Shown piece after piece: positions 1-61,294 of a stretch of 61,294 bases of DNA (its first letter is position 1; each line of letters starts with the position of its first letter). The notes below the pieces were generated by a model. It did not search any database. It was not told the DNA's origin and saw only the letters and a list, made by a program, of their open reading frames with translations. The DNA comes from Gammaproteobacteria bacterium. Lineage in GTDB: Bacteria > Pseudomonadota > Gammaproteobacteria > Xanthomonadales > Wenzhouxiangellaceae. A program made the translations under genes and the position numbers. Location of the stretch: the NCBI GenBank assembly GCA_003567685.1, contig PWYW01000055.1:1-61294 (forward strand), given 5' to 3'.

Positions 1-79
1 ACGAATCCGCCTGCGGCGTTAAAGTGGCTCGACGTAGAACAACTATGCCTTCGCCACTTTGCCTTGCAGGCGAATCCGT
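1..79. repeat. Long imperfect hairpin (REP-like palindromic element)
   Basis: Nested inverted arms are visible: AAAGTGGC at 21-28 pairs with GCCACTTT at 53-60, CGCCTG at 8-13 pairs with CAGGCG at 67-72, and the apical CGTAG at 33-37 pairs with CTATG at 43-47 around the loop AACAA, with one G-T wobble. The outer bases also pair partly. From memory, elements with a GTAG-AACAA-CTAC core recur between genes in many Proteobacteria, so this is probably a dispersed palindrome or terminator-like hairpin belonging to an upstream gene outside the window. Its left edge may be cut by the window start. Bases 80-352 hold no gene or motif that I can support. Confidence 0.55.
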
Positions 80-352
80 CAGGAGCCCTGAATGAGGCAA
101 TACTTATGCAGGTACTAGTAAGGCCCGGACACGCCGGATGCCAATCATCAACCTGGCAATCTATTTGATTGCCGCGTGAATAGCGCATCAGGCAAGCTGT
201 GGGGAAAACCGCGGATGCGACCAAAGTTTGAGCGCCAGAGCCGGGCGTTACTGTTACCTTGAGTATCAGTGGGCGGACCACTGGATTGTTTCTGCACGGA
301 GATGTTTCATGCCAGTGCCCAGAATCGACGGTCACGCGGACGGCCGGGCTCG

Positions 353-544
353 ATGAAGCGGCGGTCGCTAGTGCCGGCGCTGGCGGTACTGTTCGTGCTT
401 GCCGTTCTGCTATTCAGTTTTCCGCTGTTGCTGATCTGGGACAAGCCGGGTGAACTGCTGGGCGCACCGGTCTTGCCGCTTGGCGCGTTTCTGGTCTGGG
501 GTGGGGTGATTGGCGTGCTGGCCTGGTTAATGAGGCGGGCCTAA
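353..544 (+). CDS. Small two-helix membrane protein upstream of the symporter-kinase
   Basis: The 63-residue product starts with the basic stretch MKRR and has two hydrophobic segments, roughly residues 7-26 and 38-58, ending in RR-A. It is a small inner-membrane protein. Its TAA stop overlaps the ATG of the symporter-kinase gene (TAATG), which suggests translational coupling. Small membrane proteins often precede sodium/solute symporter genes, so an accessory role to the next gene is likely (inference). No clear Shine-Dalgarno sequence precedes this ATG, and in-frame ATGs at 302 and 269 would add poorly conserved-looking N-terminal residues. I do not recognise a named family. Confidence 0.6.
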   Translation: MKRRSLVPALAVLFVLAVLLFSFPLLLIWDKPGELLGAPVLPLGAFLVWGGVIGVLAWLMRRA

Positions 545-3282
545 TGGCAACGCTGTCGACGACCCTGGTGATTGGTGCATCGCTGGCGTATCTCGCCACG
601 CTGTTCGCTATTGCCTGGTGGGGCGACCGGCGTGCCGAATCCGGACGTTCGGTGATTGCAAGCCCCTGGGTCTATGCGCTGTCGATTGCCGTGTACTGCA
701 CGGCCTGGACCTACTTCGGCAGTGTCGGACGGGCCTCGACCGAGGGCATCTGGTTTTTGCCGATCTACCTGGGCCCGACGCTGGCAATGATCCTGGCCTG
801 GCTGGTGGTGCGCAAGATGGTGCGCATTGCCAAGACTCACCGGATCACCTCGATTGCCGATTTCATTGCCAGCCGCTACGGCAAGAGCCCGGCAATCGCC
901 GGCCTGGTCACGCTGATTACGGTGATCGGCATCGTGCCCTACATTGCCCTGCAACTGAAGGCCATCTCGGCGGCTTACCAGTTGCTCACCGAGGGCAGCC
1001 TGGTGGCCTCCAGCGCGGTCGATCCGGCCTGGTGGCAGGACTCGACCTTCTACCTGGCGCTGGCCCTGGCCGGCTTCATCATTCTGTTCGGCACCCGCCG
1101 CCTGGACATGACCGAGCGGCACGAAGGCATGGTGGCGGCCATTGCGTTTGAGTCGGTGGTCAAGCTGGTGGCCTTTCTGGCCGTGGGCCTGTTCGTGACC
1201 TTCTGGCTGTTCAGCGGGCCGGCTGATCTGTTTGCTCAGGCCATGACGGTGGAATCGCTGGCCGGTTTGATGCGTTTCGACCATGGCGGCAGCGGCCATG
1301 TCCACGCCCAGTGGTTCGCGCTGGTGCTGCTGGCCGGCCTGGCTTTCCTGTTTCTCCCACGCCAGTTCCAGGTGATGGTGGTCGAGAACGTCGATGAAGA
1401 CCATATCAAAAAGGCCAGTTGGATCTTCCCGCTGTACTTGCTGCTGATCAATCTGTTTGTCATTCCGATTGCGCTGGCCGGACTGTTGATCTTTACTGGC
1501 GGCCAGGCCGATCCCGACTTGTTCGTGCTGTCGCTACCACTGTCGGAAGGCATGGCTGCAATGGCGCTACTGGTATTCATCGGTGGTTTGTCGGCGGCAA
1601 CCGGCATGGTGATTGTCGAGGCGATTGCGGTGTCGACCATGATCTGCAACGACCTGGTGATGCCTGCCCTGCTCCGCATGCGCCGCTTCCAGGCCCGAAT
1701 TCGCGGCGACCTGACCGGCCTGATCAAGGGCATCCGGCGACTGGCCATTGTCGCGCTGCTGCTGCTGGGCTATCTCTATTTCCACCTCGCCGGCGAAGCC
1801 TATGCACTGGTTTCGATTGGCCTGATCAGCTTTGCTGCCGTTGCCCAGTTCGCGCCGGCTGCGCTGGCCGGACTGTACTGGAAAGGTGGTACGGCCAACG
1901 GCGTACTGGCCGGTTTGAGCGCGGGCTTCCTGCTCTGGGCCTACACGCTAATGTTGCCCTCATTGGCTCGCTCAGGCTGGATGTCGGCTGATTTCATCGA
2001 GCATGGGCTGCTGGGCATCAGCCTGCTGCGCCCGGAAGCGCTACTTGGCCTTGAGGGCCTGGACGGGCTGACCCACTCATTGTTCTGGAGCCTGCTATTG
2101 AACACCGCACTATTCGTCACGGTGTCACTGTCGCAACGACCCAATGCGCGCGAAGCCAGCCAGGCCCTGCTGTTTGTCGATGCACTGCAGAACACCGGCG
2201 CCCGCGAACCGGTGTTCTGGCAAGGTCGTGCCGATATTGATGCGCTCACCGCGCTGGGCCGGCGGTTTCTGGGCTCGGCGTCTACCGATAGTCTGCTCCG
2301 CGAACATGCCCGCGCTACCGGCGCGCACTCGGTTGACCAGATGCCGGCCGATGCGCGCCTGGTCCAGGCGGTCGAAACCCGCTTGGCCGGTGCCATTGGC
2401 TCGGCGTCAGCCCGATCAATGGTCGCCTCGGTGGTGGATGAAGAACCGCTGGAACTGGACGATGTCCTGCGCATTCTCGAAGAGGCCTCCCAGCTTCGCG
2501 CCTACTCGCAGGCGCTGGAAGAGAAATCGCGCTCGCTGGAGCAGGCTACCCAAGAGCTCCAGGCCGCCAACCAGCGCCTCAAGAGCCTGGACCGGCTCAA
2601 GGACGACTTCATGTCATCGGTGACCCATGAGCTGCGGACCCCGCTAACCTCGATTCGCGCGCTGGCCGAGATGATGCGCGATGAACCAGACATGCCCGGC
2701 GACCAGCGCCAGCAGTTCCTCGGCATTCTGGTGGCTGAGAGCGAGCGTCTCAGCCGACTGGTCGGCCAGGTGCTGGACCTGGCCCGCATCGAAGCCGGCC
2801 ATGCCGACTGGAACCACAGCGACGTCGACCTGGCCGAGGTGATCGAACAGGCCACCGGCAGCCTGGCTCGGCCGTTTGCCGACAAAGGCGTAGCGCTGGC
2901 GCTGGACCTGAAACCCGTGCCAACCGTCCGCGCCGATGCCGACCGGCTGGTCCAGGTGGTGCTGAACCTGCTGTCCAACGCCCTGAGGGTGGTTCCCGCC
3001 AAGACCGGGCAGGTGCGCATCCAGCTTCGCCAGAATGAAGGGCTGGTCACCGTGAAAGTCAGCGATAACGGCCCCGGCCTGCATCCCGACGACCAGGCCG
3101 AGGTGTTCGACAAGTTTCGCCAGGTCGGCGACCGCCAGCAGCGCCAGGGCGGCACTGGCCTGGGGCTGCCGATCAGCCGACAGATCATCGAACACTTCGG
3201 CGGGCGGATCTGGGTTCGCTCCCAGCCTGGCCAGGGCGCGACCTTTGGCTTTGACTTGCCGCTATCCGGTGAAAATCATTGA
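544..3282 (+). CDS. Sodium/solute symporter-sensor histidine kinase fusion (CbrA/CrbS type)
   Basis: The 912-residue protein joins an SLC5/SSS-type transporter of about 13 membrane helices (residues 1-520) to a cytoplasmic histidine kinase. A linker and coiled coil (about 640-690) precede the dimerisation/phosphoacceptor motif SSVTHELRTPLTSIRA with His695, followed by the ATPase domain: N-box NLLSNAL, G1 box DNGPGLHP, F-box and G2 box GGTGLGLPIS. In the CbrA/CrbS/MxtR family the transporter part either imports the substrate or acts as its sensor, often for acetate, histidine or general carbon status. The partner is probably the receiver protein encoded next. I see no sequence that fixes the ligand. 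A palindromic repeat starts 7 nt after the stop. Confidence 0.9.
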   Translation: MATLSTTLVIGASLAYLATLFAIAWWGDRRAESGRSVIASPWVYALSIAVYCTAWTYFGSVGRASTEGIWFLPIYLGPTLAMILAWLVVRKMVRIAKTHRITSIADFIASRYGKSPAIAGLVTLITVIGIVPYIALQLKAISAAYQLLTEGSLVASSAVDPAWWQDSTFYLALALAGFIILFGTRRLDMTERHEGMVAAIAFESVVKLVAFLAVGLFVTFWLFSGPADLFAQAMTVESLAGLMRFDHGGSGHVHAQWFALVLLAGLAFLFLPRQFQVMVVENVDEDHIKKASWIFPLYLLLINLFVIPIALAGLLIFTGGQADPDLFVLSLPLSEGMAAMALLVFIGGLSAATGMVIVEAIAVSTMICNDLVMPALLRMRRFQARIRGDLTGLIKGIRRLAIVALLLLGYLYFHLAGEAYALVSIGLISFAAVAQFAPAALAGLYWKGGTANGVLAGLSAGFLLWAYTLMLPSLARSGWMSADFIEHGLLGISLLRPEALLGLEGLDGLTHSLFWSLLLNTALFVTVSLSQRPNAREASQALLFVDALQNTGAREPVFWQGRADIDALTALGRRFLGSASTDSLLREHARATGAHSVDQMPADARLVQAVETRLAGAIGSASARSMVASVVDEEPLELDDVLRILEEASQLRAYSQALEEKSRSLEQATQELQAANQRLKSLDRLKDDFMSSVTHELRTPLTSIRALAEMMRDEPDMPGDQRQQFLGILVAESERLSRLVGQVLDLARIEAGHADWNHSDVDLAEVIEQATGSLARPFADKGVALALDLKPVPTVRADADRLVQVVLNLLSNALRVVPAKTGQVRIQLRQNEGLVTVKVSDNGPGLHPDDQAEVFDKFRQVGDRQQRQGGTGLGLPISRQIIEHFGGRIWVRSQPGQGATFGFDLPLSGENH

Positions 3283-3289
3283 AAACCAC

Positions 3290-3429
3290 TAACCGCGAAG
3301 ACGCGAAGACGCGAAGACGCAAAGAAATGAATGACAAAAACCCGGTTGCAGACATCTCGACTGATCGACAGGCGCGAGTGCTCAAAACACCCGCATCAAG
3401 CCCTTCGCGCCTTTGCCTCTTCGCGGTTA
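3290..3429. repeat. 140-bp element with inverted ends and octamer repeats
   Basis: TAACCGCGAAGA at 3290-3301 is matched by its exact reverse complement at 3418-3429. Inside the left end the octamer CGCGAAGA is repeated about four times (3294-3325, the last copy degenerate), and the right end carries related sequence in opposite orientation. It fills most of the gap between the kinase and receiver genes. From memory, repeats of this CGCGAAGA type are scattered between genes in many unrelated bacteria, giving spurious peptides rich in LRVFASSRL. Probably a non-autonomous dispersed repeat; its effect on the operon mRNA is unknown. Confidence 0.7.
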
Positions 3430-3472
3430 AAGCTTTCAAGGCGGTTACCCCAGACCTCAGCGAGACCACATC

Positions 3473-3853
3473 ATGAGCCTGAAGATTCTGATTGCCGACG
3501 ACGAACCGAACATTGTCATTTCGCTGGAATACCTGATGAAACGCGAGGGTTTTCAGGTGAGCGTGGCACGCGACGGTGCCGAGGCGCTGGCGATGATCGC
3601 CGACGACCCGCCCGACCTGTTGCTGCTTGACGCCATGATGCCCAATGTCGATGGCTTCGAGGTGCTGCAAACGCTACAGGGCCAGCCCGAGCGGCCGAAA
3701 GTGATCATGCTCACGGCCAAGGGGCGGGAATCCGACGTGGAAAAAGGCCGTGCGCTGGGCGCTGACGATTACGTGGTCAAACCGTTTTCAACCGGCGAGT
3801 TGGTCGAGCGGGTTCGACGACTGTTGTCCGACGACGGCCCGGCGCCGGCATGA
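3473..3853 (+). CDS. Receiver-only response regulator
   Basis: This 126-residue CheY-like protein has the acidic pair in LIADDEPN, phosphoacceptor Asp53 in LLLDAMMPNVDG, the Thr of MLTAKG and the Lys of VVKPFS. No DNA-binding or enzymatic output domain follows. It lies 190 nt after the symporter-kinase, separated from it by a repeat, and its stop overlaps the next ATG by 4 nt (ATGA). It is therefore the likely phosphorylation partner of that kinase, with output through protein contacts, perhaps with the membrane exonuclease whose gene it overlaps (inference). CrbR and CbrB, the partners of related kinases, carry DNA-binding domains; this one does not. Confidence 0.9.
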   Translation: MSLKILIADDEPNIVISLEYLMKREGFQVSVARDGAEALAMIADDPPDLLLLDAMMPNVDGFEVLQTLQGQPERPKVIMLTAKGRESDVEKGRALGADDYVVKPFSTGELVERVRRLLSDDGPAPA

Positions 3854-6030
3854 AGTCTTTGCAAACCCGACTTTGGCTGGCGGTGGCCCTGGTTGGCCTG
3901 GTCTGCCTGGCCTGGCTCGGCGTGGCCGCGGGCCTGCTCTACACCGTACTGGCCCCGGAAGACTGGCAAACCGTCACCGGGGCGCTGGGCGGCCGGGCCG
4001 GCTTGCTGCTGTTTCTCTGGGCCGGCGCGCTGATCCCGGTCCATGCGGCCCTGCGCGGCCTGCTGGAGCGCTACGTGGCCGCGCCGGCCCGGCTGGCCGA
4101 TGAAGCGCGGCTGCGCCTGGAAACCGGTGATTCGCGGCCGATCGAGCCGCTTGGCAGCAAGGAAACCCGTGAGCTGACCGGCATCGTCAACCGCGCCATC
4201 GAACAGCGCGACACCCTGCTCTGCCAGATGGACAACCGCATTCAGGAGGCCGCCCGCCAGACCGAGCAGGAGAAAGCCCGGCTGGCCGCGCTGATGTCGG
4301 AGCTGACCAAAAGCGTGGTGGTGTGCAACCTTGACGGCCGCATCCTGCTCTACAACCAGCGCGCCAAATTGCAGTTCAAACGCCTGTCGAGACAGGCGCG
4401 GGTGACCGGCGGCGGTGAGTTGATGGGGCTGGGCCGCTCGATCTACACGGTCATCGACCGCCAGTTGATTGCCCACGCGCTGGATAACGTGCGGCGACGA
4501 CTGCGGCGCGGCGCCGACAGCCCGTCGGCCCAGTTCGTTACCGTGACCGACTCGGGCCGGCTTTACCGGGTGCAAATGACGCCGGTTCGCCAGACTGGCG
4601 GCGAAGCGCCGACGGACGGCGAGCCCATGAGCGGCTTCGTCCTGCTGATTGAAAACATCACCGACGAACTGGCCGCCGACGAAAAGAAGAGCCGCCTGCT
4701 TAATGAACTGACCGAAGCCAGCCGCGGCAGCCTGGCCAACACGCGCGCCGCGATTGAAATTCTCGATGACCCTGACGTGGACGGCGAGCTGCGCGAGAAG
4801 CTGATGCAGGTGATCCGCGACGAGGTTCAGGGACTGAGCGAGCGCCTGACCCGTCTGCAGAGCCAGTCAACCAGCGCCCTTCAATCACGCTGGCCGCTGG
4901 AAGACATGCTGGCCAGTGACCTGCTCGACCTGGCAGGCCAACGTATCGAGGCCAGCCTGTCGCTGGCCGTCGACCGCCACTGCCCGGAAACACCGATATG
5001 GCTGAAGGTGGACAGCTATTCCCTGACCCAGGGCCTGCTGCACCTGGCCGGTCGACTGCACCAGGCATTGGCCATTGACCGTCTGCGCCTGACCATCAGC
5101 GAGCTGGACGGCCGCGCCCGGCTTGAATTGTGCTGGCCCAATGCCGGCCCGCACAACGGCCAGGCCAGTGCCCGCTGGATCGACGAGCCGATGCAGGTTG
5201 ATGGTCTTACCCTGCCCGATTCAGTGGAGCAAGTGCTCGAGCGCCATCGTGGCAGCTGCTGGCTGTCCATGCCGGCCAGCACCGAGCCGGCCGGCTTCCG
5301 GCTGCGTCTGCCGCTGGCCGTGCCCGCCGAGGAGGTCAGTGCCGTGTCCTTCGAGCACCATGAGACCCGTCCGGAGTTTTACGACTTTGACCTGTTTGCC
5401 CGCGACCACCATGACCGCTGTCTGGAAGACCGCCCCCTGACCGAGCTGAATTTTTCAGTGTTCGACACCGAAACCACCGGGCTCGACCCAGCTGGCGGCG
5501 ATCGGATCATTCAGATCGGTGCGGTGCGCATCGTCAACGGCCGGCTGCTGGAACGCGAGTGCTTCGACCAGCTGGTGGACCCGGAGCGCAGCATTCCACG
5601 CCTGGGCCAGGCCATCCACGGCATCAGCCCCGACATGGTGCGCGGCCAGCCGACCATCCGGGAAGTGCTCCCGGCCTTCCATGCCTGGTGCGCCGACACC
5701 GTACTGGTGGCCCACAACGCCGCCTTCGACATGAAGTGCCTGAGCGTGCAGTCGCCCGGCACCGGCATCGAATTTCGCCAGCCGGTGCTCGATACGTTGC
5801 TGTTGAGCGCGGTGGCCCAGGAAAATCAGGAGCGTCACAACCTGGATGACCTGGCCGAACGTTTCGGCCTGACCAACCTGGGCCGACATACCGCCATTGG
5901 CGATGCCATGGTGACGGCCGAGATCTTCGTCAAGCTGCTGCCGCTGCTGGCTGACAAGGGCATCACCACCCTGGGCCAGGCGCTCGAGGCTTCGAAAAAA
6001 ACCTACTACGCCAGGATTGATTACGGATGA
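3850..6030 (+). CDS. Membrane-anchored PAS protein with C-terminal DnaQ-like 3'-5' exonuclease
   Basis: The 726-residue protein has two N-terminal membrane helices (about 8-32 and 50-70), a HAMP-like linker, a coiled coil (about 115-150), a PAS domain (about 155-280) and a kinase-like but motif-poor middle region (280-510). The C-terminal exonuclease (about 535-715) belongs to the DEDDh class: FDTETTGLDP supplies D and E of ExoI, AHNAAFD the ExoII Asp, and HTAIGDAM the final His and Asp. It resembles the epsilon subunit of DNA polymerase III but is tied to the membrane. It overlaps its neighbours by 4 nt on both sides. The substrate in vivo is unknown. Related exonuclease genes sit beside CNB-CBS-nucleotidyltransferase genes near acetate permease in Pseudomonas (from memory). 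Confidence 0.85.
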   Translation: MKSLQTRLWLAVALVGLVCLAWLGVAAGLLYTVLAPEDWQTVTGALGGRAGLLLFLWAGALIPVHAALRGLLERYVAAPARLADEARLRLETGDSRPIEPLGSKETRELTGIVNRAIEQRDTLLCQMDNRIQEAARQTEQEKARLAALMSELTKSVVVCNLDGRILLYNQRAKLQFKRLSRQARVTGGGELMGLGRSIYTVIDRQLIAHALDNVRRRLRRGADSPSAQFVTVTDSGRLYRVQMTPVRQTGGEAPTDGEPMSGFVLLIENITDELAADEKKSRLLNELTEASRGSLANTRAAIEILDDPDVDGELREKLMQVIRDEVQGLSERLTRLQSQSTSALQSRWPLEDMLASDLLDLAGQRIEASLSLAVDRHCPETPIWLKVDSYSLTQGLLHLAGRLHQALAIDRLRLTISELDGRARLELCWPNAGPHNGQASARWIDEPMQVDGLTLPDSVEQVLERHRGSCWLSMPASTEPAGFRLRLPLAVPAEEVSAVSFEHHETRPEFYDFDLFARDHHDRCLEDRPLTELNFSVFDTETTGLDPAGGDRIIQIGAVRIVNGRLLERECFDQLVDPERSIPRLGQAIHGISPDMVRGQPTIREVLPAFHAWCADTVLVAHNAAFDMKCLSVQSPGTGIEFRQPVLDTLLLSAVAQENQERHNLDDLAERFGLTNLGRHTAIGDAMVTAEIFVKLLPLLADKGITTLGQALEASKKTYYARIDYG

Positions 6031-7316
6031 GCCAGACTGACCAACACGCGCGCTTCCTTGCCGAGGTCGCTCCCTTCTCCGAGCTGGACGATGATGCCCG
6101 TCAGGCGCTGGCCGGGCAGTTCAAACGGCTGGAGTTCAAGGCCGGCGACACCATTGGCCGCTACCCCCAGCCGGGCCGCCACGGCCTGTACGTCATTGCC
6201 GGCGGCTCGGTAATGCTGCAAACCCTGCCCGAGGGTGATGAAACGACCAGCAATCTGGAACAACGCGGTGAGGCCGAACTGTTTGGCCATCGCATCAGCC
6301 TGCCGGACGGCGTCGACGACTACCAGGCCGTGGCGGTGGAAGACTGCCGCTTGCTGCATCTCCCGGCCGGTTTTCTTGATCAGGCAATCCGCCGACACGC
6401 CATCGTTGGGCAATTCCTGGCCTCCAGCCCCGGCGAGCGGCTGCGCTCGCTGGACGACGGCCCCGTCAGCCGGCTGGCCGATCTGGCCTTGCGACCACCC
6501 ATCGTCACCGGCCCCGAGCGCAGCATTCAGGATTGTGCCCGGTTGATGGCCGAGCACGGCGTGAGTTCCTTGCCAGTGGTTTCCAAGGAAGGGCTGATCG
6601 GCATTCTCACCGATCGCGACCTGAGATCGCGGGTACTGGCTCGCGGCGTGGATCCCGCACGGCCGGTGGAAAACGTCATGACTGCGCATCCGGCGGCTAT
6701 CCGGGTCGATCAGTCGGTGGACGAAGCGCTGGTCGAAATGATGCGATTAGGGGTACATCACTTGCCCATCGTCGACCGCGACAATGGACTGCTCAGCGTG
6801 ATCAGCGCCGGTGACCTGGGCCGACTCCAGGCGCCTCACCCGCTGCAACTGGCTCGCGATATTCAGCGCTGCAACGAGATTGCCAGCATGGCCGAACTGG
6901 CCCGGCGCGGCCCCGGCATGCTGGCCGATCTGTGCGACAACGGCAGCCAGGTCAACGAGGTGGGCCGTGTGGCCACGGTCATCACCGATGCCTGCACCCG
7001 CCGGCTGATTACCCTGGCCCAGCGCGAGCTTGGGCCGGCTCCCATGGAATGGACGTGGCTGGCCTTTGGCTCCCAGGCCCGCCAGGAGCAGGGCCTGATC
7101 AGCGACCAGGACAACGGCCTGCTGATGGCCGAAGAACCCGACGCCGAGGCCAGCCGCTACTTCGAACAACTGGCAACCTTCGTCTGCGACGGCCTGAATG
7201 CCTGCGGCTATGTGTATTGCCCAGGTGACGTGATGGCCAAAGGCCGCTGGCGAATGTCGCTGGCCGCCTGGCAACGGACGTTCCAGCGCTGGATGCGCGA
7301 GCCCGACCCGCAGTAG
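6027..7316 (+). CDS. CNB-CBS-DUF294 putative nucleotidyltransferase, N-terminal part cut by in-frame TAG
   Basis: The 429-residue product begins with a cyclic-nucleotide-binding-like domain (about 10-120), then a pair of CBS domains (about 160-275; LTDRDLRSRV, GVHHLPIVD), then the DUF294 nucleotidyltransferase-like domain (about 295-429). That domain shows the signature AFGSQARQEQGLISDQDN, with the G-S and two Asp residues expected of this fold. It starts on an ATG overlapping the previous stop by 4 nt. Family members usually continue for about another 180 residues into the DUF294_C domain; here a TAG at 7314-7316 ends the frame right after REPDPQ, and the missing domain follows in the same frame. 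The product may be truncated, or the TAG may be a sequence error or a suppressed codon. Confidence 0.8.
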   Translation: MSQTDQHARFLAEVAPFSELDDDARQALAGQFKRLEFKAGDTIGRYPQPGRHGLYVIAGGSVMLQTLPEGDETTSNLEQRGEAELFGHRISLPDGVDDYQAVAVEDCRLLHLPAGFLDQAIRRHAIVGQFLASSPGERLRSLDDGPVSRLADLALRPPIVTGPERSIQDCARLMAEHGVSSLPVVSKEGLIGILTDRDLRSRVLARGVDPARPVENVMTAHPAAIRVDQSVDEALVEMMRLGVHHLPIVDRDNGLLSVISAGDLGRLQAPHPLQLARDIQRCNEIASMAELARRGPGMLADLCDNGSQVNEVGRVATVITDACTRRLITLAQRELGPAPMEWTWLAFGSQARQEQGLISDQDNGLLMAEEPDAEASRYFEQLATFVCDGLNACGYVYCPGDVMAKGRWRMSLAAWQRTFQRWMREPDPQ

Positions 7317-7862
7317 GTGATGAATTCCAGCATCTTTTTCGACCTGCGCGGCGTGGCCGGCAAGCTGGAACTGGCCGAGACCCTGCAGCGCGAAGTGCTC
7401 GACCAGGCCCGGCAAGAGAAAATCTTCCTGCGCTTCCTGGCCGCCGAGTCGATCGGCCACCGGCCGCCGCTGGGGCTGTTTCGCCAGTTCGTCCAGGAGC
7501 GCGACGGCGCTCACAGCCAGGGGCTTAACCTGAAAAAACGCGGGGTGATTCCGATTGTTGACCTGGCCCGGGTGCGGGCCCTGGAAAGCGCCATCAGTGC
7601 CGTGCATACCGAGCACCGCATCCAGGCCGCCGCCGAGCACGGCCCGATGCACCCGGACGATGCCAATGACCTGATGCACGCCCTGCGCTTTATCGGCAAT
7701 GTCCGCCTGCGCCACCAGGTACGGCTGTACCGTCGGGGAGAAAAACCCAACCACCTGGTCGACCCGAACGAACTCTCGGGCCTGCATCGTCGCTACCTCA
7801 GATCAGCCTTCGGCATCGTCGCCAACGCCCAGAAAGGCCTGGCCCAGCGCTATCAGGTTTGA
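7317..7862 (+). CDS. DUF294_C domain, C-terminal part of the split nucleotidyltransferase
   Basis: Directly after the TAG the same frame continues for 181 residues (GTG at 7317 or ATG at 7320). It begins with SSIFFDLRGVAG, the conserved opening of the DUF294_C helical domain, and runs to a natural-looking end at RYQV. Together with the upstream part it gives about 610 residues, the normal length of the intact CNB-CBS-DUF294-DUF294_C family. I see no Shine-Dalgarno sequence apart from AGGTG, which abuts the ATG too closely. Separate translation by termination-reinitiation is possible but unproven; otherwise this is the tail of a pseudogene or of a frame interrupted by a base error. Confidence 0.7.
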   Translation: MMNSSIFFDLRGVAGKLELAETLQREVLDQARQEKIFLRFLAAESIGHRPPLGLFRQFVQERDGAHSQGLNLKKRGVIPIVDLARVRALESAISAVHTEHRIQAAAEHGPMHPDDANDLMHALRFIGNVRLRHQVRLYRRGEKPNHLVDPNELSGLHRRYLRSAFGIVANAQKGLAQRYQV

Positions 7863-7871
7863 CGGACTGGC

Positions 7872-7904
7872 AAAAAGCCCCGGGGCACAGCGCGCCCCGG
7901 GGCT
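7872..7904 (-). terminator. Rho-independent terminator of the secreted nuclease gene
   Basis: A perfect 11-bp stem (AGCCCCGGGGC at 7876-7886 and its complement at 7894-7904) with a 7-nt loop is followed on the minus strand by a T run (7876-7872). It lies 24 nt after the stop of the minus-strand nuclease gene. The hairpin may also slow transcription arriving from the plus-strand operon, but no T run follows on that side. Confidence 0.85.
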
Positions 7905-7928
7905 GACAACACGATCGAAACTCTGGCC

Positions 7929-10900
7929 TCAGTTGCCGGACGGCACGTCAGTTTCGAAGCGGTCCCGAAACAGCTGATCAGGACGACTCAGGCCGACGCC
8001 GATAAGCACCGGATCATGGTCGGATGAGCGGAACGGATCGGGCTGGTAGAAATCAGCCGGCTTGGGCAGTGAGCTGGCCGGCAGCGTTTCCGGGTAGGCA
8101 AACGCCGGGATTTCATCGGCATTGATCGACCATTTCACGGCATCGACCACGCTGGCGTTCATCGACGGCGAGGCCAGCACGTGGTCAAGACTGCCGGACT
8201 GGCCCTGGAAGACGAAGCTGAACACCGCCGGATTGTCGTCGTTGAAGCGAATGGCCTGGTTGACGTAGCCAGCGTCGTAGAGCACCTGCATCGGGTCTTC
8301 CTGGGCATAGGCGTTGAAGTCACCCACGACCAGATGGCGGTCATTGCCGCTGTCGGTCGGGTCGCTGTTCAACCAGGCCAGCATCGACTGGGTGGACTCG
8401 GTGCGAAGCTGATTCCAGCAACTCTGACCATCGCCGAGGTCGGCATTGGCGCCCGAAGCATTGCTGCCGCAGTTCTTCGAACGGAAATGCACCACCGACA
8501 GGGTCAGGCGCTCGCCGTCCGGCGTTTCGAAGGTCTGGGCCAGCACCGGTCGCTGGTTGGAGGCGTTGAACGGCGGGTCAATATCCGTGTTGGAATCGAG
8601 CACCGCGAAGTTACCGACCGGCGTCACCGAACCGGTCCGGAAGATGATGGCGTTCTTGATCGCATCGGTGCCCTGGAAGCCGGTACCGATGAAGTCCCAA
8701 TCGCCGATCGGGTCCGTCTGGTTCAGTGCATCAACCAGGAAAGCCAGGGTCGAATCATCGTCGTCGTTCTCGATTTCGATCAGGCCCAGCAAGTCGGCGT
8801 TGAGCGCGGCGATCGCCGAAACCAGCTTGTCGCGCTGGCGTTCCAGTTCCGACGCGCTGCTGGCACCACGGCAGTTGAGGTTGTTCGGCCCGCAGCCCAC
8901 GCCACCGGTCTGGATCGTGGTGAACAGATTCTCGACGTTGTAGCTACCTACCCGAAGGTCACCTGCCAGCGCCGGCGGGCTTTCCAGGCGCGGTGACTCC
9001 GAGTCATCGAACTCGGCCGGCTGCAGGGCGAACAAGCGGTAGTTGCTGAAGCCAAAGCCCATCACGCCCTCGAATCCGGATTGCAGGCGATAACCGACGC
9101 GAATCGGGTTGCCGGCATTCAGCGGGCTGCCATCCAGCCCTGACTGGAACGGCTGGCGATAGGCGCCTTCCAGACCCTGGTCAATGATCAACCGGCTGCG
9201 ATCATTGAGATCCTGCAAGGCATTGGCCGGCGTGCCCGGCGCCACCACCTGGGTGGGCTGGAGCAATCGATCGGTGGCGACGGAGAACTCGGCAAAGCGG
9301 GCGGCATTGAAAACTTCCGTGACGGCCATGGCCTGGGCCAGGCGAACCCACATGCCTTCGACCGCTTCCAGCTCGGTCAGCTCGTCGACCGGAAAGGTCA
9401 GCTCGACCGGACTGACACGCTCAAGCTGATCCTGGGCACAGACGGCGATGTCGCTGATCTGGAACAGCTCGGTCTGGCCAAACTGCTCGCGCACCTGGCC
9501 ACGCACCCGCAGCTCATCACCAATGGCAACGGTCGGCACGTTGATGCTGGCTGAAGCCTGGGAGATAAACAAGCCTTCGGAGGTCATCGGGTCGTTGTCG
9601 ATCCGGTCATCGGGCTCCTGAAGGAAGAAGCCACCAATCTGGAAGCTGCCCGAATCCTGGAAGGTGCCGACGACGACGGCCTGGATTTCGACGGTCTGGC
9701 CGGCCAGAGGACTGCTACTGCCCGGACCCTGAACGGCATGAATGCGGGTGACCAGATCATCATTATTCGGGTCTTCGGTGCAGGCGATCGGCTCCGGACC
9801 CGGACCACCGCCATTTTCAAGATCAATCTCGAATGCGGAAATTCGCCAGGTACTGCAGCCGGCACTGCCCTCGAACTGGCCGCGGGCAGCGAAATAGCCG
9901 GTGCCTTCCAACTGGCGCAACTCGGTAAACGGACCGAACGTCAGCGGATTGTTATTGGCCGAAAAGTCACCGGGCACGACCGTTTGAAGGAGGATCCAGT
10001 TGGCCTCGCTCGGGTCACCCGTACCGGCGTAGTCTGCCGAGAACAGCAGGTCGAGATTGTCGCTACCGCCAAAACCTCGCTGGACATCCACGAATAGCCG
10101 TTCATCATCTTGCGCATCCAGGTCGAAGCCCGGCGAGATGAACCAGCTGTCGGCATTGGTGCAGCTTCCGCTGCCGATGAAGCCGGTAAAGCTCACGTTG
10201 TCGAACTGACCACTCCATTCCCAATTGGATGGACCGACAAGCGTCTGGGCGGTCCAACCCGCCTGATAGGGGTTGTCCGTCATGCTGAAAACGTAGGGAA
10301 TGGCTGGGCCGCCGGGGACACCATTCAGCGGGCTTCCACTAACGGTAATGTTGTCAAATCGGTTGTTGCCGCTGGCATTGGTAGCCCCATCCAGGGTAAT
10401 TCGGAAAACGACATCCGGGTTGTCATTGACTGCATCGATGCTGGACAAGTCATAGGTACGGACCTGGAAGCTGGCACCCAGGGCGCCGTTGTCGGAACCA
10501 AGGTCGGTGAACGTATTACCGCCGTCGGCCGACCAGGCGAACTGGCGCGAGCTGAAACCGGTTGCCGTGCCACGCTGCGCCCAGCTGACCTCGATGTCGG
10601 CGAAGTCAGACGTGTCGACCGCAAACAGGATTTGCATGCCGTTGTTGCTGATGCCGTCACAGCCCTGTGGTGATAGCGAGCCACCGCCATCCGTATCAAA
10701 GCCCGGCTGCGCGTTGAGCGTGGTGCCAGCAAAACTGGCAATACAGTTGTAAACACCGCTGGCATTGACCCCCTGGTCGAAATTGGCCAGCGTCAGGCTG
10801 CCGTTACCAATGTCGGCCTCCTGAGGAAAGGAATCGACCGTGAATCCAAACCCGCCACCCGGCAGGTCGTTGTTGTTTTGAGACCAGTAAGCAAGCGGCG

Positions 10901-10973
10901 TGGTGTCCGCACTTGCCAGCGGGGCGACGAACAGGCTGGCCAGCACGACCAGGATAAAGCGGTTGATCAACAC
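7929..10973 (-). CDS. Secreted ExeM/NucH-family endonuclease
   Basis: From the GTG at 10973 (AAGGA 7 nt upstream) the protein has 1014 residues and a clear signal peptide ending LASA-D. The first 400 residues hold two beta-rich modules with many Asn, Gly and Asp. An OB-fold of the type found in extracellular nucleases follows (about 405-560), then the endonuclease/exonuclease/phosphatase domain (about 665-990) with LRVGSYNVENLF, the metal-binding Glu in LIEIEND, VVGDFNAYAQ and the terminal SSDHDPV. ExeM/NucH relatives degrade extracellular DNA for nutrient recovery or biofilm remodelling. The C-terminus ends in QLFRDRFETDVPSGN, a tail shared with the beta-helix protein at 11988-13490. Frames starting upstream of 10973 lack a signal peptide at their own N-terminus. 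Confidence 0.9.
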   Translation of the reverse strand: MLINRFILVVLASLFVAPLASADTTPLAYWSQNNNDLPGGGFGFTVDSFPQEADIGNGSLTLANFDQGVNASGVYNCIASFAGTTLNAQPGFDTDGGGSLSPQGCDGISNNGMQILFAVDTSDFADIEVSWAQRGTATGFSSRQFAWSADGGNTFTDLGSDNGALGASFQVRTYDLSSIDAVNDNPDVVFRITLDGATNASGNNRFDNITVSGSPLNGVPGGPAIPYVFSMTDNPYQAGWTAQTLVGPSNWEWSGQFDNVSFTGFIGSGSCTNADSWFISPGFDLDAQDDERLFVDVQRGFGGSDNLDLLFSADYAGTGDPSEANWILLQTVVPGDFSANNNPLTFGPFTELRQLEGTGYFAARGQFEGSAGCSTWRISAFEIDLENGGGPGPEPIACTEDPNNDDLVTRIHAVQGPGSSSPLAGQTVEIQAVVVGTFQDSGSFQIGGFFLQEPDDRIDNDPMTSEGLFISQASASINVPTVAIGDELRVRGQVREQFGQTELFQISDIAVCAQDQLERVSPVELTFPVDELTELEAVEGMWVRLAQAMAVTEVFNAARFAEFSVATDRLLQPTQVVAPGTPANALQDLNDRSRLIIDQGLEGAYRQPFQSGLDGSPLNAGNPIRVGYRLQSGFEGVMGFGFSNYRLFALQPAEFDDSESPRLESPPALAGDLRVGSYNVENLFTTIQTGGVGCGPNNLNCRGASSASELERQRDKLVSAIAALNADLLGLIEIENDDDDSTLAFLVDALNQTDPIGDWDFIGTGFQGTDAIKNAIIFRTGSVTPVGNFAVLDSNTDIDPPFNASNQRPVLAQTFETPDGERLTLSVVHFRSKNCGSNASGANADLGDGQSCWNQLRTESTQSMLAWLNSDPTDSGNDRHLVVGDFNAYAQEDPMQVLYDAGYVNQAIRFNDDNPAVFSFVFQGQSGSLDHVLASPSMNASVVDAVKWSINADEIPAFAYPETLPASSLPKPADFYQPDPFRSSDHDPVLIGVGLSRPDQLFRDRFETDVPSGN

Positions 10974-11148
10974 GATGTTTCCTTGAATGAAGGTCAGGGG
11001 ATGCGATGGCAAGGCGCTAGCATCGGGGCGGCGGGTTTCAGGGGTATGAAACTCGCGTGACCAATCGACTGAAAACAAGTTCAGGATGGACAACAGCGCA
11101 GCCGCCTTGCGGTAATGTGGGCGGGGCATTTAATCAAAAGGACGGCCC

Positions 11149-11904
11149 ATGGGCAAGCTCAATCAGCTCGATCTCGCCACCGCCATCGACAAACCCGCCT
11201 ACAAACGATTACTCAAGAGCTGGCAACTGGATTTGCTGAGCCTGCAGCAATCGGTGCTGCGCGAAGGTGGCCGTATGATCATCAACGTCGAAGGCATGGA
11301 TGCCGCCGGCAAGGGCGGGGCCATTCGCCGACTGGTGGAAAAACTGGACCCGCGTTCCTACAAGGTGTACCGCATCGGCGCGCCGGCCGACTGGGAGCAG
11401 GCGCGCCATTATCTGTTTCGTTTCTGAACTCGAATCCCGGCGCCTGGCGAACTGGTGATATTCGACCGGTCCTGGTACGGGCGGGTTCTGGTCGAACGGG
11501 TAGAAGGCTTTGCCAGCGAGTCGGAGTGGCAGCGGGCCTATCGGGAAATCAACGACTTCGAGCGAATGCTCACCGACGACGGCGTGATCCTCAGGTCACT
11601 CTGGTTCCACGTCGACCCGGACGAGCAGCTGAAACGCTTCGAAGCCCGGCTGGCCAGCCCGTTCAAGGCCTGGAAAATGACCGATGAAGACTGGCGCAAT
11701 CGCTCGCGCTGGGACGACTACGTGGCGGCGGCTGAAGACATGTTCGACCACGCTCAACAATATGGCTCACCGTGGACGCTGATACCGGCCAACTGCAAGC
11801 GGCATGCACGACTGGCCGCCCTGCGAGTGGCCGTCGAGGCACTGGCCGACGAGGCCAAGCGCCGGCAGATAGCCACGCACCCGCTTACTTTGGCCAAATT
11901 CTGA
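11149..11904 (+). pseudogene. PPK2-family polyphosphate kinase, split by in-frame TGA
   Basis: One continuous frame of about 250 residues is interrupted by TGA at 11425-11427. The first part (92 residues) has Walker A GMDAAGKGGAIRRL and ends RHYLFRF; the second resumes TRIPAPGELVIFDRSWYGR, with the Walker B/lid region and VLVERVEGF. Family members have Trp after RF (RFW), so the stop is best explained as TGG to TGA. PPK2 enzymes move phosphate between polyphosphate and nucleoside mono- or diphosphates. The break separates Walker A from Walker B, so neither piece should be active alone. AAGGA lies 7 nt before the ATG, so the start site looks intact. A recent pseudogene, a base error or TGA readthrough remain possible. 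Length and organisation fit a single-domain PPK2. Confidence 0.85.
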
Positions 11905-11987
11905 AAACGCGGGATTGCTGCTGAACCCGGCTCAGCGTACCCGTCAGAGACCTGCCAGTGATCCAACCGATGCCGAGTCATGCATGA

Positions 11988-13490
11988 TCATGGTTGAGAC
12001 TCCAGGCGATCGGCGAATATCTGATCTTGCACGCTAGTGAAATTCGCGATGCAACCTTGATGCGTATCCATGATCAGGGTGACCTGGTTTGCGGTGCCCG
12101 AACAGCCACCGCTCCAGCCGGCAAACTGGGACCCACTGCCGGCAGTCGCCGTCAAGATGACCTCGGACCGTTCAATGTATTCGGCCGTGCAGTCACCGCT
12201 GGTCTGACCCTGCTCCACGTCACATTCGAGGACAGCGTTCGAGACCACGCCGGCCCCGCTGCCGATCCCCTGAACGACAAGAGCGAATCGGCGTGCTTCG
12301 TAAGCACCAACATCGACACTACTGCCTTGCGGCCTGGCGAAGCCCCGCTGATCTGTCGCCGGGGCATTGGCATCATTACCTGCATCGATCGCGGGACTGG
12401 ATGCCAGCAAGGCATGGGTCGGCGTCGGGCCGCCATAGTCATTGAGGGTCAAAAGCATGGGATCAATCGGATTGCCAGCACTGCCAACCTGATCGCTGTT
12501 TATGCCGTCGGTGAACCCACTGCTGCCCGTGTTGTTGCCGATCAGGTTGTGACCGTCACTGATGAAACTGCCTGACAAATCAACCGGGCCAAGGGTGTTG
12601 GAGTTACCCGCAACCAGCGTATTGACCAGCACCGGTGCCAGCGCATTATTGAAGAGCCCGCCGCCGCTGCTGCCGCCATTACAGGAATTGTTGGTGATGG
12701 TGCTGCTTTCGATCGTCAATGACGCGTTGCCACCAAAATTTTCCACACCGCCGGCGGAAAGATTGTCGGAGCAGCTGTTGCCAGTGACGGTACTGCTACG
12801 CAGCAGCATGACCGCTCCGTTGTAGTTGGCAATACCACCGGCAAAACGTCCGGTGTTATTGACAACGGTACTGTTGGCGATAGTCATGGTGCTGGAAGCG
12901 TCGTTATTGATGCCGCCACCGCCCTCATTCGGGGTCTGATTGTTCTTGACCAGACAATCATTGATTTCAACGACGGAACCTGAGCCAACACTGCGAACAC
13001 CGCCCCCGGCGAATGCGCGATTCCCGGTGATCACGCAGCGGTTGAGCGTGAGCTCGGCATCAGTGACCCGTATGCCACCGCCCATGCTTCCTCCGGCATT
13101 GCCGTTGCTGATGGTGATGTTCTCGATGGTGACCTGAGCGCCGGCGGAAATATCAAAAACCCTGGCAACCAGATTGCCGCTGACTTCATTGCCATTACCC
13201 ATGATGGTCATGGAGGTCAGAGCAGGCAGTGCTGAAGTCAAAACAATCGGGCTGACCGTGATCTCGATAACGTTCGAATCAGTGCCATCGCATTCATTGA
13301 CAACGGTGCCGTTATTAACCGCCTCAATGGCCTCCCGCAAGGTACACAGACCATCATCGGCCACAAGATCGCCAATACCATCGACCACGACGGTCGCATG
13401 GGCGTTTGTCGAGATACCGCTGCTCAAGCCAACCAGAAGAATGATGATGGCGCAACAGACCGCGTAAGGCATCGACTTTTCATGCTTCAT
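11988..13490 (-). CDS. Secreted CSLREA / right-handed beta-helix protein with choice-of-anchor-Q domain
   Basis: Starting at ATG 13490, the 500-residue protein has a signal peptide (hydrophobic about 8-26, ending AHA) and a CSLREA-type segment with DGLCTLREAIEAVN. Then come parallel beta-helix repeats rich in N, T and G (about 90-310; ITGNRAFAGGG, STVTGNSCSDN), and a choice-of-anchor-Q region with NDYGGPTPTHALL, SPAIDAGN and DQRGF...DVGAYE. A short beta-domain with paired Cys precedes the final QIFADRLESQP. Such proteins are exported adhesin- or polymer-binding-like proteins of unknown substrate. The tail resembles that of the nuclease at 7929-10973. An upstream in-frame ATG at 13589 would bury the signal peptide and is less likely. 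Confidence 0.85.
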   Translation of the reverse strand: MKHEKSMPYAVCCAIIILLVGLSSGISTNAHATVVVDGIGDLVADDGLCTLREAIEAVNNGTVVNECDGTDSNVIEITVSPIVLTSALPALTSMTIMGNGNEVSGNLVARVFDISAGAQVTIENITISNGNAGGSMGGGIRVTDAELTLNRCVITGNRAFAGGGVRSVGSGSVVEINDCLVKNNQTPNEGGGGINNDASSTMTIANSTVVNNTGRFAGGIANYNGAVMLLRSSTVTGNSCSDNLSAGGVENFGGNASLTIESSTITNNSCNGGSSGGGLFNNALAPVLVNTLVAGNSNTLGPVDLSGSFISDGHNLIGNNTGSSGFTDGINSDQVGSAGNPIDPMLLTLNDYGGPTPTHALLASSPAIDAGNDANAPATDQRGFARPQGSSVDVGAYEARRFALVVQGIGSGAGVVSNAVLECDVEQGQTSGDCTAEYIERSEVILTATAGSGSQFAGWSGGCSGTANQVTLIMDTHQGCIANFTSVQDQIFADRLESQP

Positions 13491-13596
13491 GCTGGACCCT
13501 GTCGAGGCATGGGTGTCAGAGGAGTATAACCCTCTGCCGCAGGGCACGATCTGGACTGCCCAGGGGAAGCCCTGGACAATGAAGCTCAAAAGCCTT

Positions 13597-14613
13597 CTAG
13601 TTTTGCATCTTCAGGCCTTCTTCCCACCGGAAACCAAGACCGCCTGCCTGCCAAACTCCTTCGCCCATCGGATTGGGGCCTTCGATTCTGACCCGTTGCG
13701 GGAGGCCGAAACGAGGCGCAAGGTTCTGCACCCCCTTGATGGTGCTGCGATGCATGATTCTCAAACCCTGCTGTTCAACTGGCATGTGGGCTTCTGGCGC
13801 AGCGCGATGGGCCACTGCCAGATTGTCGATGAAGACACAGTCGTTTTCGCGGTATTCATAGGCGATGGCGTAGCCGTTGGTCAGGCCGGCGTTCAAGATG
13901 GCGTTGTAATCCTGACAAAGCTTTTGCAGTTCATCGGCCTCCAGCAGCCGAAAGCCATCCTGGCCTGGCGGTTTCTCGATGACCGCTCCGGTCATGCCCA
14001 GATGGAGCCAGATGCATTTTTGCCCGGAAATGGGATGCTCATGCACCAGGGGGTGCACCACGCCCGACGCGGAATTCACTGATGACAAGCGACTCCAGCG
14101 CTCCTGGCAACGCTTTGACAGCGCCTCGTAGGCCAGCCCCTGATGGGCGAAGTGGGTGCCGCCGCCTTTTTCGGCCGGACGAACAATGTGATAACCGGAA
14201 TGGGAAAAGGTGGCGGGCAGGAAGCTGCCGTCGTTGTGCCATTGCGGCCCGACATCCGGGATACCGTGGCGTTCATCGTTGGAGAGCCGGAAGATGTGAC
14301 GGTTGCCGCCGGGTGTCTGCGGATGAACGCCGTGCGTGCTGTGCAGCTCACGGCCACCCCACAGGCAGCTGGCTCGCAGAAAATCATCAGCCTCCAGTTG
14401 GCTCTCGTTTTTGAATACAAGAAAACCGCGCCGGGCCATTTTCTCCTCCAGCGCCGTAACCACTTCGGGCGGAGGGAGCTTTCGCGACTTGAGATCGATT
14501 CCCGACACCTGCGCGCCGATCGGCTCGAGCGGGGTAACTTTCCCGCCAAATTCTTCAATGATCGCCGCGCGGGCTGAGGCGATGGGTTCGGTTTTTGATG
14601 CTCGTGAAGTCAA
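13597..14613 (-). CDS. TauD/TfdA-family Fe(II)/2-oxoglutarate dioxygenase
   Basis: I place the start at TTG 14613 because AAGGAGG lies 6 nt upstream; an ATG at 14643 would begin upstream of that ribosome-binding site. The resulting 338-residue protein has the family's iron ligands: H and D in WHNDGSF, and a distal His in the C-terminal third (AVAHRAAP or RIMHRSTIKG), which also holds the 2-oxoglutarate-binding Arg. TauD/TfdA enzymes hydroxylate sulfonates, phenoxyacetates, amino-acid derivatives and other small acids with O2 and 2-oxoglutarate. The substrate cannot be told from sequence, and no transporter or sulfur gene is adjacent. It is on the same strand as the beta-helix gene but 106 nt away. 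Confidence 0.85.
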   Translation of the reverse strand: MTSRASKTEPIASARAAIIEEFGGKVTPLEPIGAQVSGIDLKSRKLPPPEVVTALEEKMARRGFLVFKNESQLEADDFLRASCLWGGRELHSTHGVHPQTPGGNRHIFRLSNDERHGIPDVGPQWHNDGSFLPATFSHSGYHIVRPAEKGGGTHFAHQGLAYEALSKRCQERWSRLSSVNSASGVVHPLVHEHPISGQKCIWLHLGMTGAVIEKPPGQDGFRLLEADELQKLCQDYNAILNAGLTNGYAIAYEYRENDCVFIDNLAVAHRAAPEAHMPVEQQGLRIMHRSTIKGVQNLAPRFGLPQRVRIEGPNPMGEGVWQAGGLGFRWEEGLKMQN

Positions 14614-14756
14614 TGCGCACCTCCTTGTCTTGTAGTCAGACAAGCAAAACGCCCGTGTGTTTGAAACGATTGCCGATCAGCATCTCGTTCGATGAGCATC
14701 GTCCGGTGGTCTTGCGAGTTGGTGGGCAATCAAGCGAGCTGCCGGTTCCTGATCGG

Positions 14757-16103
14757 CTACAAAATGACCAGGTAAGCGACGCCGCGGCGACGGATCTCGA
14801 GGGCCAACTCCCGATCCTCATGGACCGGAAACTGTTCGCGAACGTCACCCAGGTTCCGAACCACCTGTCGATTGACCGCCACGATGACGTCGCCGGCGCG
14901 AAGGCCGGCTTCCCAGGCCGGCGTGTTGCGACGCACCTCTTCAATCAACGCGCCACGCGCCGTCGAGCGTTCGGGAATGCGCACCAAAACGACGCCGTCG
15001 AGCCGATCATTCAAACGACGACCCGCAATCCTCGCATCCAGATCCTCTTCAATATTGACACTCGACGAGTGCGCCCGACCCTCGCGCAGGTAATCGACCA
15101 TCACCTGCGAGCCGACGGTCAGCAGACCCTCGATATTGCGCAAGGCCTGGGCGTTGGCAACGGGGCGTTGGTCGACGCGGGTAATCACGTCGCCCGGCCG
15201 CAGTCCGGCCGCGTCAAGCGCCGAACCAGGCAGAACCTGCGTGACCACCACCCCGCCACGGCGCTCGATGCCCAGCGCCTCGCGAAGCTCCATCCCAATG
15301 TCCTGGACAGCGACGCCCAGGCTTCCCCGACGAACCTCGCCGAATTCAACCAGCTGGGCCATGACATGCCGCGCCGTCGACGCCGGCACCGCAAAGCCGA
15401 TGCCAACATTGCCCCCTGATGGCGTGAAAATCGCCGTATTGATCCCCACCAGGCGGCCAGCCAGGTCAATCAACGCACCACCGGAATTGCCGGGATTAAT
15501 GGACGCATCAGTCTGAATGAAATTCTGGTACTCCAGCCCCCGCAGGCCGGAACGACCCAAGGCCGAGACGATGCCCGAAGTGACGGTTTGTCCCAAGCCG
15601 AACGGGTTGCCAACCGCGACCACGAAATCACCGACCAGCAGGCGATCCGAATCGAACAGCGGCAATTCGGCCAGGTCATCGGCGCTGATGCGGACCACGG
15701 CCAGGTCTGTATCCCGATCGGCACCAACCAGCTCAGCGGCATACTCACGCCCATCCTGAAGAGTGACGGCAATGTCATCGGCCCCGTCGATGACATGGTT
15801 GTTGGTCAGGATCAGGCCGGCGTCAGCATCAACGATGACACCGGATCCGAGCGATTGCTGGATTCGTTCGCGGGGCACGCTCGGAACGTCGAAGAAACGG
15901 CGAAAAAACGGGTCGTCCATGAACGGGCTGGTCCGGACCTGCACGCGCGTTCGCGTGTGCACATTGACCACCGCAGGGGTGACGCGTTCCAGCACCGGGG
16001 CCAACGACGGCAGTGGCTGCCCGTCCACCTCGGCTGGCAAGGCAGCGAGGGCACCAGAGTCCAGCATGATCAGCGTCAGTACCACGATCCAGATTTTCTT
16101 CAC
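14757..16103 (-). CDS. Periplasmic Deg-type serine protease (DegQ/DegP-like)
   Basis: From GTG 16103 (GAGGA-like site just upstream) the 448-residue protein has a signal peptide, a trypsin-like domain with the triad His (LTNNHVIDGA), Asp (DRDTDLAVVRI) and Ser (NPGNSGGALI), and two PDZ domains (about 255-350 and 365-445). Length and two-PDZ layout match DegQ/DegP/MucD, envelope quality-control proteases that form cage-like oligomers. The frame reaches upstream to 16175, but that start puts 24 charged residues before the signal peptide. It is divergent from the HNH nuclease gene, with 243 nt between the two starts. Confidence 0.92.
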   Translation of the reverse strand: MKKIWIVVLTLIMLDSGALAALPAEVDGQPLPSLAPVLERVTPAVVNVHTRTRVQVRTSPFMDDPFFRRFFDVPSVPRERIQQSLGSGVIVDADAGLILTNNHVIDGADDIAVTLQDGREYAAELVGADRDTDLAVVRISADDLAELPLFDSDRLLVGDFVVAVGNPFGLGQTVTSGIVSALGRSGLRGLEYQNFIQTDASINPGNSGGALIDLAGRLVGINTAIFTPSGGNVGIGFAVPASTARHVMAQLVEFGEVRRGSLGVAVQDIGMELREALGIERRGGVVVTQVLPGSALDAAGLRPGDVITRVDQRPVANAQALRNIEGLLTVGSQVMVDYLREGRAHSSSVNIEEDLDARIAGRRLNDRLDGVVLVRIPERSTARGALIEEVRRNTPAWEAGLRAGDVIVAVNRQVVRNLGDVREQFPVHEDRELALEIRRRGVAYLVIL

Positions 16104-16346
16104 CTTGTCATCCTCATTTCGCAGACAAACGTCAAAATAAATGGTTGAACGCAGTTGTGACCATTTCAAGGTCAAGGTGTTTCCGGGTGGTTCCCTGAAT
16201 CGTTACGCGAGGGCCGCGCCCGGGCAAAAAGGTTCCAAGATTCCCTCCACGGGGGCTTGCAATTGACCAACGATAATGGTGATATACAGCGAGCAAACGG
16301 AAGGCCTCCCCAATATGTTGGGCGCCAGGCGCCCCAGGAGCACCAG

Positions 16347-16973
16347 ATGTTGAGCCTAGACCAACAGGTTCTGCGTACCGACGTAACCGGCATGCCCTTG
16401 GAGTGGATCAGCCACCAGGATGCCGTCAAATTGATTGTTCTCGACCAGGTGAGTTATGCCCTGGGCCGGGTGCTTTACCAGTTACGCGGCGGTATCAGCG
16501 CGACCTCGGGCAGACGTACGGTCATTCCGGTCAACGCCATCATCGCCACCCATGGCAGCCATCCGAACGCCCATCAATTCTACGATCGATACACACCGCC
16601 CCTTTCAAACCGCGCGCTGTTTCGACGGGATGAAAACCTCTGCCTTTACTGCGGCGGCCACTTTCATCACAGCGACCTGTCCCGCGACCACGTCAAACCC
16701 ATCTCGCAAGGCGGTGAGGATCATTGGGAAAACGTTGTCACCTCGTGCAAGCGCTGCAACAATCACAAAGGGGCCCGAACCCCCGAACAGGCAGGCATGC
16801 AACTGCTGGCCATTCCCTTCGCCCCCACGCACGCTGAATATGTGTACCTTCAGGGTCGCCGGATTCTGGCCGACCAGATGGAATTTCTGCTGGCCCATTT
16901 TCCGCGCCACTCGACCCTGCGCCAGCGCCTGGATCGCCGCCGCACCAAGGAACTGCACAAACACCTTTCATGA
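16347..16973 (+). CDS. HNH endonuclease family protein
   Basis: The ATG at 16347 follows AGGAG by 6 nt, giving 208 residues. The HNH core is complete: zinc-binding C-x2-C in LCLYCGGHFH, the catalytic region LSRDHVKPISQGG, the central N of WENVVTSC, and a second C-x2-C with the last H in CKRCNNHKG. This is the McrA/5-methylcytosine-nuclease-like type with a short N-terminal DUF-like part and a basic C-terminal tail. Such stand-alone proteins are common in Gammaproteobacteria and usually lack a known role. The stop overlaps the ATG of the next gene by 4 nt, so the two are probably translated together. Upstream bases 16257-16346 could carry its promoter, but I could not assign boxes with normal spacing. 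Confidence 0.85.
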   Translation: MLSLDQQVLRTDVTGMPLEWISHQDAVKLIVLDQVSYALGRVLYQLRGGISATSGRRTVIPVNAIIATHGSHPNAHQFYDRYTPPLSNRALFRRDENLCLYCGGHFHHSDLSRDHVKPISQGGEDHWENVVTSCKRCNNHKGARTPEQAGMQLLAIPFAPTHAEYVYLQGRRILADQMEFLLAHFPRHSTLRQRLDRRRTKELHKHLS

Positions 16974-17914
16974 ATGACCAACCCCGCGCTTCAGGCGCGT
17001 CATCGGCCTACCTGGTTGACGCCAGTGTCTACATTTTTCGGGCCTGGTTCTCCATGCCCGACAACTTTTCCGACCAGGCCGGTCAGCCGACCAATGCGGT
17101 TTATGGCTTTGCTCGATTTTTATGTGAACTCATCGAGGAAACAGCATCCAACCGGGTCGCTGTCGCCTTTGACGAATCGCTGACCACGTCCTTTCGCAAT
17201 ACGCTCTATGCTGATTACAAGGCAAACCGCGAACCGGCGCCGATGGAACTCCAGCGTCAATTCGCCTGGTGCAAGGACCTGGCACGCCATGCCGGTCTGC
17301 CGGTGTATGCCGATGCCGAGTTCGAAGCCGATGACCTGCTGGCCAGCCTGGCCGCCCACTGTCGACTATCGAACATTTCCTACTGCGTGGTCACCGGCGA
17401 CAAGGATCTTGCCCAGCTGGTGGGTCAGAATGATGCCTGGTGGGATTTTGCTCGTCGTCGCTGGCTTGATGCCGCCGGAGTGCATGGTCACTTTGGTGTC
17501 CACCCGCACCAGATTGCCGACTACCTGGCGCTGAAGGGTGACGCCGTGGACAATATTCCCGGGGTGCCTGGAATTGGCCCGAAAACGGCGGCTGCCCTGC
17601 TCTCTCATTTCGGCTCGCTGGACGCACTTTACAGCCGCTTGGAAGAGATTGCCTGGCTGAAAATTCGGGGCGCCAAGACGCTGGCGACCAAGCTTCGACA
17701 GAACGAGCCAGCCGCCCGGCTGGCCAGGCAGTTGACCGGATTGGCCAGCGACGTGGACGCCGTCCACCGCTCACCGCAAGTGAATCGGACCCGTGGCAAT
17801 GCCGACGCCCTGGATGCCCTGCTTGACTCGCTGGGGTTCGGCCGACCGCTACGCGAGCGACTTCACCGGCTCAGGGAAACCGCACCCAAGGCCGATCTGT
17901 CCAGCGAACGCTGA
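16970..17914 (+). CDS. 5'-3' exonuclease of the PolA-N/Xni (flap nuclease) family
   Basis: The 314-residue protein has the structure-specific 5' nuclease fold: N-terminal metal-binding Asp in LVDASVYIFRAW, YKANREP, the acidic cluster EADDLLASLA, TGDKDLAQL, and the helix-hairpin-helix NIPGVPGIGPKTAAALL with its preceding GDAVDN. These match the exonuclease domain of DNA polymerase I and E. coli Xni/ExoIX, which trim or bind flapped DNA. No polymerase domain follows. It overlaps the HNH nuclease gene by 4 nt, suggesting a two-nuclease operon. It converges with the minus-strand TPR/propeller gene 22 nt further on. Confidence 0.88.
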   Translation: MNDQPRASGASSAYLVDASVYIFRAWFSMPDNFSDQAGQPTNAVYGFARFLCELIEETASNRVAVAFDESLTTSFRNTLYADYKANREPAPMELQRQFAWCKDLARHAGLPVYADAEFEADDLLASLAAHCRLSNISYCVVTGDKDLAQLVGQNDAWWDFARRRWLDAAGVHGHFGVHPHQIADYLALKGDAVDNIPGVPGIGPKTAAALLSHFGSLDALYSRLEEIAWLKIRGAKTLATKLRQNEPAARLARQLTGLASDVDAVHRSPQVNRTRGNADALDALLDSLGFGRPLRERLHRLRETAPKADLSSER

Positions 17915-17936
17915 GTCGATGGCGCTCGATCGGCGA

Positions 17937-19325
17937 TCAGTTGCCCTGGCGACGCCGCATTTCCTCAATCATTTCACTACCCACCGACAACAACTCTGGC
18001 GAGCCAATGCTGGTGCGAAACACCGGAACTTCGGGTAACTCGTTAGCCAACGGCATGCCGCTCGAATCAACGTGGCCCCAATGGCTGACTGCGAAGAAAA
18101 CCAGGTCATCGCCGACCATGGTGCCGAAGGTCGGGGTATCAAAGGCCTCCAGCCCGGCAACGACGGGTGCCACACCGGTTACCCCCAGGCCATCCGGGCC
18201 CAGCTGCAGGCGCACCACGCGCTGTGGTGAAATCCCGTTCTGGATCGCCACCAGGTGATCTTCCCACCAGTACAGGCCATCAATGCCGCCCTCATTCAGC
18301 GTTTCCGGCACGTGCAGCTTCCAAGCTTGCTGTTGCCCATCGGTGCCGACGACCAGAATGCCAACCTCGTAGTCGGCGATGTAGAGCTTGCTGCCATCTT
18401 GCGACAGGGCCAGACCGCGCAGGCTGGAGAAATTCTGGTGGCCAAAGAACAACTCCAACGTTGAGCCACCGGGTTCCAATCGGTAAATGACCGGAACACG
18501 CGTATCGGCGGCAAAAACGGTTCCGTCTTCAGCGACCACCAGAGAACCCAGCAGTGGGACACTGCCCTGCGCTGCGGTGACTGATATTTTCTCAACCAAC
18601 TCACCACTGGCCAGATCGAAGCGCAGCAGTCTGGCCGGCTGATCACGATGGCTGGCAAACCCGCTGAATTGCGGAACAGAACCGGTAGCCACCAGGAGTT
18701 GACCGCGCTCGGCATCGACAACCAGATCAAACACGGCCATCAGCTCGTCAACCTCGTCGGCCCGGGCGAACGTTTCCCATTCGCTGCCGTCGGTGCTGCT
18801 CAGGATCAATCCGTCACCAATCGTGCCAACGAAAAAACGGCCGCTTTCCGGATCATGCGCCATGGCTTCGGGCATCCGGATCTCGGGGCCAAGACGGGCA
18901 AATTCCTCGGCCTGCCCAAACGGCTCACCCGCTGCCATCATGAGGTCATTCAAATGGTTGTAGAGGCGATGACTCCGCAGCGACTCGACAGCATCCAGTT
19001 CATCCCAGTTCTGATGAAGACCCTGCTGCTGCATGGTCAACATCATTTCGAAGGCCTTTGAGGTTTCACCGATACGGGCATAGGCCTGAACCAGGTGACT
19101 CATGAAATCCTGATTATTGGGCCTGAGCGCATGCAGTTTTTCCGTGGCACGGGCCCAATCACCGTAGTCGCCTTCATTGAAAGCCAGCGCGGCCTGATTG
19201 AGCCAGAACGCGATCTGGAATCCATGCGGCATTTCATCCAGCGGTGGACGCTCGGCGGCGGCCTGGTTGCCGAGGGCAAACAGCAGGACAATGGCGGCCA
19301 GATAGCGACTAAGCGACTTCAGCAT
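17937..19325 (-). CDS. Exported TPR and beta-propeller protein of unknown function
   Basis: The 462-residue protein starts with a signal peptide (hydrophobic about 9-24, AAA-E) and sits 9 nt after AGGAAA. Residues 30-130 look like short helical TPR-type repeats (LNQAALAFNEGDYGDWARA, LVQAYARIGETSKAFEMM). Residues 145-440 look like a six-bladed SMP-30/NHL-type propeller with repeated patterns such as LALSQDGSKLYIADYEVG and VVAEDGTVFAADTRVPVIY. Propellers of this kind are often lactonases or binding scaffolds; the metal ligands of SMP-30 lactonases are not evident to me, so no activity is assigned. It is probably periplasmic. It is monocistronic by position. Confidence 0.65.
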   Translation of the reverse strand: MLKSLSRYLAAIVLLFALGNQAAAERPPLDEMPHGFQIAFWLNQAALAFNEGDYGDWARATEKLHALRPNNQDFMSHLVQAYARIGETSKAFEMMLTMQQQGLHQNWDELDAVESLRSHRLYNHLNDLMMAAGEPFGQAEEFARLGPEIRMPEAMAHDPESGRFFVGTIGDGLILSSTDGSEWETFARADEVDELMAVFDLVVDAERGQLLVATGSVPQFSGFASHRDQPARLLRFDLASGELVEKISVTAAQGSVPLLGSLVVAEDGTVFAADTRVPVIYRLEPGGSTLELFFGHQNFSSLRGLALSQDGSKLYIADYEVGILVVGTDGQQQAWKLHVPETLNEGGIDGLYWWEDHLVAIQNGISPQRVVRLQLGPDGLGVTGVAPVVAGLEAFDTPTFGTMVGDDLVFFAVSHWGHVDSSGMPLANELPEVPVFRTSIGSPELLSVGSEMIEEMRRRQGN

Positions 19326-19441
19326 TTCAGGTTTCCTGTATTCTTTTCAATGTGGCCCCGGTTGGGACTATCCGAGGCGCCAAACGTTCATCGAGCAGCG
19401 CGATCCATCAGGGATGCGCGTCACGCAAGAGAAATGCCAGC

Positions 19442-19987
19442 ATGTCGAACTCACAGACTGATCAGCTGCTCTTCGAGGGCCAATATCTTACGCTCAAGTT
19501 GCGACGCGGCTGGGAATTCGTCGGGCGCAATCATCCGGTGGTCTGCCTGATTGCCTGGACAGAAGCGCGGGAACTGCTGCTGGTCGAGCAGTTTCGCATA
19601 CCGGTTGATTGCCGCACCATCGAGCTGCCAGCCGGTCTGGTCGGCGACCAGGCCGGTCAGGCCGATGAAAAACTGGAAGTGGCTGCCAGCCGGGAGCTGG
19701 AGGAAGAAACCGGCTGGCGACCTGGGCGGCTGGAGGAAATCATGCGCTGCCCCAGCACGGCCGGCCTTAGCGACGAAGTCGTTGTCTTCTTTCTGGCTCA
19801 TGACCTTGTGAAAACTGGCGACGGCGGTGGTGACGGCAGCGAGGACATAGTTGTTCACAGAGTGCCCGTCGATGGGATCGATCGCTGGCTGGACGAACAG
19901 CGCAGCCAGGGCAAGGCGCTGGATCCGAAGATCTTCTCTGCCCTGCACTGGACCCGCAGCCGTTTCCCGTCGCTGATTGGCGCGTAA
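19442..19987 (+). CDS. NUDIX hydrolase (ADP-ribose pyrophosphatase-like)
   Basis: The 181-residue protein has IELPAGLVGDQ ahead of a Nudix box whose core is ASRELEEETGWRPGRLEE; the first Gly of the box is displaced by two residues from the strict pattern. The layout (N-terminal beta-strands, ELPAG, Nudix box, then SDEVVVFFLAHDL) matches the ADP-sugar pyrophosphatase NudE/NudF group, which hydrolyse nucleoside diphosphates linked to sugars. The exact substrate is open. I chose ATG 19442; the longer frame from 19352 adds a Ser/Arg-rich segment that does not look coding. It converges with the MAPEG gene only 7 nt away. Confidence 0.85.
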   Translation: MSNSQTDQLLFEGQYLTLKLRRGWEFVGRNHPVVCLIAWTEARELLLVEQFRIPVDCRTIELPAGLVGDQAGQADEKLEVAASRELEEETGWRPGRLEEIMRCPSTAGLSDEVVVFFLAHDLVKTGDGGGDGSEDIVVHRVPVDGIDRWLDEQRSQGKALDPKIFSALHWTRSRFPSLIGA

Positions 19988-19994
19988 CCGGGCT

Positions 19995-20414
19995 TCACGA
20001 CCCGCTGAGAAACAGCCAGTGTCCCAGGGCCAGCCAAAGACCGATCAGGGAGGCGACGATCAGCGTCGACCAGGTCAGCAGGGTGCCGAGAAAGCGTCCG
20101 CGGGAAACGCCCTCGGTGCGGTTAAGGCCCCAGAAGCCGTGCAGCATGCGGGCCAGCACCAACGAGGCACCCAGCACATGCAGCAGCCAGCCGGGCAGAA
20201 CGGCGCCGAGCTCCAGCAACAGCAATAGCAACAGCCCGATTGGCACGTACTCGACGAAATTGCCCTGAACCCGAATCGCCCGTTCAAGATCCGCTTGTTC
20301 GCCATCGCCAATACCAACCTGGTGGCGGCGGCGCAGGGCGACCACCTTGACTGACAGGATGATCAGGATCAAACCGCACAGCGCGGCGTAAAACAGGGTG
20401 ATCGAGGCCGTCAT
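19995..20414 (-). CDS. MAPEG-family membrane protein
   Basis: The 139-residue protein has four hydrophobic segments (about 5-24, 56-75, 78-95, 112-135). The family signature region between helices 1 and 2 is present: RAIRVQGNFVEYVPIGL, with the conserved R-x2-x-N-x-x-E-Y-x-P pattern. A-R-x3-G-F-W-G follows the third helix. Eukaryotic MAPEG members are membrane glutathione transferases or leukotriene synthases; bacterial ones are mostly uncharacterised. It is divergent from the isoaspartyl peptidase gene, sharing a 112-nt region with an inverted repeat. Confidence 0.85.
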   Translation of the reverse strand: MTASITLFYAALCGLILIILSVKVVALRRRHQVGIGDGEQADLERAIRVQGNFVEYVPIGLLLLLLLELGAVLPGWLLHVLGASLVLARMLHGFWGLNRTEGVSRGRFLGTLLTWSTLIVASLIGLWLALGHWLFLSGS

Positions 20415-20449
20415 CTGACCCTTCCCTCTGGCTAATCGTTAAGGATTGT

Positions 20450-20479
20450 CGAGTATAGCCACCGCATCGGCTACACTCG
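20450..20479. promoter_or_regulatory. Inverted repeat at a divergent promoter region
   Basis: CGAGTATAGCC (20450-20460) and GGCTACACTCG (20469-20479) form 11-bp arms with one mismatch and an 8-nt spacer, midway between the divergent MAPEG and isoaspartyl peptidase genes. The arms contain -10-like hexamers pointing both ways: TATACT on the minus strand and TACACT on the plus strand. This may be a shared operator or overlapping divergent promoters. The spacing to possible -35 boxes (18 and 20 nt) is not ideal. Confidence 0.4.
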
Positions 20480-20526
20480 AAACAAATTTCAAGTACCCAT
20501 CGAAGAACGACAAGGAATGTTCCTCC

Positions 20527-21540
20527 ATGAATTCGACCCGTTTGCTTTTTTCTCTGCTGGCCGCCCTGGCCATGAATGTCACCATGGCTGAACTGCAAGC
20601 TGAAGGGCCACCCATTGCCATTGCCGTTCACGGTGGTGCCGGCACCATCGAACGGGGCCAGATGAGCGAAGAGCGCGAGGCATCGATTCGGGCCGCCCTG
20701 ACGGCTGCCGTGGAAGCCGGTCAGGCCATCCTGGCCGAGGGTGGCAGCAGCCTGGGTGCCGTGGCGGCCGCCGTCAGAATTCTGGAGGACGCTCCGGAAT
20801 TCAACGCCGGGCGGGGTGCTGTGCTGACTGCCGAGGGTCGGGTCGAGCTCGATGCCTCGGTCATGGTCGGCGACACCCTGGACGCTGGCGCCGTGGCCAG
20901 CGTTCGAGGCGTGCGCCACCCCATTGATGCCGCCCGGCACGTCATGGAGGATTCGCCCCATGTCATGCTGGTTGGCTTGGGAGCCGAGCAGTTTGCCCAG
21001 GCCGCCGGTCTGGAATTCAAGGACGAAGACTGGTTCATTACCGATTTCCGCGCCGAACAACTGCGGTCCATCCAGGAGAGCCAGTCGCGCGGCGAGACCC
21101 AACTCTCCGAGAGCTGGTTTTCTACGGTCGGCGCCGTGGCAATCGACAGCCATGGCAATCTGGCCGCTGCGACCTCGACCGGCGGCATGAGCAACAAACG
21201 TTTCGGCCGGGTCGGCGACTCACCCATCATCGGCGCGGGCACCTATGCCGACAACCGCAGTTGCGCTGTTTCGGCAACCGGCCATGGCGAATACTTCATT
21301 CGTCACGTGGTCGCCTACGACATCTGCGCCCGAATGCGCTACAGCGACATCAGCCTGGAAGAGAGCGCCGATATCGTCATCAATCAGGTACTGAACGAGG
21401 CTGGCGGTGACGGCGGCGTCATCGCCATTGACAACCAGGGCAGGGTAACCATGCCGTTCAACACCGCCGGCATGTATCGCGCCGCCATTCATGCCGATGG
21501 GCGCCTGGAAGTCGGCATTTACGACGACGAAACCGAGTAA
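20527..21540 (+). CDS. Isoaspartyl peptidase / L-asparaginase (Ntn hydrolase)
   Basis: From ATG 20527 the 337-residue precursor has a signal peptide (LLFSLLAALAMNVTMA) and then the N-terminal nucleophile fold: AIAVHGGAGT, FNAGRGAVLT and LDASVMVGD in the alpha part. The autoprocessing site comes before the catalytic Thr in FSTVGAVAID, followed by STGGMSNKRFGRVGDSPIIG, which holds substrate-binding residues. The family self-cleaves into two chains and hydrolyses isoaspartyl dipeptides and asparagine. The signal peptide suggests periplasmic action, in contrast to cytoplasmic E. coli IaaA. The frame continues upstream to 20446 without a plausible start. AAGGA lies about 11 nt before the chosen ATG. 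Confidence 0.9.
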   Translation: MNSTRLLFSLLAALAMNVTMAELQAEGPPIAIAVHGGAGTIERGQMSEEREASIRAALTAAVEAGQAILAEGGSSLGAVAAAVRILEDAPEFNAGRGAVLTAEGRVELDASVMVGDTLDAGAVASVRGVRHPIDAARHVMEDSPHVMLVGLGAEQFAQAAGLEFKDEDWFITDFRAEQLRSIQESQSRGETQLSESWFSTVGAVAIDSHGNLAAATSTGGMSNKRFGRVGDSPIIGAGTYADNRSCAVSATGHGEYFIRHVVAYDICARMRYSDISLEESADIVINQVLNEAGGDGGVIAIDNQGRVTMPFNTAGMYRAAIHADGRLEVGIYDDETE

Positions 21541-21547
21541 CCGACGC

Positions 21548-21730
21548 GTGCTGCTCGACAGCCAGTCCTTTGACTGCCCCTGGTGCGGCGAATCAAATCC
21601 GTTACCGCTTGACCCGGAAGAGGCAGGCCAGGTACTGGTACAGGACTGTATTGTCTGCTGCGCCCCCATCGAAATTCATCTGCCGACGGACCCGCGCGAG
21701 CAAGCCCTGATCCGGAGAGAAGGCGAGTGA
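21548..21730 (+). CDS. CPXCG-motif cysteine-rich small protein
   Basis: The 60-residue protein (GTG at 21548, 7 nt after the previous stop) has two Cys pairs, FDCPWCGES and VQDCIVCCAPI, with the family's QDC-x-x-CC-x-PI pattern and an acidic, charged tail. These small predicted zinc-binding proteins are widespread in Gammaproteobacteria and have no known function. The stop overlaps the GTG of the next gene (GTGA), so it is probably in one transcript with the isoaspartyl peptidase and the diguanylate cyclase. Confidence 0.8.
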   Translation: MLLDSQSFDCPWCGESNPLPLDPEEAGQVLVQDCIVCCAPIEIHLPTDPREQALIRREGE

Positions 21731-23583
21731 GCCTGGTCGATCTCCGTTTCCCGCCGAGGGCGGTCATGATTGCCTGCCTGGCATTGGCCATCTTCAGCGC
21801 CGCTTTGGCTGCCGACAACGAGATGGACGAGTGGCTGGCCGGCTGCGAACAAATGGAGCATGGCCAACCGGAAGAAGCCATCGCCCTGGCCGAGCGAGTG
21901 CTTGATCCGTCAGAGAGACCGACCCGTCTGCAGCGCGTGCGCGCCCTCAACTGCCAGGCCGGTGCCCACAGCCAACTCGGCCAGACAGAGCAGGCGCTGA
22001 CGGCGTTGGAGGGTGCCTTGACCCTGATCCCGAGCCTGGACGATCCGGGTGTGCGGATCCGCGCCAAATCGCGCGCCTCCTCGGTAGCCTACCGCCTGCG
22101 TCAAATTGATCAGGCAGTCGATCTGACAACGGAATCCTTGCGCCTGGCCGAGAACGCCGGCCTCAGCGATCAACTTCCCGAAATCATCGGCCGCCTGGCC
22201 ATTTTCCAGGGTGACGCGGGGCAAGTTGATCTGGCGGTGGACAACTACCGGCGAGCCCTGGCCATGCTCGACCCTCAAACGCAACCCCAGCTGGTCATGC
22301 CCATGCGCTACAACCTTGGGATCACGCTTCGGCGCAGGGGTGATTTCCAGGAGGCGCTGGAGGTCCTGGAACCGCTTTTGCCCATGCTCGAGGCGCCAGG
22401 CCTGGAAAGTCGCCGCGCCAGCCTGTTGTCACTGATGGGCGGCCTGAACTTCCAGCTCGGCAATCGCGACCAGGCTCAGTCCTTGTTCGAAGCATCGCTG
22501 GCCCTTCACCAGACCTTCGACAACCCGGCCGAACGGGCCGCGCTGCTCCGTGAACTAACCCGCCTGTACCGCGAAGATGGCGAGTTGGCACGCGCCAGGG
22601 AAATCGCCGAAGAGTCGCTGGCTTTGTCTCGCCGCTCGGATGACGAACAGTCCGTCATTCATTCGCTGGAATCGCTGGTCGAGACTCTGACAGCCCAGGG
22701 CGAATTCCAGCTGGCTCTGGAGCACCATCGCGAAATGGCAGAACGGGCTGAAGCGCTGCTAAGCCAGCAAATGGATTCGCAGCTTGCCAGTGCCGAGGCA
22801 CTTCTCAGGGTTCAACAGCGAGAAGCGGAACTTGAACAGTTGCGCCAGGAACGCGCCCTCCAGGCGATTGAACGCGAGCAACAAATCTTTCGCCAGCGAC
22901 TCTGGACCGCCGCGGCCGCGGCCCTGTTGGCAATTTTCCTGGTTGCCCTGCTTGTCCAGCGCGCCAATAACCGTCAGCTTGATCGCGTCAGCCGCCAGGA
23001 CCCGCTGACCGGACTGCCCAATCGGCGATCGCTGACTGCTGACCTCGGCCCTGCGACCAATCGGCGACCCGGCTGTTTCAGCGTCTTGTTCCTGCTTGAT
23101 CTCGACCACTTCAAACGCATAAACGACCTTCACGGCCATGACAGCGGCGATCGGGCCCTGGCAGCCACGGCAGACTTCCTGGCCGCTTACGCAGCCAGCC
23201 ACCAGAGTCAGGTGGGGCGTTGGGGCGGTGAAGAGTTTGCGCTGCAGATCAACGACCTGGACGATGAGGCAGCCTGCAAGCATGCCCAGGCACTGGTGAC
23301 AGGTATTGCCGCACTGGAAATCACCGCCATGAACGGCGACGTGCTGAGGTTAAGCGCCAGCATCGGATTTGCCCCGATCGAGCCGGGACTGAGCAAGTCA
23401 GGCCAGGAGCTGTGGGAGCCGGCGCTCAACTGTGCTGATCAACTGCTTTACCGCTCCAAGAAGGCCGGACGAAATGGCAGGTTTGGCGTCTGGCCGGGCG
23501 ACCATGATCAAAAGTTGGCACCACTGGAACTCGAGCAACAGATCGAAACCGGTAGATGCCGCCTGTTAAGCCGCGACGCCTGA
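21727..23583 (+). CDS. TPR-repeat sensor diguanylate cyclase (GGDEF)
   Basis: The 618-residue protein has an N-terminal signal segment (MIACLALAIFSAALAA, if started at ATG 21766 or just after the GTG at 21727), about seven TPR-type helical pairs (30-350), a coiled coil (340-390), one membrane helix (about 398-416) and a GGDEF domain (425-600). The active site is intact: DPLTGLPNRRSL, LDLDHFKRINDLHGH and RWGGEEFALQ. The usual RxxD product-inhibition site just before it is absent (SHQSQVGRW). The protein should make cyclic di-GMP in the cytoplasm in response to a periplasmic TPR input. The GTG start overlaps the preceding stop; the ATG at 21766 with GAGGG upstream is an alternative. Confidence 0.88.
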   Translation: MSLVDLRFPPRAVMIACLALAIFSAALAADNEMDEWLAGCEQMEHGQPEEAIALAERVLDPSERPTRLQRVRALNCQAGAHSQLGQTEQALTALEGALTLIPSLDDPGVRIRAKSRASSVAYRLRQIDQAVDLTTESLRLAENAGLSDQLPEIIGRLAIFQGDAGQVDLAVDNYRRALAMLDPQTQPQLVMPMRYNLGITLRRRGDFQEALEVLEPLLPMLEAPGLESRRASLLSLMGGLNFQLGNRDQAQSLFEASLALHQTFDNPAERAALLRELTRLYREDGELARAREIAEESLALSRRSDDEQSVIHSLESLVETLTAQGEFQLALEHHREMAERAEALLSQQMDSQLASAEALLRVQQREAELEQLRQERALQAIEREQQIFRQRLWTAAAAALLAIFLVALLVQRANNRQLDRVSRQDPLTGLPNRRSLTADLGPATNRRPGCFSVLFLLDLDHFKRINDLHGHDSGDRALAATADFLAAYAASHQSQVGRWGGEEFALQINDLDDEAACKHAQALVTGIAALEITAMNGDVLRLSASIGFAPIEPGLSKSGQELWEPALNCADQLLYRSKKAGRNGRFGVWPGDHDQKLAPLELEQQIETGRCRLLSRDA

Positions 23584-23599
23584 CATCAGCGGCCAGTGC

Positions 23600-24454
23600 T
23601 CAGTCGGCTGAGAAGCCAAGATTCCGGCAAATGGCCAGCGAGGCCGAGGCTCGGTTGAGCGTGTACAAATGAATCCCTGGGGCGCCGCCGGCCAACAGGC
23701 GCTGGCACAGCGTTGAGACCACTTCCTCGCCGAAGGCTTTCAGGCTGTCCTGGTCGCCTGCCTGGTCCCAGGCGGCCAATCGCTTGGCGATCCACTGGGG
23801 AATTTCGGCGCCGCACATGGCCGAAAAACGGGCCAACCCCGGGTAGCTGGTAATCGGCATGATCCCCGGCGTGATCGGCACGCTCACGCCCAAGCTCTCC
23901 GTCTCGTCGACGAAACGAAAATACGAATCAGCCGAAAAGAAATACTGGGTAATGGCCCCATCGGCACCCGCCTTAACCTTGGCTGCGAAATGTTCCAGAT
24001 CCTTCTGCGGGCTGGGCGACTCCGGATGGTGCTCGGGGTAAGCCGCTACCTCGATGTGGAAATGATCGCCATGATGCTGCCGAATAAAGGCCACCAACTC
24101 GGCAGCATAGCGAAAGACACCGCCGCTACCTCCCGAGGGGCGATCACCCCGGAGAACCACCAGCCGGTTAATGCCCTTATCGCGGTATTCCTGAAGCAGC
24201 GATTCGATATCTTTGATGGACTCGGCCATGCACGACAAATGCGGCGCAACCGGCACTGGGCTGGCGGCCTGGCAATCCAGCACCGTCTGGCGGGTACGAC
24301 TGCGCGTCGAACCACCGGCTCCGAAGGTCACTGACACGTACTCCGGCTTCAGTGCCAGCAAACGCGACCGAGCCGACTCGAACCGCGCCGCCTGGGCCTC
24401 ATTGCCCGGCGGAAAGAATTCAAAGCTCAAACTCGGCGCCGTATCTTCAGTCAT
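23600..24454 (-). CDS. metF: 5,10-methylenetetrahydrofolate reductase
   Basis: The 284-residue (beta-alpha)8 flavoprotein reduces methylenetetrahydrofolate to 5-methyltetrahydrofolate, the methyl donor for methionine synthesis. Visible motifs are the N-terminal SFEFFPP with the catalytic Glu, VSVTFGAGGS, HLSCM, LVVLRGDRP (FAD and folate contacts) and ITQYFF. Its length is normal for bacterial MetF. It is last in metK-ahcY-metF, 115 nt after ahcY, so methionine recycling genes are clustered. It converges with the diguanylate cyclase gene 16 nt away. Confidence 0.95.
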   Translation of the reverse strand: MTEDTAPSLSFEFFPPGNEAQAARFESARSRLLALKPEYVSVTFGAGGSTRSRTRQTVLDCQAASPVPVAPHLSCMAESIKDIESLLQEYRDKGINRLVVLRGDRPSGGSGGVFRYAAELVAFIRQHHGDHFHIEVAAYPEHHPESPSPQKDLEHFAAKVKAGADGAITQYFFSADSYFRFVDETESLGVSVPITPGIMPITSYPGLARFSAMCGAEIPQWIAKRLAAWDQAGDQDSLKAFGEEVVSTLCQRLLAGGAPGIHLYTLNRASASLAICRNLGFSAD

Positions 24455-24498
24455 TCAATGCCCAGCCTTCCGTCGTTTTCCCAGGATCCAAAGCAGAA

Positions 24499-24521
24499 GG
24501 GAGAAGCAAATCACTTCTCCC
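24499..24521 (-). terminator. Hairpin between ahcY and metF (attenuator- or terminator-like)
   Basis: GGGAGAAG (24499-24506) and CTTCTCCC (24514-24521) form a perfect 8-bp stem with a 7-nt loop in the ahcY-metF gap. On the minus strand the sequence after the stem (TCTGCTTTG) lacks a good T run, so full Rho-independent termination is doubtful; RNA processing or partial termination is equally likely. Confidence 0.45.
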
Positions 24522-24541
24522 TCCGGCCAGGTCAATGCGAC

Positions 24542-24569
24542 CTTTTACTTTTTACCTTTCTCTATTCAC
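24542..24569 (-). repeat. Degenerate GTGAAAG-type heptamer array after ahcY
   Basis: Read on the minus strand, the 28 nt directly after the ahcY stop codon split into four 7-nt units: GTGAATA, GAGAAAG, GTAAAAA and GTAAAAG. They match the period and consensus of the cleaner GTGAAAG array after the cardiolipin synthase gene at 28883-28924. No function is known to me. Confidence 0.5.
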
Positions 24570-26030
24570 TTAATAGCGATAGTGATCCGGCTTGTAAGGC
24601 CCTTCCACGGCCACGCCGATGTAATCGGCCTGGTCGGGCTTGAGCTCGGTCAGGCGCGCACCGATACGCTCAAGGTGCAGACGGGCGACTTTTTCGTCGA
24701 GGTGCTTGGGCAGCACGTAGACTTCATTGTCGTAGCGGTCGCCGTTCTTCCACAGCTCGATCTGGGCCAGGGTCTGGTTGGTGAACGAGTTCGACATCAC
24801 AAAGCTCGGGTGGCCGGTGGCGCAACCCAGGTTAACGAGACGACCGCGCGCCAGCAGGATGATTTTCTTGCCGTCCGGGAAGGTGATGTGATCCACCTGC
24901 GGCTTGATCTCATCCCACTCGTACTGCTCCAGGCTGGCCACGTCGATTTCGTTGTCGAAGTGACCAATGTTGCAGACGATGGCTTCGTCCTTCATCCGCA
25001 CCAGGTGATCATGGGTGATGACGTTGTAGTTGCCGGTGGCGGTGACGATGATGTCGGCCGCTTCAATCACGCCCGGGTCGTCGATGTTGACGACCTTGTA
25101 GCCTTCCATGGCCGCCTGCAGGGCGCAGATCGGATCAACTTCAGTTACCCAGACGTTGGCAGACAGCGCGCGCAGGCTCTGGGCCGAGCCCTTGCCGACG
25201 TCGCCGTAGCCGCACACGATGGCGGTCTTGCCGGCAATCATTACGTCGGTGGCACGCTTGATCGCGTCAACCAGCGACTCGCGGCAACCGTACAGATTGT
25301 CGAACTTGGACTTGGTGACCGAATCGTTGACGTTGATGGCCGGGAACTTCAGCATGCCTTCTTTCTGCATGCGATACAGGCGGTTGACGCCCGTGGTGGT
25401 TTCCTCGGTCACGCCCTGGATGTTGGCCAGCGCTTCGCTGTACCAGCCCGGGTTGGTGTCCAGGCGCTTGGCAATGGCCTTGAACAGCGCACGTTCTTCC
25501 TCGCTGCCCGGGTTGTCGAGAACGGAGCGATCCGCCTCGGCCTTGGCCCCCAGTTCCAGCAGCATGGTGGCATCGCCGCCGTCGTCCAAAATCATGTTGG
25601 CGGTGCCGCCGTCAGGCCACTGGAAAATGCGGTGGGTGAACTCCCAGTACTCGTCCAAGTTCTCGCCCTTGAAGGCAAACACCGGCACGCCGCGCTCGAC
25701 CATGGCGGCAGCGGCGTGATCCTGGGTCGAGTAGATGTTGCACGACGCCCAGCGCACGTCGGCGCCCAGATCGATCAGGGTTTCGATCAGCACGGCGGTC
25801 TGGATGGTCATGTGCAGAGAACCGGCGATGCGTGCGCCCTTCAGCGGCTGGTCGGCCGCGTATTCGGCACGGGTCTGGACCAGGCCCGGCATCTCGGTTT
25901 CGGCAATCGCAATCTCCTTTCGGCCGAAGGCGGCCTGGCTGAGGTCGGCGACCACGTAGTCATGGTCGGTGGAGGCGATGCTGTCGTCAAAAAATATGCC
26001 CTTGCGGACGTCTTCGGCTTTGGCGCTCAT
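24570..26030 (-). CDS. ahcY: S-adenosylhomocysteine hydrolase
   Basis: The 486-residue enzyme splits S-adenosylhomocysteine into homocysteine and adenosine, removing the by-product of methylation reactions. The NAD-binding Rossmann motif [14 protein letters not shown], the substrate-region [20 protein letters not shown]-like [11 protein letters not shown] and the C-terminal PDHYRY are all present. It includes the roughly 40-residue insertion typical of many bacterial enzymes. It follows metK by 57 nt on the same strand. AGAGAG precedes the ATG by about 9 nt. I looked for an SAH riboswitch in the short leader and did not see one. Confidence 0.97.
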
Positions 26031-26087
26031 GTTGAAATCTCTCTATAAAGTCGTTGGGTGAGTGAAAGCGAGAATTCGCTTGTGGCC

Positions 26088-27305
26088 TCAGAGTCCCGCG
26101 GCCTGACGCAGCGCATCCGCGCGATCAGTCCGCTCCCAGGAAAAGGCGGTGAAGCTGTCTTCGATCTCTTGTCCGTCGCGCTGAACCGTAAGCGTCACCT
26201 GCTCGGGCTCACGACCAAAATGACCATGGGTGGCCGTGCGACGGTACATCGGATGCAGCAGGTCGAGCATTTCCATGATGCCGTAGGGCGTCAGATCAAA
26301 ATGTTCACGAACCAGCGCTTCGATGCGCTCTTCGGGGATCTTGCTGGTGCCGAAGGTGGTTACCGAAATCGAGGTCGGCTCGGCCACACCAATGGCGTAG
26401 CTGACCTGCAGCTCGCACTTGTCGGCCAGGCCGGCGGCGACGATATTCTTGGCCACGTAACGGGCGGCGTAGGCGGCCGAGCGGTCAACCTTGGACGGAT
26501 CCTTGCCCGAGAAAGCGCCGCCGCCATGGCGTGCCATGCCGCCATAGGTGTCGACGATGATCTTGCGTCCGGTCAGGCCGGCATCACCGACAGGCCCGCC
26601 GATCACGAACTTTCCGGTCGGGTTGATGTGGTACAGCGTGCCTTCGTGAAGCCACTCGGCCGGCAAGACCGGCTTGATGATGTGCTCCATCACGCCCTTG
26701 CGCAGGGTTTCCTGGTCAACGTCTTCATCGTGCTGGGTGGACAGGACCACCGCGTCGATGGCGAGCGGCTTGTCGTTTTCGTAGCGCAGCGTTACCTGGC
26801 TCTTGGCGTCCGGGCGCAACCACGGCAGCGGGTTGCTGGCCTGCTTGCGCAGCTCGGTCTGTCGTTCCACCAAACGATGCGACAAGTGAATGGCCGCCGG
26901 CATAAGACTGTCGGTTTCATTGGTGGCATAGCCAAACATCAAGCCCTGATCGCCCGCTCCCTGATCTTTCGGAATGGCCCGATCCACGCCTTGGGCGATA
27001 TCCGGCGACTGCTTGCCGATCATGTTGATCACCGAGCAGGTATGGCCGTCGAACCCCACTCTGGACGAGTCGTAGCCGACCTCAACCACCACCTTGCGGA
27101 TCAGGTCTTCAAGGTCGATCCAGGCGGTGGTGCTGATTTCGCCGCCGACGATGACCGCACCGGTTTTGATGAAGGTTTCGCAAGCAACGCGCGCATGCGG
27201 GTCCTGGGCCAGGATGGCATCCAGCACGGCATCGCTGATCTGGTCAGCCAGCTTGTCCGGGTGCCCCTCGGACACTGACTCAGACGTGAACAGGTAAGGT
27301 CTCAT
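26088..27305 (-). CDS. metK: S-adenosylmethionine synthetase
   Basis: The 405-residue enzyme makes S-adenosylmethionine from methionine and ATP. It starts with [18 protein letters not shown] (methionine/ATP-binding) and has [31 protein letters not shown] with the P-loop-like GGGAFSGKD, and DLTPYGI near the end. Length and motifs are normal. It is the first gene of metK-ahcY-metF. The 136-nt region to the divergent cls start contains TATATA about 40 nt upstream of the ATG as a possible -10 box, but no recognisable SAM riboswitch. Confidence 0.97.
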
Positions 27306-27441
27306 GGGTTTGGATATCTTTCAATGCGGATAAAGAGATATATAGTGTATCGCAGTTTTGGTGATGATGCACCGGGGATGGCAGTCACCGCGCCCGGCCA
27401 GGTCGGTATGATGAAGCTGGATTCTGCCACCGGGACGTGAC

Positions 27442-28878
27442 ATGACCCTGACCAGCCCGTATCTCGCCGGCAGCCTGCTGGCCTTTCTGGCGGCGGTTAC
27501 TTCGATTCACGCCCTGATGTACAAACGCGACCCGAAGGGTGCCTTCGGCTGGATCGCGGTTTGTCTGCTACTGCCCCTGGGCGGCCCCATCCTGTATCTC
27601 TTGTTTGGCCTGAACCGGAGTCGAGATCGTGCCCGCAGACTGGGTTTCGACCGGCTGAGAGTCGGCTTTGAGCGCGGCCAGGCCATCGCCCGCGGGTCGA
27701 TACTTCCCGACCCCCTTGACCCCGCCCACCAGCGACTCGCACAGATTGGCCAGGCGCTGAGTCGGTACCCCTTGGTGCCAGGCAATCAGATTCGCAGCCT
27801 GCGCAATGGTGAGCTGGCCTTTCCGGCCATGCTCGATGCCATCGGCAAGGCGCGGGACGAGATTCTGCTCAGCACTTACCTGTTTGATTTCGACGAAATT
27901 GGCCAGCAGTTTGTCCAGGCCCTGGCGGATGCCAGAAGACGCGGCGTCGACTGTCGAGTCCTGATTGATGGGGTTGGCGATTGGTACTCGTTGCGACGCA
28001 GCTCGGTCGCCCTGCGCCGCGCCGGCGTGGAGGTGTGCCGATTTCTTCCCCCGCGCTTGCTGCCTCCCTGCCTGTCGATCAATCTAAGGAGCCATCACAA
28101 ATTGCTTCTGGTCGACAGCCAGGTGGGCTTCACCGGAGGCATGAACATCAGCCAGCGGCACTGCGTGGCCAATCCAGGGAAGCATCGGGCAACTGCCGAC
28201 CTGCATTTTTCCCTGCGGGGCCCGGTAATGGCCCAGCTACGCGATGCTTTCTGGCGCAGCTGGGCGCTGGCGGGTGGTTCAACGACCGCGGGAGAATCCT
28301 CACCAGCCAGCGATGACCGCGTCGATGGCGACTCACTGTGTCGCACCATGACCGATGGGCCAAATGAAGATCTCGACCGTTTGACCATGCTGCTGTGCGC
28401 CGCCTTGTCGGAAGCGCGCCAGCGCGTCTGCATCATGACGCCTTATTTCCTGCCTGGTCGAGAACTGATCACGGCCCTGCAGTCTGCCGCCATTCGCGGC
28501 GTTCAGGTGGACATCGTTCTCCCGGCCGAGAGCAATTTGCGCTTCGTCCATTGGGCGACTCGCAACCTGCTTTGGGAGGTGCTTTTCTACGGCGTCAGGG
28601 TGCATTACCAGCCGCCGCCCTTCGATCACGGCAAACTGTTCACTGTGGATGCTGACTACGCCCTGATCGGCTCGGCCAATCTGGACCCGCGAAGCCTGCG
28701 GCTGAATTTCGAATTGCAGGTGGAAATTTTCGACTCGCAGCAAGTGCGCCCACTGATCAAACTGATGGACCAGCGAATCACTGCCGGACGTGCTGTCACG
28801 CTGGAGGAAGTTGATAACCGAAGCTTACCGGTTCGTTTTCGCGACTCGCTTTGCTGGTTGTTCAAGCCGTATTTGTAG
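27442..28878 (+). CDS. cls: Cardiolipin synthase (phospholipase D family)
   Basis: The 478-residue membrane enzyme condenses phosphatidylglycerol into cardiolipin. Two N-terminal helices (about 4-24 and 34-53) include the PLDc_N signature DPKGAFGWIAVCLLLPLGG. Two HKD motifs follow: SHHKLLLVDSQVGFTGGMN (about 214-232) and FDHGKLFTVDADYALIGSAN (about 394-413), each with H-x-K-x4-D. Length matches ClsA-type enzymes. A run of GTGAAAG repeats begins 4 nt after the stop, and the AAA ATPase gene converges on it. Confidence 0.92.
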   Translation: MTLTSPYLAGSLLAFLAAVTSIHALMYKRDPKGAFGWIAVCLLLPLGGPILYLLFGLNRSRDRARRLGFDRLRVGFERGQAIARGSILPDPLDPAHQRLAQIGQALSRYPLVPGNQIRSLRNGELAFPAMLDAIGKARDEILLSTYLFDFDEIGQQFVQALADARRRGVDCRVLIDGVGDWYSLRRSSVALRRAGVEVCRFLPPRLLPPCLSINLRSHHKLLLVDSQVGFTGGMNISQRHCVANPGKHRATADLHFSLRGPVMAQLRDAFWRSWALAGGSTTAGESSPASDDRVDGDSLCRTMTDGPNEDLDRLTMLLCAALSEARQRVCIMTPYFLPGRELITALQSAAIRGVQVDIVLPAESNLRFVHWATRNLLWEVLFYGVRVHYQPPPFDHGKLFTVDADYALIGSANLDPRSLRLNFELQVEIFDSQQVRPLIKLMDQRITAGRAVTLEEVDNRSLPVRFRDSLCWLFKPYL

Positions 28879-28882
28879 GGAG

Positions 28883-28924
28883 GTGAAAGGTGAAAGGTGA
28901 ATGGTGAAAGGTGAAAGGTGAGAG
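28883..28924. repeat. Tandem GTGAAAG heptamer repeat
   Basis: Six consecutive 7-nt units occupy the space between the convergent cls and AAA-ATPase genes: GTGAAAG twice, GTGAATG, GTGAAAG twice and GTGAGAG. Heptamers of this kind, giving spurious peptides such as FHLSPFT, are seen between genes in many unrelated bacteria (from memory). A degenerate relative follows ahcY at 24542-24569. Confidence 0.85.
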
Positions 28925-28939
28925 ATGACAGGCAGGCGG

Positions 28940-30457
28940 TCAGGCCGGGACGGAGCGGGTCGAGGCCCATTGGCGGAGCTGGTCAATCGGCTCGGCCATG
29001 ACCACCGACAAGGGACGGGTGGCGTCGATCTCGCCGAGCAAGTGATCAACGGTCAGGCGCTGGCCTTCGGCATGGGCCACGTACAACGCGCTGACAACCA
29101 GGTGTTCCAGCTCGGCGCCGGAAAAGCCCTCGGTGGCCTGGGCCAGCGCTTCGACGGGAAACAGCTCGGCTTTCTGGCCGCGCCGGCTCAGATGAATGCC
29201 CATCACCTCGGCGCGGGTGGCCTCATCCGGCAGGTCAACAAAGAAGATTTCGTCAAACCGACCCTTGCGCACCAGTTCCGGCGGCAGAGAGGTGATGTCA
29301 TTGGCGGTGGCCGCCAGAAACACCCGCGATTTCCGCTCTGCCATCCAGGTGAGCAGTGTGCCGAGCATCCGGCGCGAGGTGCCGCCGTCGGAGTCGGACG
29401 AGGACAGGCCCTTTTCAATTTCATCGATCCATAAAACGCAGGGCGCCATAAGCTCAGCTGCGGCCAGCGATTCGCGCAGATTGCGTTCGCTCTCGCCATG
29501 GTAACGATTGAACAGCGCACCGAAATCCAGGTGCAAAAGTGGCACGCCAAACAAGCCGGCGGCCGCCCTGGCGGCCAGCGATTTGCCACAGCCCTGGACG
29601 CCCAGCAACAACATCCCCTTGGGTGGATCCAGGCCAGGCGGCGGTTCGGCCGCATTGAATACCGAAGCGCGCAACTCCAGCCAGCGTTTGAGATTGGGCA
29701 TGCCGGCGACCTGGCTGAAACGGGCGGTCTCCAGCTCAAAGCCCAGCACGCCGTCGGGGTTGAGCAACTCGAATTTTCCACGCATGACTTCGACGAGACC
29801 GTGCTCATCCAGCACGCCATCATCCTGGATGGCATTGCGCGCCAAGCGACGGGCATCTTTCAGAGTCAGCCCATCCAGATTGTTGACCAGGCGCTCGACG
29901 GTTTGCTCGCAAAGGGCATCGGGCATGGGCGCACGCAGCCCGGCGCGGCGCACCGCCTCTTCACGAATCATGGCGCGCAAGGCTTCACGGCCCGGCGTTT
30001 TCAGCACGAAGCGACGAGCGACTTTTTCCAGTTCCGGAGGCAGCGTGAGCTGCGGGCTTATCAAGACCACCGTGCGGGCGTGCAGGCCCTGGTCGATGCG
30101 GGTCATCTCACGCAGGCGGCGAATGATGACAGGGTCCTTCAGGTAAGGATGAAAATCCTTCAGCAGATAGATGCCCTGATCGCGTCGCTGGACGATGTGT
30201 GCAAGCGCCTTCCCAGGATCTTCGAATTCACTCGACAACACCTGCTCTCGCTCGATCCAGCTGAGGCCACGCGTCGCGGTCCATTGGAAGAGCGGCCGGT
30301 GAAGCTGGCGGCGGAGCTCGACGAACAACTTCAGGGCCTGCGGCTCGTCGTGGGTTTCGATGACGATCAGTGACGAACCGCTGCGCACCATGGCGGACAA
30401 CTCGGAAAGCTCTGCCGGATGGATGCCTGAATCCGCCGGTGGAGTGAAATCGCTCAT
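28940..30457 (-). CDS. Ycf46-like AAA+ ATPase
   Basis: The 505-residue protein has an N-terminal domain (1-230; LIVIETHDEPQALKLF) typical of the Ycf46 family, then a AAA+ module (about 240-480). The module shows Walker A GVQGCGKSLAARA, Walker B CVLWIDEIEKGL, a sensor-1 region FLAATANDI, arginine finger VRKGRFDEIF and a GFSGAELEH sensor-2 helix. Ycf46 homologues occur in plastids, cyanobacteria and many bacteria; a cyanobacterial one has been linked to CO2 uptake and photosynthesis regulation (from memory), but its role in heterotrophs is unknown. I chose ATG 30457, 94 nt from the divergent NERD gene; upstream in-frame codons look non-coding. Confidence 0.88.
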   Translation of the reverse strand: MSDFTPPADSGIHPAELSELSAMVRSGSSLIVIETHDEPQALKLFVELRRQLHRPLFQWTATRGLSWIEREQVLSSEFEDPGKALAHIVQRRDQGIYLLKDFHPYLKDPVIIRRLREMTRIDQGLHARTVVLISPQLTLPPELEKVARRFVLKTPGREALRAMIREEAVRRAGLRAPMPDALCEQTVERLVNNLDGLTLKDARRLARNAIQDDGVLDEHGLVEVMRGKFELLNPDGVLGFELETARFSQVAGMPNLKRWLELRASVFNAAEPPPGLDPPKGMLLLGVQGCGKSLAARAAAGLFGVPLLHLDFGALFNRYHGESERNLRESLAAAELMAPCVLWIDEIEKGLSSSDSDGGTSRRMLGTLLTWMAERKSRVFLAATANDITSLPPELVRKGRFDEIFFVDLPDEATRAEVMGIHLSRRGQKAELFPVEALAQATEGFSGAELEHLVVSALYVAHAEGQRLTVDHLLGEIDATRPLSVVMAEPIDQLRQWASTRSVPA

Positions 30458-30551
30458 CGTATTAAAGATCCAACGCCTGAATGGAAGCTGGCTATTGTTG
30501 CCCAATATTCCGCGAATGTCACCGGCTCGAAGCCTGTGGCACACTCCTGGA

Positions 30552-31304
30552 ATGGCTCGGCTCGATCACATCAAGCCCTATCCGGCGCTGGAACGCCACC
30601 GAAGCCAGGTGGCCGATCACTCAAGACGGCGTCGCCAACGGCTGATCGTGGGCGTTCCACTGGCTCTTGGCGTCGTGGCAATCACTGCCTGGCTCAACCC
30701 CTTGCTGGCCGTTCCGGTGGCCGGTGTGCTCGCCATGGCCTTGTTTTTTGCCAGCCTGACCGGTGGCTCCACGGTCGACCCCGGTCACTTGATCGGTATC
30801 GAAGGCGAGGTCCGAACGCTAAAGGCGCTGTCGCTACTGGATGATCGCTTTACGGTATTCAACCGCTTGCGTCTTCCTGATCCAACGCTTCCCAACGGAC
30901 AGCGGGAACTGGACTTTGTCGTGCTTGGGCCGACAGGTCTCTGGATCATCGAGGTCAAGAATCTGCCGGGGCTGGTGATTGTTCAGCCCGATTCGGACCG
31001 TTGGCCGATTCAGATCAGGGCCGGTTGTGGCAGTGCACCTGGCCGGCGACAAATGGACAATCCATTGCGTCAGTTGCACGCTCAAACGACGGCGTTAGAA
31101 CGCTGGCTTCTCATGCAGGGACTGCCTTCCGGCCCTGTGAATGGGCTGGTCTGCTTTGCCCGCCCGGGCGTCGGACTTCAGGCTGAACGTCTCGACCACC
31201 TGCCAATCGTGCTCGTTGAAACCCTGAAGACCAGGCTCGAGGAATCGGAACAAACGATGCCGAAAGCATCTGGGCACCTGGCAAGGCAGCTGGCCAAGCT
31301 GTAA
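30552..31304 (+). CDS. Membrane-associated NERD-domain protein
   Basis: The 250-residue protein has a basic N-terminus (RRRRQR), two adjacent hydrophobic segments (about 32-48 and 51-67), and a nuclease-related domain (about 80-190). That domain carries the expected acidic/lysine set: GIEGEVRTLKAL, RELDFVVLGPTGLWIIEVKN with D and E-x-K, and a following Q-containing helix QLHAQTTALERWL. NERD domains belong to the restriction-endonuclease-like fold; most are uncharacterised. Divergent from the Ycf46-like ATPase. No typical ribosome-binding site precedes the ATG, so the start is less certain. Confidence 0.8.
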   Translation: MARLDHIKPYPALERHRSQVADHSRRRRQRLIVGVPLALGVVAITAWLNPLLAVPVAGVLAMALFFASLTGGSTVDPGHLIGIEGEVRTLKALSLLDDRFTVFNRLRLPDPTLPNGQRELDFVVLGPTGLWIIEVKNLPGLVIVQPDSDRWPIQIRAGCGSAPGRRQMDNPLRQLHAQTTALERWLLMQGLPSGPVNGLVCFARPGVGLQAERLDHLPIVLVETLKTRLEESEQTMPKASGHLARQLAKL

Positions 31305-31469
31305 GTCGCATCCCGGTGTCGGGCGTTATTGTCATGCCCGAGGCCCTGTCACCCGGAATGATGCAAGGCTGCAAGGGCGGCTTGATTGCCCTCGACGCAT
31401 TCTGCGGTACACTCAAGACACGAGCGATGCCCAGAACCATCATGCCGGCATCTCGTAAAGGAGGACGCG

Positions 31470-32993
31470 ATGAGATCGGAACCGCACGGCATCCACGGTG
31501 CCAGTGACTCAGGCCCGACGTCTGAGGGCTGGAAGGTTTTGATCGTCGACGACGAACCGGAAGTTCATGAAGTCACGCGGATGGTGCTGGGTGACTTCCA
31601 CTTCGAAGACCGCCCGCTTACTTTCCTGCATGCCCACTCGGCCGACCAGGCGCGCCAGCAGCTGAGCGCCCACGATGACGTTGCCGTTGTGTTGCTGGAT
31701 GTGGTGATGGAGACCGAACAGGCCGGTCTCGAACTGGTTCACTACATTCGGCGAGAACTCCACAACCCCTTCGTACGAATCGTTCTGAGAACCGGCCAGC
31801 CAGGCCAGGCACCCGAGCGTGAAGTCGTTGCCAACTACGACATCAACGACTACAAGGAAAAAACCGAGCTGACCGCCGAGCGCCTGTTTACCACGCTCTA
31901 TGCCACGCTGCGAGCCTACCGGGACGTTCGGCTGATCGATTCGGGCAAGCGCGGGCTCGAGCGCGTCATTGCCTCATCGGCACAAGTCTTCGCCAGCCAG
32001 TCGAACCCGGACTTTGCCCAGATTGTGCTTCGCCAGGTGACCGAGCTGCTGGGGACCCGGGATGAAGCGGTTTGTTGCCAGCCCCTGCAAGAGGCTGGCA
32101 CCGGCACGTCCCTGCAAATATGCGCGGCGGTCGGCCGCTACCGCGAGCAACTGAACAAACCCGCCGAACACGTGCTGCCGGCTGACCGCCTTGACTCGCT
32201 GCGCACCGCACTGGCAAAAGGCCGCAGTCAGATCCTGCCTGATCACTACGTACTGTATTTTGCCGACTCACGACAAAGCGAGCGATTGTTGATGCTCGTC
32301 GACCGACATCAGACAACGGCAATGGATGAGCGCCTTATTCAGGTGTTTTGCAGCAATGTCTCGATTGCGTTTGAAAACCTGTTGTTGAACCGCGAACTCA
32401 GCGAGAGTCAGGCTGAAATGCTTTGCCTGCTTGCCGGCGTGGCCGAAACGCGGTCCATGGAAACGGCCAACCATGTCCGGCGTGTCGGCGAAATGGCCGC
32501 CATGCTGGCCGAGGCCTGCGGGATGGATGAGCAGGAGGTGGAACTGATGCGCCTTGCCGCCCCACTGCATGACATCGGCAAGATTGGCATCCCGGATTCT
32601 GTTCTCAACAAACCAGGCTCGCATAGCCCGGAGGAAACCCGGCTTATGCGGCAGCACGTCGACATCGGCGTGGAAATGCTATCGGCCTCCCGTCGACCCT
32701 TGTTCGTCATGGCTGCCGAAATCGCCCAGGACCATCACGAGAATTGGGACGGCAGCGGCTATCCAAGGGGGCTTGCCGGAGAGGCGATCTCGCTGAGTGG
32801 CCGAATTGTGGCACTGTGCGATGTGTGCGATGCCTTGGGCAGCCGTCGCTGTTACAAGGATGCCTGGGATGACGAGCGCATTCGCCAGTTCATCGCCGGC
32901 AAGCGGGGACAGAAATTCGATCCGCATCTGGTCGATCTTTTGTTTGATCGCTGGGAACAAGTCCAGGCGCTGCGCGCCCAACTGCCCGATTGA
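31470..32993 (+). CDS. Response regulator with DUF3369 and HD-GYP phosphodiesterase domains
   Basis: ATG 31470 follows AAAGGAGG by 5 nt. The 507-residue protein has a receiver domain (about 20-150; LIVDDEPEV, phosphoacceptor Asp in VVLLDVVM, YKEKTE), a GAF-like DUF3369 sensor domain (about 165-315) and an HD-GYP domain (about 325-500). The HD-GYP domain has the metal ligands of LHDIGKIGIPD and the substrate-site motif HENWDGSGYPRGL. HD-GYP enzymes break down cyclic di-GMP, so this one opposes the diguanylate cyclase at 21727-23583. It ends with TGA exactly abutting the stop codon of the convergent propeller kinase gene (TGATCA), leaving no spacer. The kinase partner may be that neighbour (inference). 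Confidence 0.92.
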   Translation: MRSEPHGIHGASDSGPTSEGWKVLIVDDEPEVHEVTRMVLGDFHFEDRPLTFLHAHSADQARQQLSAHDDVAVVLLDVVMETEQAGLELVHYIRRELHNPFVRIVLRTGQPGQAPEREVVANYDINDYKEKTELTAERLFTTLYATLRAYRDVRLIDSGKRGLERVIASSAQVFASQSNPDFAQIVLRQVTELLGTRDEAVCCQPLQEAGTGTSLQICAAVGRYREQLNKPAEHVLPADRLDSLRTALAKGRSQILPDHYVLYFADSRQSERLLMLVDRHQTTAMDERLIQVFCSNVSIAFENLLLNRELSESQAEMLCLLAGVAETRSMETANHVRRVGEMAAMLAEACGMDEQEVELMRLAAPLHDIGKIGIPDSVLNKPGSHSPEETRLMRQHVDIGVEMLSASRRPLFVMAAEIAQDHHENWDGSGYPRGLAGEAISLSGRIVALCDVCDALGSRRCYKDAWDDERIRQFIAGKRGQKFDPHLVDLLFDRWEQVQALRAQLPD

Positions 32994-35900
32994 TCACGGC
33001 TTGGTGCGACCGGCCACTCGAGGCAGCGTGATGTCAAACTGCAGGCCCGACCCGGGCGAAGTCTTGTAACGAATCGTGCCGTCGAGAACCTGGGTAACCA
33101 GGTTGTAGACGATGTGCAAACCAAGACCGCTGCCGCCCTGCCCACGTCGGGTGGTGAAAAACGGGTCAAAAATGCATTCAGCGACCTCACTGGCCATGCC
33201 ACGCCCATCGTCGGTGTAGGAAATTCGCACGTAGTCACCTTGCGCCAACGCTTGCAGATGGATGCGACCAACCTGGCCATCATCGAATGCGTGTATCAAG
33301 CCGTTCATCACCAGATTGACGATCACCTGGTAGAGCGCCCCCGGGTAGGAATCAAAATCCAGGCCGGCAGGGATATCGGTGGTGACCTGGTGACGCCTGC
33401 GTTTGATTTCGGGATGCAGCGACGTCAGGATCTCCTCCATGTATACAGCCAGCTCGAACTGGCGCCGCTGTTCGCTGGACTGGTCTACCGCCACCTGCTT
33501 GAAACTTCGCACCATTTGGTCAGCACGCCGCAAATTTCGCAGGATCAACTGACTGCCCTGCTGAATTACAGATGAGTAGCGCTGCATCGCCTCTCGGCTG
33601 ACTGCATCGTCCTGCTCGAATAATCGCGCCATACGGCGCGCTTCGTTTTCCAGGTGCGAGGCGGCCGTGACACCCACGCCCAAGGGCGTGTTGATTTCAT
33701 GCGCCACGCCTGCGACCAGACCCCCGAGCGCTGCCAGCTTCTCTGTCTGAACCAGCTGGTGCTGAGCTTCCTTCAAATCGGCCATCGCCTGCTTCAGCGT
33801 CTCATTGGACGTCTGCAATTCCAGTGTTCGCTGGCTCACCCGGCTTTCCAACTCTTCATTCAACCGCAACAGTGCGAGCTCGGTTTCCTTGATCGACGAA
33901 ATGTCTCGGGCGGTACCGGACAATACCAGGGTGCGGCCGGACTCATCGCGCCGGGTCGTTCTTCCCCTGGCTAACATCCAGAGCCAATCACCATGGGTCC
34001 AGCGCAAACGAAATTCTGCTTCGAAGTAATCACTCTCACCCTTGGCATGGGCAATGAATGCTCCCTTGACCGCGTCGAAGTCATCAGGATGAACAGCGGC
34101 CCAAAAGTCCTCCAGCCGGGTTTTCAGCGCATTGACCTCAGGTGCGCTGCGGTCAATCCGGTTCTCACGCACCAGGGTGTTGTTCAGGGTGTGCGCTTCC
34201 CACAGCTCATCGCGACTGCCCCAAAGCGCCATCCTCAGTCGCTGCTGGCTGGCGGCGATGACCTCCTGCGAACGGCGGCGGCGCGCCATCCCCAAATGTA
34301 GACGCCAAAGCAACACAGACCCCAGCAGTAGTATTCCCAGCAGGTAGGCCAAAAGCGCGTGAGGGCTCAGCCATGGTGGTGGCAGCACACGAATAGGCAG
34401 TTCGGTCGGCTCTCCCCAGTCTCCAGCGTGGGTCCCGGCCCGGACCTGAAAGCGATACTCTCCGGCAGGCAACACCGTGTAGGTTGCAAAAGCCCGGTCA
34501 GGCGTAGTCTCGATCCAGTCCCGATCCAGACCGTCCAGCCGAAAGGCATAGCGCAAATCCTTGCCATGACGAAGGTTGCCTGGCGCGACGAACTCCAGGG
34601 TAAACACGTTCTGGTCATGGCTGAGACGCAGTTCGTTCAATTTGGCCAAGCGCTGGCTCAGGGCAGAATGCTCACCCGGCCGGATACGCTGGTTGAAGAG
34701 CAGCAAGTCGGTGAGTACCACCTCGGTCAGCGGGGGCGAGATATCTACCTGATCGAAATCGACCCGGACCAGGCCGCGCACGCCACCGAACCAGACTCGA
34801 TTCGACGCCGGCCGATCAACACTGCCAATAAAGAATCCAGCCGCCGAGCGACCATCAATGAACGGAAAGTTTTCCACCCTCAGCGTTTCCGGATCAATCC
34901 TTGACAATCCCGCCGTACTGCTCACCCAGATTCGGCCCTCCGGGTCCTCGGCAATCTCGCCAATCGCATCGGCATTGAGGCCCTCGGGCCGTCCGATCGC
35001 GATAAATTCGGGCACCCCATCCCGCAGCGTCATTCGATGCACGCCCCCTCCCTGACTACCCAGCCAGATTTGTCCATTGCGGGCTTGGTACAGTCCGGTG
35101 ATCGCGTTGTGGCGCAAATCCGAGTTGCTGGTATTGAAACGCTCGAAGCGTCCGGTGGCCCTATCCAATCGATTCAGCCCATGGCGTCGGGTGGCAACCC
35201 AGAAACTGCCATCGGCCGCTTCGAGAACGCCATTCAACTCGTTATCGGACAGACTGGCAGGGTCACTAGGATCCGGGGAGAACTGTTCGAAAGCAGGGCA
35301 GCCGCGGCAGAGGCTGAACAGGCCATCGCCTATGGTTGATACCCACAAGGTGCCCGCACTGTCGTATTGCAAATTTTCGATCAAGGCATCCCGCGGAATA
35401 TCCCGCTCAATCTGGCCAAAAACACGCTCAAATCGGTCAGTCTCGTGATCAAGCCGGACGAGACCGGCGCCGAGCGTACCCACCAACAGCCCCCCGTCAC
35501 CATCCGGAAGTACGGACGACACCATGCGATGAGGCAAGCCGCCAGGGGTATCGGGCTCGGCCAGATACCGTTCGAGCAGACCAAGCTCGGGATCGAAGCG
35601 CGCAAGACCGCCGGCATCCAGCAGCGAGACCCAAACACTGCCATCCGCATTCTCAAGCACCGCAGGAATGGCATTGCCGGGAGGGCTCGATGGAAATTCC
35701 GAGCGATGACGGATCAGTGTGAACGCGCTGGTTTCCGGGTCAAACACATTCACGCCACCCGTCCAGTTGCCAGCCCAAACCAGACCCGATTGATCCTCGA
35801 GCAGCGATACCACGCGCGAGCCTGAAAGACCCAGACTGTCACCCGGTACGTAGGCCCAGCTGCGAGCGAGACCCTCGTCCACGTCAATGCGCGACAGGCC

Positions 35901-36803
35901 GGCGACAGAGCCAACCCATACCCGGCCATGACTGTCACGCATCAGGCTTCGAATCTGGTTATCCAGCAAGCGACCGTTCTGCTGATCGGGGTCACTGTGC
36001 CAGTGCCGAATCAGCGACCCCTCTCGATCAAATTGGAAGAGACCGTGATTTTCGGTTCCCACCCAGAAGGCATCGTCGGCGATAAGTCCATCGATGGCGT
36101 ACTCACCCGGATAAAGCTCGTCGGTCAGGAGCTTCGGTTGCTTGGATGCATGGGCCCAGTAAAGCAGACGGCGATTGATGGCCAGTAGTACTCCGCCCTC
36201 GTCATCGACTGCCAGGAGGCGGGCACCAGCCATCTCATCCGAAGTCTGAAAGACCGCCCCCCCGGGCTCCATCCACTGAAGTTGACGCTGCTCGGCCTGA
36301 ACCCACACGCGACCGTCCGGGCCCGCCGTGACATCCACCAGCACGTTCGAGACAAGGCCTTCAGGGCCGCCGCCGACGATACGCTGGAAGCGACCGGTCG
36401 CTGAATCCAGCCGATTCAGGCCACCGGACTGGGTCGCCACCCACAGCACGTCGTTGGCATCGATAGCCAGCGCAACAATGTGGTTATCCGAAAGCGAATG
36501 CGGATTGGTTGGGTCGTGGCGGAATACGTCGAAGCGGTTGCCGTCAAACCGGTTCAACCCGTCCTGGGTACCAATCCAGATGAAGCCTTCGGCGTCCTGA
36601 ATCAGGGCGCGTCCGGTAGCCTGCGACAAGCCCTCATCAACTCCCAATGTGCGAAAACGCACGTCATCCACACCGGGAGCCGATGCCGTGGCCACTGGCA
36701 GACCAAACACGCCGACCAGACACAGACAAGCCAGCCAAAGCCACCCCCGCGCGCCCAGTCGGCACCCCGTGTGGCCTTTCGCTGGCAGGTTAAGTTGTCC
36801 CAC
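32994..36803 (-). CDS. Two-component-regulator-propeller sensor histidine kinase with PAS domain
   Basis: The 1269-residue protein starts at a GTG (36803) and has a signal peptide (about 18-41). A periplasmic sensor of about 14 Reg_prop blades follows (45-720), with repeats such as GFIWIGTQDGLNRFD and GLVWAGNWTGGVNVFD, then a Y_Y_Y domain (about 720-800). One membrane helix (about 807-827) leads to a PAS/PAC domain (840-960), a coiled coil and a kinase core with His in VAGVAHEINTPLGVG and ATPase motifs DDGRGMASE and GGSGLGLHIVYN. It has no attached receiver or AraC domain, unlike the hybrid Bacteroides versions that sense glycans. The ligand is unknown. It is probably paired with the convergent HD-GYP regulator (inference). 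Confidence 0.9.
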   Translation of the reverse strand: MGQLNLPAKGHTGCRLGARGWLWLACLCLVGVFGLPVATASAPGVDDVRFRTLGVDEGLSQATGRALIQDAEGFIWIGTQDGLNRFDGNRFDVFRHDPTNPHSLSDNHIVALAIDANDVLWVATQSGGLNRLDSATGRFQRIVGGGPEGLVSNVLVDVTAGPDGRVWVQAEQRQLQWMEPGGAVFQTSDEMAGARLLAVDDEGGVLLAINRRLLYWAHASKQPKLLTDELYPGEYAIDGLIADDAFWVGTENHGLFQFDREGSLIRHWHSDPDQQNGRLLDNQIRSLMRDSHGRVWVGSVAGLSRIDVDEGLARSWAYVPGDSLGLSGSRVVSLLEDQSGLVWAGNWTGGVNVFDPETSAFTLIRHRSEFPSSPPGNAIPAVLENADGSVWVSLLDAGGLARFDPELGLLERYLAEPDTPGGLPHRMVSSVLPDGDGGLLVGTLGAGLVRLDHETDRFERVFGQIERDIPRDALIENLQYDSAGTLWVSTIGDGLFSLCRGCPAFEQFSPDPSDPASLSDNELNGVLEAADGSFWVATRRHGLNRLDRATGRFERFNTSNSDLRHNAITGLYQARNGQIWLGSQGGGVHRMTLRDGVPEFIAIGRPEGLNADAIGEIAEDPEGRIWVSSTAGLSRIDPETLRVENFPFIDGRSAAGFFIGSVDRPASNRVWFGGVRGLVRVDFDQVDISPPLTEVVLTDLLLFNQRIRPGEHSALSQRLAKLNELRLSHDQNVFTLEFVAPGNLRHGKDLRYAFRLDGLDRDWIETTPDRAFATYTVLPAGEYRFQVRAGTHAGDWGEPTELPIRVLPPPWLSPHALLAYLLGILLLGSVLLWRLHLGMARRRRSQEVIAASQQRLRMALWGSRDELWEAHTLNNTLVRENRIDRSAPEVNALKTRLEDFWAAVHPDDFDAVKGAFIAHAKGESDYFEAEFRLRWTHGDWLWMLARGRTTRRDESGRTLVLSGTARDISSIKETELALLRLNEELESRVSQRTLELQTSNETLKQAMADLKEAQHQLVQTEKLAALGGLVAGVAHEINTPLGVGVTAASHLENEARRMARLFEQDDAVSREAMQRYSSVIQQGSQLILRNLRRADQMVRSFKQVAVDQSSEQRRQFELAVYMEEILTSLHPEIKRRRHQVTTDIPAGLDFDSYPGALYQVIVNLVMNGLIHAFDDGQVGRIHLQALAQGDYVRISYTDDGRGMASEVAECIFDPFFTTRRGQGGSGLGLHIVYNLVTQVLDGTIRYKTSPGSGLQFDITLPRVAGRTKP

Positions 36804-36855
36804 CCTGTCAACATAGCGGTTTCAGGCGCGCAAGTCGATAGCTTCGGGTTCGTGT

Positions 36856-37764
36856 TCAGCGCAATGAAGGCAGCAGCAAGCGGGTCAATCGGATCGTGTT
36901 CGAGTGAATATCCACGATTTCATCGATGTTTCGAGCGTAACCTCCACCCATGGTGACCGCCACGGGGACACCGGAGCGGCTGCAATAGTCAAACACCAGG
37001 CGGTCGCGACGCGCCAGGCCCATACTGCTCAGCTGGAACTGACCCAACTGGTCGCCTTCGTAGGGGTCGGCACCGGCCTGATACAGAACGAAGTCCGGAC
37101 AGAACTGATCGAAGGTGCGTGCAAGTGCAGGCTGCAGTGCGGCCAGGTAAGTCTCATCGCCGATGCCGGCTGGCAGGGCAACATCGAGATCGCTCGACGG
37201 CTTGACCGCTGGATAGATGCGTTCCCCGTGCACCGAAAGGGTCCAAACGGTCGGGTCATCGGCAAAGATGGCGGCCGTTCCGTCACCGTGATGGACGTCC
37301 AGGTCGATCACCGCGACGCGGCGCGCCCGGCCCTGATCCAGCAGCTGTCGCGCCGCAACGGCGAGGTCGTTGAACACGCAATATCCACCGCCGCGGTCAT
37401 GATGCGCATGGTGTGTTCCACCCGCAAGGTTGACGCCTACACCATCGTCAAGCGCGGCGTCGACTGCGGCCAACGTGCCGCCTACGGTACGTCGTGCTCG
37501 CTCAGCCAGGTAGGGTGACCAGGGAAAGCCAATCCGCCGCATTCTGGCGGCATCCAGCGAGCCGTCAAGTACGGCGTCAACGTAATCGGCTGAATGCACT
37601 GCCTTCAAGGCAGCGACCGGTGCCCGGGAAGCGTTCCTGAGCTGGAAGCCAGACTCTGACCATTGGGCAACACGTTCCCGCAGGCCTCGGTATTTGGCCA
37701 TTGGAAACGGATGAGCTGATGGCAAGGGGAGGACGAAATGATCGGCGTAGAAGCATTGAACCAT
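36856..37764 (-). CDS. Histone-deacetylase-like amidohydrolase (acetoin utilisation/acetylpolyamine type)
   Basis: The 302-residue arginase/deacetylase-fold protein has the zinc-site pattern: GGTHHAHHDRGGGYCVFND (catalytic His pair), IDLDVHHGDGTAAIF (Asp and His ligands), QAGADPYEGDQLG (Asp ligand) and VTMGGGYA near the end. Bacterial members remove acetyl groups from small amines or proteins; the substrate is not deducible here. Length is typical. It lies 52 nt downstream of the start of the minus-strand propeller kinase gene and is divergent from the Mrp operon, with 200 nt between starts. Confidence 0.9.
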   Translation of the reverse strand: MVQCFYADHFVLPLPSAHPFPMAKYRGLRERVAQWSESGFQLRNASRAPVAALKAVHSADYVDAVLDGSLDAARMRRIGFPWSPYLAERARRTVGGTLAAVDAALDDGVGVNLAGGTHHAHHDRGGGYCVFNDLAVAARQLLDQGRARRVAVIDLDVHHGDGTAAIFADDPTVWTLSVHGERIYPAVKPSSDLDVALPAGIGDETYLAALQPALARTFDQFCPDFVLYQAGADPYEGDQLGQFQLSSMGLARRDRLVFDYCSRSGVPVAVTMGGGYARNIDEIVDIHSNTIRLTRLLLPSLR

Positions 37765-37964
37765 GGGACGGAATTTTCACCTCAACCGTGTCAAGATAGA
37801 AGTGTAAGCAAGCTCAGGGCTTGACCATCGGAACAAAAACAAAGCTTTTTGGTCCCTGATTGCTTGAACAGCCTTGAGCGAGGGGCTCGCCATTCGTTAA
37901 ACAACCACGGAGGCGCAGGCGGCAAGGCGGGACATTCACGAACTCTATTGATAGTATCGACGAT

Positions 37965-38453
37965 ATGAATCGCCTCGCGTTCTCGTTGACCCTGCTGCTT
38001 GCCGCCTTGTGGCTGGCCGTCTCCGGCGTTTACAAGCCGGTCATCCTGGCCCTGGGCGTTGCCTCGGTGGCGCTGGTCGTCTGGTTGTCGGTGCGCATGC
38101 GCGTGATCGGCGTCGAGCACAACCCGGTGCTGTTCTCCTGGCGCCTGCCCGCCTACTGGTTCTGGCTGATCAAACGGATCTTCTGGGCCAACATCCAGGT
38201 CACCCGGCGGGTGTTTCGGCCCGACAGCATCAAGCCCGCCGTCATCAAGGTTCCAGTTCCCCAGAAGACCTCGGTCGGCAAGGTGACCTACGGCAACTCC
38301 TGCACGCTGACGCCAGGCACGGTCACGCTCCGCCTGACCCGCGAGGAACTGACCGCCCACGTGCTGGATGATGAATCGGCCCGCGACCTGACCGATGGGT
38401 CCATGGCCGAGAAAATCTGCTGGCTGGAAGGCAATACGGAGCCCAAACGATGA
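37965..38453 (+). CDS. mrpE: Mrp-type Na+/H+ antiporter subunit E
   Basis: First gene of the antiporter operon. The 162-residue protein has a short hydrophobic N-terminal segment, a second membrane segment (FSWRLPAYWFWLIKRIFW) and a soluble domain with the MrpE signature YGNSCTLTPGTVTL and ELTAHVLDDE. MrpE lies at the membrane edge of Mrp/Mnh complexes and is needed for stability. It overlaps mrpF by 4 nt (ATGA). The 200 nt before it includes an imperfect GGCG-periodic stretch (37914-37932) but no Shine-Dalgarno sequence close to the ATG; TAGTAT at about 37950 is a weak -10 candidate. Confidence 0.92.
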   Translation: MNRLAFSLTLLLAALWLAVSGVYKPVILALGVASVALVVWLSVRMRVIGVEHNPVLFSWRLPAYWFWLIKRIFWANIQVTRRVFRPDSIKPAVIKVPVPQKTSVGKVTYGNSCTLTPGTVTLRLTREELTAHVLDDESARDLTDGSMAEKICWLEGNTEPKR

Positions 38454-38743
38454 CCTTCGTTCTGGTAGTCACAACCATGGCCATTTTCGTGACCATGGCA
38501 TTTGCGCTCGTGCGCGCGTTGAAGGGGCCCACCATTTACGACCGCATTCTGGCGGTCAACGTCTTCGGCACCAAGACCGTGCTGGCGGTGGCCCTGATCA
38601 CCTACGTCACCGGCCATGCCGACCTGATCGATGTTGCCCTGGTCTACGCCCTGATCAACTTCATCGCCATCGTTGCGGTGCTGAAACTGGTCAAACATCG
38701 CGACCTGGCGGCCGAAGCCGGCGAGGGGGATGACCGTGCTTGA
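38450..38743 (+). CDS. mrpF: Mrp-type antiporter subunit F
   Basis: The 97-residue protein has three membrane helices and the family motif RALKGPTIYDRILAVNVFGT after the first helix, matching MrpF/MnhF/MbhB. It overlaps mrpE by 4 nt and mrpG by 14 nt. The C-terminal tail (AAEAGEGDD) is acidic. Confidence 0.92.
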   Translation: MTFVLVVTTMAIFVTMAFALVRALKGPTIYDRILAVNVFGTKTVLAVALITYVTGHADLIDVALVYALINFIAIVAVLKLVKHRDLAAEAGEGDDRA

Positions 38744-39110
38744 CGTTTTGATCAACATTTTGTCCTGGATTTTTCTGCTGGCCGGCGGCGCCTTTGGTGT
38801 AATCGGCGGTCTCGGCATGGTGCGATTTCCCGACTTCTACACCCGTCTGCACGCCGCCGGCGTCACCGATACGCTGTGCGCCCTGCTGATCGTCCTGGGG
38901 CTGGTCCTGCAGTCCGGTTTCAGCCTGCTGACCATCAAGCTGCTGTTGATTCTTCTGTTCCTGCTGTTTACCGCGCCCACCGCCACCCATGCGCTGGCGC
39001 GCGCAGCCATGGTTGACGGCCTTGAGCCGGGCGACCAGCAAGACCCGCCCGACATGGTCGAGCGTGACCGTGAAACCAAGCCCCAAGGAGAGCCGTCATC
39101 GAATACTTGA
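38730..39110 (+). CDS. mrpG: Mrp-type antiporter subunit G
   Basis: The 126-residue protein has three membrane helices and the MrpG/PhaG_MnhG motif GGLGMVRFPDFYTRLHAAG, then TAPTATHALARAA. It ends in a hydrophilic tail of about 30 residues. ATG 38730 lies 14 nt inside mrpF; an in-frame GTG at 38736 is an alternative start. AAGGAG near its 3' end (39085-39090) probably serves the next gene. Confidence 0.92.
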   Translation: MTVLDVLINILSWIFLLAGGAFGVIGGLGMVRFPDFYTRLHAAGVTDTLCALLIVLGLVLQSGFSLLTIKLLLILLFLLFTAPTATHALARAAMVDGLEPGDQQDPPDMVERDRETKPQGEPSSNT

Positions 39111-39688
39111 TCGACATCGGCCTGCTGCTGTTCCTGCTGGTTGTCGCCATTGCCATCGTCAAGGTCCGCGATCTGTTCGCGGCGGCGATGCTGTTCGCGA
39201 TTTATTCGCTGTTGTCCGCGGCGCTGTTTGCGGTGCTCGACGCCGGCGATGTTGCCCTGACCGAAGCTGCCGTAGGTGCCGGCTTCTCGACCATTCTGGT
39301 ACTGGCGGTCCTGGCCCTGGCTCGCCGGTATGAACACCCCACCGGCGGCCACAACCTGCTGGCCCTGTTTGTCGTCGGCGTGACCGGCGCGGCACTGATC
39401 TATGCCACGCTGGATCTTCCCGAATTCGGCGCTGCCGACAACCCGGCACAGATCCATGTAGGGCCCCATTACATCGAGCAGAGCTACCCCGACATGGGCG
39501 TGCCCAACATGGTCGCCGCCGTGCTGGCCAGCTACCGCTCGATCGACACCATGGGTGAGGTGTTCGTGATCTTTGCGGCCGCCCTGGGCGTCTATGCACT
39601 GCTGTCGGTCAAGCCACGCCGTCGGCAGTTCGTTCTGCCACGACGGCCGCGCAGCGGAAAGGCCCGCGACGAGGACGACGAGTCATGA
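39107..39688 (+). CDS. Detached C-terminal part of MrpA (MbhD/DUF4040 plus MbhE domains)
   Basis: The 193-residue membrane protein has an MbhD/DUF4040 half (about 1-75; VRDLFAAAMLFAIYSLLSA, LTEAAVGAGFSTILVLAVL) and an MbhE-like half with VAAVLASYRSIDTMGEVFV, which matches the C-terminal end of full-length MrpA. Here it stands alone, as in the archaeal Mbh complex. TTG 39107 overlaps the mrpG stop, but AAGGAG (39085-39090) is 16 nt from it. That site is instead 7 nt before ATC at 39098, which would give the sequence (M)EYLIDIG. The start is therefore uncertain: a rare ATC start, a mutated or misread ATG, or TTG. Confidence 0.85.
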   Translation: MIDIGLLLFLLVVAIAIVKVRDLFAAAMLFAIYSLLSAALFAVLDAGDVALTEAAVGAGFSTILVLAVLALARRYEHPTGGHNLLALFVVGVTGAALIYATLDLPEFGAADNPAQIHVGPHYIEQSYPDMGVPNMVAAVLASYRSIDTMGEVFVIFAAALGVYALLSVKPRRRQFVLPRRPRSGKARDEDDES

Positions 39689-40146
39689 CCGACAACGGCA
39701 TTCTTCGCATCATCGCCCGCTTCCTTATCCCGTTCATCATGCTGTTCGGGCTCTACATTCAGTTCCACGGGGAATATTCGCCCGGTGGCGGTTTCCAGGC
39801 CGGTATTGTGGTCGCCGCCGGCTGGATTCTGTTTGCCCTGATCTACGGTCTGAAAGCCGGGCTGGAAGTGATCCCGGAAAAGGCCATGTACTGGCTGGCG
39901 GCCGCCGGCGCCCTGATCTATGCGCTGACCGGCGTAGCCAGCGTGCTGCTTGGTGGCCGTTACCTGGATTTCTATGCCTTCGAAGCCTTCTTCAATACGC
40001 CGCAGGCCGCCCAGCAGTTCGGCATCATCACGGTCGAATTCGGCGTTGGTCTGACCGTGGCCACCGTGGTCATGCTGATTTACACCTTCTTCGTGCGGCG
40101 CAAGAGCGAGTGGGATGAAGTGATGCGCGGGAGTGACGCCGAATGA
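39685..40146 (+). CDS. mrpB: Mrp-type antiporter subunit B (MnhB domain)
   Basis: The 153-residue protein has four membrane helices and the MnhB signature FGLYIQFHGEYSPGGGFQAG, with TVEFGVGLTVATVVML near the end. It overlaps both neighbours by 4 nt. In Mbh nomenclature it corresponds to MbhF. Confidence 0.93.
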   Translation: MTDNGILRIIARFLIPFIMLFGLYIQFHGEYSPGGGFQAGIVVAAGWILFALIYGLKAGLEVIPEKAMYWLAAAGALIYALTGVASVLLGGRYLDFYAFEAFFNTPQAAQQFGIITVEFGVGLTVATVVMLIYTFFVRRKSEWDEVMRGSDAE

Positions 40147-40529
40147 TGACCTTCCTGAGCTTTTTCAATTACTGGGTGGTCATCGCCCTGATGATGATCG
40201 GCTTTTACTGCGTGATCGCGCGCGGCAACATGGTCAAGAAGATCATGGGCCTGAACCTGTTCCAGACCTCGGTGTTCATCCTGTTCATCTCGGCCGGCAA
40301 GGTCGTCGGCGGCTCCACGCCGATCCTGCGCGACGGCGTCGAGGTCTACTCCAACCCGCTTCCGCACGTGCTGATCCTGACCGCTATCGTGGTCGGCGTG
40401 GCGATCACCGCGCTGGGGCTGGCGCTGGCGGTACGCATTCAGGAGGCCTATGGCTCGATCGAAGACGACCACCTGGGCGATGAAGACGACGACGCCGAGC
40501 TGGCGCGCATGAACCGGGAGGGCCGATGA
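40143..40529 (+). CDS. mrpC: Mrp-type antiporter subunit C (NuoK-like)
   Basis: The 128-residue protein has three helices and resembles NuoK/MrpC: MIGFYCVIARGNMVKKIMGL, then GLNLFQTSVFILFIS, and LPHVLILTAIVVGVAITALG, where the conserved sequence PH-x-L-x-LTAIVVG is characteristic. It overlaps mrpB and mrpD by 4 nt each. The C-terminal tail is acidic (GDEDDDAE). Confidence 0.93.
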   Translation: MMTFLSFFNYWVVIALMMIGFYCVIARGNMVKKIMGLNLFQTSVFILFISAGKVVGGSTPILRDGVEVYSNPLPHVLILTAIVVGVAITALGLALAVRIQEAYGSIEDDHLGDEDDDAELARMNREGR

Positions 40530-42013
40530 ACCTGCTTGAATGGCTGCCGTTCATTGTCCTGATCCCGCTGATCAGTTCCGGCATCGTCGCCTGCCTGCCC
40601 GGCCGCTTCTGGCCCTGGGCCTTTACCCTGCTGGCCGCGCTGGCCAGCGCCGTGATCGCCGCCTTGGTGCTGCCGGAAGCCATGGGCAGCGAGCTGTCGT
40701 ATCCGTTCGGCAACTGGCAGCCGCCCATCGGCATCGAATACCGGGTGGATGCGGCCAATGCCTTCGTGGCCTTGCTGGTTGCCGGCATGGCCGCGCTGGC
40801 CCTGCCCTGGGCGAAAGCCAGTGTCGACCAGGAAATCCCGGAACGTCAGGGCGCGTTCTACGCCCTGTTCCTGATGGCGCTGGCCGGCCTGCTGGGCATC
40901 ACGCTGTCGGGCGATGCTTTCAACATTTTCGTGTTTCTGGAAATCTCGTCGCTGGCGACCTACGCCATCATTGCCCACGGCCGCGACCGGCGAGCCTTGC
41001 TGGCGGCGTTCCGCTACCTGATCATGGGCACGGTCGGCGCGACCTTCCTGCTGATCGGCATCGCCTTTTTGTACATGATGACCGGCACCCTCAACCTGGC
41101 CGACATGGCCGAACGGCTGCCGGAAGTCTCCGACACCCGCGCCGTGCGCGCTGGCCTGGCTTTCATCATCGTCGGCCTGGGTCTCAAGCTGGCCCTGTTG
41201 CCGCTGCATCTGTGGCTGCCCAACGCCTACACCTATGCGCCGCACTTCGTGACCGTGTTTTTGGCCGGTACGGCCACCAAGGTGGCGCTGTACGTGATGC
41301 TGCGCTTCATCTTCACGGTCTTCTCGCCGGACTACAGCTTTGTCGTGCTGCCGCTGTCGTCGGTGCTGATGGTGCTGGCGGTGGCCGGCATGTTCGCCGG
41401 TTCCTGGGTGGCCATGTTCCAGGACAATATCAAGCGGATGCTGGCCTACTCCTCGGTTGCCCAGGTTGGCTACATGGTGCTGGGCGTTTCGCTGGTCAGC
41501 GCCATTGGCCTGACCGCAGCCTTCCTGCACCTGTTCAACCACGCCCTGATGAAGACCGCGCTGTTCATGGCGGTGGGCTGCCTGGCCTACCGGGCTGGAT
41601 CACTCAAGATCCAGTCGCTGCAAGGCTGTGGCCGCGAGATGCCCTGGACCATGACCGCCTTTGCCTTGGCCGGCCTGTCGATCATCGGCGTGCCAACCAC
41701 CGCCGGCTTCATCAGCAAGTGGTACCTGATCCTGGCGGCGGTGGAGGCCCAGTCGTGGTGGCTGGTCGGCCTGATCGTTATCACCTCGATGATGGCCGTC
41801 TACTATATCTGGCGGGTGATCGAGGCGGCCTGGATGACCGAGCGGCCCGAAGGCGCAACTCGGCTGAAAGAAGCTCCGCTCAGCCTGCTGATTCCCACCT
41901 GGGTGCTGGTGGCGCTGAATTTCTACTTCGGCATTGATACCCGTCTGACCGTCGGCGCGTCCAGCGCCGCCGCCGAGGCCCTGCTGGGCGTGCCGACCGG
42001 AGGCCTGCCGTGA
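40526..42013 (+). CDS. mrpD: Mrp-type antiporter subunit D, first copy (NuoN/NuoL-like)
   Basis: The 495-residue protein has about 14 helices of the proton-conducting antiporter fold. The TM5 Glu lies in FVFLEISSLATYAI, the broken-helix TM7 Lys in GLGLKLALLPLHLWLPNAYT, and a further Lys in GTATKVALYVMLR. These charged residues form the proton path in MrpD and complex I. It overlaps mrpC and the second D copy by 4 nt. Of the three D-type proteins in the operon it is the one closest to a standard MrpD position (after C). Confidence 0.93.
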   Translation: MNLLEWLPFIVLIPLISSGIVACLPGRFWPWAFTLLAALASAVIAALVLPEAMGSELSYPFGNWQPPIGIEYRVDAANAFVALLVAGMAALALPWAKASVDQEIPERQGAFYALFLMALAGLLGITLSGDAFNIFVFLEISSLATYAIIAHGRDRRALLAAFRYLIMGTVGATFLLIGIAFLYMMTGTLNLADMAERLPEVSDTRAVRAGLAFIIVGLGLKLALLPLHLWLPNAYTYAPHFVTVFLAGTATKVALYVMLRFIFTVFSPDYSFVVLPLSSVLMVLAVAGMFAGSWVAMFQDNIKRMLAYSSVAQVGYMVLGVSLVSAIGLTAAFLHLFNHALMKTALFMAVGCLAYRAGSLKIQSLQGCGREMPWTMTAFALAGLSIIGVPTTAGFISKWYLILAAVEAQSWWLVGLIVITSMMAVYYIWRVIEAAWMTERPEGATRLKEAPLSLLIPTWVLVALNFYFGIDTRLTVGASSAAAEALLGVPTGGLP

Positions 42014-43485
42014 TGGACCTGCTGCCACAGTTCAGCCTGGCCACTGTTGTACTGCTGCCCTTTATCGGCGCGCTGCTGATTGGCCTTGCCGGACGCTCGG
42101 CGACGCTTAGGAATGCGCTGTGCTGGGCCAGTGCCCTTGCCTTCCTGCTGGCGGTGCTTGGCCTGTTTACCGGCTTCCAGTCCGGCCAGGTTGCCGACCA
42201 GCTGGTCTGGGAACTGATGCCCGGCCTGCGCATTGCCTTCAGCGTCGAGCCGCTGGGCATGCTGTTCCTGCTGCTGTCATCCGGCCTGTGGCTGCTGGCC
42301 ACGCCGTATGCCATCGGCTATATGCAAAAAGGCGGCTATGACCACCTGAACCGCTTTTTCGCCTGCTATGCCATCGCACTGGGTTCAGCGGCGGGCATCG
42401 CCCTGGCCGACAACCTGCTGACGATGTTCCTGTTCTACGAGATTCTGTCGGTCTCGACCTACCCGCTGGTGGCCCACACCGGCACGGCCAAGGCCCGTGG
42501 CGGTGCCCGCACCTACCTGGGCCTGCTGTTGCTGACCAGCATCTGCTTCTGGTTACCGGCGATGATCTGGGTGTATGCCGCCACTGGCACCTTGGACTTT
42601 GCCGCCGGCGGCATCCTCGAAGGCCAGGTCAGCCCGCTGGCCGCGGGCGCAATGCTGATGCTGTTCATGTTCGGCACCGGCAAGGCCGCCCTGATGCCCT
42701 TCCACCGCTGGCTGCCGGCGGCAATGGTGGCGCCCACCCCGGTCTCGGCGCTTCTGCATGCTGTCGCGGTGGTCAAGGCTGGTGTGTTCGTGGTGCTGAA
42801 GCTGGCGGTTTACACCTTTGGCCTGGACTTCCTGGCCGAAATGGCCTTGAGCGACATCGTGCTCTACACCGCGGCCTTCACCATGCTGACCGCCTCGCTG
42901 ATCGCCATGAACCAGGACAACCTCAAGGCCCGGCTGGCGTATTCCACCGTTAGCCAGTTGTCCTACATCGTGGTCGGCGCCATGCTGGCCAACGCGATTG
43001 CCGCCACCGGCGCTGGCATGCACATGCTGATGCACGGCTACGGCAAGATCCCCCTGTTCTTCTGTGCCGGGGCCATTTACCTGGCCAGCAAGAAAACCCT
43101 GGTCAGCGAGCTCGATGGCCTGGGCCGGCGCATGCCCGTCACCATGACGGCCTTTTTCCTCGGCGCGCTGTGCGTGATCGGCATTCCGCCGCTGGGCGGC
43201 CTGTGGAGCAAGTGGAACCTGGTCAGCGGCGCCTTCGACGGCGGCTACGGCATCATCCTGATCGCTTTCCTGATCAGCACCCTGCTGAACATTGCCTACC
43301 TGCTGCCGCCGGTGCTGCGCGCCTTCCTCAAACCACTGCCGGACGGCCAACCGGCGACGGTCAAGGAAGCCCCGCTGATGTGCGTGATCCCGCTGTCGCT
43401 GACGGCCCTGGGCGCAGTTGCACTGTTCTTCCTGGCCGGCTGGCCGCACGCGCTGGTCAGCCAGATCTTTGCCAACGGAGGCTGA
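42010..43485 (+). CDS. Second MrpD/NuoL-like antiporter subunit
   Basis: The 491-residue protein has the same fold, with LFYEILSVSTYPLVAHTGT (TM5 Glu), FGTGKAALMPFHRWLPAAM (TM7 Lys), APTPVSALLHAVAVVKAGVF and LKARLAYSTVSQLSYIV. The SALLHA-x5-K-AG motif is closer to NuoL/NuoM or the N-terminal part of MrpA than to MrpD, so it may replace the missing MrpA N-terminal half. It overlaps the previous gene by 4 nt. Confidence 0.9.
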   Translation: MMDLLPQFSLATVVLLPFIGALLIGLAGRSATLRNALCWASALAFLLAVLGLFTGFQSGQVADQLVWELMPGLRIAFSVEPLGMLFLLLSSGLWLLATPYAIGYMQKGGYDHLNRFFACYAIALGSAAGIALADNLLTMFLFYEILSVSTYPLVAHTGTAKARGGARTYLGLLLLTSICFWLPAMIWVYAATGTLDFAAGGILEGQVSPLAAGAMLMLFMFGTGKAALMPFHRWLPAAMVAPTPVSALLHAVAVVKAGVFVVLKLAVYTFGLDFLAEMALSDIVLYTAAFTMLTASLIAMNQDNLKARLAYSTVSQLSYIVVGAMLANAIAATGAGMHMLMHGYGKIPLFFCAGAIYLASKKTLVSELDGLGRRMPVTMTAFFLGALCVIGIPPLGGLWSKWNLVSGAFDGGYGIILIAFLISTLLNIAYLLPPVLRAFLKPLPDGQPATVKEAPLMCVIPLSLTALGAVALFFLAGWPHALVSQIFANGG

Positions 43486-43489
43486 TGCC

Positions 43490-43780
43490 ATGGACCTTGG
43501 ACGCTTGCTCGAAAAACTGGTCAATCGCGGCCGTTTGCTGGCGATGATCATGCTGGTGCTGCTGGCCGTGCTGGTATTGATCGACATCGTGGTGCCGCCC
43601 GCCTACGTTCGCTTCCCCTGGGATGGCATTGGCGGCTTCCCGGCGGTTTATGGCTTTGTCTCCTGTCTTGCCTTCATCGCCGTGGCCAAGGGCCTGGGCA
43701 AGCTGTTCGTCTATCAGCCCGAGGACTACTACGAGGCCCGCGACCCGAACGCCGACGCTGACAGGAACGGCCATGATTGA
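43490..43780 (+). CDS. Small two-helix protein inside the antiporter operon
   Basis: The 96-residue protein begins MDLGRLLEKL at ATG 43490 (GGAGG about 9 nt upstream). It has two membrane segments (about 18-36 and 52-70) separated by VVPPAYVRFPWDGIGGFPAV, and an acidic tail (EDYYEARDPNADADRN). It sits between two antiporter subunits and overlaps the next gene by 8 nt, so it is probably an accessory subunit. It matches none of the standard Mrp A-G subunits that I know. Confidence 0.75.
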   Translation: MDLGRLLEKLVNRGRLLAMIMLVLLAVLVLIDIVVPPAYVRFPWDGIGGFPAVYGFVSCLAFIAVAKGLGKLFVYQPEDYYEARDPNADADRNGHD

Positions 43781-45458
43781 GTTCATTCACCCTTCCCTGG
43801 CGCTGTTTGCCGGCGCCTTGCTGCTGCCGCTGCTGCGCGGGCAACTGCAAAAGATTGCCCTGGTCGGCATTCCGCTGCTGGGCCTGGCGTTGATTGCCCT
43901 GCTCCAACCCGGCCAGCACGGTCAGTTCGAGTTCATGGGCATGAACCTGGTGCTGGGCCGGGTCGATGCCCTGAGCATGGTATTTGCCTGGGTGTTCGGC
44001 ATCATTCTGGTGATTGCCGCCATCTATGCCCTGCACGTTCGCGACTGGATCCAGCATTCGGCCGCCCTGGGTTATGCCGGCTCGGCGCTGGGTGCCGTGC
44101 TGGCCGGCGACCTGCTCACGCTTTACGTGTTCTGGGAGCTGATGGTCATCACCTCGGTATGGCTGATCTGGCGCAACGACAGCGGCGTATCGTTCCGCGC
44201 GGGCATGCGCTACCTGATCATCCACGCCATTGGCGGCGTCCTGCTGCTGGCCGGCGTGGTGATCTATTACCAGACCACCGGCTCGCTGGCCTTTGATGCG
44301 ATCGAAGTAGGCGGGGCGGCTTTCTGGTTCATCCTGCTGGCTTTCATGATCAACGCTGCGGTGCCGCCGCTGCACGCCTGGCTGGCCGACGCCTACCCCG
44401 AAGCGACCATCACCGGGGCCATCTTCCTGTCGGCCCTGACCACCAAGACCGCGGTCTACACCCTGATGCGCGGCTACCCCGGCACCGAGCTGCTGATGTG
44501 GATGGGCGCCATCATGACCTTGTATGGCGTGATCTACGCCGTGCTGGCCAACGATATTCGCCGCATTCTCGCCTATCACATCATCAGCCAGGTCGGCTAC
44601 ATGGTCTGTGCCGTGGGCATGGGCACGGTGATGGCCATGAACGGTGCGGCCTCGCACGCCTTTACCCACATTCTCTACAAGGCCCTGCTGTTCATGGGCG
44701 CTGGCGCCGTCATCTACATGACCGGCAAATCGCGCCTGACCGATCTCGGCGGCCTGTACCGGCATATGCCCTGGACCTTTCTGTTCTTCATGGTCGGAGC
44801 CGTGTCAATTGCCGGTTTCCCGTTGTTCTCGGGCTTTGTCAGCAAGACCATGATCACCGAAGCGGCGGCCATGGATTACCGCTCGATCATCTTCCTGATG
44901 CTGCTGATGGCGCCGGCCGGCACCTTCCTGAGTATTGGCCTGAAGCTGGCCTGGTTTACCTTCCTGGATCGTGACTCGGGCCTGCGGCCGAAAGAGGCAC
45001 CGGCCAACATGCTGCTGGCCATGGGCCTGGCAGCCTTCCTGTGCTTTGCCATCGGGGTCTATCCGCAGCCGCTGTATGCGCTGATGCCCAACCCGGTGGA
45101 CTACAACGCCTATAACATCGGCCTGATCCTCAAGGAACTGCAGCTGCTGCTGTTTACCGGCCTGGCCTTTTTCCTGGCGCTGAAGTTCGTTCGCGGCAAG
45201 AACGTGATGGCCCTCGACGTCGACTGGCTCTATCGCGGCGGCGGCAAGTGGCTGGTGGTCGCCCTGCGCAATTCGATCACGGCAGTCAACCGCCAGACGC
45301 GGGTGCATGTCAATGCTGCGCTGGGTCGCTATGGTCGTTCGGTGGATCGCCGCCACGGCCGCGACGGCAAACTGGCACGCTCCTGGCCAACCGGTTCGAT
45401 GGCCATGTGGACGGCCATCCTGCTGGCCTCACTGCTGGTATTCGGAATTCGGAATTAG
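43773..45458 (+). CDS. Third MrpD/NuoL-like antiporter subunit
   Basis: From ATG 43773 the 561-residue protein has about 14 helices: TLYVFWELMVITSVWLIW (TM5 Glu), AFMINAAVPPLHAWLADAYP (TM7), FLSALTTKTAVYTLMRGY (a later Lys) and RRILAYHIISQVGYMVCAVG. The usual TM7 Lys before PLHxWL is Asn here (MINAAVPPLH), a substitution I recall from a subgroup of these D-type proteins. The C-terminal 70 residues form a soluble, basic tail (RRHGRDGK) before a last helix. It ends the operon; GCCGGG and CCCGGC at 45458-45482 could form a weak hairpin. Confidence 0.9.
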   Translation: MIEFIHPSLALFAGALLLPLLRGQLQKIALVGIPLLGLALIALLQPGQHGQFEFMGMNLVLGRVDALSMVFAWVFGIILVIAAIYALHVRDWIQHSAALGYAGSALGAVLAGDLLTLYVFWELMVITSVWLIWRNDSGVSFRAGMRYLIIHAIGGVLLLAGVVIYYQTTGSLAFDAIEVGGAAFWFILLAFMINAAVPPLHAWLADAYPEATITGAIFLSALTTKTAVYTLMRGYPGTELLMWMGAIMTLYGVIYAVLANDIRRILAYHIISQVGYMVCAVGMGTVMAMNGAASHAFTHILYKALLFMGAGAVIYMTGKSRLTDLGGLYRHMPWTFLFFMVGAVSIAGFPLFSGFVSKTMITEAAAMDYRSIIFLMLLMAPAGTFLSIGLKLAWFTFLDRDSGLRPKEAPANMLLAMGLAAFLCFAIGVYPQPLYALMPNPVDYNAYNIGLILKELQLLLFTGLAFFLALKFVRGKNVMALDVDWLYRGGGKWLVVALRNSITAVNRQTRVHVNAALGRYGRSVDRRHGRDGKLARSWPTGSMAMWTAILLASLLVFGIRN

Positions 45459-45494
45459 CCGGGCCATGCAATTGACCCCGGCGTAACAGTGATC

Positions 45495-45517
45495 AAAAAG
45501 GCGACAGCTCAGTCGCC
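45495..45517 (-). terminator. Rho-independent terminator overlapping the stop codon of the 91-residue membrane protein
   Basis: On the minus strand, GGCGAC and GTCGCC form a 6-bp stem whose loop TGAGCT contains the TGA stop codon of the gene. It is followed immediately by TTTTT (45499-45495). Stem arms lie at 45500-45505 and 45512-45517. Confidence 0.75.
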
Positions 45518-45784
45518 AGAATCCTGATCGCGACGCTCGCGCCGGATCACCCGGTATTCAACATCAATTGGCCCATGAGGGTCGGGCTGTGCCGACTGGC
45601 CCAGGCCCAGCCAGCGACGCACCGCCAGCACCAGGCCGGTAATGATGGCCAGGCCCATTGCTGCAATCAGAACAAAAACGCCCAGCACGAAGCTCAGCAC
45701 CAGCACACCCAGGCCGACCAGGGCCAGCCCGATGCGCGCCAGGGGATTGGTCGGGATTGAGTAAAATCGGAAGCGTGGATTCAT
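45509..45784 (-). CDS. Small two-helix membrane protein, unknown function
   Basis: The 91-residue protein has an N-terminal segment with RFRFYSIP, two adjacent hydrophobic stretches (about 15-37 and 38-58), and a hydrophilic tail ending PIDVEYRVIRRERRDQ. Tails of the type D-VEY-x-VI are seen in small uncharacterised membrane proteins of Gammaproteobacteria. The ATG is only 2 nt from the start of the divergent Rieske gene, so each gene's promoter must lie within the other, or one start is downstream of what I propose. Confidence 0.65.
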   Translation of the reverse strand: MNPRFRFYSIPTNPLARIGLALVGLGVLVLSFVLGVFVLIAAMGLAIITGLVLAVRRWLGLGQSAQPDPHGPIDVEYRVIRRERRDQDSGD

Positions 45785-45786
45785 AA

Positions 45787-46143
45787 GTGAGTGACCCCGT
45801 GAGCCAATTCGAGTTCCTTTGTCCAGCCGACCAGCTGGTGGTTGACCAATTCATCGAGCTGGAAACCCGGCTGGACGACCAGCCCTGCTGGCTGGTAGCC
45901 ACTCGCCGGCCCGACGGCCCGCGCGCCTGGCTGAACGTCTGCCCGCATGCCGGGCGACCGCTGAACTGGGCGCCCAACCAGTTTATCCGAGACGACCAGG
46001 GACAATTGGTCTGCGCCGCACACGGCGCGGTTTTCGAGACCGATGGCGGCCAATGCGTGGCCGGCCCCTGCCAGGGTGCGTCTCTCAAGGCCGTAGAGGT
46101 CATCGAAAAAGACGGCCAGATTTTGCGCCGCGTGGAAGGTTGA
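45787..46143 (+). CDS. Rieske [2Fe-2S] protein
   Basis: The 118-residue single-domain protein carries both Rieske cluster motifs: C-x-H in LNVCPHAGRPL and C-x2-H in LVCAAHGAVFE, separated by 18 residues, with GQCVAGPCQGASLKAV after the second. Such small ferredoxin-type proteins serve oxygenases, nitrite reductase-like systems or unknown electron transfer. Two GTG starts are possible (45787 and 45799). Divergent from the small membrane protein with a 2-nt gap. A gene-free stretch follows. Confidence 0.85.
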   Translation: MSDPVSQFEFLCPADQLVVDQFIELETRLDDQPCWLVATRRPDGPRAWLNVCPHAGRPLNWAPNQFIRDDQGQLVCAAHGAVFETDGGQCVAGPCQGASLKAVEVIEKDGQILRRVEG

Positions 46144-46879
46144 AGACCAGAGGCAAGACGGGGCGTGATGCCGGCTGCTGGTTTTTGGAAAGGGCGGCTT
46201 TGGTACCAAGCCTTCCCCCTCGGGTGAGCAGTCCTTGAGACCAATGCGTACCTGATTACGTCGATGATTCAGCCATTGCGGTGGCCACGTATCTGATGAA
46301 ATCAGCCTGGAAATTTAGCGCCTGTAGAGGACTCCGAGCATTCGATGGCGCCTGGCTTTAAATGCGGTTGGTTGAGGTGGGCGGCGGCGAGTGGCGCCGG
46401 CTGCCGGCGAGCGATGGCGCTATCCGGCGGTGTCGAGCCTGCGGGTTCAAGGGAGCCTTGGTGCCAATGAATATCACCGAGGCCATTGAAGGCTATGCGG
46501 CTTCGGTTTGGGTCCCGGGCGCCTGAGCCAGCTGAAACACCGTGCCCGCCGCCGCGCGCCAGCGCTCGCCATCAGCCAACACCACCCCCCGCTGATGGTT
46601 AAGAGGAAAGGGCGGGCTTGGCTTCCTGCGATCTCTCAGCCTGCTGCATCGGGGGGCAAGTGGGCCACCCGGTGGATTGAAGCTCAACGAGGGCGAGAAC
46701 TCGTCCGCATGGGCAGTGTGATCTCGAGGTCACCCAAGCTCCCGTAAACCCGCCCCAGGCAAGCCAGCCGAACGTCCCGGCCAGCCCGAAGCACCTGGCG
46801 CCACCGGATGCTCTGAACCATCTACAGGCACACAATCTGGTAGATCGCGCGAAAAGAGAAGTGCGGGCTGTCGCCGGGG
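46144..46879. other. 736-nt stretch without a recognisable gene
   Basis: Between the Rieske gene and the SLC13-type permease no frame on either strand combines a plausible start, conserved motif and coding-like composition. The short open frames here are rich in Pro, Arg and Ser and look like noise. A perfect 15-nt palindrome, CGCCGGC-T-GCCGGCG, lies at 46395-46409. The stretch could hold a decayed gene or an RNA, but I see no direct evidence for either. Confidence 0.6.
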
Positions 46880-48718
46880 CTAATAAACCAGGTTGACCAC
46901 GGTCAGCATGACGACCATGAAGACCAGGCTCATCAGCCCGCCAACCTTGATGAAGTCTTTTACCTGGTAACCGCCCGGACCCATGATCAGGGCGTTGACC
47001 GGGTGGGTCGGAAGGATGAAGGCGTTCGAGGTGGCCAGGCCGATGATCAGGGCGTAGACGGCCGGGTTGCCGCCGGTGGCCAGGGCCACGTTGATGGCAA
47101 TCGGCACCAGCAGCACCGTGGCACCCACGTTGGACATGACCAGGGTAAACAGCGTGGCCAGCACCACCAGCATGATCTGAATGCCCAACTCGGGCACATC
47201 GCCCAGAATGCCAAGCGCCTGCTCGGCCAGCCAGAAGGCCGTGCCGGTCACCTCCATGGCAAAGCCCAGCGGAATCAGGCTGGCCATCAGGAATACGGTT
47301 TTCCAGCTGACCGACTGATAGGCCTCGTCCATGCTGAGAACACCGGTCAGCACCATGCCGATGGCACCGGTCAGCAGGGCAATGGATAGCTGGAAATCGG
47401 TGAACAGGATCAGGAACATCGACAGGCTGAAAAAGCCCAGCGCGTGTGGGACTTTCTGCGGCCGCTGCTCTTCCTTGGGAATATCGGTGGCGACGATGAA
47501 ATCCTTGTCACGGGCAACATTGCCCAGGTCGCGCCAGGTGGAGTGACTGACCAGACAATCGCCCACCTGCAGCGGTTCTTCGCGCAGGCCCTGGGTGAGG
47601 ATCTCGTTGCGGCGGTTGATGGCCAGCACCGAAATGCCAAAGCGTGACCGCAGCCGGGCCTCGGCAATGCTCTGGCCGATCAGCTTGGAACCGGGCGGGA
47701 TGACCACCTCGGAAATTCCGGCCCGAGTCGGGTTGAACAAGTTGCCGAAGGTGCGGAGCCGGGGCTGCAGGCGGAGCTTGTTGTCGAGAGCGAACTGCCC
47801 GACTCGCTCGCGCGTGCCCATGACGCCGAGCACCGTGCCTACCCAGATCATCTCCTCGGCCGGCGGGGCCAGGCGCGGCTTGTCGGTGCTCTGGATGGCC
47901 AGCAGCAGCGGCGCGCCGGCCAGCTTTTCGGCCTCGGCGATGCGCATGCCCACCAGCGGCGAGTCGACCGTGACCAGCACCTCGTAGACATCGCCCTGGA
48001 TGCCATACACATCGGCAAAGTAAGATTTGGTTCGCCCTGGCGAGGCCGACCGCTTGGCCTCGATGCGCGGCAGCATGCGATTGCCCACCACCAGGAAATA
48101 GACCAGCGCCGACAGCAGCAAGGCAATGCCTACGGGGGTGACGGCAAACAAATTGAAGGGCTGCATTGCCTCGGCACCCGGCGGCAGCGAGCGGTTCGAG
48201 GTCAGGATCAGGTCGTTGAGCAGGATCAGCGGCGAGGAACCGACCATGGTGATGGTGCCCCCGACGATGGCACAGAAACCCATCGGCATCAGCAGTCGCG
48301 GCAGCGGAATATCCAGCCGGGCGGAAATGCGGCTGACCACCGGCAGGAACAGTGCGGTGGCGCCGGTGTTCTGCATGAACCCGGAGCTGACGCCAACGGT
48401 GGACGAGACCATGCTCATGATGCGCGGCTCGGAGCGCCCGCCCATCTTGACGATAAAGCCGGCCACCACGTTCATCACCCCGGTTCGATCCAGCCCGGCA
48501 CCGATGATCATCACGGCGATGACGGAAATGACCGCATTGGAAGCAAAACCGGTGAACAACTGGTCGGGCGGGACCAGCCCCAGCAGACCAATCAGGACCA
48601 GAATGCAGACGGCAGCGATATCAACGCGAACCAGCTCGGAGACAAACAGGAATACGGTCAGGCCCAGCAGCATGAGGACCAGAATCATGTCTCCGCCCAG
48701 GCTCAGGCCAGCGTCCAT
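46880..48718 (-). CDS. SLC13/DASS-type anion permease with two TrkA-C domains
   Basis: The 612-residue transporter has about 11 membrane helices in two halves (1-225 and 430-612). Between them are two cytoplasmic TrkA-C domains (about 240-330 and 335-420; GDVYEVLVTVDSPLVGMRI and GISEVVIPPGSKLIGQSI). The repeated substrate-site motifs are recognisable: SSGFMQNTGATALFLPV in the first half, and VMSNVGATVLLVPIAI with FILPTHPVNALIMGPGGY in the second. This layout is that of CysZ/SLT-like sulfate permeases and Na+/dicarboxylate or phosphate carriers. The substrate is not certain; sulfate is a fair guess. No partner gene is adjacent. Confidence 0.88.
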   Translation of the reverse strand: MDAGLSLGGDMILVLMLLGLTVFLFVSELVRVDIAAVCILVLIGLLGLVPPDQLFTGFASNAVISVIAVMIIGAGLDRTGVMNVVAGFIVKMGGRSEPRIMSMVSSTVGVSSGFMQNTGATALFLPVVSRISARLDIPLPRLLMPMGFCAIVGGTITMVGSSPLILLNDLILTSNRSLPPGAEAMQPFNLFAVTPVGIALLLSALVYFLVVGNRMLPRIEAKRSASPGRTKSYFADVYGIQGDVYEVLVTVDSPLVGMRIAEAEKLAGAPLLLAIQSTDKPRLAPPAEEMIWVGTVLGVMGTRERVGQFALDNKLRLQPRLRTFGNLFNPTRAGISEVVIPPGSKLIGQSIAEARLRSRFGISVLAINRRNEILTQGLREEPLQVGDCLVSHSTWRDLGNVARDKDFIVATDIPKEEQRPQKVPHALGFFSLSMFLILFTDFQLSIALLTGAIGMVLTGVLSMDEAYQSVSWKTVFLMASLIPLGFAMEVTGTAFWLAEQALGILGDVPELGIQIMLVVLATLFTLVMSNVGATVLLVPIAINVALATGGNPAVYALIIGLATSNAFILPTHPVNALIMGPGGYQVKDFIKVGGLMSLVFMVVMLTVVNLVY

Positions 48719-48810
48719 TGCGTGTCTCGATTCTCAGTCATTGGGAAGGCCCGTTAACCTTAACCCATCCGCTCGCTGACGGCGACGGTAATGCGCCGGT
48801 AAACCGAGTT

Positions 48811-49497
48811 TTACTGACGCTCGAGAAGAAGATCGACGATGTCGTGGCCGCGCCGCTCGCCGCGTCGCTCAAAGTGGGTCTGGGGTCGCCAGGCCGGTCG
48901 CGGCAGAAAAGGTGAGCCCTGGTTCTTGAAAACCGGCACTTCGGCCAGCGCTTCGAGCATCCATTCCGCGTAGGGCGCCCAATCGGTGGCCAAGTGCAGC
49001 AAGCCGCCCGGCTTGATGCGCTCTGCCAGCAATTCCAGGAAGGGGGGCTGGATCAGGCGACGCTTGTGGTGGCGCTTCTTGTGCCAGGGGTCGGGGAAAT
49101 AAATCCGCACCTGGTCCAGACTGGCCGGCAAGGCCTGCTGCTCCAGCACTTCGACCGCGTCGCGCATGGCCACCCGAACGTTGCTTGAGCCCTGATCGTG
49201 CAGGCTCCGCAGCAGACGACCCACGCCCGGCTCATGCACCTCGATACCGACGAAGTTGTGCTCGGGTTCATTGCTGGCCATCCAGGCCATGGCCTGGCCG
49301 TTGCCGCAGCCAATTTCCACGATCAGCGGTGCCGGTCGTTCAAACAGCGTTCTCAGGTCGTTGCAGTCGGCCGGCACACCCAGGACCGGCAGCAGCGTTT
49401 CCAGCGCTTCCTTCTGGGACTCGGTCATGCGCCCGGGCCGGCGAACGAAGCTTCTGATGCGGCGGTGGTGCCGTTCGTCGAGATCAGAATCCGTCAC
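48811..49497 (-). CDS. trmB: tRNA (guanine-N7-)-methyltransferase
   Basis: The 228-residue enzyme methylates G46 of tRNA with SAM. Motifs seen are VEIGCGNGQAMAWMA (SAM-binding), NFVGIEVHEPGVGRLL, IYFPDPWHKKRHHKRRL (catalytic signature of TrmB) and LATDWAPYAEWML. The start is GTG 49497, 10 nt after the thiG stop, with GGTGG upstream; the longer frame would run far into thiG. It is the last gene of the thiS-thiG-trmB unit, an order also known in Pseudomonas. Confidence 0.95.
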   Translation of the reverse strand: MTDSDLDERHHRRIRSFVRRPGRMTESQKEALETLLPVLGVPADCNDLRTLFERPAPLIVEIGCGNGQAMAWMASNEPEHNFVGIEVHEPGVGRLLRSLHDQGSSNVRVAMRDAVEVLEQQALPASLDQVRIYFPDPWHKKRHHKRRLIQPPFLELLAERIKPGGLLHLATDWAPYAEWMLEALAEVPVFKNQGSPFLPRPAWRPQTHFERRGERRGHDIVDLLLERQ

Positions 49498-49507
49498 GAT
49501 CCACCAT

Positions 49508-50302
49508 TCAGAAGAACGTGCCATCCAGCGGCGATGAGGCCGAGGCGAAGCGCTTGCGGGGAATGCGACCGGCCAGGTAGGCCTCGCGGCCGGCCTCGAT
49601 GGCCAGGCGCATGGCACGGGCCATGCGCACCGGGTCACGCGCACCGGCAATGGCGGTGTTCATCAACACGCCGTCGCAGCCCAGCTCCATGGCAATAGCC
49701 GCGTCCGAGGCGGTACCCACGCCGGCATCGACCAGCACCGGCACCTGGGCTTCTTCGACGATGGTCATGATGTTCCAGCGGTTCTGGATGCCCAGGCCCG
49801 ATCCGATCGGGGCGGCCAGTGGCATCACCGCGGCACAGCCCATTTCGTCAAAGCGACGGGCCAGGATCGGGTCGTCATTGGTGTAGACCATGACGTCAAA
49901 GCCCTCGTCGATCAGCACTTCGGCGGCCTTGAGTGTCTGGATCACGTCGGGGAACAGGGTTTTCTCGTCACCGAGCACTTCCAGCTTGACCAGCGTGTGA
50001 CCGTCCAGCAGTTCGCGGGCCAGACGGCAAGTTCTGACCGCATCCTCGGCGGTGTAGCAACCGGCCGTATTCGGCAGAATGGTGAACCGGTCCGGCGGCA
50101 AAACGTCCAGCAAGTTCGGCTCGCCCGGATCCTGGCCGATATTGCTGCGACGAATGGCAACGGTGACGATCTCGGCACCGGCTGCATCGGTGGCCGCCCG
50201 AGTCTGGGCCAGGTCCGCGTATTTTCCGGTACCGGTCAGCAGCCGCGACTGGTATTGGCGACCGGCAATGACCAGTGGTTTGTCGTTGACGGGGGTGCTC
50301 AT
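49508..50302 (-). CDS. thiG: Thiazole synthase
   Basis: The 264-residue TIM-barrel enzyme forms the thiazole phosphate of thiamine from dehydroglycine, 1-deoxy-xylulose phosphate and the ThiS thiocarboxylate. Seen: [11 protein letters not shown], the Schiff-base Lys in [37 protein letters not shown], and [14 protein letters not shown]. It starts 7 nt after thiS, and trmB follows after 10 nt. Confidence 0.96.
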
Positions 50303-50309
50303 GGGCTGC

Positions 50310-50510
50310 TCATCCTCCTCCGATGGCCTGGACAATTTCAATGCGATCGCCCTCGACGACGGATTCGCTGGCGTGCAGGCTTTTCGGCACCAGTTCGCCA
50401 TTTCGTTCGACGGCCACGCGTTTCTCGCCCAGCCCAAGCTGGTCAAGAAGTCCGGCCACACTGCATTGAGCGTCGACCTCGACGGTCTCGCCATTGACTG
50501 TAAGTTTCAT
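50310..50510 (-). CDS. thiS: Sulfur carrier protein ThiS
   Basis: The 66-residue ubiquitin-like protein ends in the Gly-Gly tail needed for thiocarboxylation (VQAIGGG). MKLTVNGE and [13 protein letters not shown] are typical of ThiS. It donates sulfur to ThiG, encoded directly after it. A 15-nt palindrome (50522-50536) separates it from pyrB. Confidence 0.95.
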
Positions 50511-50543
50511 TACCTTAGTTTAACCGCCCGGCGGTTGATACCG

Positions 50544-51461
50544 TCAGGATTCTGCCAGCCATTCGAACAGGGCCATGCGCGCGTAGACGCCCAAGCGCAC
50601 CTGGTCGAGGATCAGCGACTGCGGGCCATCGGCGACCGAGTCGGCAATCTCAACGCCGCGGTTGATCGGCCCTGGATGCATGACCCGGCAATTTTCAGCA
50701 GCACCGGCCAACCGCTCGGCGGTCAGGCCCCACTGCCGGTGATAGCTGGCCTGATCCGGCCAGTCATCGGGGCTCATGCGCTCTTTCTGAACCCGCAGCA
50801 TCATGATCACGTCGGCCTGGTCGATCGCACGCTCAAGGTCATCGAACAAGGCCGCGCCGGGCAGGTCGAGATCATCAGGCAGCCAGCCAGCCGGCCCGGC
50901 CAGGCGAATATCGGCCACGCCCAGCCGACTGAACAGGCGGGCGCTGGAACGCGCCACCCGGGAGTGACGAATATCGCCCACGATGGCCACTCGGGCATGG
51001 TGAAAGTCTAGGCCGTTCGAACGCAGGGGGGCGGCATCCAGCAGGGCCTGGCTGGGGTGTTCACCTGTGCCGTCGCCGGCATTGAGCAAGCGCAGACCAG
51101 CCGGCAAGACCGGCATAAGACGCCGGGGCAGCCCGGTTTCCGGGTGGCGAATTACCAGGTGGCCGATGCCCATGGCGGCCAGCGTGGCCACGGTATCTTC
51201 AAGGCTCTCGCCCTTGGTTGCCGACGAGCGCTCCAGCTCGATGTTGACCACCGTCATGCCCAGCCGTTGCGCGGCCAGCTCGAACGACACCCGGGTGCGC
51301 GTGCTGGGCTCGAAAAACAGGTTGACCACCGACTGTTCAATCACCTGCGGCGGCGCGCCGCCGGCCAGAGCGCAGGCCCGGTCAACCAGGCCTTCCAGCG
51401 TGGCGGCGTCCAGGTCGTTCAGGTCAGGCAGGTGACGAAGGGAGGTCTTAGACAATGCCAT
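50544..51461 (-). CDS. pyrB: Aspartate carbamoyltransferase catalytic subunit
   Basis: The 305-residue enzyme makes N-carbamoylaspartate, the second step of pyrimidine synthesis. It has the carbamoyl-phosphate motif FFEPSTRTRVSFELAAQRLG, the lysine-containing TKGESLEDT and the aspartate-site HPGPINRGVEI. The ATG overlaps the ruvX 3' end by 14 nt. No pyrI regulatory gene is adjacent, and no dihydroorotase-like pyrC' gene follows in this window, unlike the pyrBC' pair of Pseudomonas. Confidence 0.95.
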   Translation of the reverse strand: MALSKTSLRHLPDLNDLDAATLEGLVDRACALAGGAPPQVIEQSVVNLFFEPSTRTRVSFELAAQRLGMTVVNIELERSSATKGESLEDTVATLAAMGIGHLVIRHPETGLPRRLMPVLPAGLRLLNAGDGTGEHPSQALLDAAPLRSNGLDFHHARVAIVGDIRHSRVARSSARLFSRLGVADIRLAGPAGWLPDDLDLPGAALFDDLERAIDQADVIMMLRVQKERMSPDDWPDQASYHRQWGLTAERLAGAAENCRVMHPGPINRGVEIADSVADGPQSLILDQVRLGVYARMALFEWLAES

Positions 51462-51885
51462 GCTCGGTCATCCAGGCTTCAAGAATCATGGCCGCTGCCA
51501 GGCTGTCCAGCTGGGCGGCATCGCGGCGGCGCGCGCGGCCCTGGCTGCGACGTTCGGCAAACGCCCGGGCGGCGGCCTCGGAGGTCAGGCGCTCGTCCTG
51601 GAAGGCCAGCCGGGCATTCGGCGCCCAGACAGCCAGCTGCTCGGCAAAACCCCGTATGCGTTGGCTCATCTCCGTGTCGTTCCCGGCCCCATCCAGCGGC
51701 AGACCCAGCACGATCATGGCCGGCTTCCAGTCTTTAAGCACCTGGCACATCTCCGCGGCCAGGCCTTCGGCCTGGCGGTAGACAATGGGGGCGAGTGGCC
51801 GGGCAGATCCGGTCAGTGGATGAGCCACGGCAAGCCCGACCGTGCGAGCGCCGTAGTCAATGCCGAGCAGATTGCCCTCAGGCAT
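51448..51885 (-). CDS. ruvX: RuvX/YqgF-family Holliday junction resolvase-like nuclease
   Basis: From ATG 51885 the 145-residue protein has the RNase H-like fold: first catalytic Asp in LLGIDYGARTVGLAVA, IVLGLPLDGAGNDTEMS, FQDERLTSEAA with the second acidic residue and the last Asp in RDAAQLDSLAAAMIL. The family acts in 16S/23S rRNA 5' processing and possibly recombination. An upstream ATG at 51915 is possible. It overlaps algH by 8 nt and pyrB by 14 nt. Confidence 0.92.
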   Translation of the reverse strand: MPEGNLLGIDYGARTVGLAVAHPLTGSARPLAPIVYRQAEGLAAEMCQVLKDWKPAMIVLGLPLDGAGNDTEMSQRIRGFAEQLAVWAPNARLAFQDERLTSEAAARAFAERRSQGRARRRDAAQLDSLAAAMILEAWMTEHGIV

Positions 51886-52432
51886 GCCCGCCGCTGGGCT
51901 GGAGCCGTCCGACATCAATACCCAGCGCGGCCACGGCGCGCTCCCAGCGCTGCTCGGGCGGCAGATCAAAGACGATTTCAGCCTCGGACATTACGCTCAA
52001 CCAGGCGTTGTCGCGCATTTCGTCCTCAAGCTGGCCCGCGCCCCACCCGGCATAACCCAGCGCCAGCAGGAAGCGCTTGGGTCCGTCGCCGCGGGCGATC
52101 GCTTCCAGAATATCCCTGGAGGTCGTCACGGAAATACCCGGCCCGACTTGCATGGAGGAATCCCAGAGCTCGTCGCCGTCGTGAAGGACGAAGCCGCGCT
52201 CGGGATGCACCGGACCGCCCTCGAACACCTGGCGATCGGCAAGTTCCGGATCAGTGCAGCTCAAGCCGATCTGATCGAGAATGTCTGCCAGGGTAAATTC
52301 ACCAGGCCGGTTGATGGTGATTCCCAGTGCGCCTTCATCATTATGCTGACACAGCAAAGTCACGCCGCGGTTGAAGTTGGGATCTTCAAGACCAGGCATG
52401 GCGATCAGGAACTGCTGTTCAAGGTAGCTCAT
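51878..52432 (-). CDS. algH: AlgH/YqgE family protein
   Basis: The 184-residue protein has the YqgE/AlgH signature: FLIAMPGLEDPNFNRGVTLL, NDEGALGITINRP, FEGGPVHPERGFVLH and RFLLALGYAGWGAGQLEDE. In P. aeruginosa AlgH influences alginate and other secreted products; the biochemical role is unknown. It is adjacent to ruvX, as in most Gammaproteobacteria. Confidence 0.94.
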   Translation of the reverse strand: MSYLEQQFLIAMPGLEDPNFNRGVTLLCQHNDEGALGITINRPGEFTLADILDQIGLSCTDPELADRQVFEGGPVHPERGFVLHDGDELWDSSMQVGPGISVTTSRDILEAIARGDGPKRFLLALGYAGWGAGQLEDEMRDNAWLSVMSEAEIVFDLPPEQRWERAVAALGIDVGRLQPSGGHA

Positions 52433-52483
52433 GCAACCATTTTATCAGCACGCCGGTGAGGTCGGGCCCGAAGGGATCCAGCA

Positions 52484-53362
52484 TCAACGCATCCCGCTGC
52501 GGCTTGAAAACTGCCAGGTGCGGGTAATGGTCAGCACATCAACGTTTTCGGTAATTTCCTCCGGCAGCGGCGAAAACGGGGACGACAGGCGGACGATGCG
52601 CACGGCCGCCTCGTCCAGCACGTCAAAACCGGATGACCGCAACACTCGAATCTGATCCACACTGCCGTCAGCCAGGATATCGACGCTGAGCACCAGGCTG
52701 CCTTCGAGGTTCATGCGCCGGGCTTGTTCGGGATAGTTCAGATTGCCCACTCGCTCGACCTTGGCAACCCACGAGCGCATGTAATTTGCATAAAGATGCT
52801 CGCGTGTATTGGCCGATACAAATTTGCGCCGTGGGCGTTCCGGAAAGTCCTGAGCCTCGCTGAGTCGGTCGGGTGCCGACCTGGCCACCGCCATCGACTG
52901 GCGCCGCAATTCTGCCGCATCCAGTCTCGGCTCGGGCTCCGCCTCGGCGGGCACTGGCAGTAGCTCCGACGGCTCATCAAACGCCATGAGCTCCGGTAAG
53001 TCTTCAATGGCTTCCGGCGGTTGGTCGGCCGGCTCGGTCGTTTCCAGGTCGGGCTCGGGAAGGAACTCCTCGACCGGCTCCGGATCGCCCACGGGCAGCA
53101 TCTCCGAGGGACGCATCAGGTCAGGGCTCTCGCCACTGCCGCGTTGGGTAACCTGGGCCAGAAAATCAGGGTCGTCGGGCGCTTCCTCGGTGGCCCAGTC
53201 CACCAGGATCACATCAAGGCTTGTTGGTACATCGTCCGGACGCAGATTGAACGTATCGAAATGCACCAGTCCGATTACCGCCGCATGCAGGCCAACCGCC
53301 ACGGCGACGGCCAGCATCAGTGCATCGCTGCTCTGGTTCGAGGTAATCGCTGCCCGGGCCAT
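52484..53362 (-). CDS. TonB-family energy-transducing protein (TonB3-like position)
   Basis: The 292-residue protein has one N-terminal membrane helix (about 15-34), an acidic Pro/Glu-rich periplasmic spacer (about 55-160), and a TonB C-terminal domain (about 200-285; YPEQARRMNLEGSLVLSVDI, then ADGSVDQIRVLRSSGFDVLDEAA). TonB passes proton-motive energy to outer-membrane transporters. Its place between algH and gshB, beside pilG, matches P. aeruginosa tonB3, which is needed for twitching motility (from memory). No exbB/exbD genes are nearby. Confidence 0.88.
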   Translation of the reverse strand: MARAAITSNQSSDALMLAVAVAVGLHAAVIGLVHFDTFNLRPDDVPTSLDVILVDWATEEAPDDPDFLAQVTQRGSGESPDLMRPSEMLPVGDPEPVEEFLPEPDLETTEPADQPPEAIEDLPELMAFDEPSELLPVPAEAEPEPRLDAAELRRQSMAVARSAPDRLSEAQDFPERPRRKFVSANTREHLYANYMRSWVAKVERVGNLNYPEQARRMNLEGSLVLSVDILADGSVDQIRVLRSSGFDVLDEAAVRIVRLSSPFSPLPEEITENVDVLTITRTWQFSSRSGMR

Positions 53363-53370
53363 GATCTGGC

Positions 53371-54309
53371 TCAGGGGTCAACCGCCGCGAACAGATCGCC
53401 AGCGATGTCCAGACCAAACTGGGCGTCCAATTCCCGCACACAGGTTGGGCTCGTTACATTGATTTCGGTGAGTCGGTCGCCGATGACGTCCAAGCCGGCA
53501 AAAGCAATGCCGTTTTCCTTGAGCACCGGACCCACGGCACGGGCAATCTCCAGGTCAGCGGGCGTCAGCGCCTGCCCTTCGCCCCGACCGCCGCGGGCGA
53601 GGTTGCCACGGAAATCGCTCTGGCCAGGAATACGCGCCAACAAATAAGGAACTGGCTCACCCGCTACCATCAGGATGCGCTTGTCGCCGGTCGTGATTTC
53701 CGGCACAAAGGCCTGCGCCATGGCCAGCGTTTGCCCATCGGCGGTCAGCGTTTCGATGATGACGTTCAGATTGGCGTCGTTGCGCTCAGCCAGGAAAATC
53801 CCGCGCCCACCCATACCGTCCAGTGGCTTCAGCACCGCTTTGCCCTGTTCAGCCACAAAGTTTTTCAACTGCTTGGCGCTGGCGCTGACCAAGGTGGGAG
53901 CGATCAGGTCAGGGAAACGAGCGATGGCCAGCTTTTCATTGAAATCACGCAGCGCCTGAGGCCGGTTGATTACCAGGGCACCAGCTGCTTCGGCCCGGTC
54001 AAGCAGATAGGTCGCATAAAGATAGCCGGCGTCGACAGGCGGGTCGGCGCGCATCATGACGACATCGCTGGCTCCCAGCGGACGGCACAAGGCCTCGCCG
54101 AGTTCAAACCAGTGTTCCGGATCGTCCATGAGCCGAATCTCGCGCATGCTTGCCAGGCACTGACCACCCTCGAGAAACAATTGATCTTCATTGAGGTAGA
54201 ACACCCGATAACCTCGCCGCTGCCCGGCCAACAAGAGGGCAAAACTGGTGTCCTTGGCGACCTTGATCGCCGCGATGTCGTCCATTACGACGACCAAATT
54301 GTCACGCAT
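53371..54309 (-). CDS. gshB: Glutathione synthetase
   Basis: The 312-residue ATP-grasp enzyme joins gamma-glutamylcysteine and glycine. Seen are VVVMDDIAAIKVAKDTSF, MMRADPPVDAGYLYATYLLD, INRPQALRDFNEKLAI, VLKPLDGMGGRGIF (ATP-binding loop), GDKRILMVAGEPVPYLLARI, and the ligand-binding INVTSPTCVRELD. The start is ATG 54309; it is divergent from pilG with 172 nt between starts. First gene of the gshB-tonB-algH-ruvX-pyrB-thiS-thiG-trmB run. Confidence 0.96.
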   Translation of the reverse strand: MRDNLVVVMDDIAAIKVAKDTSFALLLAGQRRGYRVFYLNEDQLFLEGGQCLASMREIRLMDDPEHWFELGEALCRPLGASDVVMMRADPPVDAGYLYATYLLDRAEAAGALVINRPQALRDFNEKLAIARFPDLIAPTLVSASAKQLKNFVAEQGKAVLKPLDGMGGRGIFLAERNDANLNVIIETLTADGQTLAMAQAFVPEITTGDKRILMVAGEPVPYLLARIPGQSDFRGNLARGGRGEGQALTPADLEIARAVGPVLKENGIAFAGLDVIGDRLTEINVTSPTCVRELDAQFGLDIAGDLFAAVDP

Positions 54310-54361
54310 AGCGTCTCCAGCGTACGATAATGCCTTCGAAAACAGGGGCAAAAATGCTTGT

Positions 54362-54379
54362 CTGACATGAGCTTGTCAG
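54362..54379. promoter_or_regulatory. Inverted repeat in the gshB-pilG divergent region
   Basis: CTGACA and TGTCAG form perfect 6-bp arms with a 6-nt spacer, overlapping a direct repeat of CTTGTC. TATTCT at about 54384 is a plausible -10 box for pilG but lacks a well-spaced -35 box. Possible operator; low confidence. Confidence 0.25.
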
Positions 54380-54481
54380 GCAGTATTCTACCGAATTGGC
54401 AAAACGACCCAAGATCGTCTACTCTTTGGGACAACGCGCCGCACACGGGCGGCCACCGTCAGAAACCACCAGCAGCGAACC

Positions 54482-54901
54482 ATGATGAGTGCAGATCAGG
54501 ACAGCGACACCGTATCCATTAGCGGCTTGAAGATCATGCTGATCGACGACAGCCGAACCATTCGCCGCTCTGCGGAGACCATGCTGGCCCGAGAAGGCTG
54601 CGAGGTAATCACCGCGAATGACGGATTTGAGGCTCTGGCATTGATCCACAAACACGAGCCCGATCTGATTTTTGTCGATATCATGATGCCGCGTCTGGAC
54701 GGCTACCAGACCTGCGCCATCGTCAAGAACAATGACCGCTTCCGCAATACACCAGTGGTCATGCTCACCAGCAAGGACGGCTTGTTTGACAAAGCGCGCG
54801 GCCGTATCGTCGGCTCAGACCAGTATTTAACCAAACCATTCACCCGCGACGAGCTGCTAGCGGCTGTCCGCGACCAGGCCAGGCAGAAAGTCGTCGCCTG
54901 A
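54482..54901 (+). CDS. pilG: Type IV pilus chemosensory response regulator PilG
   Basis: The 139-residue single-domain regulator has IMLIDDSRTIRRSAETML, phosphoacceptor Asp66 in LIFVDIMMPRLDGYQTC, VVMLTSKDGLFDKARG and YLTKPFTRDELL, matching PilG. In the Chp system PilG, phosphorylated by ChpA, promotes pilus extension and cAMP signalling. The pilH gene that usually follows in Pseudomonas is absent; pilI comes next after 53 nt. Confidence 0.93.
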   Translation: MMSADQDSDTVSISGLKIMLIDDSRTIRRSAETMLAREGCEVITANDGFEALALIHKHEPDLIFVDIMMPRLDGYQTCAIVKNNDRFRNTPVVMLTSKDGLFDKARGRIVGSDQYLTKPFTRDELLAAVRDQARQKVVA

Positions 54902-54954
54902 CCGGCCGAATCTGGCAGACCGCCGGTCACTGACCGGAATTCAGCGGAGGGAAC

Positions 54955-55530
54955 ATGCAAGGGGATCAAGAAAAGGGAATTCGGGACACGAGCGACGTGA
55001 CATTGCTCGCGGTGCTCGCCGATTACGAGCGACGCAGCCTGAGTCATGACGCCGGGGAAGCCGGTCGTCAGCAACAGATCAGCAACTGGGATGGCGTAGT
55101 CTTCCGCCTTGGCGAGCATTTCCTGACCTGCCGTATCGATCAGGTCGAAGAAATCATTGCTCTGCCGCCCAGCTACCCCGTTCCCGGCGCCAAGGACTGG
55201 CTGCTGGGACTGGCCAACGTTCGAGGCAACCTGGCCCCCGTTTCCGACCTGGGCTGGTTTCTTTTCGGGACCCGCACTCCGGTAACAGGCCGAACAAGAC
55301 TCATCATGACTCGCTTCCAGGGGCGTCTGGCGGGTCTTCTCGTCGACGAAGTCTTCGGCCAGCGCCATTTCCATACCGACGACCTGGTTAACAATGCCGA
55401 GTGGCAGGAAACCGCGCTCGCTGACCTGGTCACCCAGGAATTCCCCTCGAGCGAGCGAACCTGGGGCGTCTTTCGACTCAACGAATTACAACGACAGAGT
55501 GCCTTCATGGACGGTGCCAGGGAGCACTGA
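54955..55530 (+). CDS. pilI: CheW-like adaptor PilI
   Basis: The 191-residue CheW-domain protein (about 45-180) couples PilJ to ChpA. It has FRLGEHFLTCRIDQVEEII, WLLGLANVRGNLAPVSDLG and LAGLLVDEVFGQRHF. GGAGG precedes the ATG closely. A 134-nt gap separates it from pilJ, with spaced GGTGAACG and CGTTCACC arms (about 55570-55620). Confidence 0.93.
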   Translation: MQGDQEKGIRDTSDVTLLAVLADYERRSLSHDAGEAGRQQQISNWDGVVFRLGEHFLTCRIDQVEEIIALPPSYPVPGAKDWLLGLANVRGNLAPVSDLGWFLFGTRTPVTGRTRLIMTRFQGRLAGLLVDEVFGQRHFHTDDLVNNAEWQETALADLVTQEFPSSERTWGVFRLNELQRQSAFMDGAREH

Positions 55531-55664
55531 GCCTTGAGAGGCCAAACAGTTTCAGATCACGATAGCGCGGTGAACGTCGATACAGTGGGGCGCAGGGCGC
55601 CGGTCAAACAAGGGATGGTCGTTCACCGTCCAGCAAAACGAGAAGAGAAAGAGGTGCAAGCATC

Positions 55665-57698
55665 ATGAGTAGCGTGGCCACGCAATCAACCCAGCAGCGA
55701 CTGTCCCCGGCACAGTTGCTTCTGTTCGCCTTGCTGGTAGCCCTTCTGGGCCTGGTGGCATACAACTTTTTCCTGCTCAACGAGCGCAACCAGCAGGAAG
55801 CGCAATACCTGGAGTTGACCACCGACATCCAGGTACGCGCGCAGCAGCTGGCCAAGGCAGCCGGTGAATCGGCCGTCGGTAACTTTGACGCCTTCGACGA
55901 GCTGCAGGAAACTCGTGACATCATTGACAACGCGATCACCACGCTCCGGCGCGGTCGCCCCGGATTGCCAGCATCGCCGGCACAGGTCAACAGCTCGCTG
56001 GCCACGCTGGAAGAAATTTGGGCCGGAATCGACGAGTTCGCGGGTCAGATTCTTGACAGAACCGACCTCGTGATCGAGCTCGCCGACAGTGCTGCGGCCT
56101 TCTCAACCAACATTCCCCAGTTGCAAGCCCAGTCCGACGAAGTCGTTCGTCGCATGATCGAAACCGGCGCACCCTCGGTTCAGATCTACGTGGCCAGCCG
56201 GCAGCTGGTTTTGGCTGACCGCATGCTGCGCCGCGTTGGTGACATCATGGCCGGCGGCACTGGTGCAATCACTGCCGCCGACGCGTTCAGTCGAGACGCC
56301 GCTTTGTTCGAGCGGGTACTCCAAGGTCTTATCGAAGGGGACGAGGCACTCAACATTACGCCGAATCGGAGCACCGTGGTTCTTGAATCACTTGCCGACG
56401 TGATTCCGCTCTTCGATGAAGTTCGCATTGATGTAGACACCATCCTCACTGCTTCGACCGATCTGTTTGAAGTGCGTGAAGCCGCGGATGAAATTTTCCT
56501 CGACGCCGAAGACCTGACCGACCAGGCCCGGGTCCTCGCCAGCGAATACGCGACGCTGGGTGATGATGAGATTTGGCCATCCTTGCTCGCCGGTCTTGCA
56601 CTGGCGGCGGCTGCCCTGCTCATCCTCTTCCTGATCGGCTTCAGCGCCTACCTGAATGCGCGCAAGCAGGCTCGGGCCACGACCGAGATCAACCAGCGAA
56701 ACCAGGACGCTATTCTGCGTCTTCTGGATGAAATGAGCTCGCTCGCTGATGGTGACCTGACGGTACAGGCGACAGTCACCGAGGACGTCACCGGCGCTAT
56801 TGCCGACTCGGTCAACTACGCGGTAGAGGCGTTGAGAGACCTGGTCGCCGGCGTAAACGACACCGCCCAACAGGTTGCGGCCCAGGCGCAGGAAACTCGC
56901 GCTACCACCATGCAACTGGCCGAAGCCTCCGAACACCAGGCTCGCGAAATTCGTGACGCTTCGGACACCATCAACGAAATGGCACGCTCTTTTGATGACA
57001 TGGCCAAGCGCTCGAGCGAATCAGCGGACGTTGCCCAGAACTCGGTCGAAATCGCCAACCGCGGCGCCGACATGGTGCGCCAGACGATTTCCGGGATGGA
57101 CAACATTCGCGATCAGATTCAGGAAACCTCCAAACGAATCAAACGGCTGGGTGAGTCATCCCAGGAGATTGGCGATATCGTTGAACTGATTAACGGCATT
57201 TCCGAGCAAACCAACGTGCTTGCCCTTAATGCCGCCATTCAGGCCGCATCCGCCGGCGGTGCGGGTCGCGGGTTCGCGGTGGTTGCCGACGAAGTTCAGC
57301 GACTGGCCGAACGCGCCACCAACGCAACACGCCGAATCGAGGCGCTGGTCCAGACCATTCAGGCCGACACCGCGGAAGCCGTCAACTCCATGGAACAAAC
57401 CACCACCCAGGTGGTTTCAGGGGCCCGACTGGCCGAAGATGCCGGCGACGCGCTGGAGTCCATCGAGAAGGTTTCCAACGACCTGGCCGGACTGATTCAG
57501 AGCATTTCAGCACAGGCGCAGGAAGAGTCGCAGAACGCAACCAAGATCGCCAGGCTGATGAACAGCATTCGTGACATTTCGGTTCAAACGACGGACGGCA
57601 CCAACCAGACTGCCAAGTCAGTGGCCAGTCTCGCCGAGCTGGTTCGCGATCTGCGTGACTCGGTCTCTGACTTTACGCTGCCGGAAGACGAGTCCTGA
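55665..57698 (+). CDS. pilJ: Methyl-accepting chemotaxis protein PilJ
   Basis: The 677-residue receptor has two membrane helices (about 18-41 and 306-326) flanking a PilJ-type periplasmic helical sensor, then a HAMP-like segment and a long signalling coiled coil. The hairpin tip is [20 protein letters not shown] followed by [20 protein letters not shown], characteristic of PilJ. PilJ senses surface contact or PilA and controls ChpA. The N-terminal ATG is preceded by a GAGG-containing site. Confidence 0.95.
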
Positions 57699-57793
57699 TC
57701 TGAATGGTCTGGAACCGGACGGAACGGACCCGCAACGGAGACAGAGCCCATGGCAAGTCGCCAATCAACTGAAATGCCGAGCGGTCTAAGACT

Positions 57794-60700
57794 ATGAGCA
57801 GTACCCATCTAAGCCGACAGTCGCTGACCTGGACTCGCCCAATGCTCGACGAACTCTGCGTGCAGGTTCGTGAGTCGGTCGAGCGCTTCGGCGACGACGA
57901 ACAGCCGCGTGAATCAGGCCAACTGGCAGAGGCTATCCAGGCCTGCGAGACAGTCGCCAGCTCGCTGGCTTTCATGTCCTTTGAAGGTGCCCGGCGCATG
58001 GCCGATGGCATGGGCATTTTGCTCAAGGCACTGGATCAGGACCAGGTCGAGAACCCCGATCAAGCCGTCAGCCAACTGCTTGAGGCCACGGCCACCCTGC
58101 CCGACTATCTGGACTACATCGACAACACCGGCCAGGATGAACCCTTGGTCCTGCTGTCTACGATTAACGAAATGCGTGCCCTGGCCGGTGCACGTCTGTT
58201 GGATGAGGGTAGCTTCTTCCTTCCAGCGGTGGACCAGATCGAGCTGCCAGAAGAGGCCGCAGGCTCAAGCGATAGCGCCGCCGAGACCCGTCGGCGCTAT
58301 CAGCATGCCTTGCGTGGAATCCTGATCAACAGCGACGACATGGACGCGGTCAGCGACTTGTTCCAGGTCGCCGAAAATATTCGCGATAACGGGCATTTAC
58401 CGATCAGCGTGCGCCGGTCCGGCGCAGCAACTGCTGCCACGCTTGAGGCCATGAAAGCTGGCCAAATCGCCAGTGGTCCCGCACTTAGCCGGCTATTCGC
58501 CCGGCTGGATGTAACGCTGAAGGAAAGCAGTGCCGAGCCGCTGCCCGACGGACTCGATCAGCGGGCAGATGAGTTGACCCGCGGATTGCTTTATCAAATC
58601 GCCATTTCTCGTGCCGACACCCCTCAGGCCGCCAGCCTGCAGGCATCGCTCGCGCTCGACGGTCATTTGCCTGGTCACCTGGCCCAGGCCAAGATTTTCC
58701 TGGCGGGACGAAATCGCGAGCTATTCAAGGCCGTAACCGATGCTGCCCGAGAGGACCTTGCACGAATCAAGGATTCGCTTGGCAATCAGTTGGAGGGCGA
58801 TACTGACCCGGGAGAGATTGCCAAACAAACTGCACTGCTCGATTCGGTAGGTGAAAGCCTGGCGATGCTGGGCCTCGACCACCTTGCCCGGCGCGTGCGC
58901 GAGCAAGCCAAGAGCCTGGATGCCGCGGGTGGAACGATCAGTGACGACCAGCTGCTCCGAGTGGCCAGGGAACTCCTGATTGTCGAGACCCAGCTGGAGG
59001 ATTCAGGCGGGTTGGCCAGCGCCAGCGAGGACGCTACGGAAGACGAACTGGCAACCACCCAGCAAACACTGATGCCCCCCTCCGAGCAGCGACGGGTGCT
59101 TCAACAGCTTGTCAAGGAGTCTCTGGAGGACCTGGCCCACGCCAAGCACTTGCTTGACGCCATCAATCGTGGGAAAGGTGAGGATAGCAGCCTCTCGGAG
59201 GCGCGCAATATCCTTGAGCGCATCGGGGGCGCACTGAGCATGGCCAACATGGCCGACGCCGCTGCCATGCTGGTGGCGACAGCTCAACTGGCCGACGACC
59301 AACTCGGCCAGGCAGATCGCGATGTGGAGGCACTCGACGCCCTGGCTGAGAGTCTCACCGCTACCGAATTCTATCTCGACAGCCGAACCAGCAATGATCG
59401 TCAGGGAGAAAGATATCTGCGGTCATCCGAGCGACGACTGCAGCGCCTTGGCTACTTGCCCGAAAGCGAGACGGCCGCGGCCGCTGAACCGCCGGTGCCC
59501 GACAGCTTCGAAACGACGGGCGAGCTGGAGGCCATCCCCGACACCACGGAATCGAGAGACCTTGAACTGTCTGTCGACGGCAGCAGTGGAGTGCCTGCCG
59601 CCGATGATGCCGAACTGCATGACGCACCGACGGAAATCGACCCGGAAGATACCGGAAGTGTTACTGCCGGTCTCACAGGATCGGACAACGATGACTCGCT
59701 GGATTTCGATTTCGAATTTGACGGCGATGACCTTGTCGACCACCTGGACAGTGTATCCGATACCGAGGAAACAACCGACCAGGTAGAGAGTAGCGACGAC
59801 ATCGAAGAAGCGCTGGAGTTATCTGACGCTCCCACGCACAGCGAAGACAGCGTGGAAGCGGACGATGATGAGCTGCCTGATCTGGGTGATTTCGAAGAAC
59901 TGGACGACTCCCTGACCATTGACGATAGTGCGACAGCCGATACTGACCAAGGCAACGTAACCACCCTCCCCGATTCCGCCTCCGACGAGGATGGGCCCGA
60001 GGAAGCGGATGAGACGTCAAGCGAAGGTGGCACCAGCGACACCGATTCCCTATCGGCTTTCGACGACTTCGACATTGTCGAGATTTTTCTCGAGGAGTTC
60101 GATCAGGAACTCGAAACGCTGGAAGCGTTGCTGCCCTCCTGGCGCCTTACACCAGACGACAAAGAGTCAGGCACGACCATACGCCGCTCATTCCACTCCC
60201 TCAAGGGGTCAGGACGAATGGCTGGGGCGACGGAGATCGGGGAATTCGCCTGGCAGATCGAAAATTTGATGAACCGTGTTCTCGATGGGCAGGTTGCTGC
60301 ATCAGAGCCCGTTCTTGACGTGATGGAAAACGCCGTCGCCGCCTTGCCGAGCCTGCGGGATCGTCTGAGCGGCAAAGGACCCGGGGAAGTCGATCCAGAG
60401 ACCTGCGAGGCAATCGCGGCCCGAGCGAGCCGGCTGGCGGATGGCGAAGAAGAGATTGAAGAAACCCTGGCTGAACTGCCGCCGGAACTCGAGGGCCTCG
60501 ACCCCACCCTGATTGAGCTGATGATCAAGGAGCTATCGGACAATCTGGAGCTGATGGACCAGTGGCTTGCCAACAGCGAAGAACAGGCGAGACCCGCGGT
60601 CATTGACGAGTCGCTGGTCCGTATCGTTCACACGATGAAAGGAACCATGCGGCTGGCACCGGTTGGCGACGAGTCCGATACCGCCCAGATACTTGAATCC

Positions 60701-61294
60701 TATCTTGAAGAGCTTTCCTTGTGTGGTACGGCCCCGTCTGAAGACGGATTCGCTGCCATTCAGCGATGCGCCGGCCTTTTCCGCGATCGATTGATCAGGC
60801 TGCGTGGCGAACCCGTGCCAGACGAGCAATTTGCTACCGCTTCGCTGGCCGAAGAACTTCGACAACTCCACAGTCAGGCCCATCGCCGACGTACGGGCGA
60901 ATCCAGTTCTGACCAGGCTGGCACCGTGTCACTGCCGCCGGGGCTCTATCAACTGGGCGACACCGACAGTCCATCCGTCTTTGGCGAGGCGTCTGATTCA
61001 GCCGAGCCGGAAGACGCCTTGGCAAGCGATGAATTCTTCCAGATTGATGATGAGTCGATGGAATCCACTCCCGCTACTGTCGAACAGGCTGACACCGAGC
61101 CTGACAGTGATCGCGAGGTTGAGAGCGACTCCGAGATTGACGCCGAAATCGATTCCGAGATCGACTCTGAAATCGAGTCCGAAATCGACTCTGAAATCGA
61201 CTCTGAAATCGACTCCGAAATCGAGTCCGAAATCGAGTCCGAAATCGAGTCCGAAATCGAGTCCGAAATCGAGTCCGAAATCGAGTCCGAAATC
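57794..61294 (+). CDS. chpA: ChpA/PilL hybrid chemosensory histidine kinase, N-terminal part (runs off the window)
   Basis: The open frame from ATG 57794 gives 1167 residues with no stop before the window end. Residues 1-550 hold degenerate FimL/ChpA-type Hpt-like helical domains without phosphoacceptor His. An acidic, Asp/Glu/Ser-rich linker (about 590-750) follows, then an intact Hpt domain with His801 in SFHSLKGSGRMAGA, and a second Hpt-like domain with His946 in IVHTMKGTMRLAP. Another acidic linker ends in (D/E)SEI tetrapeptide repeats (1112-1167). The kinase core, CheW-like and receiver domains of ChpA should lie downstream. It is last of pilG-pilI-pilJ-chpA here. Confidence 0.9.
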   Translation, partial: MSSTHLSRQSLTWTRPMLDELCVQVRESVERFGDDEQPRESGQLAEAIQACETVASSLAFMSFEGARRMADGMGILLKALDQDQVENPDQAVSQLLEATATLPDYLDYIDNTGQDEPLVLLSTINEMRALAGARLLDEGSFFLPAVDQIELPEEAAGSSDSAAETRRRYQHALRGILINSDDMDAVSDLFQVAENIRDNGHLPISVRRSGAATAATLEAMKAGQIASGPALSRLFARLDVTLKESSAEPLPDGLDQRADELTRGLLYQIAISRADTPQAASLQASLALDGHLPGHLAQAKIFLAGRNRELFKAVTDAAREDLARIKDSLGNQLEGDTDPGEIAKQTALLDSVGESLAMLGLDHLARRVREQAKSLDAAGGTISDDQLLRVARELLIVETQLEDSGGLASASEDATEDELATTQQTLMPPSEQRRVLQQLVKESLEDLAHAKHLLDAINRGKGEDSSLSEARNILERIGGALSMANMADAAAMLVATAQLADDQLGQADRDVEALDALAESLTATEFYLDSRTSNDRQGERYLRSSERRLQRLGYLPESETAAAAEPPVPDSFETTGELEAIPDTTESRDLELSVDGSSGVPAADDAELHDAPTEIDPEDTGSVTAGLTGSDNDDSLDFDFEFDGDDLVDHLDSVSDTEETTDQVESSDDIEEALELSDAPTHSEDSVEADDDELPDLGDFEELDDSLTIDDSATADTDQGNVTTLPDSASDEDGPEEADETSSEGGTSDTDSLSAFDDFDIVEIFLEEFDQELETLEALLPSWRLTPDDKESGTTIRRSFHSLKGSGRMAGATEIGEFAWQIENLMNRVLDGQVAASEPVLDVMENAVAALPSLRDRLSGKGPGEVDPETCEAIAARASRLADGEEEIEETLAELPPELEGLDPTLIELMIKELSDNLELMDQWLANSEEQARPAVIDESLVRIVHTMKGTMRLAPVGDESDTAQILESYLEELSLCGTAPSEDGFAAIQRCAGLFRDRLIRLRGEPVPDEQFATASLAEELRQLHSQAHRRRTGESSSDQAGTVSLPPGLYQLGDTDSPSVFGEASDSAEPEDALASDEFFQIDDESMESTPATVEQADTEPDSDREVESDSEIDAEIDSEIDSEIESEIDSEIDSEIDSEIESEIESEIESEIESEIESEIESEI
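61127..61294 (+). repeat. 12-bp tandem repeat (VNTR) inside chpA
   Basis: Fourteen in-frame 12-bp units run to the window end, encoding (D/E)-(S/A)-E-I. The first eight vary (for example GACTCTGAAATC, GATTCCGAGATC); the last six are identical copies of GAGTCCGAAATC. The tract continues beyond the window. Copy number could vary by slippage without breaking the frame. Confidence 0.95.

Follow-up and report, generated by a model that had tools for sequence, protein, structure and literature searches.

A conserved operon joining an SLC5/STAC-type sensor kinase, a lone receiver and a pseudokinase-exonuclease, and its possible role as a two-component system with non-transcriptional output

Output-less response regulators are common and mostly unexplained. 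In the window (i.e. the whole stretch of DNA analysed, 61,294 nucleotides), a receiver of this kind (R) is the third of five genes, following a CbrX-like peptide and a sensor histidine kinase (K) and preceding a membrane protein with an exonuclease domain (E) and a nucleotidyltransferase (D), which raises the question of what R acts upon. This five-gene order is a genuine conserved operon, and a likely partner of the lone receiver, a candidate docking domain, and a catalytic output are all encoded beside R. With moderate confidence, we favour the reading that the operon constitutes a two-component system whose output is not transcriptional, in which the signal would pass from K to R, R would dock on E and gate its exonuclease, and D would belong to the same pathway. 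If true, this would be an unusual bacterial response to a nutrient signal, made without direct gene activation.

All reading frames that an earlier note had described between positions 353 and 7862 were found where it placed them (Table 1), as were its short overlaps (1 nt, TAATG, between the 63-aa ORF and K; 4 nt, ATGA, between R and E and again between E and D) and its one repeat-filled gap. The latter separates K from R by 190 nt (3283-3472), and a 16-mer from the hairpin-forming repeat inside it has eight matches in the genome with at most one mismatch (two of them overlapping in the gap), with 0 for the reversed control.

Table 1. Positions of the operon's genes, domains and other features in the window
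Feature	Position (nt)	Strand	Basis
CbrX-like small membrane peptide, 63 aa, two hydrophobic segments	353..544	+	stop overlaps K start by 1 nt
K, SLC5/STAC-type sensor histidine kinase (predicted), 912 aa, H695 in HELRTPL	544..3282	+	10ed_A homology; HisKA, HATPase_c
Hairpin-forming interspersed repeat in K-R gap	3290..3429	.	fold z = -4.47; repeated in genome
R, single-domain receiver, 126 aa; D9, D10, D53, T81, K103	3473..3853	+	PF00072 4.9e-31, residues 5-115
E, membrane hairpin - PAS - pseudo-histidine-kinase - DEDDh exonuclease (predicted), 726 aa	3850..6030	+	AlphaFold2 model
E residues 150-270, PAS fold	4297..4659	+	model secondary structure; weak PAS_4 0.0029, below curated cut-off
E residues 271-340, pseudo-DHp; R292; Glu289 (codon 4714-4716) at phospho-His position	4660..4869	+	profile match 4i5s
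E residues 347-492, pseudo-CA without ATP-binding motifs	4888..5325	+	motif counts
E residues 505-726, DEDDh 3'-5' exonuclease domain (D539, E541, D627, H680, D685)	5362..6027	+	RNase_T 1.6e-37
D, first part: CNB, two CBS, nucleotidyltransferase DUF294, ends at TAG	6027..7316	+	PF00027 3.8e-9, PF00571 2e-24, PF03445 4.4e-44
In-frame TAG, codon 430, nine residues ahead of invariant Asp of FFD	7314..7316	+	homologue alignment
D, second part, same frame: strand with invariant Asp, then DUF294_C	7317..7862	+	PF10335 1.9e-41; model of intact relative

PMC13022988 and PMC6591292 describe CbrX as a membrane peptide of about 58 aa with two helices that overlaps the start of its kinase, and the 63-aa peptide resembles it in position, size, topology, overlap, and hydrophobic pattern; a profile search of the PDB gave no match for the peptide, and no sequence link to CbrX was found. 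A similar ORF (picked by hydrophobicity score) immediately precedes K in 49/50 loci, and in the family A2 alignment, which covers 31 of those 50 loci including the window, P24, W49, I53, and A57 are invariant. K itself matches chain 10ed_A ('histidine kinase', 606 aa) over residues 5-627 (E 4.8e-71), which from its name and length we infer to be the CbrXA structure reported in PMC13022988. The symporter part that the earlier note had assigned to K is upheld by this homology to a solved histidine kinase and not by Pfam, in which SSF gave no match at E 0.1. SLC5 followed by STAC is thus the predicted sensor architecture of K, and Pfam matches (HisKA, 6.1e-19; HATPase_c, 1.5e-30) together with the HELRTPL, DxGxG, GxGLG, and N-box motifs, all found in 65/65 K sequences that are 300 aa or longer, point to an active kinase. 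The CbrXA-CbrB histidine transceptor shares the SLC5-STAC sensor and histidine kinase domains, and its small overlapping two-helix peptide upstream has a putative counterpart in the 63-aa peptide (PMC13022988, PMC6591292); in contrast, neither a PAS nor a receiver domain was detected in K, and the neighbouring R has no AAA+/HTH output.

As the earlier note had stated, R is a receiver without output domain: Pfam finds PF00072 only, and a DNA-binding output like that of the CrbS/R or CbrA/B regulators is absent. The receivers adjoining E measure 119-135 aa between their aligned start and their stop in 74/74 cases, all with D53 and K103. R is presumably the cognate partner of K.

E is best described from its AlphaFold2 model (mean pLDDT 84.7, pTM 0.52). 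Two long helices (modelled at residues 2-33 and 36-92; hydrophobicity judged by eye) form an N-terminal hairpin that seems to anchor the protein in the membrane. The exonuclease of the membrane PAS-exonuclease proposed earlier is well matched by Pfam, but the stretch that separates it from the PAS (about residues 271-492) is a degenerate histidine kinase, which had been overlooked. Residues 254-499 match histidine kinase structures by profile (4i5s, VicK-like, 3.6e-17; 4u7n, 1.5e-7), and in Foldseek a WalK model and 4i5s ranked first; full-length kinase matches had TM-scores near 0.2 and rmsd >20, so single domains of E match kinases but the arrangement of domains does not. Among 99 aligned E rows (97 of them distinct), residue 289 is His in 0/99 and Glu in 82/99, and the nucleotide motifs are nearly gone (DxGxG 4/99, G-x-GLG type 0/99, N-box 1/99), in comparison with 65/65 for K. 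The His-to-Glu replacement is plainly readable in a paralogue from Competibacter and its kin (for example TEDLRRPLANLRAAAE). E thus lacks the phospho-acceptor His of a canonical histidine kinase, and since its DHp and CA domains are still recognisable while phospho-His and ATP motifs are gone, it qualifies as a pseudo-histidine-kinase.

A pseudokinase of this kind has a precedent in DivL. DivL acts on another kinase; unlike DivL, E has its own catalytic output (the exonuclease), and the phospho-His is replaced by Tyr in DivL and mostly by Glu in E. According to PMC4211667, DivL is a pseudo-histidine-kinase that reads DivK~P; its fold is that of a histidine kinase, yet it has neither phospho-His nor kinase activity, and it resembles E in this as well as in its adjoining PAS and its single-domain receiver partner. 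By analogy, the mechanism we propose would begin with a small nutrient sensed by the SLC5-STAC part of K, to which the CbrX-like peptide would belong as an accessory subunit, upon which K would autophosphorylate on H695 and pass the phosphate to D53 of R. R~P would then dock onto the pseudo-DHp of E (Glu289 in place of phospho-His, ATP site lost), in the way that DivK~P docks on DivL, and alter the PAS-DHp-CA rod, gating at the membrane the 3'-5' exonuclease fused to it. A role in the same pathway would fall to D, which is a GlnE/GlnD-like nucleotidyltransferase that also has CNB and CBS ligand domains. The docking of R on E, with the pseudo-DHp as candidate site, and the direction of control are inferred. 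If true, the histidine kinase fold would have been recast as the input module of an RNA- or DNA-trimming enzyme. No description of K-R-E wiring was found in the literature.

Synteny and co-occurrence bear out a single conserved module downstream of an SLC5/STAC-type sensor, as the earlier note had proposed; co-occurrence among close relatives only would by its own account have spoken against it, and the gene order recurs far beyond them. In 80 retained loci, with adjacency counted where the flank was long enough, R immediately precedes E in 58/77, K takes its place in a K-R-E order in 50/71, and R-E overlaps are frequent and short. Across 396 Pseudomonadota genomes, 26/32 with K also have E, compared with 25/364 of the others (Fisher p 4e-21, kinship ignored; thresholds of bits 550 and E 1e-55 fixed after viewing the lists), leaving six K genomes without E and 25 E genomes without K. 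Open frames below 620 aa account for 11/51 E matches in this survey, and such matches may therefore be missing part of the sensor. In the sample of relatives, 16/16 genomes with a K of at least 70% identity have a strong E match.

It is nevertheless conceivable, if unlikely, that R serves other kinases as a phosphate shuttle or sink and that E is an operon passenger, a metabolic nuclease with a self-sensing PAS. Among 24 searched genomes with a K-less E locus, K is elsewhere in 10 and 14 have no K match while PAS and exonuclease are kept (K absence judged largely from MAGs, some incomplete; R scored at loci). Four loci (L073, L089, L091, L103) have R-E-D without an adjoining K, although K and R occur together elsewhere in those genomes, and the source genome has on contig C33 another SLC5 kinase, which combines PAS, HisKA, HATPase, and receiver (a CrbS-like hybrid) that could serve as such a donor. 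This explanation, however, leaves unaccounted for the frequent short R-E overlaps and a DHp-specific drift upon K loss, which is the main support for docking of R~P on the pseudo-DHp: relative to the exonuclease, the DHp has drifted in 7/8 K-minus lineages (residuals of -1.1 to -4.0 sd against sister lineages; lineages and sisters selected after the tree had been viewed), compared with residuals below -1 in 2/78 controls that have the module, each compared with the six nearest to it.

Glu289 is retained in 64/67 E with K in the locus and 10/10 with K elsewhere, as opposed to 4/18 of the K-minus class (the 14 genomes without K plus four relatives). The DHp/exonuclease similarity ratio is 0.622 with K and 0.412 without (p 8e-10, kinship ignored), whereas the PAS/exonuclease ratio shows no difference (p 0.17). 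For CA, too, the value drops when K is missing (0.589 vs 0.665, p 0.001), and in the relatives' K-minus clade its decay about equals that of DHp (-2.3 sd). PAS lies at -1.7 sd in the Rhodocyclales clade, with no consistent drop overall. The exception among the eight lineages, L109, has a receiver of another type adjoining its E (36%), and in L014 K is absent, R is present, and the motif is kept. In six of the K-elsewhere genomes (Competibacter and kin), K is next to another E paralogue; the E that entered the count for these genomes therefore retains its DHp although no R of its own is close by. An independent-pairs test on Glu289 alone was not significant (4 usable pairs, a mean of 3.2 as expected, none opposite; p 0.125-0.5), and R-E co-variation gave no usable signal (Neff 27), the K-R positive control failing likewise.

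All five DEDDh residues of E are invariant (99/99), and the domain aligns with PolC (9qpc; Z 24.6, rmsd 1.8, 191 aligned); these D-E-D-H-D residues in a modelled RNase H-like fold indicate a DEDDh exonuclease, whose substrate is probably a nucleic acid. Fold and catalytic residues are shared with DnaQ-type enzymes (PolC exo, epsilon, DinG, RNase T, ExoX), but those are joined to polymerase or helicase while that of E sits behind a membrane sensor rod. As a tentative variant, E could be a membrane mRNA-turnover factor that trims transporter or central-metabolism transcripts independently of D, with K/R control as in the favoured mechanism; the apparent membrane anchor and the DEDDh fold would suit it, but DEDDh enzymes also cut DNA and dinucleotides and are not confined to RNA, the nearest structures (PolC, epsilon, DinG) act on DNA, and Pfam shows no RNA-binding domain in E. 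Degradation of mRNA by the pp_0353 product was speculated on by the authors of PMC9927547.

The exonuclease/DUF294 pair of Pseudomonas that the earlier note placed beside acetate permease is indeed found next to actP/yjcH (PMC9927547). The note's remark that no mechanism was described needs qualifying: according to the same paper, MxtR/ErdR (CrbS/R), an SLC5/STAC system, has this pair (PP_0353/PP_0354) among its targets, and growth on pyruvate is slowed when the exonuclease gene pp_0353 is deleted, but not when pp_0354 is. CrbS/R (MxtR/ErdR; PP_0354/PP_0353, Pflu5625) thus resembles the present operon in having an SLC5/STAC kinase with exonuclease and CNB-CBS-nucleotidyltransferase genes under its control, and we count its link to acetate/pyruvate and ActP as common ground (PMC5715377, PMC8402216, PMC9927547). 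Its regulator, however, activates transcription (in Sinorhizobium fredii it belongs to the LuxR family; PMC9100948) and the pair are transcriptional targets, whereas here a lone receiver shares an operon with the exonuclease; PP_0353 is moreover described in the literature only as an RNase_T protein, whereas the exonuclease of E is fused to a membrane PAS-pseudokinase. Because of this literature and the neighbouring transporters, the ligand of K may be acetate- or pyruvate-like. If our favoured mechanism is true, it would provide, beside CrbR/ErdR transcription, a second route by which SLC5/STAC sensors reach acetate/pyruvate metabolism, and it would suggest for the enigmatic Pseudomonas pair a role that can be tested.

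D had been described as a CNB-CBS-nucleotidyltransferase, and cNMP_binding, CBS, and DUF294 were all matched, but the gene is not intact. In the source genome, GSxxRxEQ...DQDN, the third Asp, and DUF294_C do not occur in one protein, as an in-frame TAG splits the first motifs from the other two, all parts still being encoded in frame; in that genome D has probably lost its function or is made as two pieces. D is uninterrupted in the homologues aligned at this position, where 16 non-self sequences of at least 50% identity have Ser (15) or Ala (1), L005 and L032 being a single locus counted twice. The catalytic residues, including the third Asp (Asp431 in L032), are invariant in 22/22 aligned D proteins. 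The nearest solved fold to an intact relative's D is GlnE adenylyltransferase, and DUF294_C has been grouped with GlnD/E substrate domains (PMC3710099); unlike GlnE/GlnD, D has N-terminal CNB and CBS domains and is interrupted in the source genome.

This fold, the invariant catalytic residues of D, the intact DEDDh residues of E, and the presence of D in 60/80 loci agree with the view of the earlier note that the two enzymes oppose each other: a nucleotide would be attached to a protein or RNA by D and taken off again by E, with the nutrient signal setting both. We hold this view to be highly doubtful. D is adjacent to E in only 39/76, is not seen in the sequenced stretch of 20/80 loci (some of these stretches incomplete), and is broken in the source genome, and PMC9927547 gives the P. 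putida pyruvate phenotype for the exonuclease mutant only, not for that of pp_0354 (CBS protein). It is similarly very unlikely that the direct output of the system is a controlled trimming of 3' nucleotides at the membrane, in which an exonuclease switched by R~P docked on its pseudokinase reverses or limits nucleotide addition by a ligand-gated D and so tunes acetate/pyruvate uptake post-transcriptionally or post-translationally in many Pseudomonadota.

The TAG might alternatively reflect operon decay in this strain or an assembly error, in which case the window itself would show little that works, which we consider quite unlikely. A PPK2 gene (11149-11904) about 4 kb downstream has an in-frame TGA, at a position where the family presumably has Trp, compared with stops in 0/43 ABC_tran matches of the source genome, and the window's E sits on a long end branch of the tree (0.54). 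K, R, and E, however, are free of stops and retain their catalytic residues, and the conservation seen in other genomes is independent of the source genome.

The operon, which joins an SLC5/STAC-type sensor histidine kinase (K), a lone receiver (R), a membrane PAS-pseudokinase-DEDDh exonuclease (E) and a CNB-CBS-DUF294 nucleotidyltransferase (D), is real, conserved and coherent. The earlier note described five genes with short overlaps and one repeat-filled gap; this layout stands, with overlaps of 1, 4 and 4 nt within 353-7862 and a K-R spacing of 190 nt, but D is not intact. A 16-mer of the gap repeat has eight genome matches at no more than one mismatch, two of them inside the gap itself. 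The window takes up an entire contig (C57). Among the named loci in the matches listed, the closest relative of this genome is a Wenzhouxiangella MAG.

Features of the operon (window positions, nt) and domains of E (residues)
Feature	Position	Strand	Basis
Small ORF, 63 aa, two hydrophobic segments	353-544	+	reading frame
K	544-3282	+	reading frame
Interspersed repeat in the K-R gap, hairpin-forming	3290-3429	n/a	fold and genome repeat search
R	3473-3853	+	reading frame
E	3850-6030	+	reading frame
D, interrupted by in-frame TAG	6027-7862	+	reading frame
E N-terminal helical hairpin	residues 2-92	+	alignment and AlphaFold2 model
E PAS	residues 150-270	+	alignment and AlphaFold2 model
E DHp-like two-helix hairpin	residues 271-340	+	alignment and AlphaFold2 model
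E CA-like domain (a low-confidence linker follows)	residues 347-492	+	alignment and AlphaFold2 model
E exonuclease	residues 505-726	+	alignment and AlphaFold2 model

A survey of gene neighbourhoods, as proposed in the earlier note, covered 80 loci from at least 582 relatives among 597 stretches. Among the matches listed, R immediately precedes E in 58/77 loci, and K is upstream in 50/71; D is found downstream on the same strand in 22/76, convergent in 17/76 and anywhere in the locus in 60/80; an SSF symporter occurs anywhere in 43/80 and acetyl-CoA synthetase in 9/80. On plasmid 1 of the laboratory strain Paracoccus denitrificans PD1222, the DUF294-type gene PDEN_RS25395 (nucleotidyltransferase substrate-binding protein) comes first, followed by a small ORF (RS25400), K (RS25405), R (RS25410) and E (RS25415), and the overlaps between them are short. 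A census took in 396 Pseudomonadota genomes, each 95% complete or more; with cut-offs (1e-55 for E, 550 bits for K) fixed once the match lists were known, E-type matches were present in 51 genomes and K orthologues in 32. Both occurred in 26 (Fisher p 4e-21, a value that ignores kinship), and at these thresholds six K genomes were without E and 25 E genomes without K. Co-occurrence therefore reaches beyond close relatives. Among 61 relatives (own genome included), K at 70% identity or more was found in 16, all with a strong E match; strong E was present in 22, of which two (G008, G021) have K truncated where the contig ends and four (G007, G018, G023, G026) have no K at that identity. Eleven of the 51 E-type census matches are open frames below 620 aa (about 470-610), from genomes of family f74 (e.g. 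G237, G423, G413). Upstream of K or E, a conserved protein of roughly 119 aa comes after the SSF transporter (locus L046, 6259-6615, and 20 other loci); its weak cytochrome b561-like Pfam match is below cut-off.

The architecture of E was derived from an alignment of 99 proteins longer than 600 aa (97 of them different) and an AlphaFold2 model (mean pLDDT 84.7, pTM 0.52). A profile of 60 E sequences matched the VicK-like structure 4i5s at 3.6e-17 over residues 254-499, along with further WalK-type kinases. Foldseek with the model placed a WalK model and 4i5s on top, matching domain by domain, with TM-scores near 0.2 and rmsd >20, so the domain arrangement of E differs from theirs. The VIA-align 2 list for E concerns the exonuclease domain only and carries no information on the kinase part. 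At the kinase HELRTPL site E mostly reads LTEGSRxxLAN, and the correspondence is plain in the E paralogue of Competibacter and kin, TEDLRRPLANLRAAAE. The phospho-acceptor His is present in 0/99 E, DxGxG in 4/99 and a GxGLG-type motif in 0/99, while all three are found in 65/65 K; all five DEDDh residues are retained in 99/99 E. Judged by these motifs, E is a pseudokinase-exonuclease. The initial reading of E as a membrane PAS-exonuclease is thus borne out for the PAS and DEDDh domains, but it lacked the degenerate histidine kinase in between. On a possible anti-phage role, PADLOC matched the DEDDh domain of E alone (CRISPR-associated DEDDh, PDC-S48), with no hit to K or to D in its first part. 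Fusions of E to D or to R were rejected: long open frames (1399-1460 aa; genomes G005, G013, G015) hinted at E-D fusion but have a stop between E and D, and in four loci flagged as fused (L082, L088, L089, L106) the alignments overlap in another frame.

Residues 1-627 of K match a histidine-kinase chain of 606 aa, PDB 10ed_A (4.8e-71), which by its name and length is probably the structure of the SLC5-STAC part of CbrA described in PMC13022988. K contains HisKA and HATPase domains, and searches for PAS and receiver domains in K found neither, in contrast to a CrbS-like hybrid SLC5 kinase of the same genome (contig C33, locus L173, 209-3793; 1194 aa), which has PAS, HisKA, HATPase and receiver domains. 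The gene of this hybrid kinase starts close to one end of its 8.9-kb contig. Six relatives (G002, G006, G015, G019, G022, G025) have a kinase of this type on the contig that bears K, in divergent orientation and 1.5-5.5 kb away, so C33 may adjoin the start of the window. A small two-segment ORF, picked by hydrophobicity score, directly precedes K in 49/50 loci, and a clear motif is common to the 31 aligned. In position and topology it resembles Pseudomonas CbrX, a peptide that co-purifies with CbrA (PMC13022988, PMC6591292); a profile search of PDB with the small-ORF family found no sequence link to CbrX.

Control of such a gene pair by an SLC5/STAC system is already known. CrbS/R (MxtR/ErdR) controls PP_0354/Pflu5625, a CNB-CBS-nucleotidyltransferase whose gene PP_0354 forms a single operon with PP_0353 (RNase_T) (PMC5715377, PMC9927547). 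A PP_0353 deletion, unlike one of PP_0354, slows growth on pyruvate; growth on acetate is unaffected by either, and mRNA degradation by PP_0353 is the authors' speculation (PMC9927547). Unlike these targets, a lone receiver and a pseudokinase-exonuclease here share one operon with the kinase. The suggestion that no mechanism had been described therefore gives way for SLC5/STAC control of the pair, but holds for the K-R-E wiring, of which our searches of open-access papers, a set that misses most subscription journals, found no description. Two candidates for described members, AmsSR of Acinetobacter (PMC10112286) and the orphan regulator RR35 of Xanthomonas (PMC7698356), showed no link in the available parts of either source.

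The earlier assignment of D as a CNB-CBS-nucleotidyltransferase is correct for the encoded domains, all of which are in frame, but in this genome codon 430 is TAG (7314-7316) and separates CNB, CBS and DUF294 from DUF294_C (Pfam); the frame continues with GTG ATG to 7862. Non-self homologues of at least 50% identity have Ser at this position in 15/16 (12 of these TCG) and Ala in 1/16, one locus being counted twice (L005 and L032). Since the TAG precedes both an Asp invariant in 22/22 aligned D, nine residues further on, and a nucleotidyltransferase strand in the predicted structure of an intact relative's D, the 429-aa product should be inactive. The nearest solved fold to that relative's D is GlnE, and DUF294_C is grouped with GlnD/E substrate-binding domains (PMC3710099). 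A PPK2 polyphosphate kinase gene (11149-11904) also carries an in-frame stop, TGA at 11425-11427 (YLFRF*TRIPAPGE); another PPK2 of this genome, on contig C48, is free of internal stops. Reassignment of a stop codon would explain the TAG, but internal stops occur in 0/43 ABC_tran matches of the genome and PPK2 carries TGA rather than TAG, which makes a genome-wide code change unlikely; the TAG and the TGA are either real nonsense mutations or errors. Reversible nucleotidylation by D and E, as first suggested, is a possible reading of low probability.

By analogy, the operon probably encodes an SLC5/STAC two-component system with a DivL-like relay into a nuclease. K, phosphorylated at H695, would transfer phosphate to D53 of R; R~P would dock on the pseudo-DHp of E, and docking would gate the fused DEDDh exonuclease. 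The template is DivL, which, according to PMC4211667, is without kinase and phosphatase activity and yet binds DivK~P specifically, so that its transmitter core acts as a sensory module: a pseudokinase reading a phosphorylated receiver. For E we infer the docking, as we would any sign of control, ligand or nuclease substrate.

If R acts via the pseudo-DHp, conservation of this domain is expected where K/R are present, and drift where they are missing. Genome-wide searches for K alone, in 24 genomes with an E locus without K (3.5 kb or more of upstream sequence in 21, less in three), placed K elsewhere in 10 and gave no K match in 14. Once relatives were added, the E set divided into 67 whose locus has K, 10 for which K lies elsewhere, 18 without K and 4 unclassed; Glu289, at the phospho-His position, is kept in 64/67, 10/10 and 4/18 of the first three classes. 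Domain similarity to a K-plus profile, divided by that of the exonuclease domain, was 0.622 with K versus 0.412 without for DHp (p 8e-10), 0.794 versus 0.771 for PAS (p 0.17) and 0.665 versus 0.589 for CA (p 0.001), with kinship ignored in all p values. In 4/10 K-elsewhere genomes R adjoins E and a K-R pair lies at another place; in 6/10 K adjoins a second E paralogue, so the E counted there retains its DHp with no R of its own close by. This second paralogue (L158-L163, in the genomes of L072, L079, L083, L093, L100 and L110; Competibacter and kin) lies just upstream of K in 6/6, with R upstream of it in one (L159).

Mutual information between R and E in 65 triplets (Neff 27) was dominated by gaps, and K-R, the positive control, failed as well. 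On a tree that leaves out the kinase part and N-terminus, gain or loss of the module amounts to six changes; a tree-based pair test on Glu289 alone points in the expected direction, with significance out of reach for four pairs (p 0.125-0.5). In seven of eight K-minus lineages, picked with their sisters after tree inspection, DHp falls 1.1 to 4.0 sd short of sisters at equal exonuclease identity; residuals in these seven are -1.7 to +1.1 for PAS and -2.3 to +1.8 for CA, and among module-bearing controls, each compared with its six nearest, DHp lies below -1 in 2/78. Locus L014, without K, has R beside E and keeps the motif, and was scored as module-bearing in the tree and sister-lineage tests. 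The eighth K-minus lineage, L109, has no DHp loss and carries a different receiver beside E (36% to R).
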